Assembly: GCF_947036855.1 (NCBI RefSeq)
Contig: NZ_CAMQRY010000001.1
Location: 44,151-108,150, forward strand
Direction: 5' to 3'
From: an uncultured Clostridium sp.
GTDB taxonomy: Bacteria; Bacillota; Clostridia; Clostridiales; Clostridiaceae
Length of the DNA: 64,000 bases
Notes under the pieces: model-generated
Told to the model about the DNA's origin: nothing
Databases searched by the model: none
The model's input: only the letters and a program-made list of their open reading frames with translations
In this document: in pieces, positions 1 through 64,000 of the stretch
Layout: every line of letters starts with the position of its first letter
How positions within the stretch are numbered: the stretch's first letter is position 1
Translations under genes and position numbers: made by a program

Positions 1-1
1 A

Positions 2-412
2 GTTTTAGGAGAGGTTCACCCAAATGTTACAGAAAACTATGGTGTTGACACTCTTTGCTATACAGCAGAACTTGACTTAGATTTATTATATGCAGCTGCA
101 AAGACTGAAAAGTCTTATAGTGTAATTGCTAAATTCCCAGCAGTAACAAGAGATATTGCACTTCTTGTTAATGATGAACTTTTAGTATCAGAACTTGAAG
201 ATACTATTAAAAAAGCAGGTATGCCACTTGTAGAATCAATCAAATTATTTGATGTTTATAAAGGTGAACAAATACCAGCAGGTAAGAAAAGTATAGCTTA
301 CGCTATAGTTTATAGAGATCCTAAGAAAACTCTTGATGAAAAATCAGTAGGTAAGGTTCATGATAGAATACTTAGAGCGTTAGAGCATAAGTGTGGAGCA
401 GAACTTAGATAG
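2..412 (+). CDS. pheT: Phenylalanyl-tRNA synthetase beta subunit, C-terminal part (5' truncated by window)
   Basis: Open frame from base 2 reads [16 protein letters not shown]...[12 protein letters not shown]...[35 protein letters not shown]..., typical PheT B8/FDX-ACB end. Confidence 0.93.
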
Positions 413-450
413 GATATTTTTGTAAATAAGAAAGTTAAATATATTTTAAA

Positions 451-484
451 ATTGCTATGTATATGATAAAATATACATAGCAAT
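451..484 (+). terminator. Perfect 14-bp hairpin after pheT
   Basis: attgctatgtatat-gataaa-atatacatagcaat; weak T tract. Confidence 0.6.
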
Positions 485-518
485 TTATTATGTAAAATAA
501 ATTTTAATGAGGTGTAAT

Positions 519-1265
519 ATGGCAACCGTTACTGTGAGAATTAATGGGATGGAATATAATTTAAAAGGAAAAGAAGATGAGGCATATCTTAAGCAATTAG
601 CAAGTTATGTTGAGGAAAAGTTACAAGAGATACTTAATAAAAATAATAAATTAAGTGTATCTGCAGCATCTGTATTAACAGCCATAAACTTAGCGGATGA
701 TTCTTTTAAGAGTAAAAAAGAAACAAATAATTTTTTAGATGATAATGAAACTTTAAAAGCTGAAATAAAAGTTATGAATAAAGAGATTATTATGAGTAAC
801 AGTAATAAAGAAAAGGCGGTTAAAGTTAAGGAAATAGAAATGAAAGCTGTTATAGATAATTTAAAAGGCAGAATTTCTAAAGAAATAAAATTAAAAGAAC
901 TTGCAGAGAAGGAAATAGTAAGTTCAAAAGAGGTTTTAAGTGTTTTAATTAGTGAGAAAACTAGATTAGAGCAAGAAAAAGTAGAACTTCAAGAAGAACT
1001 TCATGAAGAGATTCAAAATTCTTCAAATGATTCAAGTGAAGAAATTGCATTATTAAGAAAGCAAATAAGTCTTATAGAGAAGGAAAATATAGACTTGAAA
1101 AAAAGGAATGTAATGTATAAAAATTCTAGCAGAGATTCAAAGTTTGAATTACAATCTTGTAAGTATAGAATGTTAGACCTTGAAAATAAATATTTAGAGG
1201 GTCAAATTACTATTGCAACAGAAAAAGCGAAGAATAATAAGCTTATCGTAAAGAAAATAAAATAA
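519..1265 (+). CDS. zapA: ZapA-type cell division protein with long coiled-coil C-terminal extension
   Basis: N-term MATVTVRINGMEYNLKGKEDEAYLKQLASYVEEKL...; SD gaggtg before ATG 519; remainder Lys/Glu-rich coiled coil. Confidence 0.8.
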   Translation: MATVTVRINGMEYNLKGKEDEAYLKQLASYVEEKLQEILNKNNKLSVSAASVLTAINLADDSFKSKKETNNFLDDNETLKAEIKVMNKEIIMSNSNKEKAVKVKEIEMKAVIDNLKGRISKEIKLKELAEKEIVSSKEVLSVLISEKTRLEQEKVELQEELHEEIQNSSNDSSEEIALLRKQISLIEKENIDLKKRNVMYKNSSRDSKFELQSCKYRMLDLENKYLEGQITIATEKAKNNKLIVKKIK

Positions 1266-1272
1266 AATTTTG

Positions 1273-1302
1273 CTCCTGTATATTGTATGGGGGTATTTTT
1301 TT
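1273..1302 (+). terminator. Rho-independent terminator
   Basis: ctcctgta...tatgggggt hairpin followed by T7. Confidence 0.6.
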
Positions 1303-1419
1303 GCTTTAATCTGAAAACTTTTTTGAGATATTTTAAATGTTTGTGTATAATGAAGTATTGAATTAATTTGTTAAATTTATTTGTTTACTAAAGCAAAATA
1401 TTAGGAGTAGTGAATTTTT

Positions 1420-3774
1420 ATGAACAACGTAGAATTATTAGCCCCAGCTGGGTCAATGGAAAGTATTGTAGCAGCTATCAATAAGGGTGCTAATGGAATA
1501 TATTTAGGTGGAGATAAATTCTCAGCTAGAGCTAGTGCATCAAACTTTGATAGACCGAACTTAGAGAAGGCAGTAGACTATGCACATAGTTATAATATAC
1601 CTGTATATGTAACTTTAAACACTTTAATAAAAGAAAGTGAATTTAATGAAGTAATAGACTATGTAGGATTTTTATATAGAGTAGGTGTGGATGCTGTTAT
1701 AATCCAAGATACTGGAATTCTTAAAAGAGTTAGAGAAGTTTACCCAGGATTTGAAATACATGCATCAACTCAAATGAGTATACATAATGCAGAAGGATCA
1801 TTATTCTTCAGTGAAAATGGATTTAAAAGAATTGTTTTATCAAGAGAGCTTTCTTTAGATGAAATTAAATATATATCAACTGATTTAAATATAGAAACAG
1901 AAGTTTTTGTTCATGGAGCATTATGTGTTTCATATTCAGGACAATGTCTTATAAGTAGTATGATAGGAGATAGGAGTGGAAACAGAGGGAGCTGTGCCCA
2001 AACTTGTAGAATGGAATATAGTCTTATAAGAGATGCTGATGGAAAAGAAACAGAGGGACACCTTTTAAGCCCTAAAGATATGTGTAATGTAGATAATATA
2101 GAAGATATATTAAAAACAGGAACAAGTTCTTTAAAAGTAGAAGGTAGAATGAAAAAGCCTGAGTATGTAGCTGGAGTTATTGGTAGCTATAGGGAAGCTA
2201 TAGATGAAGCGGTTGCAAAAGGTAAGAATACTAAAAAGAGGGAAGGCGATTTATTAAAATTATTTAATAGACAAGGTTTCTCAAATGCATATCTTTATAA
2301 AAATACTGGAAAAGATATGATGGCTTATAAAAACCCTAAAAATACAGGAATCTTTATGGGTAAAATAGGAGCAAATTCTGAAATTGTTTTAAGTGAAGAT
2401 ATAACAGTTAAAGATGGACTGAGATTCGGTGAAACTGGATTTGTACTTGTTAAGATATTAATGAATGGTAAAGAAGTTAAATCAGCTAGTAAAGGTGATA
2501 AAGTTGTTTTATATCCTAGAAAGTATAAGCAAGGTGATGAATGTTATAAGATGAATGATATTCTTCTTATGAATGAGCTTAAAAAATCTTATGAAAAATT
2601 ATATGGAAAGAAAATAGCACTTACTACAAATGTTATCTTTAAACTTGGAATGCCATTTGAGATGAGAATTGATTATAATGGGAATTCTTATACTAAAAAA
2701 GGTGATATAGTTGAAGCAGCTGTGAATAGTCCATTAGATATGGGAAGAGTTGAGAAAAATTTAAAGAAATCAGGAGAAATTCCTTATAAAATAGAGAATG
2801 TTAATTTTGATTTATTTGATGATGGATTTATGGCAATGGCATCTATTAATAATGTTAGAAGAGAAATCCTTGATGAAATTTTTGCATTTGAAATTTCAAG
2901 ATATAAAAATGAAGTTAAAAGAGAAACTTTAGATATTTTAAGAGTTAAATCTGATAGAAAAGATTATGGTAAAGTTATACCTAAGGTTAGTAATAAAGAG
3001 CAACTACAAGCTGCACTTGATTTAGGTATAGAAAATATAATTGTAGATATATTTGGTAAAAATAAAGATACATTAAATAAAGGTATATTTGCTCATTTAG
3101 AAAATTATGATGCAAAGATATACTTAGAAATCCCTAATGTTGTTAAAGAAGAATTTGAAGTAGTATGTAAGATAATTGATTCTTTAGAAGGTAAAATAGA
3201 GGGTCTGTTAACTGGAAATACTGGTATAATTAGAAGATATGATGGAAAGCTTAAAATGCTTGGTGGATATAAGTTAAATGTATTTAACTCAGATGCACTT
3301 AAATTCTATAACCAATATTTAGAGGCAACATCACTTAGTCTAGAGATTAATAGAAAAGAAATTAGTTCTATTTTATCTAAAAATGCTGAAGGTGCAATGT
3401 TCTTTATTTATGGTAAACCAGAGGTTATGATAAGTGAATATTGCCCAATTGGTAGTACATTTGGTGGTAAGACTACTAAAAGAGAATGTGATGACCAATG
3501 TATAAATAGTACATTTAGATTAAGAGATAGAATGGATGAAGATTTACTTGTGATGACAGATTTATTCTGTAGAGCACACATATACAACCCAGTTCCTGTA
3601 AATATTACATCAGAGATAAAGGACATCAAAAATATTGGAATCAAGACTTTTAGAGCTGATTTCATAGATGAAACTTATGATGAAACAAAAATAGTTTTAG
3701 AGGCTATTATAAATGATCAAACTCTAAGACTTAAAAAGTTTGCAAAGGGACATTACAGAAAGGGTGTACAGTAA
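1420..3774 (+). CDS. U32 family peptidase (long form, DUF3656-type C-terminal region)
   Basis: ELLAPAGSMESIVAAINKGANGIYLGG...HGALCVSYSGQCLISSMIGDRSGNRGSCAQTCRMEY. Confidence 0.92.
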   Translation: MNNVELLAPAGSMESIVAAINKGANGIYLGGDKFSARASASNFDRPNLEKAVDYAHSYNIPVYVTLNTLIKESEFNEVIDYVGFLYRVGVDAVIIQDTGILKRVREVYPGFEIHASTQMSIHNAEGSLFFSENGFKRIVLSRELSLDEIKYISTDLNIETEVFVHGALCVSYSGQCLISSMIGDRSGNRGSCAQTCRMEYSLIRDADGKETEGHLLSPKDMCNVDNIEDILKTGTSSLKVEGRMKKPEYVAGVIGSYREAIDEAVAKGKNTKKREGDLLKLFNRQGFSNAYLYKNTGKDMMAYKNPKNTGIFMGKIGANSEIVLSEDITVKDGLRFGETGFVLVKILMNGKEVKSASKGDKVVLYPRKYKQGDECYKMNDILLMNELKKSYEKLYGKKIALTTNVIFKLGMPFEMRIDYNGNSYTKKGDIVEAAVNSPLDMGRVEKNLKKSGEIPYKIENVNFDLFDDGFMAMASINNVRREILDEIFAFEISRYKNEVKRETLDILRVKSDRKDYGKVIPKVSNKEQLQAALDLGIENIIVDIFGKNKDTLNKGIFAHLENYDAKIYLEIPNVVKEEFEVVCKIIDSLEGKIEGLLTGNTGIIRRYDGKLKMLGGYKLNVFNSDALKFYNQYLEATSLSLEINRKEISSILSKNAEGAMFFIYGKPEVMISEYCPIGSTFGGKTTKRECDDQCINSTFRLRDRMDEDLLVMTDLFCRAHIYNPVPVNITSEIKDIKNIGIKTFRADFIDETYDETKIVLEAIINDQTLRLKKFAKGHYRKGVQ

Positions 3775-3791
3775 GAATAGGAGAGAAAAGA

Positions 3792-6152
3792 ATGAACAAT
3801 AAGGTTATTAAATCTTTAGAATTTGATAAGGTAAGAAAATTAGTAGAGAAGTATGCTATTACAAAAAGTGCTAAGGAAAAAATCTTAAACCTTGCACCAT
3901 ATGATAATAAATATGATGTTATAGAGCATTTAGAGGAAACAAAAGAAGCTTTGAATATTTCTATAAAAAAAGGAGCTGCACCATTTGAAGGACTTTATGA
4001 TGTTAGTGAAGATTTAGTTCGTATTTCAAAAGGTGGTTCTGTTGAAGCTTTTTCACTTTTGAAAATTGCTAATATGTTAAATTGTGCTAGAAGATTTAAA
4101 GAGTTTTTTGTAAGAAAGGAAGAGGAAGAGAGTTATAGAATTTTAGAGGATATAGCTTTTGGACTTATACCTTATAAAAATATAGAGGATGCAATTTTTA
4201 GAGCGATTGTTGGAGAAGATGAAATTTCTGATAGAGCTAGTGAAAAATTATACTCTGTAAGAAGAAAACTTAAAGAAAAAAATGGTTCAGTAAGAGATAA
4301 AGTTAACACTTTAGTTAGAGATAACGCAGAATTCCTTCAAGATACACTTTTCACTGTAAGAGGTGATAGATATGTTATACCTGTAAAGGCACAGCATAAA
4401 GCGTCTGTTAAGGGGCTTATTCATGATCAAAGTGCAAGTGGTTCAACTGTTTTTATAGAACCGATTGCTCTTGTTAACTTAAATAATGAGATTAAAGAAC
4501 TTATGCTTGAAGAAAGAAAAGAAGTTGCAAGGATTTTAGCAGAGCTTACAGCGCTTGTTTATAATGAAATAAAATTTGTTAAAGTTAACTTTGAAATTAT
4601 TTTAGAGTTTGATTTTATATTTGCAAAAGCAAGTTATGCTAGTTTCATTGATGGAACAATACCAAATATTAATACAGATGGTAGAATTGATTTAATTGAA
4701 GCAAGACATCCTCTTATAGAAAGAGAAAAAGTAGTACCATCTAATATTTATCTTGGTGGAGAATTTACTAGCCTTGTTGTTACAGGTCCTAATACTGGAG
4801 GGAAAACTGTTACTATAAAAACTGCTGGGATAATTCAGCTTATGGGACTTTCAGGTCTTTTAATACCAACTGAAGAAAATTCAACAATAGCATATTTTAA
4901 TGAGATATATGCAGATATTGGAGAAGAGCAGAGTATAGAGCAAAGTTTATCAACTTTCTCAGCGCATATGACTAATATAGTTAGAATTATGGAAGTTGCA
5001 GATGAAAATAGTTTTGTACTATTTGATGAACTTGGTTCAGGAACAGACCCAACAGAAGGTTCAGCACTTGCTGTAGCTATTTTAGAAACACTTAGAAAAA
5101 GAGGGTGTAGACTTTTATCTACAACTCATTATAGTGAACTTAAGGCTTATGCACTTAAAACTATTGGAGTAGAAAATGCTTCGGTTGAATTTAGTATAGA
5201 AACACTTAGCCCAACTTATAGACTGTTAATAGGAGTTCCTGGTAAGTCTAATGCTTTTGAAATATCAAGAAGACTTGGATTATCAGATAATCTTATATCA
5301 GAAGCTAAGGAACTTATAGCTAGTGATTCACTTGCTTTTGAAGATTTAATACAAAGTCTTCAAGATAAAAATATAGCAGCAGAAAATTATGCTAGAGATG
5401 CAGAAAAATATAAGATACAAGCTAAAATGACTAAAGATAAACTTGATGTTAAACTTTCAAGGATTGAAGTAGTTAGAGAAAATGCATATGCGGAAGCTAG
5501 AAGAGAGTCTAAATCTATTTTAGATACTGCAAAAGAAGAAGCAGATGCAATCCTTAAAAATATGAGAGATCTTGAAAGACTTGGTATTACAAGTGAAGCA
5601 AGAAGAGAACTTGAAAAACAAAGAGGGAAGCTTAGAGAAAAAATAAATGATGTACAGTCAGCACTTCATAATAGACCAGAAGAAGAACGTGGTGAAGAAC
5701 TTACAGAGGTTTATGAAGGGATGGAAGTTATGCTTCCTAGAATAAATCAGAAAGTTATTATCTTATCTATGCCTGATAAAAAAGGTGAAGTTATGGTTGA
5801 GGCTGGTATTATGAAAATAAGTGTTAAACTTAAAGAACTTAGAAAAGCTAAAATTTCTAAGCAAGAAAAGAAAATGCAAAAAAGAGAATCAAAACTTAAT
5901 ATGAAAGTAGTACCAATATCTGTTGATTTAAGAGGACTTGATTCTATTGATGCTGTTATGACTGCTGATAAATATCTTGATGATGCAGCTATAGGAAGAC
6001 TTGGAGAAGTTACTATAGTTCATGGGAAAGGTACAGGAGTTTTAAGAGATGAGATAGGAAAGATGCTTAAAAGACATCCACATGTTAAAAAACATAGACT
6101 TGGAGTTTATGGTGAGGGTGGAAATGGAGTTACTATAGTAGAACTTAAGTAA
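3792..6152 (+). CDS. mutS2: Endonuclease MutS2
   Basis: Walker A VTGPNTGGKTVTIKT, DELGSGTDPTEGSALA, C-terminal Smr domain DLRGLDSIDAV...VHGKGTGVLR. Confidence 0.96.
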   Translation: MNNKVIKSLEFDKVRKLVEKYAITKSAKEKILNLAPYDNKYDVIEHLEETKEALNISIKKGAAPFEGLYDVSEDLVRISKGGSVEAFSLLKIANMLNCARRFKEFFVRKEEEESYRILEDIAFGLIPYKNIEDAIFRAIVGEDEISDRASEKLYSVRRKLKEKNGSVRDKVNTLVRDNAEFLQDTLFTVRGDRYVIPVKAQHKASVKGLIHDQSASGSTVFIEPIALVNLNNEIKELMLEERKEVARILAELTALVYNEIKFVKVNFEIILEFDFIFAKASYASFIDGTIPNINTDGRIDLIEARHPLIEREKVVPSNIYLGGEFTSLVVTGPNTGGKTVTIKTAGIIQLMGLSGLLIPTEENSTIAYFNEIYADIGEEQSIEQSLSTFSAHMTNIVRIMEVADENSFVLFDELGSGTDPTEGSALAVAILETLRKRGCRLLSTTHYSELKAYALKTIGVENASVEFSIETLSPTYRLLIGVPGKSNAFEISRRLGLSDNLISEAKELIASDSLAFEDLIQSLQDKNIAAENYARDAEKYKIQAKMTKDKLDVKLSRIEVVRENAYAEARRESKSILDTAKEEADAILKNMRDLERLGITSEARRELEKQRGKLREKINDVQSALHNRPEEERGEELTEVYEGMEVMLPRINQKVIILSMPDKKGEVMVEAGIMKISVKLKELRKAKISKQEKKMQKRESKLNMKVVPISVDLRGLDSIDAVMTADKYLDDAAIGRLGEVTIVHGKGTGVLRDEIGKMLKRHPHVKKHRLGVYGEGGNGVTIVELK

Positions 6153-6159
6153 AAATACA

Positions 6160-6203
6160 AGTCGTATTAAATTTAGTAAAGCTAAATTTAGTACGGCTTT
6201 TTT
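6160..6203 (+). terminator. Terminator after mutS2
   Basis: agtcgtattaaattta / taaatttagtacggct stem followed by T-run. Confidence 0.8.
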
Positions 6204-6242
6204 GAAAATTAGAATTAATTGATATGGAGAGGGGTAGTATAA

Positions 6243-6683
6243 ATGATTATGGTTAGTGCATGTCTGTGTGGAGAGAATTGTAAGTATAATGGTGGGAATA
6301 ATAAGAGTGAGAAGGTTCTAAATTTTATAAAAGATAAGGAAGTTATATATGTATGCCCAGAAGAACTTGGAGGTCTTAGCACACCAAGAGAGCCAGCAGA
6401 GATAATTGGAACATCAAAAGGAGTTATAAATGGCTGTGATAAAATAAAAACATATACAGGGATTGATGTCACAGTAGAATTTTTAAATGGAGCAGTAAAA
6501 ACTCTTGAAATAGCAAAGAAAAATGATATAAAACTTGCTATTTTAAAGGCAAAAAGTCCATCTTGTGGAAAGGGATTGGTCTATGATGGGACTTTTAGTG
6601 GTAGTAAGATTATAGGGAATGGAGTAACAGCAGAACTTTTAATGAAAAATGGTGTTAAGGTTTTAACAGAGGAAGAGGTCTAA
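6243..6683 (+). CDS. DUF523 family protein
   Basis: VSACLCGENCKYNGGNN...CPEELGGLSTPREPAEI...KSPSCGKGLVYDGTFSG. Confidence 0.88.
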   Translation: MIMVSACLCGENCKYNGGNNKSEKVLNFIKDKEVIYVCPEELGGLSTPREPAEIIGTSKGVINGCDKIKTYTGIDVTVEFLNGAVKTLEIAKKNDIKLAILKAKSPSCGKGLVYDGTFSGSKIIGNGVTAELLMKNGVKVLTEEEV

Positions 6684-6797
6684 GTAGCTTTATGTAAGGC
6701 TTTTGTTATGATATATATCTACAAAATTTTACAAGAAAGTGGTATAATATGAGTATTATTATGGATTGAAATATCTAAGCAAAGGAGGAAGTTTATT

Positions 6798-7529
6798 ATG
6801 AAAAAGAAAATTGCAGCTTTTTTTGATATTGATGGAACAATATACAGAGAGGGACTTATAACAGAAGTGTTTAAGAAAATAATCAAATATGAACTTGTTA
6901 AAGGTGAAAAATGGGATGATGAGGTTAAACCAGCATTCTTAAAGTGGGATAAAAGACAAGGGGATTATGATGATTATCTTTTAAAAATGGTGGATATATA
7001 CATAGATACTATAAAAGGTTTAAACAAATATCACATAGAACATATTGCTAAAACTGTTATAGAACAAAAAGGTGATAGAGTATATACATTTACTAGAGAG
7101 AGAATTAAATGGCATAAAGAGCAAGGGCATGTTGTTATAGCTATCTCAGGTTCACCAATAGAACTTGTTACACAAATGGCAAACAAATATAATATGGACG
7201 ACCATAGGGGAACAATATATAAAATTGATGATAATGAATGTTATACAGGTGAGATTATTCCAATGTGGGATGCTGATAGTAAGGAAAAAGCTATAAATGA
7301 ACTTGTTGAAAAATATGATATAGATTTATCAGAAAGTTATGCTTATGGAGATACATCAGGAGATTTTACAATGTTTAAACATGTAGGAAAACCTCATGCA
7401 ATAAACCCAACTAGAGAACTTATTGGTAAAATTAAAGAAAGTAAAGATATTAAAGAAAAAATTAATGTTGTAGTTGAAAGAAAAGATGTTATCTATAAAA
7501 TAGATTTAGATACAGTTGAAATAATATAA
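6798..7529 (+). CDS. HAD-IB family hydrolase (SerB-like phosphatase)
   Basis: FFDIDGTIY, ISGSPIELV, YGDTSGDFTMF HAD motifs. Confidence 0.88.
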   Translation: MKKKIAAFFDIDGTIYREGLITEVFKKIIKYELVKGEKWDDEVKPAFLKWDKRQGDYDDYLLKMVDIYIDTIKGLNKYHIEHIAKTVIEQKGDRVYTFTRERIKWHKEQGHVVIAISGSPIELVTQMANKYNMDDHRGTIYKIDDNECYTGEIIPMWDADSKEKAINELVEKYDIDLSESYAYGDTSGDFTMFKHVGKPHAINPTRELIGKIKESKDIKEKINVVVERKDVIYKIDLDTVEII

Positions 7530-7541
7530 TTAAAAATGAAT

Positions 7542-7605
7542 AAAAATAATCCCGGTTGTTAATAATAATAAGCATGTAATGAATTAACAGGAGGGATTAT
7601 TTTTT
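7542..7605 (+). promoter_or_regulatory. Leader hairpin ending immediately before the rplY start and including its SD
   Basis: aaaaataatccc (7542-7553) pairs with gggattattttt (7593-7604); inner tgttaat/attaaca pairing; SD aggagg 7589-7594. Confidence 0.5.
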
Positions 7606-8217
7606 ATGGGAAATTTAAATATTAATCAAAGAGAAAAACCAACTCATCATGAGGCAAGAAAAAATAGAAAAGCAGGTAGAATCCCAGGAATACTTTATGG
7701 AAAGGCTATACAAAACACAATGATTGAAATAGCGAGTCTTGAACTTAATGAGTATCTTTATAATGAAGGTGCAACAGGGATTGTTAATGTTTGTTTAGAT
7801 GGAAATGAGCATAAAGCTATAATTAAAGAAGTACAAAGAGATGCTATAACAAGAGATATAGTGCATATAGACCTTGAAAAAGTTGAAGCTAATTCAACAG
7901 TTACAGCAAGTGTTCCTGTAAGTTTTACAGGAGAAGAAAATTTAGTAAGACATGGTGTTGTTCTTCAAAAGCAGAAAGACAGTGTTAAAGTTAAATGTGA
8001 AGCAGATAATATACCAAAAGTTATAAGTTTAGATGTTACAAATGCTAAAATAGGTGACAGTTTTAGACTTACTGATGTAGAATTTGCGAGTGAAATTTGT
8101 ATAGTTGATAGTTTGGATTCAGTACTTGCAACAGTTAGTGCAGAGCAGAAAAGACAAGATCCAATTGTAGCAGAGGTTGTTCCTGAAACACAAGCAGAGG
8201 AAATAGTAGAAGAATAA
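7606..8217 (+). CDS. rplY: Ribosomal protein bL25 / general stress protein Ctc
   Basis: REKPTHHEARKNRKAGRIPGILYGKAIQNTMIEI...HIDLEKV; CTC-type C-terminal domain. Confidence 0.93.
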   Translation: MGNLNINQREKPTHHEARKNRKAGRIPGILYGKAIQNTMIEIASLELNEYLYNEGATGIVNVCLDGNEHKAIIKEVQRDAITRDIVHIDLEKVEANSTVTASVPVSFTGEENLVRHGVVLQKQKDSVKVKCEADNIPKVISLDVTNAKIGDSFRLTDVEFASEICIVDSLDSVLATVSAEQKRQDPIVAEVVPETQAEEIVEE

Positions 8218-8233
8218 AAAAAATTTAAATATT

Positions 8234-8269
8234 AAGCATCTCTTGAAATAAGAGATGCTTATTTGTTTT
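8234..8269 (+). terminator. Terminator after rplY
   Basis: aagcatctctt-gaaat-aagagatgctt + atttgtttt. Confidence 0.85.
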
Positions 8270-8408
8270 GTAAAACATTTACAGTAAATGAGAAGTGAAA
8301 ATTCTTTTATGAAATTGTTAAAAATAGACGATTTATTTAAAAATTAGTATTATAATTCTACTCCATATAATATAATTATGTATATTGAAAAAGTAGGGAG
8401 ATGAGTTT

Positions 8409-10139
8409 ATGTATAAAGAAAAATATGAACAATGGTTAAGTTCTAATATGATTTCAGAGGATCTTAAGGCGGAGCTTATAGCTATAAAAGATGATGAGAA
8501 AGAAATAGAAGATAGATTTTATAAGGAATTAGATTTTGGTACAGGTGGACTAAGAGGAATTATAGGAGCTGGTACTAATAGACTTAATGAAACTACAGTT
8601 GGGAAAGCAACACAAGGTTTTGCTAACTTTTTAAATAATGAGAATAAAGGTAATATATCTATTGCAATAGCTTATGATTCAAGAAATAAATCAGTTGAGT
8701 TTTCAAAAGCAGCGGCATTAAATCTTGCGGCTAATGGAATAAAGGTTTATTTATTTGAAAGTTTAAGACCAACACCTTTATTATCATTTGCAGTTAGACA
8801 TTTAGGGTGTAATGGTGGAATAGTATTAACAGCTTCACATAATCCTAAGATTTATAATGGGTATAAAGCTTATGATGAAAATGGTTGCCAGTTAACTGAT
8901 GAGCCAGCAGAAAAAGTTATAACTTATGTTAATAATATAGAAGATTATAGTGAGATAAAAACTATGAATGAGAGTGAAGCAATAGAAAAAGGACTTCTTG
9001 AGTATATTGGTGAAGAGGTTGATGCTGCATTTATAGAAGAACTTAAAAAAGTTACAATAAGAGAGGATTTAGTTAAAGAAAATGCTAAAGACTTAAAAAT
9101 TGTATTTACACCTATTCATGGTTCAGGGAATGTGCCAGTTAGAAGAATTTTATCAGAACTTGGATATGAGAATGTTCATGTTGTAAAAGAGCAAGAACTT
9201 CCAGATGGTGAGTTCCCAACAGCTCCATATCCAAACCCAGAAGATCCAAAAGTATTTGAACTTGCTTTAAAGCTTTCAGATGAAGTTTGTGCAGATGTTA
9301 TATTTGGAACAGATCCAGATTGTGATAGAATTGGTGTAGTTGTTAAAGATAATAAGGGTGAATATAAAGTGTTATCAGGAAATCAAACAGGAATACTTTT
9401 AACACACTATATAATATCATCTCTTAAAGAAGTAAATAAACTTCCTAAAAATGGGGCTGTAACAAAAACTATAGTTACAACTGAAGCAGTAAGAAAAATT
9501 ACTGATGAGTATGGGGTTAAATTATTTGATTTATTAACAGGATTTAAATATATTGGAGAAAAAATGACTGAGTTTGAAAAAACTTCAGAGTATCAATATA
9601 TCTTAGGATTTGAAGAAAGTTATGGATATCTTATAGGAACTCATGCTAGAGATAAAGATGCAGTAGTTGCAGCTCAAATGATAGCTGAGATGACATTATA
9701 CTATAAGACTAAGGGGAAAACTTTATATGAGGCGTTAGTGGACTTATATAATAAATATGGATACTTTAAAGAAAGTTTAGTATCAGTTACTCTTGAAGGA
9801 AAAGAAGGGCAAGAAAAAATAACTGCTTGTATAGATGCTTTAAGAAATACAACAATTTCAGAGGTTGCAGGGGCTAAAGTTATAACTTCTTTTGATTATA
9901 AATTAAGTACAGAACTTAATAACTTAACAAATGAACAAAAAAACATAGACCTTCCAAAATCAAATGTGTTAAAATATGTTTTAGAGGATGATTCTTGGTT
10001 TGTTGTTAGACCTTCAGGTACAGAACCTAAAATGAAAGTTTATTTATCAGTTAAAGGGCTAAGTCTTGAAGATGCAGATGCTAAGAGTACTCAGTTTGAG
10101 AAAGACGTAATGTCTATAATAAATGAGAAATTAAACTAA
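8409..10139 (+). CDS. Phospho-sugar mutase (phosphoglucomutase/phosphomannomutase family)
   Basis: TASHNPKIYNGYKAY, GTDPDCDRIG, GFEESYGYL, RPSGTEPKMKVY. Confidence 0.95.
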   Translation: MYKEKYEQWLSSNMISEDLKAELIAIKDDEKEIEDRFYKELDFGTGGLRGIIGAGTNRLNETTVGKATQGFANFLNNENKGNISIAIAYDSRNKSVEFSKAAALNLAANGIKVYLFESLRPTPLLSFAVRHLGCNGGIVLTASHNPKIYNGYKAYDENGCQLTDEPAEKVITYVNNIEDYSEIKTMNESEAIEKGLLEYIGEEVDAAFIEELKKVTIREDLVKENAKDLKIVFTPIHGSGNVPVRRILSELGYENVHVVKEQELPDGEFPTAPYPNPEDPKVFELALKLSDEVCADVIFGTDPDCDRIGVVVKDNKGEYKVLSGNQTGILLTHYIISSLKEVNKLPKNGAVTKTIVTTEAVRKITDEYGVKLFDLLTGFKYIGEKMTEFEKTSEYQYILGFEESYGYLIGTHARDKDAVVAAQMIAEMTLYYKTKGKTLYEALVDLYNKYGYFKESLVSVTLEGKEGQEKITACIDALRNTTISEVAGAKVITSFDYKLSTELNNLTNEQKNIDLPKSNVLKYVLEDDSWFVVRPSGTEPKMKVYLSVKGLSLEDADAKSTQFEKDVMSIINEKLN

Positions 10140-10147
10140 TAAATAAT

Positions 10148-10180
10148 GGGTTGCCCTTTTATAGGGCAGCCTATATTTTT
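10148..10180 (+). terminator. Terminator
   Basis: ggttgccct/agggcagcc stem then tatattttt. Confidence 0.75.
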
Positions 10181-10202
10181 AGCAAAAGGAGTGTAATTAA
10201 TA

Positions 10203-11291
10203 TTGGATTTTAATGAATATTCAAAAGAAAAATTAGCAAAATTACTTTTTATGGAGATAAATGCAGAAGGCTTTTTAAAAGCAATAGGAGCAGAAAAAAG
10301 TAATGTAGAAATAGAGGAACTATACATACCAGTTGACCCAGTACATTTAAACCAAGATGTTAAAAGTGGTTTAAAGCTTGATAAACTTCCTATAAATTAT
10401 TTTATAGAGGGAATGTTTTTTGCACTAGGTGGAGACAAAAATTTAAAATTTAATAGTGATTACAAGAAAATAATTCCTTTAATAAAAGATAGTGAAAAAA
10501 TAGTTAAAAGTCTTATAGCGGATAAGAGTAAAAACAATGAGCTTCCAGATGCACTTGTACTTCTACTTGGAATGTGTGAATATAAAGCAGATAAAGAAAT
10601 ATTTGAAAAAACATTACTTGTTTGCGAAGCATTAAGAGAAGTAAATAGCGAGTATAATGATACGCAAATTATAATTGCAGATAGAGCAAAGGAATTATTT
10701 GAAATAGAGTCATTCCCATATTTATATTCTGCGATTGCACAAAAAGATAAAGAAAATTTAAGTAAGGCAGTAGTTGATATAAATGAATATATAAGACTTG
10801 GTGGAGAGAAAAATTCTGAAATAGAAGCACTATTTGAAGAGATTTCTGATGCATCAGCATATGAAGAAGGAAAAGAAGCCTTAATAGAAGATCCAACAAT
10901 GGCACTTACAAAATTCTTACCACTTGCCGATAAGTTTACAGAAGATGCTATACTTAGATTCTATATAGGAACTTGTTATAGAAGACTTGGGAATTTTGAG
11001 AAGGCTATATATTATCTTCAAGAAAGTCAGGCAATGGATAGTAATATTGTAGAGGTTGTAAATGAACTAGGAATAAACTTTGCATCACTTGGAAGTTATG
11101 ATAATGCTATAAATTGCTTTAGAAAAGCTTTTGAAGGAACAAAAGATGTTGAGATATGTACAAATCTAATTATGTGTTATGTGCATAATAATGATTTAGA
11201 AAATGCTAAGAAACATTTAAAACTTGCTGAGGCAATTAATAAAGATGATGAGATAGTTAAAGAAATTAAAGCGGCATTTAAAGATTTATAA
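10203..11291 (+). CDS. TPR-repeat protein
   Basis: TTG start with SD aaaggagtg; FYIGTCYRRLGNFEKAIYYLQESQAMDSNIVEVVNELGINFASLGSYDNAINCFRKAFE. Confidence 0.75.
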   Translation: MDFNEYSKEKLAKLLFMEINAEGFLKAIGAEKSNVEIEELYIPVDPVHLNQDVKSGLKLDKLPINYFIEGMFFALGGDKNLKFNSDYKKIIPLIKDSEKIVKSLIADKSKNNELPDALVLLLGMCEYKADKEIFEKTLLVCEALREVNSEYNDTQIIIADRAKELFEIESFPYLYSAIAQKDKENLSKAVVDINEYIRLGGEKNSEIEALFEEISDASAYEEGKEALIEDPTMALTKFLPLADKFTEDAILRFYIGTCYRRLGNFEKAIYYLQESQAMDSNIVEVVNELGINFASLGSYDNAINCFRKAFEGTKDVEICTNLIMCYVHNNDLENAKKHLKLAEAINKDDEIVKEIKAAFKDL

Positions 11292-11315
11292 AAAAATGGA
11301 GGTAGTAGAGGGAGT

Positions 11316-11948
11316 ATGAGAGAAGTGAAAATTGAGGAATTTATGTGTAACCTTGCATCAGAGAAACCAGCACCAGGTGGTGGTGCTGCATCAGGTATGG
11401 TTGCATCATTATCAGGGGCGCTTTGCTCTATGGTTTATAGCTTAACAATTGGGAAAAAAGTTTTTGATGAGCTTGTTGATGATGATAAAGAATTAATGCG
11501 TGAAAATATAGAAGAGGCTAAAGGTTTTTATAATGAAGCATTAAACTTTGCTAGAAAAGATGAGGATGCATTTAATGCACTTATGGCTACTTATAAATTA
11601 CCAAAATCTACGGATGAGGAAAAGAAGAAAAGAAGTCATGAGATTGAGAAAAAAACATTAACTTGTATGATAGTTCCACTTAGTCTTGCTGAAGAAAGTA
11701 TTAATTTTTATAAAAATATAATGTTTGCAGCAGAAAAAGGGAATAAAAATCTTGTATCAGATGCAGCAATTTCTGCAATTATGCTACATGCGACAATTGA
11801 ATCATCAATTATAAATGTTAGGGTGAATTTAGGATTTATAAAAGATGAGAATATACAAAAAAGTGTAAAGAAAAAGCTTAATATGATAGAAGAAAATAAT
11901 AATATAATGAAAATGGAATGCATGGAAGTAGTTAATAAATATATGTAG
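11316..11948 (+). CDS. fchA: Cyclodeaminase/cyclohydrolase family protein (FTCD_C/FchA-like, candidate methenyl-THF cyclohydrolase)
   Basis: EFMCNLASEKPAPGGGAASGMVASLSGALCSMVYSLTIGKK motif of the FTCD C-terminal family. Confidence 0.85.
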   Translation: MREVKIEEFMCNLASEKPAPGGGAASGMVASLSGALCSMVYSLTIGKKVFDELVDDDKELMRENIEEAKGFYNEALNFARKDEDAFNALMATYKLPKSTDEEKKKRSHEIEKKTLTCMIVPLSLAEESINFYKNIMFAAEKGNKNLVSDAAISAIMLHATIESSIINVRVNLGFIKDENIQKSVKKKLNMIEENNNIMKMECMEVVNKYM

Positions 11949-11954
11949 TACATT

Positions 11955-11993
11955 TAAAAAGCCACAAGTTAAGTAAGATAACTTGTGGCTTTT
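11955..11993. terminator. Bidirectional terminator between convergent genes
   Basis: aaaagccacaagttaa-gtaag-ataacttgtggctttt. Confidence 0.85.
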
Positions 11994-11994
11994 A

Positions 11995-12762
11995 CTATTT
12001 ATTAAAATCATTAAGTGATCTAAATTCATATCCTTCGGATTTTAAATGTTTTATAAGACTATCTAAAATTGTAGCATTAGTTTTAGAACAAGCATGAAGT
12101 AGCAATATTTGCCCATTATGAATATTAGACGTTATTTTATTAAATGCATATTCAGGAGTAGGTTGTTGGTCTGTTAACCAATCTTTATATGCAAAACTCC
12201 AAAATACTGATATATAACCAAGCTTTTTAGTTTCCAAAAGGCTTTTATGACTATATTTACCCATAGGAGGTCTAAAGAATATAGGCATTTTATCACCAGT
12301 TATTTTAGTATATTCAACCTCAACTTCTTTAAATTCTTTTGTGAAATTTTCAGTTCCAACAAGTGTTGGCATAGATTTATGTTTTGCTGTATGGTTGCAC
12401 ACAAGATGATTTCCATCATACATTTTTTTTATAAGCTCAGGTTGTGAAGTTATATAAGGCTTTGTAACAAAAAAAGCTGCAGTAACATTATTTTTATTCA
12501 AAGTATCAATTATTGATGGAGTAAAACCATTCTCATAGCCCTCATCAAAAGTTAGATATAAAACTTTTTGCGATTCATTTCCTTTAAATATTGCTATTTC
12601 ATCACTAAGGAAGGGAGCTTCTCTTGGTGAGAGGAGGGTGTTTAAGTTTTTATCAAAAGAATAGTACCAATTTAATTCTTCATTACTTGTAGTAGTAGCT
12701 AAAACTTTAATTGGTGAGATTAAAAATAAAGCTGCTAGTAGTAGAGAAAAAAAGTTTATCAT
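11995..12762 (-). CDS. pdaA: Delta-lactam-biosynthetic polysaccharide deacetylase (PdaA-like)
   Basis: MINFFSLLLAALFLISPIKVLA signal peptide; NWYYSFDKN...VLYLTFDEGYENGFTPSIIDTLNKNNVTAAFFVT; start revised from 12972 to ATG at 12762 with SD gaggtg. Confidence 0.88.
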   Translation of the reverse strand: MINFFSLLLAALFLISPIKVLATTTSNEELNWYYSFDKNLNTLLSPREAPFLSDEIAIFKGNESQKVLYLTFDEGYENGFTPSIIDTLNKNNVTAAFFVTKPYITSQPELIKKMYDGNHLVCNHTAKHKSMPTLVGTENFTKEFKEVEVEYTKITGDKMPIFFRPPMGKYSHKSLLETKKLGYISVFWSFAYKDWLTDQQPTPEYAFNKITSNIHNGQILLLHACSKTNATILDSLIKHLKSEGYEFRSLNDFNK

Positions 12763-12926
12763 ATATATCACCTCTTTAAACATATTATGTCTATATAAGG
12801 CAAATACTATAAAAAAACTTTGATGGATATAGAGGTAGGATTTTACATCACTTGAAATATAATAAAAGCTAGAGTATAATTTTATAAGGTAATTAATTAA
12901 GTTTAAAATGAAAGGACTGTACATAG

Positions 12927-14024
12927 ATGAAATTAGGAATAGTTGGACTACCAAACGTAGGAAAAAGTACATTATTTAATGCAATAACAAAAGCTGGAGC
13001 AGAAGCAGCAAACTACCCATTCTGTACAATAGAACCAAATATAGGGGTTGTAAGTGTACCAGATAAGAGAATGGACGTTTTAGAAGAAATGTATGGAACA
13101 AAGAAAAAGATCTATACAGCAATAGAATTTTACGATATAGCTGGACTTGTTAAAGGTGCTAGTAAAGGTGAAGGACTTGGAAATAAATTCTTATCACACA
13201 TAAGAGAAGTTGAATCAATAGTACACGTTGTAAGATGTTTTGAAGATGAAAATGTAGTACACGTAGATGGTTCAGTTGATCCAATCAGAGATATTGAAAC
13301 TATAAGTCTTGAGCTTATATTTGCAGATATTGATGTTATTGAGAAAAGAATGGAAAGAGCTTTAAAAGGAGTTAGATCAGGAGATGCTGCTATAAAAGCT
13401 GAATATGCTTTAATGGAAAGACTTAAAGCACACTTAGAAGCAAGTAAACCTGCTAGAACTTTAGAAGTTACAGAAGATGAAGAGGCTATTATGAAAGGAT
13501 TATTCCTTATAACATCTAAGCCAGTTCTTTATGCTTGTAATATATCAGAAGATGATATGATGGAAGGAAATCTTGAGAATGATATGGTTCTTAAAGTTAA
13601 AGCTTTCGCAGAAGGTGAAGAAGCTGGAACAACTATAGTATCAGCTAAACTTGAAGAAGAATTATCAGGACTTGATGATGATGAAAAGGCTGAAATGTTA
13701 TCAGAGTATGGTTTAGAAGAATCAGGACTTGATAAATTAATCCAAGCTAGTTATAAATTACTAGGATTAATCAGTTACCTTACAGCTGGTGTTAAAGAAG
13801 TAAGAGCTTGGACAATAAAAGAAGGAACAAAAGCTCCTGCTGCAGCAAGTAAAATCCACTCAGATATTGAAAGAGGATTTATCAGAGCTGAAGTTGTAGG
13901 ATATGAAGATTTAGTTGCATGTGGTTCAGAGCCAGCAGCTAAAGAAAAAGGTCTTTACAGATTAGAAGGTAAAGAGTACGTTATGAAAGATGGAGATGTA
14001 GTTCAATTTAGATTTAACGTATAA
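12927..14024 (+). CDS. ychF: Redox-regulated ATPase YchF (Obg-like)
   Basis: [42 protein letters not shown]. Confidence 0.97.
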
Positions 14025-14034
14025 TATATATTAT

Positions 14035-14076
14035 AAGTAGCTATCAAAGAAAAATTTCTTTGATAGCTACTTTTTT
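14035..14076 (+). terminator. Terminator after ychF
   Basis: aagtagctatcaaagaaa/tttctttgatagctactt perfect stem + T-run. Confidence 0.9.
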
Positions 14077-14150
14077 ATTGAAATAAAAATAAATGGAAAG
14101 CTAACTTTACAAATAATGGAATTTTATGGTATTGTAAATATAAAGCAAAC

Positions 14151-14396
14151 TTGACATTTGAGATTGAGGTGAGAAGTATTAAAAATAAATTAGAAGCTAT
14201 AAGAAAAGATAAGAAGATAGGGCAGGAGGAACTTGCAAAAGCAATGAGCGTGTCAAGACAAACGATAAGTTCACTTGAAAATGGAAGGTATAATCCATCT
14301 ATAATATTAGCTTTTAAGATAGCTAAGTATTTTGACTTATTAATCGAAGAAATTTTTATTTATGAAGAGGGGATTAAATTTGAAACAAGAAGGTGA
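14151..14396 (+). CDS. XRE-family HTH transcriptional regulator (YozG/Cro-like); exact start uncertain
   Basis: IKNKLEAIRKDKKIGQEELAKAMSVSRQTISSLENGRYNPSIILAFKIAKYF. Confidence 0.85.
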   Translation: MTFEIEVRSIKNKLEAIRKDKKIGQEELAKAMSVSRQTISSLENGRYNPSIILAFKIAKYFDLLIEEIFIYEEGIKFETRR

Positions 14397-14784
14397 AAAA
14401 AATTTGGGTAGTAAAAAGATTTTAAATGGTGTTTTGGTAATTATAGCAGGAATAATTCAAGGGATAGGCTTGCTTGCATACTTTTTAAGTAAGGATATAA
14501 GAGTTGCAGTTATATGTACGGTAGTAGCAATAGGACTTGGAGGTTTAGTCTTAGCAAATACAACAACAGAAGAAAAAATAGAAATTAATGATGAAAGAAA
14601 TGTTTATATTAGGCGAAAAGCAGTTTCAAGTGCTAGTAATATAACAATACTTATTGAGATTTTTGTAGCTTTTATATTAATGTTTTTGGGTGAAAAAGAG
14701 ATAGCTACTTTGATATTTGGTTTTGTACTAATTAATTCATTTTTAACAGCTATGTTTTTAAAAAGATATGAAAAAAGATTTTAA
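14380..14784 (+). CDS. Small integral membrane protein (DUF2178-like), paired with the HTH gene
   Basis: Three or four TM segments; INDERNVYIRRKAVSSASNIT motif; TTG start 14380 preceded by SD gagggg (track start 14362). Confidence 0.65.
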   Translation: MKQEGEKNLGSKKILNGVLVIIAGIIQGIGLLAYFLSKDIRVAVICTVVAIGLGGLVLANTTTEEKIEINDERNVYIRRKAVSSASNITILIEIFVAFILMFLGEKEIATLIFGFVLINSFLTAMFLKRYEKRF

Positions 14785-14791
14785 GTAAATG

Positions 14792-14828
14792 AAAAGGTAT
14801 GAGTTTTATAAAAAACTCATACCTTTTT
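14792..14828. terminator. Bidirectional terminator between the membrane-protein gene and selC
   Basis: aaaaggtatgagtttt-ataa-aaaactcatacctttttt. Confidence 0.8.
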
Positions 14829-14925
14829 TGGCGGGAATATGTGAGAATTGAACTCACCAATGATAGTATTAGTACCACAACTAGGTTTTGAAGACCCGTA
14901 GGGACACCAGCCCCTATCTACTCCC
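14829..14925 (-). tRNA. selC: tRNA-Sec (anticodon TCA), CCA encoded
   Basis: Minus strand GGGAGTAGATAGGGGCTGGTGTCCCTACGGGTCTTCAAAACCTAGTTGTGGTACTAATACTATCATTGGTGAGTTCAATTCTCACATATTCCCGCCA: 97 nt, long D stem, anticodon loop CTTCAAA, long variable arm, T arm GTGAG-TTCAATT-CTCAC, discriminator G plus CCA. Confidence 0.93.
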
Positions 14926-15004
14926 ATATATCTACTTTATTTTATAATAGTCGATAGATAATGTCAAAAAAAAATATCGTATTGTAGTATAATATATGAT
15001 ATTG

Positions 15005-15039
15005 TATATAATTTGTTGAATTAATTAACAAATTATATA
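15005..15039. repeat. 13-bp perfect inverted repeat upstream of the dcw operon
   Basis: tatataatttgtt-gaattaatt-aacaaattatata. Confidence 0.6.
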
Positions 15040-15076
15040 ATAAAATTAATATTTTCCCAATAGTTTTTTAAAAAAA

Positions 15077-15129
15077 GTGGGTAAAAGTGGTTGAAAGTAC
15101 TTGGCAGATAGTGTAAATTATATATATAA
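15077..15129 (+). promoter_or_regulatory. MraZ-box-like 10-bp direct repeats followed by a sigma-A-type promoter
   Basis: GTGGGtaaaaGTGGTtgaaaGTACT (15077/15087/15097) then TTGGCA (15101-15106) N17 ATATAA. Confidence 0.55.
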
Positions 15130-15181
15130 GGATAATTTATAGTTATATAAATTACTAGTATATGAAAAACAGGTGGAAAAT

Positions 15182-15424
15182 ATGTTCATAGGAGAGTATA
15201 ATCATAATTTGGATTTAAAAAATAGAATAATTATACCCTCAAAGTTCAGAGAGCGTTTAGATGATATATTTTATATGACTAAAGTGCTTGATGGATGTGT
15301 ATCATATAAACGAATGGGAAGAATTAAATAAGAAACTAAAAACTTTACTAAACTAAGTAGTAAAGAAAAATGGGACGAATATAATAATGAAAATATTGAT
15401 TTTTCTGAAATTGCAGAAAAATGA
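15182..15424 (+). pseudogene. mraZ: Decayed mraZ (frameshift plus internal deletion)
   Basis: Frame 1 [39 protein letters not shown]; shifted frame [15 protein letters not shown]; later frame SSKEKWDEYNNENIDFSEIAEK*. Confidence 0.88.
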
Positions 15425-15451
15425 TGGATTTAGGAATATAAGGAGAACAAA

Positions 15452-16384
15452 ATGGAATTTAAACATATATCAGTACTTTTAAATGAATGTATAGAAGGTT
15501 TGAATATAAAAAAAGATGGAATTTATGTTGATTGCACACTTGGTGGAGCAGGACATTCATCAGTTATTTTAGAGAACCTTGGAAATGAAGGAAGATTAAT
15601 AGGTATAGATCAAGATAAAGATGCACTTAAAGCAGCTGGAGAAAAACTTAAAGATTTCCCAAATGCGACTTTAGTTCATAGTAATTTTGAAGAAATAAAA
15701 AATGTTTTAGATAATCTTGATATTGAAGGTGTAGATGGTATCTTAATAGATCTTGGAGTTTCATCTTATCAACTTGATACAGCTGATAGAGGATTTAGTT
15801 ATATGAAAGATGCACCACTTGATATGAGAATGAATAGAGAAGAAACACTTAGCGCACATGAAGTTGTAAATGGTTATACAGGTGAAATGTTATATAGAGT
15901 TATTAGAGAGTATGGGGAAGAAAAATTTGCTAAGAGAATAGTTGGATTTATAATTAAAGCAAGAGAAGAAAAGGAAATAGAAACTACTTTTGAACTTGTT
16001 GAAATAATTAAGTCTGCTATACCAGCAAAAGCTAGAAGAGAGGGACCTCATCCAGCTAAAAGAACATTCCAAGCTATAAGAATAGAAGTTAATAGAGAAC
16101 TTGCAATTATTAAAGATACTATTAAAGATGGAGTAAGTAAGCTTAATAAAGGTGGAAGAATGGCTATTATAACATTCCACTCATTAGAAGATAGGATTGT
16201 TAAAACAACATATAAAAGCTTAACAAATCCATGTACATGTCCAAGTGGATTCCCAATTTGTGTGTGTGATAGTGATCCTATCATAAAGATACTTACAAAG
16301 AAACCATTAGAGGCATCAGCAGAAGAACTTGAATATAATCCAAGAAGTAGAAGTGCAAAACTTAGAGTTTTAGAAAAATTATAA
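15452..16384 (+). CDS. rsmH: 16S rRNA (cytosine1402-N4)-methyltransferase RsmH (MraW)
   Basis: [36 protein letters not shown]...[16 protein letters not shown]. Confidence 0.97.
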
Positions 16385-16429
16385 TATAAGGTATAAAAAA
16401 TAGGGTGAAATTAAGGGTGGTTTTATGTT

Positions 16430-16834
16430 ATGGGTATAGAAAAATTAAAGCATAATATACAAGGAAATATAACCAATCCAAAGATAAAGGAACAAAATAA
16501 CAAAAGAAGAAAACTAAGAGAGAAAAAATATTTAGAGAATCATGCATTAAGGGAAGAGCAGAAGAAAAATAGAGTTATATTTGGAACTTCAATCGTGATG
16601 TGTATATTTGTAGCTACATCAATATTTATATTAAGTAGATACAATGCAATATATACAATACAAACTGATATAACAAATCTTAATAATCAGATAAAAGTTA
16701 TGTCAGAAAAGAATGAAGATTTTAATATAAAAATATCAGAAAGTGGGTCTTTAGAAAAAATAGAAAAGATAGCTTTTGATAAATTAGATATGGTCTACCC
16801 AAATAGAAATGATTCAATGAATATAGTTCCTTAA
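16430..16834 (+). CDS. ftsL: FtsL/septum formation initiator-like protein
   Basis: Position after rsmH; single TM then coiled coil LNNQIKVMSEKNEDFNIKISESGSLEKIEKIAFDKLDMVYP. Confidence 0.78.
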   Translation: MGIEKLKHNIQGNITNPKIKEQNNKRRKLREKKYLENHALREEQKKNRVIFGTSIVMCIFVATSIFILSRYNAIYTIQTDITNLNNQIKVMSEKNEDFNIKISESGSLEKIEKIAFDKLDMVYPNRNDSMNIVP

Positions 16835-16847
16835 ATAGTCTTAATAA

Positions 16848-16886
16848 ATGGATGTACTTTAATAGAGTGCATCCATAATTTTTTAT
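16848..16886 (+). terminator. Intercistronic terminator-like hairpin between ftsL and the first PBP
   Basis: atggatgtact...agtgcatccat + attttttatttt. Confidence 0.65.
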
Positions 16887-16915
16887 TTTAAAATATTATA
16901 TTATCGGGGGAAAAT

Positions 16916-19141
16916 ATGTTGAAAGATAAAAAGACATCAAAAAATGGACAGTTTAAGTTAAAGGTTAGAGAGAGAAGTTCAAAAGTTCTTATAATATTTG
17001 GGGTAGGATTTTTATTTATACTATGTTTTTTAGTATATAGAGTAGTATTTAGAGGTGAAGTATATAAAAAAAGAGCTGATGAGCAAGTTATAAGTGAAAT
17101 AGAAATAGAGGCTAAAAGAGGGCGTATATTAGATAGAAATGGTCATAGCATTGCTGTTAGTGGGGATGTTTATAGAGTTGATTTAGATATAGTTAGTATA
17201 AATCAAACATTAGAAAGAAAAGCTACTAGTGAGAATAGCGAAGAAAGTTTAGAAAATGTTTTAATAGAAAAACTAGCAAGTATTTTAAATCTTGATAAAG
17301 AATTTGTAGATAGTAAGGTGAATGCAAAACTTAAATCAGGTGCAGATGCAACAAGCTCTATTCTTGCAAGAAGAATTAGTAAAGAACAGGCAGATGCGAT
17401 AAAAGAACTTGATACTTATGGAATTTTAATATCATCAGATACAAAAAGATATTATCCAAATGATGAATTTGCATCTTATGTTGTAGGAAATGTAAATGCT
17501 GATGGTAAAGGGCTTAATGGCATAGAGATGTATTATGATTCAGTTTTATCTGGTATATCAGGATATAGAATTGCGGGTATTGATGGTGACAAGGAGCATG
17601 AACTCCCACTTGAAGGTGCTAATTATATAAATCCAATCAATGGTAAGGATGTAATATTAACAATTGATGAGAAGATTCAATATTTTGCAGAGAAAGCAGC
17701 AGAGAAAGCGTTAAAGGCACATAAGGCTGATTCAGTTAGTGTTTTGGTTACAGAACCAAATACTAATGAAATATTAGCACTTGTTACAAATCCAGATTAT
17801 AATCCTAATAAACCATATGAGGGTTTTGAAGGATTTAAGGGAGAAACAGAAAGTGAAAAAATACAACAAATGTGGAGAAATAGAGTTATATCTAATACAT
17901 ATGAACCTGGTTCTACATTTAAAATAGTTACAGCATCAGCTGGAGTGCAAGAAGGTATTGCTAATAGAGGTGAAACATATGTGTGTGGAGGATATAAGCT
18001 TATACAAGGGACAAGAATAAATTGCTGGAAGAGAGAGGGACATGGACCACAAACATTTAGTCAGATTATAGAAAATTCTTGTAATGTAGGTTTTATGGAG
18101 ATTGGTGAAAAACTTGGTAAAGAAAAATTGCATGAATATATTACAAAGTTTGGTTTTGGAAAAGAAACGGGGATTGATATTACTGGTGAAGCAATTGGAA
18201 TTATTAAGACTCCTGAAACAATGAGTGATGTTGACCTTGCAACTATATCTTTTGGACAAGCTAACACAGTTAGTATGATTCAACTTTTAACAGGTTTTAA
18301 TGCTAGTATAAATGGTGGATATTTAGTTAAACCACATTTAATGAAAGAAATTTCAAGCACAACAGAAAATGGCACACTTGTTATAAATGATTCTTATAAA
18401 ACAGAAAAAACACAAGTTATAGATAAAAAAACTTCAGATGTAATAAAAGGTGCTTTAGAGGAAACAGTTGCAACGGGTACTGGTAAATCTGCTTTTATTG
18501 AAGGCTTTAGGGTAATTGGTAAGACTGGAACAGCAGAGATGATAGATGAAGAAAATGGTGGGTATGGGCAAGGTAGAATTGCTTCATTTATAGCAGGGGC
18601 ACCTGCAAATAATCCTAAAATAAGTATTTTAGTAGTAGTAGAAAATCCTAAAGTTGGAGCAGCATCAGGAAGTAGTATGGCAGCACCTGTTGTTAAAGAA
18701 GTTTTAGAGGGGATTTATACTTACAAGGGGATTGAGGATTTAGATTTTACACAGGATAATAATTCATCGATAATAATGCCTGAAGTAAGAGGACTTGAAG
18801 TAGAGGAAGCAAAAGATATATTTAAACGTGAAAATATCGAAATGAAAATTAGTGGTAAAGGCAGTAGAGTTAAAAGTTTAGATGTTTTACCAGGAAGCTT
18901 AATTAAAAAGGGCGCAGTAGTAAATGTAAAACTTACAGAGGGACAAAATTTTGAAAGTAAAGTTGTTGTACCAAACTTTATAGGTTATACAAATGATATG
19001 ATTGAGAGTGTTTTTAATAAAATTGGTTTGAAGTATAAATTAGACAATAAAATAGGAATAGTTGAAAGGCAGAGTATTGAAGCAGGCGAAGTTGTAAATA
19101 CTGGAGATACAGTTAAATTAATTTTAAAAAAGAAAGAGTAA
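16916..19141 (+). CDS. Class B penicillin-binding protein with PASTA domains (FtsI/PbpB-type)
   Basis: AKRGRILDRNGHSIAVSG, SxxK GSTFKI, SCN, GKTGTAEM, two C-terminal PASTA units. Confidence 0.92.
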   Translation: MLKDKKTSKNGQFKLKVRERSSKVLIIFGVGFLFILCFLVYRVVFRGEVYKKRADEQVISEIEIEAKRGRILDRNGHSIAVSGDVYRVDLDIVSINQTLERKATSENSEESLENVLIEKLASILNLDKEFVDSKVNAKLKSGADATSSILARRISKEQADAIKELDTYGILISSDTKRYYPNDEFASYVVGNVNADGKGLNGIEMYYDSVLSGISGYRIAGIDGDKEHELPLEGANYINPINGKDVILTIDEKIQYFAEKAAEKALKAHKADSVSVLVTEPNTNEILALVTNPDYNPNKPYEGFEGFKGETESEKIQQMWRNRVISNTYEPGSTFKIVTASAGVQEGIANRGETYVCGGYKLIQGTRINCWKREGHGPQTFSQIIENSCNVGFMEIGEKLGKEKLHEYITKFGFGKETGIDITGEAIGIIKTPETMSDVDLATISFGQANTVSMIQLLTGFNASINGGYLVKPHLMKEISSTTENGTLVINDSYKTEKTQVIDKKTSDVIKGALEETVATGTGKSAFIEGFRVIGKTGTAEMIDEENGGYGQGRIASFIAGAPANNPKISILVVVENPKVGAASGSSMAAPVVKEVLEGIYTYKGIEDLDFTQDNNSSIIMPEVRGLEVEEAKDIFKRENIEMKISGKGSRVKSLDVLPGSLIKKGAVVNVKLTEGQNFESKVVVPNFIGYTNDMIESVFNKIGLKYKLDNKIGIVERQSIEAGEVVNTGDTVKLILKKKE

Positions 19142-19168
19142 TTTAATTAAGTTAATCAACATATTATT

Positions 19169-19207
19169 TAAGGATATATCAAATTGATATATCCTTATTT
19201 TAATTTT
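19169..19207 (+). terminator. Intercistronic hairpin between the two PBP genes
   Basis: aaggatatatc-aaatt-gatatatcctt + attttaatttt. Confidence 0.6.
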
Positions 19208-19218
19208 GGAGGTTAATT

Positions 19219-21396
19219 ATGGCGAGGAGTTTTAAAGATAGGGCTACAATGAAAAAGAGAATGCATTTTGGTTTGGTATTTTTAATTGTGATATTTCTTT
19301 TGTTAATAATGAGAGTTGTATATATTACAGTATTCAAATATGAAGAGTATTCAAGTAAGGCAATAGACCAGTGGACTAGTGATGTAAAGATAGCAGCGAA
19401 AAGAGGGAAGGTTTATGATAGAAATGGTAAAGAATTAGCAGTGAGTGGGAATGTATATAGGGTAGATATAGACTTAAAAACAGTTGCTAAACATAATAAA
19501 GATAATAAAACAACTAATGAAAGTCTAGCACCGGGACTTGCAAAAGCATTAGAAATTGATGAGGCAAAAGTATTAAAACAATTGAATTTTAGACTTCCGT
19601 CAGGTGCACCAGCTCAAAGTTCTATTTTAGCTAGAAGAGTTGATAAAGAAAAAGCAGATAAGGTTAAGGATTTGGACATAAGTGGGATTATGGTATCGGC
19701 AGATACTATGAGATATTACCCAGAAGAGGAAGTTTTGTCACATGTACTTGGAACTACAAATTCGGATGGAAAAGGGCTTACAGGAGTTGAGCTTGTATAT
19801 GATGAAATACTAGCGGGTTCACCAGGTAGAAGAATAACTGAAATTGCAAAAGATGGAGCTGATATAACGGATACTATATCTAGATTTTCAGCACCTATTG
19901 ATGGTAAAGATGTTACGCTTACTATAGATTTACAAATTCAAGAGTTTTTAGAAAAAGCAGCAGAGATAACAAAGGAAAAAAATAAAGCAGATGCAGTAAG
20001 TATAATAGCTATGGACCCAAGAAATGGAGAAATACTTGGAATGGCTAATTCACCAGGGTATGATTTGAATGATGCTCATGAAGGATTAGAATTATTTAAA
20101 GGTGAAACAGATGGTGATAAAGTTCAGAAAATGTGGAGAAATAGAGCGGTATCAGATACTTTTGAGTTAGGTTCTATATTTAAGGTTATAACAGCAACGG
20201 CTGCAATGGAAGAAAATCTTATTGGTGATGAAGACAAGTTTAATTGTAGTGGAAATAGAAAAGTTGGAGATAGAAATATAAGATGTTGGAAAAGGACAGG
20301 TCATGGGGAACTTGATTTTCATGGAATTGTGAAAAATTCATGTAATGTAGGTTTTATGGAACTTGGGCAAAGACTTGGACCAGAAAAAATGACTGAATAT
20401 ATAAAGAAGTTTGGGCTTGGTAGTAAATCAGGAGTTGATTTACCAGGAGAAGCTTCAGGTATTATTAAAAAAGCAGAAAAAATTACAGAAACAGATCTTG
20501 CAACAATTTCATTTGGACAAACTAATACTGCTAATATGATACAATTCATGACTGCATTTAATGCAATTGCAAATGGAGGGGATTTAATTCAGCCACATGT
20601 TATGAAAGAAGTTGGCTATACAGCAACAGATGGAGAAAAAATAATTACAGATGAATTTAAACCAACTGTAAAAGAGAATATTATAAGTGAGGAAACAGCA
20701 AAAGAATTTAGAGAAATACTAGAAAGTGTTGTTTCGGAGGGGAGTGCTAAAAATTCATATATTGAAGGCTATAAGATAGGTGGAAAGACTGGAACAGCTC
20801 AAAAGGTTAAGGAAACAGGTGGGTATGGTGGTGGATATGTATCATCATTTATTTCAATGGTTCCAGCAGATGACCCTAAACTTACTTTATTTGTTTCAAT
20901 AGATAACCCTACTGCTGGTCAATATTATGGTGGGGTAATAGCTACGCCAGTTGCTAAAATGGTTTATGAAGATATTTTTAATTATTTAAAACCTTCATAT
21001 TTTAATGCAGAGATTACAACGGAATGTGATATAATAATCCCTGAGGTCAGAGGTCTTAAAGTTTCTGATGCTAAGAAAATTTTAAAAGAATCAGGTTTAA
21101 AATTTGAAATAGAAGGCGAAGATGAATATATAGGTGATATGCTTCCAAAAGCAGGCTATATGGTTGCAGATGGAAGTAAGATAAAACTTTACACAGGTGG
21201 TAGTTCTAATTATAATAAAGATGTTATAATTCCAGACTTTCAAGGATATTCAAAGGAAATGGTAGAAAGTCTCATTAAAAAAATAGGACTTAATGCTAAA
21301 TTTGAAGGCGAGGGAATAGTGAAGTCTCAAAATCACGAAAAAGGTGATGTAGTTAGAAAAGGAGAAACCATAACGTTTGTATTAACCACAGATTAG
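19219..21396 (+). CDS. spoVD: Second class B PBP with PASTA domains (SpoVD-like)
   Basis: AKRGKVYDRNGKELAVSG, SIFK, SCN, GKTGTAQK, PASTA repeats. Confidence 0.88.
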   Translation: MARSFKDRATMKKRMHFGLVFLIVIFLLLIMRVVYITVFKYEEYSSKAIDQWTSDVKIAAKRGKVYDRNGKELAVSGNVYRVDIDLKTVAKHNKDNKTTNESLAPGLAKALEIDEAKVLKQLNFRLPSGAPAQSSILARRVDKEKADKVKDLDISGIMVSADTMRYYPEEEVLSHVLGTTNSDGKGLTGVELVYDEILAGSPGRRITEIAKDGADITDTISRFSAPIDGKDVTLTIDLQIQEFLEKAAEITKEKNKADAVSIIAMDPRNGEILGMANSPGYDLNDAHEGLELFKGETDGDKVQKMWRNRAVSDTFELGSIFKVITATAAMEENLIGDEDKFNCSGNRKVGDRNIRCWKRTGHGELDFHGIVKNSCNVGFMELGQRLGPEKMTEYIKKFGLGSKSGVDLPGEASGIIKKAEKITETDLATISFGQTNTANMIQFMTAFNAIANGGDLIQPHVMKEVGYTATDGEKIITDEFKPTVKENIISEETAKEFREILESVVSEGSAKNSYIEGYKIGGKTGTAQKVKETGGYGGGYVSSFISMVPADDPKLTLFVSIDNPTAGQYYGGVIATPVAKMVYEDIFNYLKPSYFNAEITTECDIIIPEVRGLKVSDAKKILKESGLKFEIEGEDEYIGDMLPKAGYMVADGSKIKLYTGGSSNYNKDVIIPDFQGYSKEMVESLIKKIGLNAKFEGEGIVKSQNHEKGDVVRKGETITFVLTTD

Positions 21397-21406
21397 TTTG
21401 ATAGTA

Positions 21407-21438
21407 AATTAGCATGTGGAGTACGCATGCTAATTTTC
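21407..21438 (+). terminator. Intercistronic hairpin before murE
   Basis: aattagcatg...catgctaatt + ttc. Confidence 0.5.
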
Positions 21439-21484
21439 ATGAATTAAAAAAGTTAATTAAGCATAATAATTAAGGAGTGAAATC

Positions 21485-22933
21485 ATGCTTTTAAAAGAAT
21501 TATTAAAAAAATTAGATTATAAATTAATAAATGGTAATGATGATATAATCATAGGGAATGTAAGATATGATAACAGACGAGTAAATCAAGGAGATTTATT
21601 TGTTTGCGTTAAAGGATTTAAAGTTGATGGGCATAGTTTCATAGGGGATGCTAAAAATAAAGGTGCTGTAGCAATTATAGTTTCAGAGGATATTGAAGCA
21701 ATTGATGGAGTAACTATTATAAAAGTTGAGGATACAAGAAAAGCGTTAGCTATTGTATCATCTAATTATTTTGAAAATCCAAAAGATAAACTTAAAATTA
21801 TAGGAATAACAGGTACTAATGGTAAGACAACTTCAGCTTTTATGATAAAAGCTATGCTTGAAAAAGCAGGGAAAAAGGTTGGGCTTATAGGAACGATTGC
21901 TAATTATATTGGTGATAAAAAAATTGATACTGAGAGAACAACTCCAGAATCATTTGAATTACATGAATTATTTAGTCAGATGGTAAATGAAAATGTAGAA
22001 TATTGTGTTATGGAAGTTTCATCTCATTCTTTAGAACTTGATAGAGTTTATGGACTTGAGTATGAAGTTGGTATATTTACAAATCTTACAAGAGATCATT
22101 TGGATTTCCATAAGACATTTGAAAATTATTATAAAGCTAAGTTTATATTATTTGAAAGATCTAATATTTCAGTAGTTAACTTAGATGATGAATATGGAGT
22201 TAATGTTTTAGCTGATTTAAATAAGCTAGAAAAAGATACTATGACATTTTCTATTAAAGGTGATTCAGATTTTAAGGCTTATGATATAGAAATGAATGAA
22301 AATGGTTCTACTTTTAAACTTAATATAAAGGGTGAAGAAGTAATTTTTAATATGAATATACCTGGAGATTATAATGTTCAAAATGCACTAGGAACAATAC
22401 TTATGGGTATTTCTTTAAATATTGATATGAAATTTATAAAAGAAGGTCTTGAAAATATTTTAATACCTGGTAGATGTGAAATGGTTGCTAAAGATAGAGA
22501 GATAAATTATAACATAATAATTGATTATGCTCATACACCAGATGGTCTTGAGAATATACTTGAAACAGTTAAAGGTTTTGCTAAAGCTAGAATTATAACT
22601 GTAGTTGGGTGTGGTGGAGATAGAGATAAAGTTAAAAGACCTCAAATGGGTAAAATAGCTTGTGATTTATCAGATATAGCAATAATAACTTCAGACAATC
22701 CAAGATCAGAAGAGCCAATGAGTATAATAAATGATATAATAAAACCTCTTGTAAATACAAATTATGAGGTTATAGAAGGCAGATATGATGCAATAGAAAG
22801 AGCTATGATGATTGCAAAACGTGGAGATGTTGTTTTAATTGCAGGTAAGGGACATGAAACATACCAAATATTAAAAGAAGAAACAATCCATTTTGATGAA
22901 AGAGAAGTAGTTAATGAAATATTAGATAAATAG
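21485..22933 (+). CDS. murE: UDP-MurNAc-tripeptide synthetase, DNPR (meso-DAP) type
   Basis: GITGTNGKTTSAFMIKAML; TTPESFELHELF; SDNPRSEEP. Confidence 0.96.
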   Translation: MLLKELLKKLDYKLINGNDDIIIGNVRYDNRRVNQGDLFVCVKGFKVDGHSFIGDAKNKGAVAIIVSEDIEAIDGVTIIKVEDTRKALAIVSSNYFENPKDKLKIIGITGTNGKTTSAFMIKAMLEKAGKKVGLIGTIANYIGDKKIDTERTTPESFELHELFSQMVNENVEYCVMEVSSHSLELDRVYGLEYEVGIFTNLTRDHLDFHKTFENYYKAKFILFERSNISVVNLDDEYGVNVLADLNKLEKDTMTFSIKGDSDFKAYDIEMNENGSTFKLNIKGEEVIFNMNIPGDYNVQNALGTILMGISLNIDMKFIKEGLENILIPGRCEMVAKDREINYNIIIDYAHTPDGLENILETVKGFAKARIITVVGCGGDRDKVKRPQMGKIACDLSDIAIITSDNPRSEEPMSIINDIIKPLVNTNYEVIEGRYDAIERAMMIAKRGDVVLIAGKGHETYQILKEETIHFDEREVVNEILDK

Positions 22934-22946
22934 GGAGATTTCTATT

Positions 22947-24302
22947 ATGTTAGAATTAAACTTTAATGAAATTTTAGAAGCTGTAAGTGGTGAAAGTATA
23001 AAAGTACCTAAGACTTATAGTGGGAAAGAAGTATCAACTGATACAAGAAAAATAAAAGAGGGTAGTATATTTATTGCTTTAAAAGGTGAGAATTTTGATG
23101 GTAATAAGTATGCACTTGATGCAATAAATAAAGGTGCTGCACTTGTTATAGTTTCAGAGATAACTTTTGATATTGAATCTCTAGGTGAGAATATTGGTAT
23201 TATAAAAGTTGGAAATGGTGAAAAAGCACTTGCAGAGCTTGCACATTTTTATAGAAATAAGTTAGATGTTAAAATTGTAGGGGTTACTGGTTCTACTGGT
23301 AAGACTTCTACAAAGGATATAATGTCTGCAGTTTTAAGTTCAAAGTATAAAGTTTTTAAAACTAAAGGGAATTTCAATAATCATATAGGACTTCCACTTA
23401 TGATATTAGAACTTGATAGTAGTTATGATATAGCGATACTTGAAATGGGAATGAGTGATTTAAAAGAAATTAACTTCCTTGCCAATATTGCTAGACCAGA
23501 AGTTGCAGTTATAACAAATGTAGGATTATCTCATATAGAAAACTTAAAAACTAGAGATAATATATTAAAGGCTAAAATGGAAATTGTAGATTTCTTTAAT
23601 AAAGAAAACACTCTTATAATTAATGCTGATGATGATATGCTTAAAACTGTTAAAGATACAGAGTATAAACTTATTAGATGTGGTATAGGAGAAAATCTTA
23701 GTATAAGAGCTAAAAATATGGAATTTGATAAATTAAGTTCAAGTTTTGATATTATTGATGAAAGCAAGTGTGATAGATTTAACCTTTCAATGCCTGGAAA
23801 ACATAATGTAGGAAACTTTATGCTTGCATATTGCATTGGAAAATACTTTGATGTTTCTGTTAAGGAAATGCAAGAAGGTATGGATAATATAGAAGTTACA
23901 TCAATGAGACTTGACCTTAAGGATGCAAAAGGCTTTAAAGTTTTGGATGATTGTTATAATTCTAGCCCAGATTCAGTTAAGTCAGCTATAGATGTTTTAA
24001 TTTCATTAAAAGGTAATAAGAAAATAGGTGTTCTTGGAACTATGAGAGAACTTGGACTTGAGTCTGGAAATTCACATAGAGATATAGGAACATATGCTAA
24101 AAATAAAAAATTAGATAAAATATTTGTTTTTGGAGAATTTTCAGAGTTTATAAAATCTGGATTTGGAGAAGGTGCAAGTATTTATGATAGCAAAGAAGCT
24201 TTAATAACAGAGTTGAAAGAGTATATATCAGAAGATGATATAGTGCTTGTTAAAGCATCAAGAGGATTAAAATTTGAAGAGATAGTAAAATCTTTAGTTT
24301 AA
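22947..24302 (+). CDS. murF: UDP-MurNAc-tripeptide-D-Ala-D-Ala ligase
   Basis: GVTGSTGKTSTKDIMSAVL...KTKGNFNNHIGLPLMIL. Confidence 0.96.
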   Translation: MLELNFNEILEAVSGESIKVPKTYSGKEVSTDTRKIKEGSIFIALKGENFDGNKYALDAINKGAALVIVSEITFDIESLGENIGIIKVGNGEKALAELAHFYRNKLDVKIVGVTGSTGKTSTKDIMSAVLSSKYKVFKTKGNFNNHIGLPLMILELDSSYDIAILEMGMSDLKEINFLANIARPEVAVITNVGLSHIENLKTRDNILKAKMEIVDFFNKENTLIINADDDMLKTVKDTEYKLIRCGIGENLSIRAKNMEFDKLSSSFDIIDESKCDRFNLSMPGKHNVGNFMLAYCIGKYFDVSVKEMQEGMDNIEVTSMRLDLKDAKGFKVLDDCYNSSPDSVKSAIDVLISLKGNKKIGVLGTMRELGLESGNSHRDIGTYAKNKKLDKIFVFGEFSEFIKSGFGEGASIYDSKEALITELKEYISEDDIVLVKASRGLKFEEIVKSLV

Positions 24303-24312
24303 AGAACATATT

Positions 24313-24353
24313 AGGAGGTGAAGCTGCCTAAAGTTTTAGGCAGTAGATTAATA
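24313..24353 (+). promoter_or_regulatory. mraY translation initiation region: SD, hairpin, then start codon
   Basis: aggaggtg (24313-24320), ctgccta-aagttt-taggcag hairpin (24324-24343), tagattaata, ATG 24354. Confidence 0.55.
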
Positions 24354-25337
24354 ATGGATATAATAAAAAATTTAATAGATGCAAAGATAGTCATAGCTTT
24401 AGGTTTAGGTTTTATAGTTTCTGTAATAATGGGACCTTTATTTATACCACTTTTACACAAATTAAAATTTGGACAAAACATCAGAGAAGATGGACCAAAG
24501 AGTCATCTGAAAAAAGCAGGAACACCGACAATGGGTGGAATAATATTCATAGTTTCAACAAGTATAGTAGCTTTAGGAGTAGGATTTGCAACTGATAGTA
24601 CAAATATATCAGAAATAATAGCAGTAGTACTTGCATTCCTAGGATTTGGAGTTATAGGATTTATAGATGATATATTAAAAATAATTCACAGGAATAATTT
24701 AGGTCTTAGATCATGGCAGAAAATGATTTTACTATTAATAGTTTCAACAGCGATAGCAGTTTATGCACAGCGTACAGTAGGAACAGTTATAGCAATACCA
24801 TTCTTCAATATTAATCTTAATCTTGGATATGCATATGTAGTACTTGCAATATTCTACTTTGCAGGAGCGAGTAATGCTGTTAACTTAACAGATGGACTTG
24901 ATGGACTTGCTACATCTATTACTGTATTAGTAGCTACTTTCTTTGCTATAGTTAGTTATAATACAGGACATATGAGTCTTGCAATATTCTGCGTAGCACT
25001 TGCAGGAGCATTACTTGGATTCCTTAAATTTAATGCATTCCCAGCTAGAATATTTATGGGAGATACAGGTTCACTTGCTCTAGGGGGAGCAATTGCAACT
25101 GTAGCATTATTATTAAAAATGCCAATACTTCTTGCGATTGTTGGAGGGATATATGTTTTAGAAACAGTATCTGTTATTTTACAAGTTGGGTCATATAAAC
25201 TTAGAAAGAAAAGAATTTTTAAGATGGCACCAATACATCATCATTTTGAACAAGTAGGATGGAGTGAAACAAAGATTGTTTCAATATTCTCAGTTATAAC
25301 TGTAATTCTTTGCTTCATAGGATTCTTGTCTATTTAA
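24354..25337 (+). CDS. mraY: Phospho-MurNAc-pentapeptide transferase
   Basis: [26 protein letters not shown]...[10 protein letters not shown]...[12 protein letters not shown]...[13 protein letters not shown]; start moved from 24318 (GTG inside the SD) to ATG 24354. Confidence 0.96.
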
Positions 25338-25372
25338 TTATTTAGGGGTAAATGTGTTTTAGGAGGAACTTT

Positions 25373-26542
25373 ATGAGAGGGATTTTAAAAAATGGTAGTA
25401 AAAAAATAGTCAAAAAAGAAAAAAGAAAAAAGTATGATAGTTTTGATTTCACACTTTTTGCAACTATCCTAATTTTATTAGGATTTGGAGTTGTTATGGT
25501 ATATAGTGCAAGTTTTTATAAAGCTACTATTAGTGAGAGTGATGGTATGTATTTCTTTAAAAGACAAGCAGGATTTGGTGTAATAGGACTTTTATTGATG
25601 CTTTTTATTTCAAAAGTAGATTATCATAAATTTAAAAAATTAAAGTGGCTTAGGTGGTTAGGGCTTGGAGTTTCAGCAACATTGCTTGTGATTACAATTT
25701 TAAAGATTCCAGGACTTACACATTCAGCATATGGTGCAACAAGGTGGATTAAGGTACCTATTATAGGGCAATTTCAACCATCAGAGATTGTAAAATATGC
25801 AGTAATTTTGTTTGTTGCAATTGAACTTTCAAGATTTGGTGTTAGAATAAAAAAATTTAAAGGACTATGGACAACACTTATTACCGTAGGTTTCTTTGCA
25901 GGGCTTATATATGCACAGAATAGTCTTAGTGTAGCTATGATAACTGCTGTTGTATGTGGAATAATGATCTTTGCAGCAGGAGCTGATCTTAGAATGATAG
26001 GTGGAGTTGCAGGACTTGGTATTATAGGAATACTTGGTATTGTTAATAAACCAGGATTTAGATCGGGAAGAATGGCGACATATTTTGATCCATGGAGTGA
26101 TCCAACAGATAATGGATATCAAATTATACAATCATTCTTTGCACTAGGCTCAGGAGGGATATTTGGTCTTGGTCTTGGTGAGTCAAGACAAAAGACAATG
26201 TACCTTCCAGAACCACATAATGATTTTATTTTTGCAATAATAGGTGAAGAACTTGGTCTTGTTGGATGTTTATTTGTAATAGCGCTATTTATATTATTTG
26301 TATATAGAGGTATTGTTATTGCAATTACAGCAAAAGAAGTATATGGAACATTACTTGCAATTGGTATAACAGGTATTATTGGTATTCAAGCAATTATGAA
26401 TATAGCAGTTGTAACAGGTGCAATTCCAGTTACAGGAGTACCACTTCCATTTATAAGTTATGGTGGAACAGCTCTTGTTATAAATTTATGTGCAATGGGT
26501 GTGTTACTTAATATTTCTAGGCAGTGTGAAAGAGAATATTAA
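25373..26542 (+). CDS. spoVE: SEDS glycosyltransferase FtsW/SpoVE
   Basis: VMVYSASF...GATRWIKVPIIGQFQPSEIVKYAV...PEPHNDFIFAIIGEELG...PLPFISYGGTAL; SD aggagg before ATG 25373. Confidence 0.92.
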   Translation: MRGILKNGSKKIVKKEKRKKYDSFDFTLFATILILLGFGVVMVYSASFYKATISESDGMYFFKRQAGFGVIGLLLMLFISKVDYHKFKKLKWLRWLGLGVSATLLVITILKIPGLTHSAYGATRWIKVPIIGQFQPSEIVKYAVILFVAIELSRFGVRIKKFKGLWTTLITVGFFAGLIYAQNSLSVAMITAVVCGIMIFAAGADLRMIGGVAGLGIIGILGIVNKPGFRSGRMATYFDPWSDPTDNGYQIIQSFFALGSGGIFGLGLGESRQKTMYLPEPHNDFIFAIIGEELGLVGCLFVIALFILFVYRGIVIAITAKEVYGTLLAIGITGIIGIQAIMNIAVVTGAIPVTGVPLPFISYGGTALVINLCAMGVLLNISRQCEREY

Positions 26543-26549
26543 AATATTA

Positions 26550-26588
26550 AATCTCTATGATAAAATGTTTATCATAGAGATTTTTTTT
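26550..26588 (+). terminator. Terminator after ftsW/spoVE
   Basis: aatctctatgataaa-atg-tttatcatagagatt + T8. Confidence 0.92.
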
Positions 26589-26721
26589 GCTTTAAAATAA
26601 TAAATTGATTATAAAAAGCTAAATAACTTATCATATATAACAAAAATTAACACAAAAGTAATGAAAAAAGCAAATTTAAGTGATATTATTTACTTATATT
26701 AATTATGTTAAGGGGTTAATT

Positions 26722-27564
26722 ATGAGTGTAATGACAAAAAAGAAGAGAAGTAAAAAAGTTGATGCTTATTTTCAAATTAAAGCAAGAAGAAAAAGAAGAA
26801 AAAAAATTATGTTTTTAATAATGATATTTATAATAGTTACAATTCTAGTTCTTGTTAAGGCACCTATGTTTGCAATTAAGGGAGCAAAGGTAACAGGAAA
26901 TAAAATGATTAAAAGTGAGGGTGTTATTAATCAGAAAAATATTAAGGGACAAAATATTTTTTTAGTTGACACTAATGTTATAAAAAATGAAATATTAAAA
27001 AATCCATATATCAAAAGTGCGGAGGTTAAGAGGAAACTTCCTAATTTATTAGATATAAATATAAGTGAGAGGAAGATGTTTTATAAGATAAAGTTAGATT
27101 CTAAGATATATGTTTTAAATAATGAGTTGTATATAATGGATATTTTAGATGATGATAAAGACTTAGCCATTGTAGAAGTTAAAGGTTTAAAAGTTGAATC
27201 AGTTAAAATTGGAGAAAGAATAACAAGCAATGAAAAAGTGTCCCTTATATTATTAGATATTGCAACAAAACTTATTGATAAGAATAAGGATAGTATATTT
27301 ACAAGTGTTGATGTTTCAAATAAGAGTGATATAAGCATTTTTAAAGGGGATATTGAAATCATTTTAGGACAAGCAATAGATTTAGATGAAAAATATAAGA
27401 AGGCAATGAAAATATTGGGTTCAAGTAATATTAAACTTAAAGATGGGTATATTGATGTTAGTGTAGTAGATGCTCCAGTTATAAAGGATAATTTGAAAAC
27501 TGATAATGAAAAAGATGAAAATGCTAAAATTAAAAGTGAAGAAGAGAATATAGAAAGAGAATAA
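26722..27564 (+). CDS. ftsQ: Cell division protein FtsQ/DivIB (POTRA)
   Basis: Basic N-terminus, single TM, FAIKGAKVTGNKMIKSEGV...NPYIKSAEVKRKLPNLLDINISERK. Confidence 0.85.
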   Translation: MSVMTKKKRSKKVDAYFQIKARRKRRKKIMFLIMIFIIVTILVLVKAPMFAIKGAKVTGNKMIKSEGVINQKNIKGQNIFLVDTNVIKNEILKNPYIKSAEVKRKLPNLLDINISERKMFYKIKLDSKIYVLNNELYIMDILDDDKDLAIVEVKGLKVESVKIGERITSNEKVSLILLDIATKLIDKNKDSIFTSVDVSNKSDISIFKGDIEIILGQAIDLDEKYKKAMKILGSSNIKLKDGYIDVSVVDAPVIKDNLKTDNEKDENAKIKSEEENIERE

Positions 27565-27583
27565 GTTTCTTTATGGGGGAGAT

Positions 27584-28300
27584 ATGAAAAAAAAGTATAT
27601 ACAATTATCAATAGGGAGTATTTGTGCAATAGTAGGTTTTCTTATGGTTTCACAATTTAAAATATTGAAAAACAATTCAGTAGACACTTTAAGTATGACT
27701 GATAAAGAAGAAATTATGATTGAAATAGATAATTTGAAGAATGAAAAGAGTGAACTTGAAAAGAAAAATTTAAATCTTTCACAGAAGTTAAGTAGTATTG
27801 AGGATAGTGCAGTAGATGAAGGAGATATAAGTAAAGTGGTTAAAGAAAGCCTTGATAAAACAAGGATGATACTTGGTGAGGAAGATGTTGAAGGCAGTGG
27901 GATTATAGTTAGTATAAATATTAAGTCACCACTTGTTATAGGACAAAATGCAGATACTATAAAAGAATACGAACTTACTCATTTAGTTAATCTACTTAAT
28001 TTTTCAGAGGCACAGGCAATATCAATTAATGATTATAGAATAACACAGCAAACAGGGATTAAAAATGCTAGTGATTTTATATGGGTTGGTGATGGTAGGA
28101 TTTCAAGTATAAAACCTATTGAAATAAAAGTAATAGGTAATATAAATAAACTCAAGGAAGGAATAACATTTCCTGGTGAAATGGAGTTTGGTTCGCTTAT
28201 TAACTATGACTACAAAATGGAAGAATCAGATGAGGTTAAAATTAAAAAAAGTAATAAACCATTAGAAAGTAATTACTTAAATGAGTATAAGGAGGAGTAG
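27584..28300 (+). CDS. DUF881 family protein
   Basis: Coiled coil then GSGIIVSINI...LVNLLNFSEAQAISINDYRI. Confidence 0.82.
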   Translation: MKKKYIQLSIGSICAIVGFLMVSQFKILKNNSVDTLSMTDKEEIMIEIDNLKNEKSELEKKNLNLSQKLSSIEDSAVDEGDISKVVKESLDKTRMILGEEDVEGSGIIVSINIKSPLVIGQNADTIKEYELTHLVNLLNFSEAQAISINDYRITQQTGIKNASDFIWVGDGRISSIKPIEIKVIGNINKLKEGITFPGEMEFGSLINYDYKMEESDEVKIKKSNKPLESNYLNEYKEE

Positions 28301-28302
28301 AA

Positions 28303-28647
28303 ATGTTGATTTTTTTAGGTATATCAATTGGGATAATACTAGGGGTAATATCACCAATTTATATAACAGATGAATTTTCTCCATATATAGCAATTATTAT
28401 TTTAATAGGTGTTGATACTATATTTACAGGAATAAGAAATAATTTAAATCAGAGTTTTAAACAAGATATATTTATTTCAGATTTTATTGGAAATTCAATT
28501 CTTGGTGTTAGCTTAGTTTTTATTGGTGAAAAATTGGGAGTTCCAATTCATTTAGCTGTTTTAATAGTTGTGGTTGGAAGAATATTTAAGAATTTTTCAC
28601 TGATGAAAAAAGGTATTATTATTGGTATGAGGAAGAAAGAAAAATGA
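28303..28647 (+). CDS. sbp: DUF1290 small basic membrane protein (Sbp)
   Basis: GISIGIILGVISPIYITDEFSPYIAIIILIGVDTIFTGIRNNLNQSFKQDIFISDFIGNSILG. Confidence 0.9.
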   Translation: MLIFLGISIGIILGVISPIYITDEFSPYIAIIILIGVDTIFTGIRNNLNQSFKQDIFISDFIGNSILGVSLVFIGEKLGVPIHLAVLIVVVGRIFKNFSLMKKGIIIGMRKKEK

Positions 28648-29348
28648 AGAAAATTTTGATTTTAATTTTAGCAGTAATAAGTGGGTTTATAGTATCAATG
28701 GGTTTTAATATTAATAGACGTGGTGAAGTTATAGGTGTTAATGAGTATGAAGAACTTTATGAGGAAAGAACTAAAATACTGTCAAAAATAGGGGTGCTTG
28801 AGAGAGAAAATAAAGAACTTAATGAGAAAATAGATGTATATGAAGAGGGAAAAAGTGATGAGGATGAAACGGCTAGAATAATAGAGGAAGAACTTAAGAT
28901 AAATAGGATGCTTATAGGTGAGGATAAAGTAGCTGGAGAGGGTGTTATTATAAAGCTAGAAGATGGATTTAAAACTTTAAATAACAAGCAAATAGATAGT
29001 TTTATAAGAAGACAAAGGACTATACACAATAATGATATTGTAGATATATTAAATGATATTAAAATAGCGGGAGGGGAGGCTATCTCTATAAATGATAGAA
29101 GGATAATTTTAAAAAGTTCGGTATACTGTGCAGGACAATTTTTAGTTATTGATGGTTATAAAACTCCTAGTCCATTTTATATAAAAGTTTTAGGTGATTC
29201 TGAAATGTTAGAAGAAAGTTTAATGGCAGATAATAGTTCAATTAAAAAATTAATTAATAGAGAGATAAAAATTGATATTAATAGGGAAAAAAACATAAAA
29301 ATAACTGAGTTCACTGGAAAGATAGACTATACTAATATTAAAAAATAG
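28644..29348 (+). CDS. DUF881 family protein (second copy)
   Basis: GEGVIIKLEDG...DIVDILNDIKIAGGEAISINDRRII. Confidence 0.85.
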   Translation: MKKILILILAVISGFIVSMGFNINRRGEVIGVNEYEELYEERTKILSKIGVLERENKELNEKIDVYEEGKSDEDETARIIEEELKINRMLIGEDKVAGEGVIIKLEDGFKTLNNKQIDSFIRRQRTIHNNDIVDILNDIKIAGGEAISINDRRIILKSSVYCAGQFLVIDGYKTPSPFYIKVLGDSEMLEESLMADNSSIKKLINREIKIDINREKNIKITEFTGKIDYTNIKK

Positions 29349-29426
29349 AATAACCATGAAAAATGTAAATAAAATTTGAAATTTTTGAATAATAGTATAA
29401 AATAGTATATAGAGAGGTGAATTAGC

Positions 29427-30089
29427 ATGGACATTAAAAAAAATATAGACATAGTAAAAGAAAATTTACCACAAGAGGTAACACTTATAGCAGTTTCTAA
29501 AACTAAACCTTTAGAAGATCTTGAAAAAGCATATGAACATGGAATAAGAGATTTTGGTGAAAATAAAGTTCAAGAAATTTGTCAAAAGTACGAAAATTTC
29601 TATAAGGATGTAAGATGGCATCTGATAGGAAATTTACAGAAGAATAAGGTTAAATATATTGTAGGTAAGGTACATCTAATTCATTCTATTGACAGTGCTT
29701 CTTTAATAAAAGAGATAGAAAAGAGATATAGAAAAGAAAATATTGTAGCAAATGGATTAATTCAAGTAAATATTGGTAGAGAAACACAAAAATATGGTGT
29801 CTTAGAAGAGGATATTTATGATATAATTGAGTTGATAGAAAATTGTAATAATATACGAATTAAAGGAATAATGGCAATTATACCCAAGGGTAGTGATGAA
29901 GAAAATAGAGAATGTTTTAAAAGAACAAAAGAACTTTTTGAAAAGCTTAAAAGTAAGGACTACAAAAATATAGAGATGGAAATTCTTTCAATGGGAATGT
30001 CAAGTGATTATAAAATAGCAATAGAAGAAGGTAGTTCTATGGTTAGAGTTGGGTCTGGTATTTTTGGAGCAAGGGATTATAATATTTAA
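29427..30089 (+). CDS. yggS: YggS family PLP homeostasis protein
   Basis: [32 protein letters not shown]...[15 protein letters not shown]. Confidence 0.95.
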
Positions 30090-30109
30090 AGTTTAAAGGA
30101 GGATATTTA

Positions 30110-30586
30110 GTGATGGAAGTTAAGGAAAAAGTGAGGAATTTCTTTGGGTTAAATACAGTGGATGTAGAGGAATATGATGATTATGAGGATATTGAAGAGG
30201 AAGAAGAGTATGAAGCACCAGTAAGAGGTGGAAATACTCCAGTAACACCAATTAATCAGTCAAATAACAATAATAATGGTAAGGTTCTTAATATACATTC
30301 AGCAGCAGATGCTAAAGTTATAATAACAAGACCTACTAAATATGATGATTCAGTTGATATATGTACAGCTCTTAGAAATAGAAATATTGTTATAATAAAT
30401 ACTAGTGCATTAGAAACAAAAGTAGCAAGAAGATTATTAGACTTTGTTAGTGGAGCAGCTTATGCTTTAGATGGAAATCTTGAAGATATAGAAACTAGAG
30501 TTTATGTAGTTTCACCATCAAATGTGCATGTAAGTAATGAGCTTAAAACAGAACTTAGTTCTAAAGGTATCTTTAACTGGAAATAA
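30110..30586 (+). CDS. sepF: Cell division protein SepF
   Basis: [37 protein letters not shown]. Confidence 0.95.
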
Positions 30587-30587
30587 G

Positions 30588-31355
30588 ATGAATAGAGATA
30601 GCTTTTTTAAGCTTTTAGATAATAAGCTAGATTTTGATATTGCAAAACTTTATAATACCTATGAAAAGGCAAGTAGTAGAGGAATAACTCTGTTTACAGA
30701 AGAATTTTACCCTCCTGCTATATGGAAAGCACTAGAGAAAATGTCTAACAAAGGATTAAATATAGAGTCTTATGGGATATTTGATGAATCTGATAGAAGA
30801 ATACTAGCATTTAATAAATCTGAATGGGATTATTATCCTATAAGAATTTTAGAGATTAGATGCAATACTAAATTTACTAAACTTGAGCATAGGGATTATT
30901 TAGGGTCTATAATGTCTCTTGGAATAAAAAGAGAGAAAATGGGAGACCTTATTTTAAAAAATGATGATGTTTGTTATTTAGCAACTGATGATAAAATTGC
31001 AACTTTTATACAAAATAATTTACATAAGATAAAGAAGTTAAGTTGCGAGTGTACTATTTTGGATGAGTTTATTGAAATACCAAAAATAGAATTTAAAGAA
31101 GTAGTAGTAAATATAGCATCATTAAGGCTTGATTGTATTGTTTCAGAAATTGCGAATATGTCTAGAAATAAAGCTGTTGATTTGATTTCAAAAGGTTTAG
31201 TTCTTGTAGATTATATTGAGGTAGCAAGTAAGAGTTATGAAGTTGAAGAAGATGTAAGAATTACCATTAGAGGTGTAGGGAAATTTAGAGTAAAAGAAGT
31301 ATCTGGAACTACAAAGAGTGGTAGGCTCAAAATTACAGTTTTAAAGTATGCATAG
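30588..31355 (+). CDS. ylmH: YlmH S4-domain RNA-binding protein
   Basis: Start MNRDSFF at 30588, two bases after the sepF stop; C-terminal S4 domain. Confidence 0.88.
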   Translation: MNRDSFFKLLDNKLDFDIAKLYNTYEKASSRGITLFTEEFYPPAIWKALEKMSNKGLNIESYGIFDESDRRILAFNKSEWDYYPIRILEIRCNTKFTKLEHRDYLGSIMSLGIKREKMGDLILKNDDVCYLATDDKIATFIQNNLHKIKKLSCECTILDEFIEIPKIEFKEVVVNIASLRLDCIVSEIANMSRNKAVDLISKGLVLVDYIEVASKSYEVEEDVRITIRGVGKFRVKEVSGTTKSGRLKITVLKYA

Positions 31356-31370
31356 GGGGAGTTTGAGAAT

Positions 31371-31991
31371 ATGAAATTAACACCAATGGAGATAAATAAT
31401 AAAGAATTTAAAAGAACTATAAGAGGTTATGCACAAGATGAGGTTGATGAGTTTCTTGATAGAATAGTTGAGGAATATGAAGCTTTATATAAAGAAAATA
31501 CAAAAGTTAAAGAAAAACTTGAAAATGCAAATGAGAAGCTTGACCATCATATGCAAATTGAAAATACAATACAAAATACATTGATACTTGCTCAGGAAAC
31601 AGCAGAGCAATCAAGAAAGACATCACAAGATGAAGCTGATAGAATAATAAGAAAAGCTAATGATACAGCTCAAAAGATTCTTGATAAGGCTCATAATGAT
31701 GTTCTTCAAATTAATGATGATTATGATATTATTAAACAAGAATTTATAAAGTTTAGAGCTAAATTTAGAAACTTTATGAATTTCCAAATGGAAACATTTG
31801 ATGATTTAGAGAAAGATTTTGTTAAAAACTTTAATGTAACTAAGCCAGAAATTCAAGAGCCTATTGAAGAAAAAGGTATAGAGATTAGTGGTTTTGACCA
31901 AAATAAAGAAATAAGTATTAAAGATATAGATGAAGATGTTATAATGGATGATGATATGAATGAAATCAAAAGTTATTTTGCAGAAAATTAA
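31371..31991 (+). CDS. divIVA: DivIVA domain protein
   Basis: MKLTPMEINNKEFKRTIRGYAQDEVDEFLDRIVEEYEALYKEN. Confidence 0.95.
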   Translation: MKLTPMEINNKEFKRTIRGYAQDEVDEFLDRIVEEYEALYKENTKVKEKLENANEKLDHHMQIENTIQNTLILAQETAEQSRKTSQDEADRIIRKANDTAQKILDKAHNDVLQINDDYDIIKQEFIKFRAKFRNFMNFQMETFDDLEKDFVKNFNVTKPEIQEPIEEKGIEISGFDQNKEISIKDIDEDVIMDDDMNEIKSYFAEN

Positions 31992-31999
31992 TTTAATAA

Positions 32000-32040
32000 A
32001 ATCTCACTTCTAATAATATGTTAGGGTGAGATTTTTGTTT
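32000..32040 (+). terminator. Terminator after divIVA
   Basis: aaatctcac...gtgagattt + T-rich. Confidence 0.6.
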
Positions 32041-32076
32041 GTTAAATAAAAAAAGAACACGAATAGGAGAAAAAAT

Positions 32077-33523
<1,447 letters not shown>

Positions 33524-33537
33524 GAGGAGATGAAAAA

Positions 33538-34656
33538 GTGGATTATAATTTAATAGCAACAACAACTTTTGGGATTGAAGCAATCGCAGCTAAAGAATTA
33601 AAAGCTTTAGGATATGAAGATTTAACAATTGAGAATGGTAGAGTTCATTTTGAAGGTGATGAAATGGATATTGCCATAGCTAATATGTGGCTTAGAACTG
33701 CTGATAGAGTTTTAATTAAGGCAGCAGAGTTTAAGGCAGAGAGTTTTGAAGAGTTATTCAACAAAACAGCTGAAATAGATTGGTCACAGTATGTACCGGT
33801 AAATGGTAAAATGCATATTACAGGTAAGTCTATAAAGTCAAAGCTTTATAGTGTACCAGACTGCCAATCAATTGTTAAAAGAGCTGTTGTAAAAAGTATG
33901 CAAAAGCATTATAACAAAGAATGGTTTGATGAGGATGGCCCAGTTTATAAAATTGAGGTTGGAATACTTAAAGATGTAGTAACATTAACTATTGATACAT
34001 CAGGAGAAGGTCTTCACAAGAGAGGATATAGAGAGCATTCAGGTGGAGCTCCACTTAAAGAAACTCTTGCAGCAGCACTTGTTTTATTATCAAGATGGGA
34101 TGCAGAGAAACATTTAATAGACCCAACTTGTGGTTCAGGAACAATTCTTATAGAAGCAGCTATGATAGCTAATAATATTGCGCCAGGACTTAATAGAAAG
34201 TTTGTAAGTGAAACTTGGCCAAATATTGATAAAGAGTTATGGGAACAAGTTAGAGAGGGTGCTAGAAAAGCTAGGAAAAATAATGAACTTAGTATCATTG
34301 GTTATGATATAGATGGAAGAGTTATGAGAACAGCTAGAAATAATGCAATAAAAGCTGGAGTTTCAGATTTTATAGAACTTCAAAGAAGAGATATAGCAGA
34401 GTTTTCAACACCTAGAAGATCAGGAGTTATTATAAGTAACCCACCTTATGGAGAACGTATGGGTGAGGAAGAGCAAGTTGAATTTATTAATAAGCAACTT
34501 GGTTTAATGCTTAGAAAATTACCTTGTTGGGATTTAAATGTGTTAACAGCATTTAAAGGTTTTGAAGATATGTTAATGGCTAAATCTAGTAAAAACAGAA
34601 AATTATATAATGGAACATTACAGTGTTATTACTATCAGTATCATGGTGCTAAGTAA
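33538..34656 (+). CDS. THUMP-domain class I SAM RNA methyltransferase (YpsC/RlmL-like)
   Basis: ATTTFGIEAIAAKELKALGY...DPTCGSGTILIEAAMIA...SNPPYGERMG. Confidence 0.93.
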   Translation: MDYNLIATTTFGIEAIAAKELKALGYEDLTIENGRVHFEGDEMDIAIANMWLRTADRVLIKAAEFKAESFEELFNKTAEIDWSQYVPVNGKMHITGKSIKSKLYSVPDCQSIVKRAVVKSMQKHYNKEWFDEDGPVYKIEVGILKDVVTLTIDTSGEGLHKRGYREHSGGAPLKETLAAALVLLSRWDAEKHLIDPTCGSGTILIEAAMIANNIAPGLNRKFVSETWPNIDKELWEQVREGARKARKNNELSIIGYDIDGRVMRTARNNAIKAGVSDFIELQRRDIAEFSTPRRSGVIISNPPYGERMGEEEQVEFINKQLGLMLRKLPCWDLNVLTAFKGFEDMLMAKSSKNRKLYNGTLQCYYYQYHGAK

Positions 34657-34690
34657 TAATTCTAATATGAAAAAGAGAAAGGTAAGCAAA

Positions 34691-36427
34691 TTATTTGCTT
34701 ACCTTTTCTGTTTCTATAACATTTGGTGGATCAATAAATAAAGTTTTATTTGTTGAATATGTTACCATTCCTGGTTTTGCACCAGATGGTTTTTTTACAT
34801 TTTTTATAAGTGTATAATCAACCGGGACTTTTGTACTACCTTGACCTTTACTATAAAAAGCAGCAAGTGTTGCAGCTTCAAGTAAAGTTTCATCTGAAAA
34901 CTCAAATGATGCAATTACAACATGTGATCCAGGTATATCCTTTGTATGAAGCCAAGTAAATCTTTTATCAGAAGATTTTAAAGTAAGTAAATCATTTTGT
35001 ATATTATTCTTACCTACAAATATATCAATTCCCTCTTTAGATTTAAAGTGCATAGGCTTTGAGACTTTCTCTTTTTTTACTTTCTTTCTAGGGTCTCTTC
35101 TAAATCTTATATAAGAAGTAGCTATAAGTTCATTTTTAATCTCATCTATTTCAGCATAGTTATCTACATTTGCAAGGTTTGTTGAAACAGAATATAGATA
35201 ATCCAGTTCTGCCTGTGCAAGTTTTAATTGTTTAAGTGCTTCAAGCTCTGCTGTTTTAAGTTTATTATATCTCTTAAATAGTCTTTGGACATTCTCAGAT
35301 GGAGTTTTGTGGATATCAAGTGGTATAGTTACATATTCCTCTTCATCTGTATTATAGTAATTTAAAACAGTAGTATCTTTATCACCTTTCTTGAAACTAT
35401 AAATATAAGATGTTAAAAGCTCACCTTTAATTTTATATTCATCTTTTTTTGCACAATCAGCAAGTGTGTTATTTAATATTTTAACTTTTTTTAGACAACG
35501 ATCTGTGTTGGTATGCACAAGTCTTTGTATATTAACACTTTTTGCTGTAAGTCTATCTTGTTTGTCTTTCTTTGAATAGAAAGTTTCAAGTAGCTCACTT
35601 GCTGATGGAAGTTCTTCTTTTGAATAATCTTTGTATACTTCAAGGTCTTTTGAATAGAAATCAGTTATTAGTCCATTTTTAGAATAAATTATATGTTTAT
35701 TACTTGTAAGTATATTATCTTTTTCCTTAGTTAAGAAATCAAATAGTATAGTTAAAACAAGTTCTTTGTCATATTCATTTATATATTTATTATAAAGTTC
35801 TTTTGAGTAGGTTTTAGCTACACCAGTTAGAATACCTGAGAAGAACTTTTCATTAAATTCAACTTGATTTTCTTTAAAGAAATCTTTTATAGTATCAAAG
35901 TTAAAATCAAGTATATTTATTTTGCTTGATTTTGGAGGATAAACATAGTCAACACCAGGATATAAAACTCTAAAACTATTTTGACTAGCATTTAAGTGTT
36001 TTATAGATTCCATAACCTTTCCATCTCTCTCTCTTACAAGTGAGATATTACTATGACGACCCATTATTTCAATTATAAGTTTATAGTGACTTTCAAATCC
36101 AAGCTCATCTTTAGCTTCTATTGTGAAAGTTAGAACTCTATCAAGGTCTAATTGTTCTATGTTAACAATTCTACCACTGCAAAGGTATTTTCTCATAAGC
36201 ATACAAAATGTAGGTGCTTTAAGTGGGTTAGCCTTTGGTATATTTGTAAAATGTATTCTAGGGTATGTTGAACTAGAAGAGATAAGAAGCTTTTTATTTT
36301 CCTTTCCTCTTATAGTTAAAATTATTTCATCTTTCTCTGGTTGGTTAATTTTATCTATTTTAGAACCTATTAAAGATTCTTTTAATTCATTTGTTAGATT
36401 GTACATGAAAATACCATCTAAAGCCAT
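34691..36427 (-). CDS. rqcH: Rqc2 homolog RqcH / NFACT protein
   Basis: MALDGIFMYNLTNELKESLIGSKIDKINQPEKDEI...HTKDIPGSHVVI. Confidence 0.94.
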   Translation of the reverse strand: MALDGIFMYNLTNELKESLIGSKIDKINQPEKDEIILTIRGKENKKLLISSSSTYPRIHFTNIPKANPLKAPTFCMLMRKYLCSGRIVNIEQLDLDRVLTFTIEAKDELGFESHYKLIIEIMGRHSNISLVRERDGKVMESIKHLNASQNSFRVLYPGVDYVYPPKSSKINILDFNFDTIKDFFKENQVEFNEKFFSGILTGVAKTYSKELYNKYINEYDKELVLTILFDFLTKEKDNILTSNKHIIYSKNGLITDFYSKDLEVYKDYSKEELPSASELLETFYSKKDKQDRLTAKSVNIQRLVHTNTDRCLKKVKILNNTLADCAKKDEYKIKGELLTSYIYSFKKGDKDTTVLNYYNTDEEEYVTIPLDIHKTPSENVQRLFKRYNKLKTAELEALKQLKLAQAELDYLYSVSTNLANVDNYAEIDEIKNELIATSYIRFRRDPRKKVKKEKVSKPMHFKSKEGIDIFVGKNNIQNDLLTLKSSDKRFTWLHTKDIPGSHVVIASFEFSDETLLEAATLAAFYSKGQGSTKVPVDYTLIKNVKKPSGAKPGMVTYSTNKTLFIDPPNVIETEKVSK

Positions 36428-36671
36428 AAAAATCAGTCCTTTCTTAGCTTTATAGTTTAAATAAGTATAACATTTTGAAGCAAGTAATGGAAATTTTAAA
36501 GTTTGTCTAGTAGTAAATAAACGTTTGATGATAATGATATAGATAGTAATTAAGTAAATTCTGAAAAATATATTAAGTTATTAGTATTTAGGTAATTTCA
36601 TATTAGATAAATGATATAATATTTTTGTTATAAGAAGTTTAGATAGGATGAACTTTAGGATTAAGTGAGGG

Positions 36672-37682
36672 ATGGAAATGAAAAAGAATTATAAAACAGT
36701 ATTACTTGGGATTTCTTTTTCTATGATGTTTTTTTATGGCTGTGGAAAGAAGCCGATAGAGGAAGTTTCTTTGGAAAAAGTAGATATAGTAGACAATCTT
36801 ATTATTGATATGGAAAATGATAAGGAAATATATAAGTACATAGATAAAGGTAATTTGGTGAGTTTGAATTTAGAGGCACATGGAAAGCTTAGAGCCTATA
36901 GTGAAAAGGCTGATGTTGCAGTGTTTTTGGAATATTCAGAGAATGGAAAGAAAATTAATATAAGATCTAATGATGAAATTAAAAGTTTTTTTGTGTCTGG
37001 AGATATAAGTTTTATAAATATTAGCAGTGATGGAGATTATATATTTCTAAAAACTACGACAGATAATATATCAGAATATAAAATAGTGGATAGACATAAT
37101 TTATCAAGTGTTAATATATCAGATAATATAGCAATTTCAGGGGACTTAATAAGATTTTTAGATAATGATAATTTGATTTTTTATGGAGTGTATATGGATA
37201 ATAATGATTGTGGTATATTTAGCTATAATATAAAAGATAGAAGTTATAAACTTCTTAAGGAGATTAAGGAAAAGTTTGTGAATTATATAGATGTTCTTTC
37301 TGATAGTGAAATTTTAATTGGACAGGTTATAGATGGGCAAAATAAAATTGCTTTATTAGATTTAAACACTTTAGAGGAAGAAATTTTATGTGATGGTTTT
37401 GAAAATATAGATACATCAGTAATTTATGAAGGTGATATTTATATGAGTGCATTTGAAAATGGGAATTATAATTTGTATAGAGTAGATATTAATAGTAAAA
37501 GCATCAAGAGATTAACTTATGGTTTTCCCAAAAGTTTAGGTAGAGAAAGTGGGTTTGTTATTGAGGAGAATAAAATTTATTTTTCAGATATAACAGGAAA
37601 ATTATATTTTTATGATATAAAAAGTGAAAGTACAAATATTTTAGAAAATCAAATAGGAATGAATATGATAGTAGATAAATAA
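36672..37682 (+). CDS. Predicted lipoprotein with beta-propeller-like repeats
   Basis: Signal peptide with lipobox FYGC; repeated TolB/WD-like blades (IYMSAFENGNYNLYRVDINSKSIKRLTYG). Confidence 0.7.
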   Translation: MEMKKNYKTVLLGISFSMMFFYGCGKKPIEEVSLEKVDIVDNLIIDMENDKEIYKYIDKGNLVSLNLEAHGKLRAYSEKADVAVFLEYSENGKKINIRSNDEIKSFFVSGDISFINISSDGDYIFLKTTTDNISEYKIVDRHNLSSVNISDNIAISGDLIRFLDNDNLIFYGVYMDNNDCGIFSYNIKDRSYKLLKEIKEKFVNYIDVLSDSEILIGQVIDGQNKIALLDLNTLEEEILCDGFENIDTSVIYEGDIYMSAFENGNYNLYRVDINSKSIKRLTYGFPKSLGRESGFVIEENKIYFSDITGKLYFYDIKSESTNILENQIGMNMIVDK

Positions 37683-37749
37683 TTTTATTGTTTATCTATT
37701 TTTTTATAGGTTTATTCTGGAAAAATATGTTAATAATCATATTTAAGAG

Positions 37750-39108
37750 GTGATAGATATGAATATAACAAAGGAAATTATTGATACAAAGGCTATGAAG
37801 AGAATACCTAAAACTATGGCAAGTAAATTTAATATGGTAATGACTAGAGATGATGATGATAATTTAGTCGCATGTAGTGATAGTATAACTATGGATAAGA
37901 AGCTTTACCTTAATCTTGTTTTTAATAAAGAGATTGATATTAAAAAGATAGAGAAAAGAAAAGTTGTAAGTATGATAAAAGAGTATAACTCAAATAGGGA
38001 AAATTCTGTTTTAAATGAGAATTATATAGCTGTAGAAGTTAAGAAGATTATTGATATAGCCATAAAGAAAGGGGCTAGTGATATACATATAGAACCTGAA
38101 ATTTATTTCTCAAATATAAGATTTAGGATTAATGGTGATTTAGTTTTACATGATAGGCTTTCAAAAGATGATTATCAGTCAATTATCAATAGAATAAAAG
38201 TTTTATCAGCTATGGATATATCTAATAGACTTGAGCCACAAGATGGGAAAATGAAAGTGGATATAGGTATAGAGCAGATGGATGTTAGAGTTTCTAGTAT
38301 TCCAACAACTAATGGAGAAAAACTTGTGTTAAGAGTTTTATATAAAGATGAAGGGCTTAATAAACTTAGTAATTTAAATTTTTCGAAGAAGCAGACACAG
38401 AAAATAGAGAGGCTTTTAAAATTTAAAAATGGAATGATAATTGTCAATGGACCAACTGGAAGTGGAAAATCTACGACATTATATGCATTACTTAATGAGC
38501 TTGATAAAAATATGCTTAATATATGCACTTTAGAAGACCCTGTAGAGTTTGATATGCCTATGATAACACAAAGTAATATTAATGAAAAAGTAGGGTTCAC
38601 TTTTTCAAATGCACTTAGATATGTTTTAAGGCAAGATCCAGATGTTATTTTTGTAGGAGAAATTAGAGATGAAGAAACTGCAAAAATGTCTGTTAGGTCA
38701 TCTATTACAGGTCATAAGGTTTTATCTACTATTCATACATCATCAGGTGGTGAAGTTGAGAATAGACTTTTAAATATGGGAGTTGAAAAGTATTTATTAG
38801 ATGATGCACTACTTGGAATCATAACTCAAAGGCTTATAAAGACGCTTTGCAAAGCGTGTAGAGAGAAATATGACTATGAGGTTGATGGAGAAATTAAAGC
38901 CTTATATAAAGCTTGTGGTTGCAGTTTATGTAGTAATACAGGATATTCTGGAAGAACTGTTGTTGCAGAGGTAGTTAATTTAAAGGATGAGGAAGATATA
39001 AAATGGGGAGATGAACTTTTAGAGTCAGTAAAGGAACTTGTTTTAAATGGAGAAATAACATTTGACGATTATATTATTTTTAAAGATAGTGAGGGACTAG
39101 GTGATTAA
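37750..39108 (+). CDS. GspE/PilB/ComGA-family secretion ATPase
   Basis: GASDIHIEPE, GPTGSGKSTTLYALLNELD, DPDVIFVGEIRDEETAKMSVRSSITGH, tetracysteine CxxC...CxxC. Confidence 0.95.
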   Translation: MIDMNITKEIIDTKAMKRIPKTMASKFNMVMTRDDDDNLVACSDSITMDKKLYLNLVFNKEIDIKKIEKRKVVSMIKEYNSNRENSVLNENYIAVEVKKIIDIAIKKGASDIHIEPEIYFSNIRFRINGDLVLHDRLSKDDYQSIINRIKVLSAMDISNRLEPQDGKMKVDIGIEQMDVRVSSIPTTNGEKLVLRVLYKDEGLNKLSNLNFSKKQTQKIERLLKFKNGMIIVNGPTGSGKSTTLYALLNELDKNMLNICTLEDPVEFDMPMITQSNINEKVGFTFSNALRYVLRQDPDVIFVGEIRDEETAKMSVRSSITGHKVLSTIHTSSGGEVENRLLNMGVEKYLLDDALLGIITQRLIKTLCKACREKYDYEVDGEIKALYKACGCSLCSNTGYSGRTVVAEVVNLKDEEDIKWGDELLESVKELVLNGEITFDDYIIFKDSEGLGD

Positions 39109-40132
39109 ATTAAAAAAGAGAAAAGATTATGCAAGTATAGTATATATTTTATCTAGTTTAGAAGCTTACGTAAGTTCGGGGATTAATTTTATGAAAGCAC
39201 TAGAACTTATAGAGGAAGGACTAACTAATAAAAATTACAAAAAATCTATAGCCAGAATTTATAAAAGAATAAGTGAGGGTGAATCAATATCAGAAGCTTT
39301 TTTAGAAGAGGAAGATTTATACACGAGTGTATTTTCAGATATGTTAATTGTAGCAGAGCAGAGTGGAGAACTTGAAGTAGTTCTTAAAAATATGACCGTA
39401 CATTTTGAGAAAAAAGCAAGTTTATCTAAAGAGGTTTTTGCAGCTACATTATATCCTAAATTACTTTTTGGTATTTCTTTTATAGTTTTTATGTTGTTTA
39501 TAGATTTTGTATTACCGGAAATAGTATCAATGTATGAGGGGCTTGAGGCAGAGTTAAATATAATGACAAGGTTTGTAATTGCTTTAAATGGATTTTTTGA
39601 AATATATAATATTTATTTATTCTTTAGTGGAGTTTTAATAATTGTCATTGGTTTATATTTTTTTGTGAGATGGAAGTTTAAGGAAATTGATTTTATAGGA
39701 TTTTTATCAATAAGAAAAAGATATAAGGAACTTAGTATTGTATCAATATTAAAACTTGTTATAGAGAGTGGTGTGCCACTTATAAGTGCCTTAGAAAGAT
39801 TATCACATTCAATAGCTGAAAAGTATACAAGAGATTACATAAAGATTATTTTAGAGGCTTTAAGAAGAGGTGAGGATATGTCTTATGCAATAGGTCAGAT
39901 AGATGTTATGTCTAGTGTTAGTAAAAGTTTCTTTTTATGTGGTGAAAAAAGTGGAAGACTTGATGTAACAACAAGTAAACTTGTTGGGATTTTAGAAAAA
40001 GATTTTTCAGGACGGTTAAAAAGTATGGTTTCAAAGATAGAGCCTATTAGTATATGCTTTTTAGGTGTTATAGTTTTGGGGCTTGTACTTATGGTATTTA
40101 TACCTATGTATGACTATATGAGTTATGTTTAA
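39101..40132 (+). CDS. GspF/PilC/ComGB-family inner-membrane platform protein
   Basis: Two T2SSF domains, SGINFMKALELIEEG...GVPLISALERLSHSI...FFLCGEKSGRLD. Confidence 0.92.
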   Translation: MIKLKKRKDYASIVYILSSLEAYVSSGINFMKALELIEEGLTNKNYKKSIARIYKRISEGESISEAFLEEEDLYTSVFSDMLIVAEQSGELEVVLKNMTVHFEKKASLSKEVFAATLYPKLLFGISFIVFMLFIDFVLPEIVSMYEGLEAELNIMTRFVIALNGFFEIYNIYLFFSGVLIIVIGLYFFVRWKFKEIDFIGFLSIRKRYKELSIVSILKLVIESGVPLISALERLSHSIAEKYTRDYIKIILEALRRGEDMSYAIGQIDVMSSVSKSFFLCGEKSGRLDVTTSKLVGILEKDFSGRLKSMVSKIEPISICFLGVIVLGLVLMVFIPMYDYMSYV

Positions 40133-40532
40133 AAGACGAGGAGTTACACTCCTTGAAACTGTTATTTATTTAGGGCTTTTATCAGTTGTTTCATTGATAG
40201 CATCTATGAATATAAATTATTTGATGGAAAGAAAAATTAAAAGTGAAGCTGTAAATGAGTTTGGGGAAATTAAAAATATGATAATATTAGAAACTTTGAA
40301 TTGTAAAAAGGAAGGGATAACAAGTTCTGTAAACATTAAAGAAGAAAGTATTTTAATTGGTGAAAAAAATGAAATTAAATTTAAAAATTTGAAGAATTTA
40401 GGTGGCAGAGATAGTTATATTTTAAAGAAAAATGGAAAGTTTAATGGAGAATTTAAAATTGAATTTATAGATGAAAGTGGTGAAATATATAAAATTATTG
40501 ATTGCAACAAGTGTGGAGGGATTCATAAATAA
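40125..40532 (+). CDS. Prepilin-like protein (ComGD-like)
   Basis: Class III prepilin signal KRRG|VTLLETVIYLGLLSVVSLIA. Confidence 0.8.
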   Translation: MFKRRGVTLLETVIYLGLLSVVSLIASMNINYLMERKIKSEAVNEFGEIKNMIILETLNCKKEGITSSVNIKEESILIGEKNEIKFKNLKNLGGRDSYILKKNGKFNGEFKIEFIDESGEIYKIIDCNKCGGIHK

Positions 40533-40911
40533 AAAGAAAAAAGGTTATTTGCTTATTGAGGTAGTGGTAGGATTTGCACTACTTAGTATAATTTCTGTTT
40601 GTATATTTAGTGCATTTGATATGGGGCTTAATATACAAAAGAAATCAAATGATAGCTATAATGAATATTCAGTTTTGTATGCTGTTAAAAAAGAGTGTTT
40701 GAATAATATGAGTATTTCAAATTTTAAAGATTCTAAAAAAGTTTTAGCTAAAGATTTTATAAAAGAAGATAGTAAACTTCATAGTATATTTGATATTAGT
40801 GGGATTTATATTGATATTTCAAGTGAAGATTTAAATGGTGATATTGAAATAAAAGTATTTAAAGAAAAAGAGGTTATAAGCTTTAGGAGGAATTCGTGCG
40901 TAGATATATAA
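40471..40911 (+). CDS. Prepilin-like protein; actual start probably downstream of 40471
   Basis: KKKKG|YLLIEVVVGFALLSIISVCIFSA; SD tggaggg at 40514-40520. Confidence 0.75.
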   Translation: MKVVKYIKLLIATSVEGFINKKKKGYLLIEVVVGFALLSIISVCIFSAFDMGLNIQKKSNDSYNEYSVLYAVKKECLNNMSISNFKDSKKVLAKDFIKEDSKLHSIFDISGIYIDISSEDLNGDIEIKVFKEKEVISFRRNSCVDI

Positions 40912-41396
40912 AGCAAAAAAAAGGACATTTAATTTTAGAAGTTGTAGTATACCTTGCCATTGTATCAATTCTTATGATGTGTGTTATGAATCTTGGGATT
41001 TTTATAATAAAACAGCATAATCAATCAGTGAAAAAACTTGCAGATAAAGTTGACTTTATAAGTTTAGATGAGCGAATTAAAGGGATAATAAATAGTCCGA
41101 TAAATAATGTTAAAGTTAAGGTCAATGAAGCAAATGATAAAAGACCAAATAATATAGAGGTTTATGAAATAGGTGAATACAATCAAAATAATAATACATA
41201 TATCTATTTTGAAGCAGGGAACATAAGAATTGAAAATGAAAAATTAGAAGTAGGTGGAGTGATAACTGGAGATGATGATGTTGTAAACTTAGAAGGTGAT
41301 CTTGAAAATATAATAATTACAGAGGATAGAAATTTAATATATATAGAATATATTTTTGTTAATATAGGGAAAAAGGTTGGGGTGTATGAAAAATAA
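40896..41396 (+). CDS. Prepilin-like protein
   Basis: KKKG|HLILEVVVYLAIVSILMMCVMNLG; SD taggagg. Confidence 0.78.
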   Translation: MRRYIKQKKGHLILEVVVYLAIVSILMMCVMNLGIFIIKQHNQSVKKLADKVDFISLDERIKGIINSPINNVKVKVNEANDKRPNNIEVYEIGEYNQNNNTYIYFEAGNIRIENEKLEVGGVITGDDDVVNLEGDLENIIITEDRNLIYIEYIFVNIGKKVGVYEK

Positions 41397-41793
41397 AAAA
41401 GGAATTGTTACAGTACAAATAGTATGTTTTTTAAGTTTTATTTCAGTTGTTAGTTTATTAATTTTAAAAACTGAAATTAGTAAAACAAAATTTGTGGATT
41501 TTTATAAAAAAGAATCTTTTATAGAAGAGGATGTAAGAGAACTTGCGCAGAGATATTTATATAAATTTAAGACTGAAAAATTGGATTTACTAGAGCAATT
41601 AGATGATGAAAAAATTAGAAAGCAAGAGTATAGTCATTATGATAGTGGAAGTAAAATAAGTTATGATGAAGAAGCACAGGCGTTTAAAGTTACAGTTCAT
41701 ATAGATTATCAATTTAATTATTATGAATACTATAAATATAAAATTATAGAAGATAAAGGGATGAAAAATATTATTTTTAGTGAATTAAAATAA
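41377..41793 (+). CDS. Minor pseudopilin (GspK/ComGG-like, lacks Glu at +5)
   Basis: NKKG|IVTVQIVCFLSFISVVSLLIL. Confidence 0.7.
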   Translation: MGCMKNKKGIVTVQIVCFLSFISVVSLLILKTEISKTKFVDFYKKESFIEEDVRELAQRYLYKFKTEKLDLLEQLDDEKIRKQEYSHYDSGSKISYDEEAQAFKVTVHIDYQFNYYEYYKYKIIEDKGMKNIIFSELK

Positions 41794-42050
41794 ATTGTAA
41801 GTGATAAGGTTTAAATTAACTTTACTAGTTAAAAAATATAAAATTGAGATTATAATTAAAAATTGAGATAATATTTCTTAAAGTAATTGCATTTACAGGT
41901 ACTATTTGTTAGAATTAGGGTTGTTGCTTTGCATAAAGCAGGAATTATTATCAAATTATTCATAGTATAATTTACTACATAGATAATGTGTATTATTCAT
42001 AATATTAAGGTTATACTATAAATGAATTTATAGATTTTGGAGGGATATTT

Positions 42051-42611
42051 ATGATATCAGCAGGTGATATAAGAAAAGGAACAACTTTTGAGATTGAAGG
42101 ACAAGTATTTACAGTATTAGATTTCTTACATGTTAAACCAGGTAAAGGTGCAGCTTTCGTAAGAACTAAATTAAGAAATGTTATAGCTGGTGGGGCAATT
42201 GACAGAACATTTAACCCAACAGATAAATTACAAGAGGCTGTAATTGAAAGAAAAGAAATGCAATATCTTTATTCAGATGGAGCATTATACTACTTCATGG
42301 ATAATGAAACATATGAGCAAATTCCACTTAACTTTGAAAAAGTTGAAACAGCTATTAAATACTTAAAAGAAAATATGTCAGCAATAATTAAATTCTACAA
42401 AGAAGATGCTTTCTCAGTTGAAGCACCAAACTTCGTTGAATTAGAAATTACACAATGTGACCCAGCAGTAAAAGGTAATACAGCAAACAATGCTTTAAGA
42501 CCAGCTACACTTGAAACAGGTGCTACATCAATGGTTCCAATGTTCGTAGAACAAGGAGACGTTATAAGAGTAGATACTAGAACTGGTGAGTACATGGAAA
42601 GAATAAGATAA
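42051..42611 (+). CDS. efp: Elongation factor P
   Basis: [44 protein letters not shown]. Confidence 0.98.
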
Positions 42612-42622
42612 TTAATGCTATA

Positions 42623-42648
42623 ATGCTAAGTTCTTTTGAACTTAGCAT
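42623..42648 (+). terminator. Hairpin after efp
   Basis: atgctaagttc-tttt-gaacttagcat perfect 11-bp stem; weak T tract. Confidence 0.6.
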
Positions 42649-42671
42649 ATTTAATATAAGGAAGTGTATAA

Positions 42672-43031
42672 ATGGATAATATTCGTGAAAATTTAACTCA
42701 GCTTAAATTTATTCTAGATGAAAATAAGGATATGGATAATATCTTTAATCGTAAGATGCTAGAGGTAGTTAATGGATTATATGATGTAGTTGAGGGTATG
42801 CAAGTAAATGTTGAAAGCATAGCTGAAGATTTATCATTTATAAATGAGGATTTATCTAATGTTCAAGAAGAACTTTTTGAAGAAGTATCTTTTGATGATT
42901 TAGATGATCAAGCAGATGAATATATTGAAATTAAATGCTTAAGTTGTGATAAACCAATATTTGTTGAAAATTCAGTACTTAAGAATAAAGAAAAAATACA
43001 ATGTCCATATTGTACAAATCAAATAAGTTAG
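42672..43031 (+). CDS. CD1247-like protein with C-terminal zinc ribbon
   Basis: MDNIRENLTQLKFILDENKDMDNIFNRKML...CLSCDKPIFVENSVLKNKEKIQCPYCTNQIS. Confidence 0.75.
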   Translation: MDNIRENLTQLKFILDENKDMDNIFNRKMLEVVNGLYDVVEGMQVNVESIAEDLSFINEDLSNVQEELFEEVSFDDLDDQADEYIEIKCLSCDKPIFVENSVLKNKEKIQCPYCTNQIS

Positions 43032-43041
43032 CAAATTAAGA

Positions 43042-43068
43042 AGATATCAGTGATGATGTCTTTTTTTT
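43042..43068 (+). terminator. Terminator upstream of the spoIIIA operon
   Basis: agatatca-gtga-tgatgtct + T8. Confidence 0.75.
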
Positions 43069-43080
43069 ATGCCTAAAAAA

Positions 43081-43140
43081 ACTTTACATAAATTTTGTAG
43101 AGTTTTTTTCAATTAAAAGGAATATTTTTTTATGTAAAGT
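43081..43140 (+). repeat. 12-bp perfect inverted repeat in the spoIIIAA promoter region
   Basis: actttacataaa (43081-43092) ... tttatgtaaagt (43129-43140). Confidence 0.6.
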
Positions 43141-43174
43141 AGTATTAATTTAAAGAGGTGAGAGGAGGGATTAA

Positions 43175-44059
43175 GTGGAGAAAATTTTAAGACTTTTACC
43201 AAAGAGTATAGCTAGCATGATAAGTGAACTAAATAAAAAAAATACTATAGAAGAAATTCGTATAGGCATAGGGAAGAAATTAAGGATTATAGAAAATGGA
43301 AATGAAATAGTAAAACCTTATGTAGCAACAAGTGAGGATATAAAGGGAATAGTTCAAAAAATAAGTAATTATTCATTATATGCCATTGAGGATGAAATAA
43401 GACAGGGATATATAACTGTTGATGGAGGACATAGAGTTGGTATTGCGGGACAGTGTATTATGCAAGGAAACTCAGTAAAAACAATAAAGCACATAAGTTC
43501 ACTTAACATAAGAATTGCTAGAGAAGTAATAGGCTCTTCTGATAAAGTTATGAGGCATATTATAAGTGGTGAGAGAGTTAATAATACTCTTATAATATCT
43601 CCTCCACGTTGTGGAAAAACTACAATACTTAGAGATATAAGCAGAAATTTATCAAGTGGTTATTCAAAGCTTGGACTTAAAGGAAAAAGAGTTGTGATAA
43701 TTGATGAGAGAAGTGAAATAGCATCATGTTACAGAGGTGTTCCACAGATGGATGTTGGTGATAGAACGGATGTATATGATAACTGTAAAAAAGAAGAAGG
43801 GTTAATTATGGCAATAAGAACCATGTCACCTGAAGTTATAATTTGTGATGAAATTGGTAGTGATAAAGATATTGAAGGGATAATTTCAGCATATAATTCG
43901 GGAGTAAATGTTATATGTACTTTGCATGGAAATAGTGTAGATGATTTATATAACAGAGAAGTTTTTAGAGAAGTTTTAAAACAAAAACTTATAAAGAAAG
44001 TAATTGTTTTAAGTGCTAAAAATGGAGCTGGAAGTATAGAAGAGGTCTATGATGTCTGA
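43175..44059 (+). CDS. spoIIIAA: Stage III sporulation protein AA
   Basis: SPPRCGKTTILRDISRNLS...VVIIDERSEIASCYRGVPQMDVGDRTDVYDNCKKEEGLIMAIRTMSPEVIICDEIG. Confidence 0.96.
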   Translation: MEKILRLLPKSIASMISELNKKNTIEEIRIGIGKKLRIIENGNEIVKPYVATSEDIKGIVQKISNYSLYAIEDEIRQGYITVDGGHRVGIAGQCIMQGNSVKTIKHISSLNIRIAREVIGSSDKVMRHIISGERVNNTLIISPPRCGKTTILRDISRNLSSGYSKLGLKGKRVVIIDERSEIASCYRGVPQMDVGDRTDVYDNCKKEEGLIMAIRTMSPEVIICDEIGSDKDIEGIISAYNSGVNVICTLHGNSVDDLYNREVFREVLKQKLIKKVIVLSAKNGAGSIEEVYDV

Positions 44060-44072
44060 TTTGGAGGGATAA

Positions 44073-44591
44073 ATGTTTAAAATAATAATATTAGTAGCGA
44101 TTGTACTTATTTGTTCGCTTATAGGTTATGTATACGGTGAAAGTTTTAAGGAGAGATATTTAGAACTTTCAGAACTTATGAGAAATCTTATAGATATGGA
44201 GAATGAGATAGTATATTCATACAGACCACTACCAGTTGTTTTAGAAATGGTAGGAAGAAAGTCAGATGGAGTTGTAGCAGATATATTTTTAGATACAGCG
44301 AGTCTTTTAGAAAATGGAGAAATGGATGATATAAAAACCGCATTTTCAATTTCTTTAAATAATCAAAAAGAGCAAATTGCAATGACAAAAGAAGATTTTG
44401 ATATAATTTTAGATTTATCAAAATCACTTGGGGACACAGATATTTTAGGGCAGGAACATATATTTGCTTTAGCTAAAGAAAAGCTTTCAAAAAGGGTAAA
44501 CATTGCAGAAAAAGAGTATTCAGATAGCTGTAAAATGTATAAATACTTAGGTGTTAGTGTTGGGCTTATGATAGCTATTTTCTTAATATAG
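44073..44591 (+). CDS. spoIIIAB: Stage III sporulation protein AB
   Basis: Operon position; SFKERYLELSELMRNLIDMENEIVYSYRPLPVVLEM. Confidence 0.92.
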   Translation: MFKIIILVAIVLICSLIGYVYGESFKERYLELSELMRNLIDMENEIVYSYRPLPVVLEMVGRKSDGVVADIFLDTASLLENGEMDDIKTAFSISLNNQKEQIAMTKEDFDIILDLSKSLGDTDILGQEHIFALAKEKLSKRVNIAEKEYSDSCKMYKYLGVSVGLMIAIFLI

Positions 44592-44612
44592 ATAGAATGG
44601 GAGGAAGAAGAT

Positions 44613-44807
44613 ATGGATTTAAGTTTAATTTTTAAACTTGCTGGTGTTGGAGTGCTTTTATTTATAGTTGATGAAATTTTAAAAATATGCGACAAAGGCA
44701 ATTATGCAAAGGGTGTAAATATAGTGGCAATAATAATAATGCTTGGTCTTATAGTAAATGAAATAGCAGGTTTATTAAATGAAGTAAAAACTATATTTAT
44801 GTTTTAG
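44613..44807 (+). CDS. spoIIIAC: Stage III sporulation protein AC
   Basis: 64 aa, two TM, VGVLLFIVDEILKICDKGNYAKGVNIVAIIIMLGLIV. Confidence 0.93.
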   Translation: MDLSLIFKLAGVGVLLFIVDEILKICDKGNYAKGVNIVAIIIMLGLIVNEIAGLLNEVKTIFMF

Positions 44808-44816
44808 GAGAAGATT

Positions 44817-45206
44817 ATGGAATTTATTATTAAAGTAAGTGCTTTAGCAATAGCTGCAAGTTGTATTCTGATAATTATATGTAATATACACAAAAATACA
44901 GGTTCGATGATTAAAATATTAGTTATTACAATGATAGTTGCTTTATTTTTACCATATATAGGTCAAATAATAAACTTTATAAAAGATATGGCAAATACAG
45001 CAGGTATAGATAGTTTATATATAGAAATTGTTATGAAAATAATTGGAATTTCATATGTAGCAACATTTTGTGGTTCTATATGTGATAGCCTTGGAATGGG
45101 TGATATTGGAAAAAATGTAGCTGTTGCAGCAAAAATAATGATACTTTTTTTAGCAATCCCAATACTTACAGGTGTATTAAATTCAATTTTAAGCATATTG
45201 AGGTGA
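44817..45206 (+). CDS. spoIIIAD: Stage III sporulation protein AD
   Basis: GISYVATFCGSICDSLGMGDIGKNVAVAAKIMILFLAIPI. Confidence 0.93.
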   Translation: MEFIIKVSALAIAASCILIIICNIHKNTGSMIKILVITMIVALFLPYIGQIINFIKDMANTAGIDSLYIEIVMKIIGISYVATFCGSICDSLGMGDIGKNVAVAAKIMILFLAIPILTGVLNSILSILR

Positions 45207-45209
45207 TTT

Positions 45210-46397
45210 ATGGATAAGAAACTCGTAAGGTTTATTTTAAGTTTTTTTATTATGTTTAGTGGATTTAGTGTTATATGCCTTGCTAATGATACTGAGCTAA
45301 AAGATAGTTTTGAAAGTACAAAACAGGAACTTGAAACAGATGTGAGTATAGAAAAGTTTTATGAATATATAAATAATATGAATTCTGAAGTTGAAATGCT
45401 AGAGGGGATGAGTGCAAAAGAATATGTTGAAAAGTTTTTAGAAACTGGAGAATCACCTGTAGAAATATCTAAAGTTTTAAAAGGTGTTGTATCATTTTTC
45501 TTTAAAGAATTACTCGTGATGTTAAAACTTCTTACAGCTTTTATAGTAATAGCACTTTTAAGTTCTTTGCTTGAATGTTTACAAGATGCTTTTGATAATG
45601 AAACAGTTTCAAAAGTTGCATTTTTTGCATGTTATGCACTTGCAGTAATGCTACTTACTTCAACATTTTTATTAGGGCTTGGAATAGCTAAAGATGTAAT
45701 AAATAATTTAGTCGGTTTTATGGGTGCTCTAATGCCTGTTTTAATATTTTTATTATCTACGGCAGGTGGGATTACTTCAGCAGTTACAATGGATCCAATA
45801 GTTATTTTACTTGTGTCAATTGTACCAAAGATATATATAGATTTTATATTCCCTTTAATACTTATAAAGTTTGCACTAGAGTTTGTAAATAATTTATCGG
45901 ATGATATAAATCTTGATAAAATGTGTGATTTTTTTAAGTATATAGCAGCATGGTCACAAGGGATTTTACTGACAGTATTTGTTGGGATTATGGCAATTAG
46001 AGGGATAAGTGCAAATACAATTGATGCTGTAACTCTTAAAACAGCAAAGTTTGCAGTTGATAATTTTATACCAGTTGTAGGTAAATCTTTTTCAGATGCA
46101 ATTACAACAGTAGCAGGGTACTCTTTAGTATTAAAAAATGCGATAAGTTCTGTTGGACTTGTAGCAATAATAGGAATGATGTTATACCCAGTTATAAAAA
46201 TTGCAATGATGATTTTTAGTTGTAGATTAACAGAAGCACTTGTACAACAAGTTGCAAATAAAAAGCTTGTAGGTGCTATAGAATCACTAGGTGATGCTAT
46301 GACTATGGTATTTGCATGTATTGCAAGTATAAGTATTATGTTTTTTATAGTAATAGCAATAATGTCTTCAGCAGGTGGATTTGTAGTAGGAGGATAA
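45210..46397 (+). CDS. spoIIIAE: Stage III sporulation protein AE
   Basis: Multi-TM; STAGGITSAVTMDPIVILLVSIVPKIYIDFIFPLILIKFAL. Confidence 0.93.
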   Translation: MDKKLVRFILSFFIMFSGFSVICLANDTELKDSFESTKQELETDVSIEKFYEYINNMNSEVEMLEGMSAKEYVEKFLETGESPVEISKVLKGVVSFFFKELLVMLKLLTAFIVIALLSSLLECLQDAFDNETVSKVAFFACYALAVMLLTSTFLLGLGIAKDVINNLVGFMGALMPVLIFLLSTAGGITSAVTMDPIVILLVSIVPKIYIDFIFPLILIKFALEFVNNLSDDINLDKMCDFFKYIAAWSQGILLTVFVGIMAIRGISANTIDAVTLKTAKFAVDNFIPVVGKSFSDAITTVAGYSLVLKNAISSVGLVAIIGMMLYPVIKIAMMIFSCRLTEALVQQVANKKLVGAIESLGDAMTMVFACIASISIMFFIVIAIMSSAGGFVVGG

Positions 46398-46398
46398 G

Positions 46399-46962
46399 AT
46401 GGAGTATTTAAAGAGTTTTGCTATAACACTAACTAGCATGTGCGTGTTTATAGTGGCAGTAGAAATGATACTGCCGGAAAATAAAATAAAAAGCCATCAA
46501 AAGTTTGTTTTATCTTTAATAATATTATCCGTAATGTTAACTCCTATAGTAAAACTTCTAGGTGGAAATACAAACGATATTGCAAGAAAGATAGAAAATG
46601 CTATTGATAATGAGCTTACAGTAAGCTTACAGGAAAGCTTTTATGAAAAAGAAAGTAGCACATCATTTGTTGTAGAAAGACTAGAAGATGAGTGCAAAAA
46701 TCTTTTAGAGAAAGAATTTACAGAATATAAGTTTAAGGTGAAAATGGATGCAAAAATGAATTTAGATACTTTTAATACTGATTTTAATAGTGTGAAGGTA
46801 AGTGTTAGTAAAAGAGATAAATCAAAGATTGATAAAGTTGAGAAAGTGCAAATTGGTGATGTGATTAAAGAAATAGAAAGTGAATTATCAAAAAAAATAA
46901 AGTCATTTATGGGTAAAACCCTTGAAATAGATGAAAAAATAATAAGTGTTTTGGAGGGATAG
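46399..46962 (+). CDS. spoIIIAF: Stage III sporulation protein AF
   Basis: Operon position; FAITLTSMCVFIVAVEMILPENKIKSHQKFVLSLIILSVMLTPIVKL. Confidence 0.9.
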   Translation: MEYLKSFAITLTSMCVFIVAVEMILPENKIKSHQKFVLSLIILSVMLTPIVKLLGGNTNDIARKIENAIDNELTVSLQESFYEKESSTSFVVERLEDECKNLLEKEFTEYKFKVKMDAKMNLDTFNTDFNSVKVSVSKRDKSKIDKVEKVQIGDVIKEIESELSKKIKSFMGKTLEIDEKIISVLEG

Positions 46963-46965
46963 TGC

Positions 46966-47574
46966 TTGGAGGATAATAAAATTGAAATAATACTTGGGAA
47001 ACTTAAAAAAAATAAAAAAGTAGGACCATTATTAATTATACTTTTAGTTCTAATAATAATAGGTTTTGGATTGTCATATTTAGGAGACATAAATAATATA
47101 TCTAAGAAGGAAGAGGGAAAAGTTACTATTTTAAATGGTGATGAAGATGCAAGTATACCAACAATTGACCATGAGTATGAAGAAAAGCAAAGAACAGACC
47201 TGAGCAAGATATTAAGCAAAATAGAGGGTGTTGGGAATGTAGAAGTTATGCTTAGATTTGGTGGAAGTGAGATAAAAGTACCAGCAACAGATAATAATAA
47301 TAAACAGAGCACAACAGAAGAAACTGATAGCGAAGGTGGAAAAAGAGTTAATACAGAGGCTTTAGATGATGATAAAGTGGTGATGAAAAATGATGAAGAT
47401 GGAAATTCACCATATATATTAGAAACTAAGAAACCAGAGGTTACAGGAGTTATGATAGTTGCACAGGGGGCACAAGATAGCAAGGTTAAATATGAAATAA
47501 GTAAAGCAGTTGCTAGTTTGTATGACATAAGTTTAGAAGATGTAAGTATTTTTCCAATGGAAGAATCAAAATAA
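46966..47574 (+). CDS. spoIIIAG: Stage III sporulation protein AG (TTG start)
   Basis: LSKILSKIEGVGNVEVMLRFGGSE...KKPEVTGVMIVAQGAQDSKVKYEISKAVASLYDIS. Confidence 0.93.
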   Translation: MEDNKIEIILGKLKKNKKVGPLLIILLVLIIIGFGLSYLGDINNISKKEEGKVTILNGDEDASIPTIDHEYEEKQRTDLSKILSKIEGVGNVEVMLRFGGSEIKVPATDNNNKQSTTEETDSEGGKRVNTEALDDDKVVMKNDEDGNSPYILETKKPEVTGVMIVAQGAQDSKVKYEISKAVASLYDISLEDVSIFPMEESK

Positions 47575-47597
47575 ATTAAATTTACGGGGGTATTTAT

Positions 47598-48119
47598 ATG
47601 AATTACAAAGGTATTAACAGCAAACAGGCAATGATATTAACTTCATTGTTAGTATTATTATTAGGAGTAGGAGTTCTAGCACATAATGTAAACACAAAAC
47701 TTGAAAATGGTGATCTTGCATTAACTATGAAAGAGCAAGGTAAGGAAGAAGAAGTTAAAAAAGAAGAAACTAAATCAGATGGAAATTATTTTTATGAAAC
47801 AAGAAGTGTAAGAGAGCAAGAAGATGAAAAAGCTATAGAAACTTTAAAAGCAATAATTGCAGATGAAAATACATCAAAGGATCAAAAAGATTCAGCAACA
47901 GAAAATCTAACAGATAAAACAACTAATAGAGATTTAGAAAGCAGAATAGAGCTTGAGGTTAAAAGTAAGGGATATAAAGATGCAATTTGTTTTCTTGATG
48001 GAGAAAAAGCTAGAGTAGTTGTTGCAGAAGAGAAGTTAACAGAAGAAAAAGTTTTAGAGATTCAAGATATTGTTAAAAAGGTTGCACAAGTTTATGATGT
48101 TCAAATAGAAGCTAAATAA
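47598..48119 (+). CDS. spoIIIAH: Stage III sporulation protein AH
   Basis: KQAMILTSLLVLLLGVGVLAHNVN...YFYETRSVREQEDEKAIETLKAIIADENTSKDQKDSATENL. Confidence 0.93.
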   Translation: MNYKGINSKQAMILTSLLVLLLGVGVLAHNVNTKLENGDLALTMKEQGKEEEVKKEETKSDGNYFYETRSVREQEDEKAIETLKAIIADENTSKDQKDSATENLTDKTTNRDLESRIELEVKSKGYKDAICFLDGEKARVVVAEEKLTEEKVLEIQDIVKKVAQVYDVQIEAK

Positions 48120-48207
48120 GTAATTGTATTGTAATAGCAAATTTGATATAATGTAGCTATAATTAACAAGTTTTAGAATTAAAACTAGGGTAGGAGGGTT
48201 CACTTTT

Positions 48208-48591
48208 ATGGATCAAATGGATAAAGAGAATAATAACCTCGGAATAGTTAAAATTTCTGATGAGGTAATAGGAGTTATATCAGCTATTGCAGCTTCTGAA
48301 ATAGATGGGATTGTTGATGCAGATACAAAAAGCTTAGCAAACAAGTTAAAAGGAAAAAAACATATTGGGAAATCTGTTAAAGTAAATATGGAAGCAGATG
48401 CAGCAGTAATAGAAATTGCCGTTGTTGTAAAATATGGAATAAATATTCCTGAAACTGTAATGCAAGTGCAAGAAAACATCAAGAGAACTGTTGAAGCAAT
48501 TACAGGACTTAGTATTAAGGCTGTAAATGTAGTAGTACAAAACATAATTATTTCAAAGAATGAAGAAGAGAATGAAATTAAAGAGAGATAA
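48208..48591 (+). CDS. Asp23/Gls24 family envelope stress protein
   Basis: GIVKISDEVIGVISAIAASEIDGIVD...VNMEADAAVIEIAVVVKYGINIPETVMQVQENIKRTVEAITGL. Confidence 0.95.
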   Translation: MDQMDKENNNLGIVKISDEVIGVISAIAASEIDGIVDADTKSLANKLKGKKHIGKSVKVNMEADAAVIEIAVVVKYGINIPETVMQVQENIKRTVEAITGLSIKAVNVVVQNIIISKNEEENEIKER

Positions 48592-48594
48592 AAG

Positions 48595-48625
48595 ACACCC
48601 TCTGTGTTGCAGAGGGTGTTTGCTT
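48595..48625 (+). terminator. Terminator after the Asp23 gene
   Basis: acaccctctg-tgttg-cagagggtgt + ttgcttg. Confidence 0.75.
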
Positions 48626-48704
48626 GTTGACAAAATAGGGTAAGATAATATATAACTAACTAAGATATAGTTAAAAAGCAAGATAAAAACTTAGGAGGAC
48701 AATT

Positions 48705-49166
48705 ATGAATAGAAAGAAATCAAGAGAGTACTTAATGCAATTAATTTACCAAATGGATATAACAAAGGATAGTGCAGGTGATGTATTTGATACATTCATG
48801 GAAAATGAAGATATAGAGAAAAAAGGTATAGATTTATCATACATAAAAACTTGTTTAATAGGAATAATGAGAGATAAAGAATTAATAGATTCTAAAATAG
48901 AGAGTAAATTAGTTAATTGGAAGCTTAGCAGAATATCAAAAGTTAATATTGCAATAGCTAGATTATCTGTATTTGAGATGTTCTTCTATAAAGAAGATGA
49001 TATTCCAGCAAAAGTTTCAATAAACGAAGCAATAGAGCTTTGTAAAGAATTCTCTGATGAAAAATCAGTAGCATTTATAAATGGATTATTAGATAAGGTT
49101 TATAAAGCAGAAGATATGGATGATACAGAGATAGAAGAAGAGGTTGTAGCAGAAATAGTAGAATAA
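48705..49166 (+). CDS. nusB: Transcription antitermination factor NusB
   Basis: MNRKKSREYLMQLIYQMDI...INVAI-type region VNIAIARLSVFEMFFYKEDDIPAKVSINEAIELCKEFSDEKSVAFINGLLDKV. Confidence 0.95.
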   Translation: MNRKKSREYLMQLIYQMDITKDSAGDVFDTFMENEDIEKKGIDLSYIKTCLIGIMRDKELIDSKIESKLVNWKLSRISKVNIAIARLSVFEMFFYKEDDIPAKVSINEAIELCKEFSDEKSVAFINGLLDKVYKAEDMDDTEIEEEVVAEIVE

Positions 49167-49189
49167 TTTAATGGTTAGGAGAATGGTAT

Positions 49190-50026
49190 ATGGGGGCAAT
49201 AATCGATGGTAAAAAAGTATCAGAAGATATAAAGTCTGATATAAGGGTATTTGTAAATGGGAGAAAAGAAAGTGGTAAATCAGTTCCAAAGATAGCATCT
49301 ATATTAGTAGGTGAAGATGGTGGATCTATTTATTATCAAAACTTTCAAGAGAAAATAGCATTAGATTTAGGTATAGAGTTTGAAAAAGTGAGATTTTCAA
49401 ATGATATAAAGCAAAGTGAGTTAGAAGAAACAATAAATAAATTAAACAAAAGTGAAGAGGTAGATGGAATAATGTTATTATTACCTCTTCCTTTACATAT
49501 TGATGAAGCATATATAACAGGCCTTATTAGTACGGAAAAAGATATTGATTGTTTATCAGAGAGTACAGTAGGACAGTTTTATAAAGGTGAAGATAGTTAT
49601 AAACCTTGTACACCATATAGTGTAATAACTCTGTTAAAGAGTTATAATATAAAACTTGAATCAGCAAATGTTGTTATTATTGGTAGAAGCAATATTGTAG
49701 GAAAACCTCTTGCTCAAATGTTTTTAAATGAAAATGCAACTGTTACAATATGCCATTCTAAAACTAAAGATATAAAAGAAATTACAAAAAGGGCTGATAT
49801 AGTAGTTGTTGCTATAGGAAGACCTAAATTTGTAGATAGTTCATATATTAGTAAAAATACAGTGGTAATAGATGTTGGAACAACTAAATTTGAAGGTAAA
49901 ATTACTGGAGATGTAGATTTTGAAGATGTTAAAGATATAGCTAGCTATATAACACCAGTACCTGGTGGGGTTGGAGCTTTAACAACAACATTATTATTTA
50001 AAAATCTTTGCGAGGGAATGAGATAA
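49190..50026 (+). CDS. folD: FolD family methylenetetrahydrofolate dehydrogenase; cyclohydrolase residues altered
   Basis: IIGRSNIVGKPLAQMFLNENATVTICHSKT...ASYITPVPGGVGALTTTLL. Confidence 0.93.
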   Translation: MGAIIDGKKVSEDIKSDIRVFVNGRKESGKSVPKIASILVGEDGGSIYYQNFQEKIALDLGIEFEKVRFSNDIKQSELEETINKLNKSEEVDGIMLLLPLPLHIDEAYITGLISTEKDIDCLSESTVGQFYKGEDSYKPCTPYSVITLLKSYNIKLESANVVIIGRSNIVGKPLAQMFLNENATVTICHSKTKDIKEITKRADIVVVAIGRPKFVDSSYISKNTVVIDVGTTKFEGKITGDVDFEDVKDIASYITPVPGGVGALTTTLLFKNLCEGMR

Positions 50027-51226
50027 ATGAAATTAAAAACTTTAACAGTATCAGAAGTAAATAATTATTTAAAAAGGATTGTTGATAATGACTTTATAAT
50101 GAATAATTTATCTGTTAAAGGTGAAGTATCTAACTTGAAGTTTCATTCAAGTGGTCATATATATTTTTCATTAAAAGATGGAGAAAGTAAAATTAACTGC
50201 GTTATGTTCAAAAGTGACGCAGTTAATTTGAATTTCCCACTAGAAAATGGAATGGAAGTAGGTATAAGAGCTAGGCTTTCATTGTACATAAAAGAAGGGA
50301 ATTATCAACTTTATTGTAGAGAAATTTCGAATCTTGGAATTGGAGAGCTTTTTGAAAAGTTTGAAAAAATGAAAAAAGAACTTAAAGAAGAAGGTCTTTT
50401 TGAAACAGGATATAAAAGAAAAATACCAGAGTTTCCAAGGCGTATAGGAGTTATAACATCTCCAACTGGGGCAGCGGTAAGAGATATCATACAAGTTATA
50501 AGGCGAAGAAATAGTTTGGTTGATATAGTAGTATATCCAGCAAAAGTTCAAGGTCTTGCAGCTGAAAAAACATTAATTGATGGTATGCAGTACTTTAATA
50601 ATAAAGATAATGTTGATACTATAATAATAGGACGTGGTGGTGGATCAATAGAAGAACTTTGGGCTTTTAATGATAAAGAACTTGCTTATGAAATATTTAA
50701 TAGTAAAATACCAACAATATCAGCAGTAGGCCATGAAACAGATTTTACTATAGCTGACTTTGTATGTGATATAAGAGCTTCTACACCATCTGTAGCTGCA
50801 GAGCTTAGTGTTAAAGTCATTAGTGAGGAAAAATCTAAAATAGATGGTCTAAAAAGTATTTTAGAGAGAAATATACAAAGAATTATAGAAATAGAAAGTA
50901 TGAATCTTACACATATATCTAAAGTTCTTGAAGCGAATCATCCAAGTAGGGTGGTTGAGCTTGAAAGAAAAAAAATAAATGGTATAGAAAAAGAACTTCA
51001 AAAACTTATAAAATCTAAAATAGAGAAAGAAAAGGAAAAGATAAATACTTGTAATAAATTACTAAGTAGCATGAATCCTTTAAACGTTTTAGATAGAGGT
51101 TTTTCAATAGTAAGTAATAAGAAAGGAACTGTTCTAAACAGTGTTTCCGACCTTTCAAAAACTACTGAGATTAACATAAAAATGAGTGATGGAGAAGCAA
51201 AAGGATTATTTGAATTTTTGGAATAG
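50027..51226 (+). CDS. xseA: Exodeoxyribonuclease VII large subunit
   Basis: LSVKGEVSNLKFHSSGHIYFSLKDGESKINCVMF...IIGRGGGSIEELWAFNDKELA. Confidence 0.97.
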   Translation: MKLKTLTVSEVNNYLKRIVDNDFIMNNLSVKGEVSNLKFHSSGHIYFSLKDGESKINCVMFKSDAVNLNFPLENGMEVGIRARLSLYIKEGNYQLYCREISNLGIGELFEKFEKMKKELKEEGLFETGYKRKIPEFPRRIGVITSPTGAAVRDIIQVIRRRNSLVDIVVYPAKVQGLAAEKTLIDGMQYFNNKDNVDTIIIGRGGGSIEELWAFNDKELAYEIFNSKIPTISAVGHETDFTIADFVCDIRASTPSVAAELSVKVISEEKSKIDGLKSILERNIQRIIEIESMNLTHISKVLEANHPSRVVELERKKINGIEKELQKLIKSKIEKEKEKINTCNKLLSSMNPLNVLDRGFSIVSNKKGTVLNSVSDLSKTTEINIKMSDGEAKGLFEFLE

Positions 51227-51236
51227 AGGTGATTTG

Positions 51237-51455
51237 ATGGCTAGAAAAATAGATAGTTATGAAGAAACTTATGACAAATTAGAAGATATAATAAATAATA
51301 TGGAAAATGGAGAAGCTTCACTTGATGAATCTATAAAGAATTATGAAGAAGGAGTAAAACTTTTAAATAAATTATATAAAAAGTTGAATTCTGTAGAAGG
51401 AAAAATTAAAATAGTAAATAATGGAGTAGAACAAAACTTTGGAGGAGAAGAGTAA
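51237..51455 (+). CDS. xseB: Exodeoxyribonuclease VII small subunit
   Basis: MARKIDSYEETYDKLEDIINNMENGEASLDESIKNYEEGVKLL; start revised to ATG 51237. Confidence 0.95.
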   Translation: MARKIDSYEETYDKLEDIINNMENGEASLDESIKNYEEGVKLLNKLYKKLNSVEGKIKIVNNGVEQNFGGEE

Positions 51456-52330
51456 TGAAAATAAAGAACCTCAAAGATAAAATAGATTTATCTCTAGAAA
51501 ATTACTTTAAAGATAAAGGTAGCTATAATAAAAATTTATATAAAGCTATGGAGTATAGTGTAAATATAGGTGGAAAAAGAATAAGACCAATACTTACAAT
51601 GCTTTCTTACGGAATTTATAATGATAATTTAGATGATGTTATAGATATAGCAATGGCACTTGAAATGATTCATACGTATTCATTAATACATGATGATTTG
51701 CCAGCTATGGATGATGATATCTTAAGAAGAGGAAAGCCAACAAATCATGTTATTTTTGGAGAATCACTTGCAATACTTGCTGGTGATGGGCTTTTAAACG
51801 AAGCAATGAATATTTTATTTGATTATTCATTAAAACATGGTGAGCAGGCTGTAAAAGCTTCTAAAATTATATCTAATGCAGCAGGAGCTGATGGAATGAT
51901 TGGTGGTCAGGTTGTTGATATAGAGTCAGAAGGTAAAGGAACAAAACTAACTTTAGATGAATTAAGATACATGCATAAAAATAAGACTGGAGCTTTAATT
52001 AAAGCTGCCATATTATCAGGTGCTATAATGGGAAAAGCTAGTAATGAAGATATTGAAAAACTATCATTATTTGGTGATTCTCTAGGACTTGCATTCCAAA
52101 TAAAGGATGATGTTTTAGATGTTACACAAACAACAGAAATATTAGGTAAAACTGCAAATAGTGATGTAGAGAATGAAAAAACTAACTATATATCATTATA
52201 CGGACTAGAGCAATGCCAAAAATTATGCAAAGAGCTAACAAATGAATGTGTAGAGTTGTTAAACGATATAGAGGGAAATATTGAAATTCTAAAGGAACTA
52301 ACATTAATGTTACTTGAGCGAAAAAAATAA
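51455..52330 (+). CDS. ispA: Polyprenyl synthetase (farnesyl diphosphate synthase type)
   Basis: YSLIHDDLPAMDDDILRRGKPTNH...LGLAFQIKDDVLDV. Confidence 0.95.
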   Translation: MKIKNLKDKIDLSLENYFKDKGSYNKNLYKAMEYSVNIGGKRIRPILTMLSYGIYNDNLDDVIDIAMALEMIHTYSLIHDDLPAMDDDILRRGKPTNHVIFGESLAILAGDGLLNEAMNILFDYSLKHGEQAVKASKIISNAAGADGMIGGQVVDIESEGKGTKLTLDELRYMHKNKTGALIKAAILSGAIMGKASNEDIEKLSLFGDSLGLAFQIKDDVLDVTQTTEILGKTANSDVENEKTNYISLYGLEQCQKLCKELTNECVELLNDIEGNIEILKELTLMLLERKK

Positions 52331-52354
52331 TAGTTGAAAAGGATTTGATATTCA

Positions 52355-54214
52355 ATGATAGAGATATTAAACAATTCTAAGGGGAAATACAAAATAAAAG
52401 ATTTAAAGGAAAAAGAGATAGAAACTCTTGGACAGGAGATAAGAGAGTTTCTAATTGATAATATATCGAAAACAGGAGGACACCTTGCATCCAATTTAGG
52501 TGTTGTAGAATTAACACTTGCTTTATTTAAAAATTTTGATTTCGACAATGATAAAGTTGTGTGGGATGTAGGACATCAAAGTTATGTTCATAAACTTATA
52601 ACTGATAGGAAAGATGATTTTACTACACTAAGACAATATAAAGGTCTTAGTGGTTTTCCAAAAAGAAAAGAAAGCAAATATGATTTCTTTGATACAGGAC
52701 ATAGTAGTACATCTATATCAGCAGCTATAGGTATGGCTAGAGCAAGAGACGTGAAAAAGGAAAATTCTAATGTTATAGCAGTAATTGGGGATGGTGCATT
52801 AACAGGTGGAATGGCTTTAGAAGCACTGAATGATATAGGATATAATAAGACGAAAATGATTATAATATTAAATGATAATCAAATGTCTATTTCAGAAAAT
52901 GTTGGTGGACTTTCAGCTCATTTAAATAAACTTAGGCAGTACCCAGGTTATAATAAGTTTAAAGCCGATGTGAATGCCAGTTTAAATGGTACAAGTGCAG
53001 GGAAAAGTATAGCTAAATCACTTGGGAAAATAAAAGACAGTATAAAACAATTAATTGTACCAAGTATGATATTTGAAAATATGGGCCTTAAATATTTTGG
53101 ACCAATAGATGGACATAATATTAAAGATTTAAATGAAATTATGGCAAATGCAAAAGCAATTGATGGACCTGTTCTTATACATGTTATAACTCAAAAAGGA
53201 AAAGGTTATAATTTTGCAGAAGAAAATCCAAATAAGTTTCATGGAGTAGGACCATTTGATTATTCAAGTGGTGAAGTTTTAAAGGGTTCTAAAACTAAGC
53301 AAAATTATTCTAATGCATTCGGAGATGCAATGATTAATTTAGCTAGTGAGGATAAAGATGTTGTAGCTATTACAGCAGCAATGCCAGATGGAACAGGACT
53401 TAAAAACTTCTCTAAAGAATTTAAAGATAGATTTTTTGATGTAGGAATTGCCGAGCAACATGCTACTACAATGGCTGCTGGAATGGCAACATCAGGATTG
53501 AAACCTGTATTTGCAGTTTATTCAACATTTTTACAAAGAGCATATGATCAGGTAATACATGATGTATGTATACAAGAACTGCCAGTAGTTTTTGCTATTG
53601 ATAGAGCAGGGATTGTTGGTGAAGATGGAGAAACACATCAAGGTATATTTGATGTATCATATTTAGGTGGAATTCCTAGTATGACAATTATTGCACCTAA
53701 AATGGTTGAAGAAGTTGAACCTATGCTTAAATGGGCGGTGAATTTTGGAAAACCAGTAGCAATAAGATACCCAAGAGGAAATGATTATGATAATCTTTCA
53801 CTAAAGCCTATAAGTGATGTTATACTAGGAAAGTGGGATACTATAAAAGTAGGAAATAAAATAACTGTAATAGCTAGTGGTAAAATGCTACAACATTCTG
53901 CAATAGCTATAAATAGTATACAAAGTAATGAGAATATAGAACTAGTAAATGCAACATTTATTAAGCCTTTAGATACGCAGTTCTTAGATAGACTAGCTAT
54001 GGAGAATAAAAATATTCTTGTAGTTGAAGATGGAATCTTAAGTGGTGGAATGGGTGAGAGTATATTATCATATTTAAATACGAAGAATTACAAAGGAAAA
54101 ATAAAATTACTTGCATATGAAGATAGATTTATAGAGCATGGTAAAGTAGATATGTTATATGCTGAAAATAATTTAGACCCTAATAGTATAAAAGCTAAAA
54201 TTTTAGAGTTTTAG
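52355..54214 (+). CDS. dxs: 1-deoxy-D-xylulose-5-phosphate synthase
   Basis: [17 protein letters not shown]...[11 protein letters not shown]...[15 protein letters not shown]...[17 protein letters not shown]. Confidence 0.97.
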
Positions 54215-54288
54215 AGTTTAAAAATATATTAAAAGGGAATAAATTAATTATAAGCAGTGGCAGGTCTTTTATATTAAAGGAGAATATT

Positions 54289-55098
54289 ATGGCTAAAAAG
54301 AAAGAACGATTAGATGTACTTTTAGTTGAAAAAGGTTTTTTTGAATCAAGAGAGCAAGCTAAAAGAAGTATAATGGCAGGAGAAATATTTATTGATAATC
54401 AAAGAGTTGATAAAGCAGGAGAAAAAGTTGATGTTGAAGGTGTTATAGACTATAAAGGTTCAAAGATGCCATATGTTAGCAGAGGTGGATATAAGCTTGA
54501 AAAAGCTATAAAAAACTTTGGTATAGATTTAAATGATACTATTTGTATGGATATTGGTGCATCAACAGGTGGATTTACAGATTGTATGCTTCAAAATGGA
54601 GCTTCAAAAGTATATGCAATAGATGTTGGATATGGTCAATTTGCATGGAAACTGAGAGTTGATGAGAGAGTTGTATGTCTTGAAAGAACAAATGTAAGAT
54701 ATGCAACTAACGAGCAAGTGCCAGATGAATGTGATTTTGCTTCAATAGATGTATCATTTATATCACTTAAAACAATAATGCCAGCAGTTACAGGTCTTTT
54801 AAAGGAAGATGGAGAGGTTATGGCACTTATAAAGCCACAATTTGAAGCTGGTAGAGAAAAAGTTGGTAAAAAAGGTGTTGTAAGAGATCCACAGACACAT
54901 ATAGAAGTTATTGAAAAGATAGTTAATTATGCATTAGATCATAATTTAAGAATACTTAATATAGACTTCTCACCTATCAAAGGACCGGAAGGTAATAGAG
55001 AATATCTTATACATTTAAAAAAATCTGCTGAAAAACAGATTGATTTTGATTTTAATATAATCGAGGAAGTAGTAAGTGCTTCACATACTACTTTGTAA
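54289..55098 (+). CDS. tlyA: TlyA family rRNA (cytidine-2'-O)-methyltransferase
   Basis: RLDVLLVEKGFFESREQAKRSIMAGEIFIDNQRVDKAGEKV...YVSRGGYKLEKAI...DIGASTGGFTDCMLQNGA. Confidence 0.95.
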   Translation: MAKKKERLDVLLVEKGFFESREQAKRSIMAGEIFIDNQRVDKAGEKVDVEGVIDYKGSKMPYVSRGGYKLEKAIKNFGIDLNDTICMDIGASTGGFTDCMLQNGASKVYAIDVGYGQFAWKLRVDERVVCLERTNVRYATNEQVPDECDFASIDVSFISLKTIMPAVTGLLKEDGEVMALIKPQFEAGREKVGKKGVVRDPQTHIEVIEKIVNYALDHNLRILNIDFSPIKGPEGNREYLIHLKKSAEKQIDFDFNIIEEVVSASHTTL

Positions 55099-55110
55099 AA
55101 GTGAGGATAT

Positions 55111-55956
55111 ATGAAAAGAGTTGGAATTTTAATTAATAAAAGTAAAGATTTAGATAATAAAATTGAAAAATTAGTTATTGATAAGACCAACGAGTATTTA
55201 TGCCCTGATAGCATATCGGTAATGGGGCATTTAGATAATTTAGATAAAATGGAATTAAGTCAGCTAGATATATTAATGGTACTTGGTGGAGATGGAACTC
55301 TGCTTGGAACTGCTAGAAATTATGCCCATATATTAAAATGTCCAATACTTGGAATTAATATTGGGAATTTAGGTTTTATATCTAGTATAGAATTAACACA
55401 CATAGATGAAGCACTTGAAAATATAAGAAAAAAGAATTTTAGCATAGAAGAACGAATTATGATAAAAGTACTTATTAATAATAAAGAGTTTGAAGGTAAT
55501 AGAGCATTAAATGATGCCGTAATTGCAAGAGGAACTCTGTCAAGAATGTCAGAATATGAGGTTTTTGTTAATAATGAAAAATACACAGAATTTAATAGTG
55601 ATGGACTTATAATTTCAACGGCTGTGGGATCAACTGCTTATTCACTGTCTGCAGGAGGACCACTTATAAGCCCAGATTTAGATGTTATATCTATTGTTCC
55701 TATATGTTCTCATAATCTTAACTCACGCCCACTTATTGTGAATGGGAATAGTGAGATTTTAATAAAGCCACAGATAATAGAAGAAGTTTATTTAACGATA
55801 GATGGACAAAAGTCTATAAAACTTAAAAAAGATGATGAGATAAAAATTTTAAAAGCACACACTACATTTAAAGTAATTTCATTTATGGAAAATAAATATT
55901 TTGAGGTTCTAAGAAAAAAAATATTTCGAAGAAGTCCAAAATTAAAGGGGATATAA
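55111..55956 (+). CDS. nadK: NAD(+) kinase
   Basis: [17 protein letters not shown]...[11 protein letters not shown]...[13 protein letters not shown]. Confidence 0.95.
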
Positions 55957-55957
55957 T

Positions 55958-56407
55958 ATGAAGTCTAAAAGACATACTAAAATAATAGAAATAATAGGTA
56001 AAAAAGCAATAGAAACACAGGAAGACCTTGCACAAGAATTAAAGAATGCAGGTTTTGATGTAACACAAGCAACAGTTTCAAGAGATATTAAGTCATTAAA
56101 GCTTATAAAAACTCAAGATTCAAGAGGGAAGTATAAGTATTCAATAATAAAAAGTGAAACTAATGATATTCTTGATAAATTAGCAAGTATACTTAAAAAT
56201 ACTGTTAATGGAGTAGAGAATATAAATAATATAGTTGTTGTAAAAACTTTAAGTGGTTCAGCTAGTGCAGCAGCTGAGGCTATTGATAGTTTAGGACTTG
56301 GAGAAGTAGCAGGAACTATAGCGGGCGATAATAATATATTTATTTTACTAAGAGATAATAATAAAGCTGAAGAGCTTGTTAAAAGCATAGAGAAGATGAT
56401 GAATTAA
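55958..56407 (+). CDS. argR: Arginine repressor ArgR
   Basis: [48 protein letters not shown]...[18 protein letters not shown]. Confidence 0.96.
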
Positions 56408-56423
56408 GTTTTGGGGGTGTAAG

Positions 56424-58127
56424 ATGCTTCTACAAATATCAATTGAAAATTTTGCGCTTATAGAGAGTGTAAGTTTAGATTTAAAGGATGGATTTAATAT
56501 TTTATCAGGTGAAACAGGTGCTGGTAAATCAATATTAATTGATTCTATAAATTATGTTTTAGGAAGTAAATTTAATAAAGATCTTATAAGAATAGGAGCA
56601 AATAAAACTTTTGTTGAAGCTATTTTTAGTGTAAGAAAAGAATCTAAAGTTAGAGAAATACTTGGGATATTAGAAGTTGAATGTGATGATTTACTTATAA
56701 TATCAAGAGAGAGTTTTAGTAATGGTAAAAACGTTAGTAAGGTGAATGGAAAATCTCTTATACTTAGTGATATTAGAAGAATAACAAGTAAATTAGTTGA
56801 TATTCATGGGCAACATAATAATCAGAATTTATTAAATAAAGAAATGCATATAAACTATTTAGATTCTTTTTGTGATGAAAAATTTGGACTTAAATTAGAA
56901 AAATATAAAGTTCAATATGAAAAACTTAAAGAAATTGATAGAAAAATTAATTTACTTAGTAAAGAAGGTAAAAATGAAAAGTTAATAGATTATTTAGATT
57001 TTCAGTTAAAAGAAATTAAAGCTGTTAATATAAAAATTGGCGAAGAAGATGAACTTAGAGAGAGATTTAATATATTATCTAATTCAGAGAAAATCGGAAA
57101 GGCACTAAGTTTATCATATGATAAACTTAGTGGGTCAATTTTAAATGGACAATCTATTATAGATTATGTGTCTGATATCAATAAAGATTTATCAAGTGTA
57201 GAAGTTCATTCAAAGAAGATTGAAGAAATTAATTCAAGAGTTAGTAATATTTATTATGAACTTGAAGAGATTTCAAGAGAAATTTCTGATGAAAATTCTA
57301 GTATAAATTATGATGATAGTGAACTTGATATAATAAACAGTAGACTTTATCAAATAGCTTCTATACAGAGAAAGTATGGAGAGTCAGAAAAAGCAGTGCT
57401 AAATTATGCTAAAGATTTAGAAATTCAACTTATTGAAATGGTTGATTGTGAGAGAATTATAGAAGAACTTAATGAAAAAAGAAAATTACAAGTTATCAAA
57501 TTAGATTCAGTAGCTTTAGATTTACATAATATGAGGTGTAAAGCAGCAAAAATCTTAAAAAATGGTGTAAAAAGTGAGTTTGAATATATAGGTCTTGGGA
57601 AATGTATGTTTGAAGTTGAAGTTACACTTGAGGATAATTTTAGTGATATTGGTAAAGATAAAGTTCAATTTCTTATATCAACTAATCCAGGTCAACCAAT
57701 GAAACCCATGGAACGAATAGTTTCAGGTGGAGAATTATCAAGAATTATGCTTGCCTTAAAAGCTGTGTTTATTGATAAAGATAATATACCTACGGTTATA
57801 TTTGATGAGATTGATACTGGAATAAGTGGGTCAATAGCACAAAGTGTTGCTGAAAAGATGTATGAGATTTCAATTAAACATCAGGTTTTTTGTATAAGTC
57901 ATTTACCGCAGATTGCAAGTATGTCTGATGAACATTATTTTGTATCTAAAGAGATATTAAATGGAAAGACATATTCAAAGGTTAATAAAATTGGTGAGGA
58001 AGATAAAATTATAGAAATTGCAAAAATGCTTGGTGGAGTTAAATTAACAGAGAGTGCACTAGCAAATGCAAGGGATATGATTGATCTTACTGAAAGTAAA
58101 AAAGAAGAAATAAAGAGTAAAAAGTAG
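56424..58127 (+). CDS. recN: DNA repair protein RecN
   Basis: SIENFALIESVSLDLKDGFNILSGETGAGKSILIDSI...GGELSRIMLALKAVF. Confidence 0.97.
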   Translation: MLLQISIENFALIESVSLDLKDGFNILSGETGAGKSILIDSINYVLGSKFNKDLIRIGANKTFVEAIFSVRKESKVREILGILEVECDDLLIISRESFSNGKNVSKVNGKSLILSDIRRITSKLVDIHGQHNNQNLLNKEMHINYLDSFCDEKFGLKLEKYKVQYEKLKEIDRKINLLSKEGKNEKLIDYLDFQLKEIKAVNIKIGEEDELRERFNILSNSEKIGKALSLSYDKLSGSILNGQSIIDYVSDINKDLSSVEVHSKKIEEINSRVSNIYYELEEISREISDENSSINYDDSELDIINSRLYQIASIQRKYGESEKAVLNYAKDLEIQLIEMVDCERIIEELNEKRKLQVIKLDSVALDLHNMRCKAAKILKNGVKSEFEYIGLGKCMFEVEVTLEDNFSDIGKDKVQFLISTNPGQPMKPMERIVSGGELSRIMLALKAVFIDKDNIPTVIFDEIDTGISGSIAQSVAEKMYEISIKHQVFCISHLPQIASMSDEHYFVSKEILNGKTYSKVNKIGEEDKIIEIAKMLGGVKLTESALANARDMIDLTESKKEEIKSKK

Positions 58128-58157
58128 AACTAATTAATATTAGTTCTACTTTTTTTC
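58123..58157 (+). terminator. Terminator after recN
   Basis: agtagaacta...tagttctact + T7. Confidence 0.8.
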
Positions 58158-58278
58158 TATATTTAAAATTATTTGATAAATTTTCACATATTTAAATAAG
58201 TTTTGGGGAAACTAACAAAGTTAATACAACATAATGTTTGGATTCTAGGGAAAGCTAATAATGTAAAGGAGGAGATAA

Positions 58279-59385
58279 ATGATGAAAGATAAGGAAAAAA
58301 GAGTTTTTAATAAAAATTTTATAGTTATGAGTTTACTTTTATCTTCAGTACTTGCGTTAAGTCTGCTTTTTATGAATATTGGAGAGCAGAAGTCAGTACT
58401 AGCAAATGAAAAACATGCTAATAATGAAAGATTAAAGGTGTATGCTGGTGGAGATAATATTGGAGTGAAAATTTCAATAGAAGGTGTTTTGGTTGTTTCA
58501 TTTTCGGATATAGAATCTGTAGATGGGAAAATAATTAAAAGCCCAGCACAATCATCAGGAATTAATATTGGTGATACAATATTAAGTGTAGATGGAAAAA
58601 GTATAAATACATCTAAAGAACTTGTGAAAAATGTGAATGAAAGTGAAACAGGAACAGTAGCAGTAAAGGTTAATAGAGATGGTAGTGAAATTATTAAAAA
58701 TGTAAATCTGTTGAAAAATAACTTAGGTAATTACAAGCTTGGTATGTGGGTTAGAGATTCCACAGCTGGGATTGGGACATTAACGTTCGTTGATGAAAAT
58801 ACAGGGGTGTATGGAGGTCTGGGGCATCCTATAACTGATTCTGAAACTGAGAGGGTGCTTAGTGTTCTAAAGGGTGATCTTATAAGGTCAACTGTTATCA
58901 ATGTAAGGAAGGGGGAAGTTGGAAGCCCAGGAGAATTAAAAGGTATTTTTACTAATGAAAAAATGCCTATTGGTACTGTTGGGAAGAATACTGAAACTGG
59001 AATATTTGGTGTTGTTGATGCTAAAAATATGAATAGATTTAATGAAAGTAGTAAGTTATATGAGATAGGATTTAAAAATGAAGTTCAAGAGGGTAATGCA
59101 CAGATAATAACAACGACAGATGAACAAGGACCAAAGTTTTATGATATAAGTATAGAAAAAGTTATTGGAACTGCTAAGGGGCCAAATAAAAATATGCTTA
59201 TAAAAGTAACAGATGAAGAACTTTTAGCAAAAACAGGAGGCATAGTACAGGGAATGAGTGGAAGTCCTATAATACAAAATGGAAGAATTATAGGTGCTGT
59301 TACGCATGTACTTGTAAATAAACCGAACGTTGGATATGGAATTTATATAGAGAATATGTTAAATGATGCGAATTTGATAAAATAA
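58279..59385 (+). CDS. spoIVB: SpoIVB peptidase
   Basis: PDZ domain plus GGLGHPITD and GGIVQGMSGSPIIQNGRIIGAVTHVLVNKPNVGYGIYIENML. Confidence 0.96.
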   Translation: MMKDKEKRVFNKNFIVMSLLLSSVLALSLLFMNIGEQKSVLANEKHANNERLKVYAGGDNIGVKISIEGVLVVSFSDIESVDGKIIKSPAQSSGINIGDTILSVDGKSINTSKELVKNVNESETGTVAVKVNRDGSEIIKNVNLLKNNLGNYKLGMWVRDSTAGIGTLTFVDENTGVYGGLGHPITDSETERVLSVLKGDLIRSTVINVRKGEVGSPGELKGIFTNEKMPIGTVGKNTETGIFGVVDAKNMNRFNESSKLYEIGFKNEVQEGNAQIITTTDEQGPKFYDISIEKVIGTAKGPNKNMLIKVTDEELLAKTGGIVQGMSGSPIIQNGRIIGAVTHVLVNKPNVGYGIYIENMLNDANLIK

Positions 59386-59411
59386 GTGAGAGTATTACCA
59401 AAATGTGTTAT

Positions 59412-59458
59412 AATATACTAAAGAATACATTAAAATGTTCTTTAGTATATTTTTTTTG
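59412..59458 (+). terminator. Terminator after spoIVB
   Basis: aatatactaaagaa...ttctttagtatatt + T-run. Confidence 0.88.
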
Positions 59459-59475
59459 AAAAAATTTAGAAAAAA

Positions 59476-59504
59476 AAAGGATTTGAATAATTTTTGTCGA
59501 ATTT
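59476..59504 (+). promoter_or_regulatory. SigH-type promoter overlapping a perfect 0A box upstream of spo0A
   Basis: AAAGGATTT (59476-59484) - N11 - GTCGAATTT (59496-59504); TGTCGAA at 59495-59501. Confidence 0.7.
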
Positions 59505-59568
59505 AAATAAAAGTGAATAAAAGTAAAAAAATACAATAAATGGTAAAAGTGGTAGGGGGAGACAAATT

Positions 59569-60387
59569 ATGAACGATTCAAAAATTTCAGTTTTAATAGC
59601 AGATGATAACAAAGAATTTTGTAATATACTAAATGATTATTTATTAAATCAAAGAGATATAGTGGTTGTTGGGATAGCAAATGATGGGCTTCAAGCATTA
59701 GAGCTTATTGAAAGTAAGAAACCTGATTTGGTTATTTTAGATATTATTATGCCACATTTAGATGGGTTAGGTGTTTTAGAAAAGTTAAATACTGGCGTTA
59801 TAAGTAATATACCAAGAATTATAGTATTATCAGCAGTTGGACAAGATAAAATAACTCAAAGAGCTATAACACTAGGTGCAGACTATTATGTTGTCAAGCC
59901 TTTTGATATGGATGTATTTATAAAGAGAATAAGACAAATGTTTAATAATACAATTTCTAGTGAGGACAGCATGAGACATTCATCATTTATGGAAATTTCT
60001 TCAGAGTCGCTTATGAATTCAAGAAGAAAGCCTATGGATTTAGAAGCAGAAATTACAAGTATTATACATGAAGTTGGAGTTCCAGCTCATATTAAAGGAT
60101 ATATGTATTTAAGAGAAGCTATAACTATGGTTGTAAATGATATGGAATTATTATCAGCTATAACAAAAGAGTTATATCCATCTATAGGTAAAAAGTTTAA
60201 TACTACAGCTTCAAGAGTTGAGAGAGCGATAAGACACGCTATTGAGGTTGCTTGGTCAAGAGGACAAATTGATGCTATAAACAAAATATTTGGTTATACA
60301 ATACACAATGAAAAAGGGAAGCCAACAAACTCAGAGTTTATTGCTATGGTCGCAGATAAACTTAGACTTCAAAATAAAGTAAGTTAA
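59569..60387 (+). CDS. spo0A: Sporulation master regulator Spo0A
   Basis: Receiver [10 protein letters not shown]...[13 protein letters not shown]-terminus [19 protein letters not shown]. Confidence 0.98.
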
Positions 60388-60432
60388 TATAATAATGAAT
60401 ATTAATAAAATTTGAAATTATATTAAATATTA

Positions 60433-60490
60433 GGGCACATTTTAATTATTGTTTTACTTTAAGCAATGATTAAAAATGTGTCTTTTTTTA
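60433..60490 (+). terminator. Terminator after spo0A
   Basis: gggcacattttaattattg...caatgattaaaaatgtgtc + T7. Confidence 0.75.
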
Positions 60491-60579
60491 TTTTATAAAA
60501 TATTAAAAATTTGATTAACATAATTTTAGATAATAGGTAATAAATTTATTATGTAAAGAATAATATTAAAGTAAAGGGG

Positions 60580-61206
60580 TTGAGATATTTGAAGAATATA
60601 TTGAAAAAGATACAATCAGTTTTAGCAGAGAATAGAATAATTTTTATGTGGATATTATTATTTTTCTTGATAGGAATAGTACTTGGCTGTTATACAGTTT
60701 ATTATATGAGTGATATAGGAAAGGTGGAGCTTGGAGGATATTTTAATGGTTTTTTAGGATTTATGAAAACAAGTGAAATAGATTATATGTCAATTTTAAT
60801 TAATAGTGCTAAAGGAATTATACCTATTATATTTATTATTATTGTTCTTGGGTATACATTAATTGGATTCCCTTTTGTACTTGTAATTAATTTAATTAAG
60901 GGTTATATACTTGGATTTACATTATCTTTAGTAATAACAGTTCTAGGGACAGGGGGAATAGGAATTATGTTTGCTACCCTTATAATACAAAATATTATTT
61001 TTGTTCCTATAATGATGCTGATAAGTGTATTATCTATGAAAGCCTCTATTATAAGGGTTAAGGCACTTAAGAATGAAGGAAGTAGAAGTGAGTTTAATGG
61101 TAAAGAGTATTTGATGGTACAAGGGATTTTAAGTGTAATAATTATACTTGGAATAGTTGTTGAAACATATATTTCACCTAATTTAGCAAAAATAGTAATT
61201 AGTTAG
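60580..61206 (+). CDS. spoIIM: Stage II sporulation protein M
   Basis: Multi-TM, FFLIGIVLGCYTVYYMSD...IVLGYTLIGFPFVLVINLIKGYILGFTLS. Confidence 0.88.
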   Translation: MRYLKNILKKIQSVLAENRIIFMWILLFFLIGIVLGCYTVYYMSDIGKVELGGYFNGFLGFMKTSEIDYMSILINSAKGIIPIIFIIIVLGYTLIGFPFVLVINLIKGYILGFTLSLVITVLGTGGIGIMFATLIIQNIIFVPIMMLISVLSMKASIIRVKALKNEGSRSEFNGKEYLMVQGILSVIIILGIVVETYISPNLAKIVIS

Positions 61207-61258
61207 AGATTTTCATAATATAAATAATTATGTAATAACATTTTAGTTAGGAGTTAAT

Positions 61259-62131
61259 ATGAGAGATTTGGTGAAAAAGTATGAGATTTACTTACAATCA
61301 ATTGGGAAGAGAAAAAATACAGTTAGTGCTTACATTACAGATGTGTCTATGTATTTAGATTTTGTTGAAGAAAAAAAATTAGTTGTTAATGAAGATGGGT
61401 ATCCACTTATGTCATATATTCAAAATCTTAATGACAAGAGCAAATCACCATCGTCTATTCAAAGAACTATAATTTCTTTGAGAAACTTTTACAATTTTTT
61501 AGTAGCTGAGGGAAATTTAAAACATGTTCCAGAAACTAGTATTAAAAGAGAGAGAGTTGAGAAAAAGAAACCTGTTGTTTTAAGTATTGATGAAATTAAT
61601 AAAATTATGAATACTACGAACATAAGTACAGAGAAGGGCGTAAGAGATAAAGCTTTACTTGAACTTATGTATGCGACAGGGATGAAGGTATCAGAACTTA
61701 TAGGACTAGATATAGATGATGTGAATCTTGAGTTATCATTTGTTAAGTGCAAGGATAATAGAGATTATGAAAGATTAATACCTATAGGAAGAGAAGCTAA
61801 GGATGCAATTAAGAAGTATGTTTCGCTTAGAGATGAGACAGTTAGAACTACTGAAAAATTATTTTTAAATATGAGTGGAGATCCTATAACAAGACAAGGT
61901 GTTTGGAGAATAGTAAAAGAATATTCTGTTCTTGCAAATATCAATAAAGATATTAATTTAAATACTTTCAGACATTCTTTTGCAGTTCATTTACTTCAAA
62001 ATGGAGCAAATGCAAAAGTTGTTCAAGAACTTTTAGGAAATCAAGTTATGACTTATATTGATATGTATTATGAAATTATTAATAATGAAAAAATAAATAC
62101 TATATATAAGAAAGCACATCCAAGAGCATAA
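61259..62131 (+). CDS. XerD-like tyrosine recombinase with altered catalytic residues
   Basis: SAM-like N-terminal domain plus integrase fold; ELMYATGMKVSELIGLD, LNTFRHSFAVHLLQNGANAKVVQELLGN, DMYYE. Confidence 0.9.
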   Translation: MRDLVKKYEIYLQSIGKRKNTVSAYITDVSMYLDFVEEKKLVVNEDGYPLMSYIQNLNDKSKSPSSIQRTIISLRNFYNFLVAEGNLKHVPETSIKRERVEKKKPVVLSIDEINKIMNTTNISTEKGVRDKALLELMYATGMKVSELIGLDIDDVNLELSFVKCKDNRDYERLIPIGREAKDAIKKYVSLRDETVRTTEKLFLNMSGDPITRQGVWRIVKEYSVLANINKDINLNTFRHSFAVHLLQNGANAKVVQELLGNQVMTYIDMYYEIINNEKINTIYKKAHPRA

Positions 62132-62189
62132 CTATTAAATCGAAAAAGAGGCTGAGATGCCTTTTTTTCATTTTCAAAAGTTTACAATT

Positions 62190-62202
62190 TGTAGCGTTTA
62201 CA
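62190..62202 (+). promoter_or_regulatory. cre-like imperfect palindrome upstream of pdp
   Basis: TGTAGCGTTTACA; one base shorter than the canonical core. Confidence 0.25.
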
Positions 62203-62281
62203 TAGATTGAAAAAAAGAACTTATTCTGTTAGTATATAACATATGAAAAGGTTACCAAAAACATCATAGGAGGAATATATT

Positions 62282-63583
62282 ATGAGAATGTACGATTTAA
62301 TTGTAAAGAAAAGACAGGGGAAAGAACTTACAACACAGGAAATAAATTATTTTATAGAAAATTATACAGATAATAAAATTCCTGATTATCAAGTATCAGC
62401 ATTAATGATGGCAATATTCTTTAATAAGATGAATAAGAGAGAAACTGCTGATTTAACTATGGCAATGGTTAATTCAGGGGATATTCTTGATTTAAAAGAG
62501 ATTGAAGGGATAAAGGTAGATAAACATTCAACAGGTGGAGTTGGTGATACAACAACTCTTGTTTTAGCACCAATGGTTGCAGCTCTTGGGATTCCAGTAG
62601 CAAAAATGTCTGGAAGAGGACTTGGGCATACTGGTGGAACAATAGATAAACTTGAAACATTCAAAGGATTCTCTGTTGAGATGACTAATGAGAAATTTAT
62701 AAATAATGTAAATACGCTTAAAATAGCTGTTGGAGGACAAACAGGAAATTTAGCTCCAGCTGATAAAAAATTATATGCACTTAGAGATGTTACAGGAACT
62801 GTAGATAATGTATCTTTAATTGCTTCAAGTATTATGAGTAAAAAAATAGCTTCAGGAGCAGATGCTATAGTCTTAGATGTAAAAGTTGGAGATGGAGCAT
62901 TTATGAAAACAGCAGAGGATGCTAGGATTTTAGCTAGAGAGATGGTTGATATAGGTACTAATGTTGGTAGAAATACAATAGCGATTATATCAGATATGGA
63001 TCAGCCACTTGGTCTTGCTATAGGAAATGCTTTAGAAGTTGAGGAAGCTATTGAAACATTAAAAGGTAATGGACCAGCTGATTTAGTTGAATTATGCTTA
63101 GAACTTGGAAGTAATATGGTTTTACTTTCAGGACATGCTAAAACAGTTGAAGAGGCAAGAAATATGCTTAAAGAAACTATAACTTCAGGTAAAGCTATAG
63201 AAAAACTTAAAGAGTTTGTAGCAGCACAAGGTGGAGAAATTGATGTTATAGATGATACATCAAAACTTCCAAAAGCAGAGTTTGTTTTAGAAGTTAAAGC
63301 TTTAAAAGAGGGTGTTGTTAGTAAAATACACGCTGAAAATATGGGACTTATAGCTATGGAACTTGGAGCAGGAAGAGCTACAAAGGAAAGTATAATAGAT
63401 ATGGCTGTTGGAATGGTTCTAAATAAAAAGAGAGCAGACAAAGTTAAGATTGGTGATGTTTTAGCCTATGTACATGCTAATGATTTAGAAAAAGGTAAGA
63501 GAGCAGTAGAAAAAATACTTGAGAATTATGAAATTAGTGATAGTGTGGAAAATCTTCCATTAATCTATGATGTAATTAGATAG
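62282..63583 (+). CDS. pdp: Pyrimidine-nucleoside phosphorylase
   Basis: [45 protein letters not shown]. Confidence 0.96.
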
Positions 63584-63595
63584 TTTAAATATATT

Positions 63596-63625
63596 AGGTA
63601 GTGCATAAAAGCACTACCTTTTTTG
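63596..63625 (+). terminator. Terminator after pdp
   Basis: aggtagtgc-ataaaa-gcactacct + T6. Confidence 0.9.
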
Positions 63626-63695
63626 AATTATATATAAAAAATATTTAATGTATAGTAAAATATTAATTAGTAAAATTCAAAAGGAGGAGTTATTT

Positions 63696-64000
63696 GTGAA
63701 ACCACTTGCAGAACTTATGAGACCTACTGATATAGATGAAATGGTAGGACAAAGCCATATTATATCAAAAGGTACGGTAATTAATAATCTTTTGAAAAAT
63801 AAAACTTTAATAAATTCTATTTTTTATGGACCACCAGGGACAGGAAAAACAACTCTTGCTAGAATTATGGCAAAGTATACAGATAAAAAGTTTTATAAAA
63901 TAAATGCAACAACAGCTTCAATTAAGGATATACACGAAATTGTAAATAATCTTGATAATCTTTTAAATTATAATGGAGTTGTATTATATATTGACGAAAT
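63696..64000 (+). CDS. rarA: RarA/MgsA-type AAA ATPase (3' truncated by window)
   Basis: GTG start with SD aaggagg; VKPLAELMRPTDIDEMVGQSHI...IFYGPPGTGKTTLARIMA...VVLYIDEI. Confidence 0.9.
   Translation, partial: MKPLAELMRPTDIDEMVGQSHIISKGTVINNLLKNKTLINSIFYGPPGTGKTTLARIMAKYTDKKFYKINATTASIKDIHEIVNNLDNLLNYNGVVLYIDE

Follow-up and report, generated by a model that had tools for sequence, protein, structure and literature searches.

A pair of recombinases, XerC and XerD, is commonly treated as near-universal, with single-recombinase systems as the exceptions, and tyrosine recombinases require the residue set R-K-H-R-H/W-Y for DNA cleavage. The 64,000-nucleotide stretch of clostridial DNA analyzed here (the window) contains, next to spoIIM, a Xer-type gene whose product reads K-N-N-R-N-Y at these positions and does not match the set. 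A sequence-only reading of the window had taken it for a non-cleaving or altered Xer paralog, perhaps binding DNA or regulating a genuine XerC/XerD pair. The locus therefore raises the question of what such a protein is and does, and of where chromosome dimers would be resolved in an organism that carries it.

Identity and Active Site of the Altered Recombinase

Translation of positions 61259–62131 (+ strand, stop codon included) gives a reading frame that is intact, as had been stated earlier, is 290 aa long and has HPRA as its last residues. Its 5′ neighbor is spoIIM (60580–61206, + strand), which lay directly upstream of xerD at all of the 46 family loci examined and marks the orthologous xerD position, and its 3′ neighbor is a pyrimidine-nucleoside phosphorylase gene. 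The best-scoring profile is the XerD equivalog model TIGR02225, at 308.7 bits; this is under the curated cut-off of 329.6, which many family members with fewer residue losses pass. The tree groups the window protein with the XerDs of the order. Because of its conserved position, best model and tree placement, the protein is, by sequence comparison, the XerD ortholog and not an extra paralog. Structure prediction with 44 locus-derived relatives as input (mean pLDDT 87.7, pTM 0.64) gave an overall fold matching those of solved XerD, XerA and XerH. The integrase-family search found four genes in the window's own genome (the altered XerD, a XerC-like protein of 440 aa and two others) and no intact XerD, on which ground an extra paralog standing alongside an intact XerD was rejected. 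The two others are a complete Xer-like recombinase adjoining phage holin and amidase genes (L003, contig C39) and another Xer-like recombinase adjoining yebC (L004, contig C154); both are probably mobile-element integrases.

Residue equivalences were taken from an alignment to E. coli XerD, whose numbering is used for R148, K172, H244, R247, H270 and Y279. Four of these six catalytic residues are replaced in the window protein (R148K, K172N, H244N and H270N), while R247 and Y279 are kept. On the + strand, the Arg-I position is occupied by K143 (61685–61687, codon AAG), the first His by the Asn of N235-T-F-R238 (61961–61972; N235 is AAT, 61961–61963), in which R238 preserves Arg-II, and the second His by N261 (62039–62041); the nucleophile position is held by an invariant Tyr, Y270 (62066–62068). 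The earlier reading had identified these three losses, the second Arg and the downstream Tyr correctly, but its list was incomplete, missing the beta2-beta3 Lys (K172), where the window protein has N167 (61757–61759, codon AAT). The DNA-recognition helix starts with R212–W216 (RQGVW, 61892–61906), assigned by homology to R220/Q221 of E. coli XerD. A Lys at Arg-I has been studied in two relatives: Cre R173K gave no detectable cleavage adduct, junction or recombination product, and in Flp R191K recombination was practically nil, with cleavage still possible (PMC4499138). Since this substitution disables recombination in Cre and Flp and three further residues are lost, the window XerD is very likely unable to cut DNA; of the earlier proposal, the non-cleaving part thus appears sound and the paralog part does not.

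Distribution and Selection of the Altered XerD

The altered XerD is present in 7 of 7 genomes of the window's genus, which includes Sarcina ventriculi, Clostridium mediterraneense and C. tarantellae, at 78–100% identity. The pattern K-N-N-R-N-Y (once with S at the second place) was read in all seven and at all sampled loci of genera g3 and g28, and this identity of pattern excludes a sequencing error, chance or a local pseudogene. Across the family, 175 of 208 genomes have a XerD match at 1e-30. Reading one to several XerD sequences per genus, we found Lys at Arg-I in all sampled family genera except g45, which has Arg. K172 is lost in nearly all family XerDs read (G158 and G201 have an aligned Lys), and most sequences have a basic residue next to the old position. 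At H244, Tyr, Phe or Asn is usual; at H270, most genera still have His, and g1, g3 and g28 have Asn. The two His positions are variable, with Y, F, N, T and L as replacements; R247 and Y279 are invariant. In the sister family f3, XerD reads RKHRHY or RTHRHY, and in the sister family f2 mostly R-HRHY, a two-residue deletion in the beta2-beta3 hairpin having removed the catalytic Lys (L131, L133–L138, L140–L142). The tree is consistent with residues being lost step by step in a vertically inherited gene, and the clade formed by g1, g3, g28 and g13 sits on a long branch (0.99, support 100/100). As judged from these alignments and the tree, the active site changed in stages throughout the clade and did not simply decay locally.

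Within the genus, dN/dS is 0.04–0.10 for the pairs listed, and it is lowest in the C-terminal third, at 0.02–0.07 for residues 201–290, which include the HxxR, second His and Tyr positions. Invariant among 44 XerDs of the order are R212, Q213, G214 and W216 of the recognition helix, R238, H239, Y270 and the HPRA end. By these measures strong selection is keeping the altered XerD, as had been surmised from its intact reading frame.

Search for a Canonical dif Site

Across the phylum, the B. subtilis dif pattern matched 77 of 200 genomes and its reversed control matched 5; the consensus of these matches is ACKTCSKATAAT-N4-ATTATGTWAACT. In the order, the pattern matched 1 of the 42 genomes tested (41 of them of the family), with 12 for the control, and the consensus matched 47 of 227 genomes, fewer than the reversed control. 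The dif site that the sequence-only reading proposed to look for in the window's own genome yielded one candidate (C40:1610), which was rejected, having three mismatches and being accompanied by one control match in the same genome. These searches of the order detected no site that pairs a XerC arm with a XerD arm, as the dif of a XerCD system does. Such control-level matching is in line with the literature, where dif prediction did not succeed for C. perfringens and C. beijerinckii (PMC3025954).

A Palindromic Site beside the xerC-like Gene

Of the intact XerC/XerD pair for which a search of the rest of the genome had also been suggested, half was found: the XerC-like protein of 440 aa has all six catalytic residues. 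RKHRHY was read in 20 of 20 aligned XerC-like sequences, those of XerD-less genomes included. Judged by model scores, the protein falls outside both the XerS and the XerC equivalog families (141 bits on the XerS model, against a cut-off of 267 bits). Its length varies in the family from ~314 to 482 aa (L001, L012–L018, L114–L126), partly because of an extension at the N terminus (~120 aa in the window's own genome) that matches no Pfam entry.

A palindrome around xerC-like, AACTTCGCTAAAT-N4-ATTTAGCGAAGTT and variants, was first found in the window's genus. The 28-bp palindrome ACTTCGCTAAA-N6-TTTAGCGAAGT, cut as 11-6-11 and here termed C/C, lies just upstream of xerC-like at 48 of 57 loci, mostly 15–166 bp from the reading frame. 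The window's own genome is among them, with a near-perfect palindrome of 28–30 bp on contig C41 (13939–13968, L313). Changes are paired between the arms, and most copies remain exact palindromes; the arm, ACTTCG..AA, resembles the one that XerC uses in dif, ACTTCSKATAA. In the 2.39 Mb of sequence on which its uniqueness per genome was judged, we found 51 distinct matches, nearly all adjoining xerC-like, and shuffled sequence (1.5 Mb) gave one weak match. The module of C/C and xerC-like lies at the GC-skew flip that marks the terminus in 10 of 10 closed genomes, and in C. mediterraneense the flip falls inside the 20 kb containing it. C/C also adjoins xerC-like in 14 of 15 genomes classed as XerD-less, a set that includes several drafts and two genomes, G184 and G198, that each have a weak XerD match. 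C/C is a candidate XerC-only dif of the Clostridiaceae, at which, by analogy with XerS at difSL, the XerC-like protein alone would probably resolve chromosome dimers.

A Second Palindrome Associated with XerD

Among the dif-consensus matches in the order we recognized a XerD-arm palindrome, AGTTTACATAAT-N4-ATTATGTAAACT. The corresponding site, AGTTTACATAA-N6-TTATGTAAACT, here termed D/D, is likewise 28 bp long and cut as 11-6-11, so that both palindromes are dif-sized, as if the arms of dif had parted and each had been doubled. We found D/D, in 1–5 copies each, in 77 of the 227 genomes searched from the order (6 for the control) and in 12 of the 200 from the whole phylum, 4 of which are dif variants. 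Outside g1, g3 and g28, it was found in 54 of 97 genomes with XerD vs. 3 of 32 without (p = 3e-6, relatedness ignored), and in genus g6 alone in 9 of 10 with XerD vs. 0 of 7 without. Together with the XerD-less genomes above, these genome comparisons show that D/D sites go with XerD and that C/C sites do not need it. Of the D/D sites read, 36 of 37 lie outside ORFs of at least 100 aa, and GC skew changes from plus to minus across D/D sites in 9 of 10 closed genomes, as at the terminus. Many genomes carry 2–5 copies, some of them 1–14 kb apart, which fits binding sites and not a recombination site. Because the catalytic residues are mostly lost, the recognition helix is kept and D/D vanishes with XerD, the clostridial XerD is best regarded as a terminus DNA-binding protein. 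A DNA-binding role, raised in the sequence-only reading, is thus supported as likely, and for the family at large it seems reasonably likely that XerD binds D/D.

The same claim is less secure for the window's genus. In its clade (g1, g3 and g28) no more than 14 of the 76 XerD-containing genomes have D/D; none was found in the window or elsewhere in its genome, and about 420 kb around the G001 terminus contained no convincing site. Candidates near xerC-like in G001 and G004 were withdrawn, being phosphofructokinase coding sequence. The long branch leading to this clade, together with the scarcity of D/D there, may mean that binding specificity has changed further. Some g3 genomes have an A+T-richer variant of D/D. 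In several Clostridium species of g3 (L194, L218, L223, L254), a D/D-type site is conserved between genes for an ABC-F ATPase and a TPR protein (about 437 and 267 aa), a setting judged from ORF sizes and two sequences read.

Proposed Explanation and Alternatives

On balance, we consider it likely that the XerD of the Clostridiaceae has turned into a non-cutting DNA-binding protein, with the XerC-like protein alone resolving dimers at C/C. XerD would no longer cleave but would still bind, probably in dimeric form, to half-sites of the XerD type close to the terminus. In a further step, which has less support, terminus-bound XerD would unload SMC rings. B. subtilis XerD is reported to unload SMC complexes at the terminus (Karaboja 2021, as cited in PMC12322038, PMC10945525, and PMC8242196), which by analogy makes this the most likely job for the clostridial protein to have retained; taken by itself, SMC unloading by clostridial XerD is possible but rather doubtful. 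The combined scheme, in which the Xer pair came apart into a XerC-only C/C system and D/D sites bound by a pseudo-recombinase XerD that organizes the terminus by SMC unloading, is offered somewhat tentatively.

Alternatively, XerD may be a silent partner in or beside the XerC-like synapse, with D/D sites near C/C serving as accessory elements that trigger the reaction or set its timing. In three f2 genomes D/D follows the 3′ end of xerC-like at a distance of 3–10 bp, and in G184, G182 and G022 it is no more than about 400 bp from C/C; the invariant HPRA end corresponds to the region of E. coli XerD that contacts the partner and FtsK. However, most D/D sites are far from xerC-like, only six of the searched xerC-like loci having one within about 2 kb, and C/C persists in genomes without XerD, so that we regard this explanation as unlikely. 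The suggestion that the protein regulates a genuine XerC/XerD pair is not supported: no intact XerD was found in the window's own genome, the intact partner is a single XerC-like protein, and that partner keeps its own site in genomes without any XerD. It would also be quite improbable, in our estimation, that C/C is a mere operator or RNA hairpin of xerC-like. Its position upstream of the gene is operator-like, but the same gene-adjacent layout is common to xerS/difSL (PMC5357621), most copies have no T run after the palindrome, and the dif layout of the site, the resemblance of its arm to the XerC arm and the location of the module at the terminus all argue against such a role.

The least probable alternative is that XerD remains active, perhaps slowly, through a rebuilt site made up of K143, the basic residue by the old Lys, Arg-II and the Tyr, with D/D as its own dif. 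Invariant Arg-II and Tyr are indeed a point against pure loss of catalysis, which does not demand them, and the basic residue after the old Lys position is present in most sequences. On the other side stand the non-functional Arg-I Lys of Cre and Flp (PMC4499138), the drift of both His positions, and the multiple, sometimes closely spaced D/D copies, between which recombination would delete or invert DNA. That D/D is simply a new dif is likewise unlikely for this family, given that it depends on XerD, that it has the copy numbers above and that C/C exists. The idea is still viable for f2, where D/D directly 3′ of xerC-like may still belong to a recombination module.

Relation to Known Xer Systems

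The favored explanation, a non-cutting XerD beside a XerC-like protein acting alone, can be compared with several known systems. As in XerC/XerD-dif of E. coli and B. subtilis (CodV/RipX), there is a full-length XerD homolog at a conserved locus, a XerC-like partner, and 28-bp terminus sites with 11-bp arms and a 6-bp center; unlike there, the window XerD is without four catalytic residues and the sites are C/C and D/D palindromes rather than C/D arms. Reliance on one complete recombinase is shared with XerS/difSL of streptococci and lactococci, XerH/difH and archaeal XerA/dif. The xerS gene adjoins difSL at the terminus (PMC5357621), and features of such systems are seen here in the intact XerC-like protein and in a site linked to its gene (48/57 loci) and located at the terminus (10/10). 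However, C/C has a 6-bp center and is almost perfectly palindromic, unlike the 31-bp difSL with its 11-bp center; most genera retain a XerD relic, and the XerC-like protein scores far under the XerS cut-off. In many genera a chromosome has several XerD-type sites close to its terminus, which recalls the SMC-unloading XerD of B. subtilis, although no convincing D/D site was found in the window's genus and the B. subtilis protein also belongs to a working XerCD/dif system.

We found no earlier description of this arrangement in the open-access literature. Throughout this family the Xer pair appears to have given way to a XerC-only module while the altered partner was retained, with intermediates in sister families, and such a module could account for the unsuccessful dif predictions in C. 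perfringens and C. beijerinckii (PMC3025954). The family may also serve as a naturally occurring separation-of-function case, in which to ask whether a terminus role of XerD that does not involve recombination matters enough to be selected by itself. Outside the class, four genomes of the large-genome phylum family f28 (G241, G279, G312 and G406; L286–L289) had no match to the dif pattern and carry 2–3 D/D palindromes, which in three of these genomes lie within ~35 kb of one another; they are possibly another XDS-like case.
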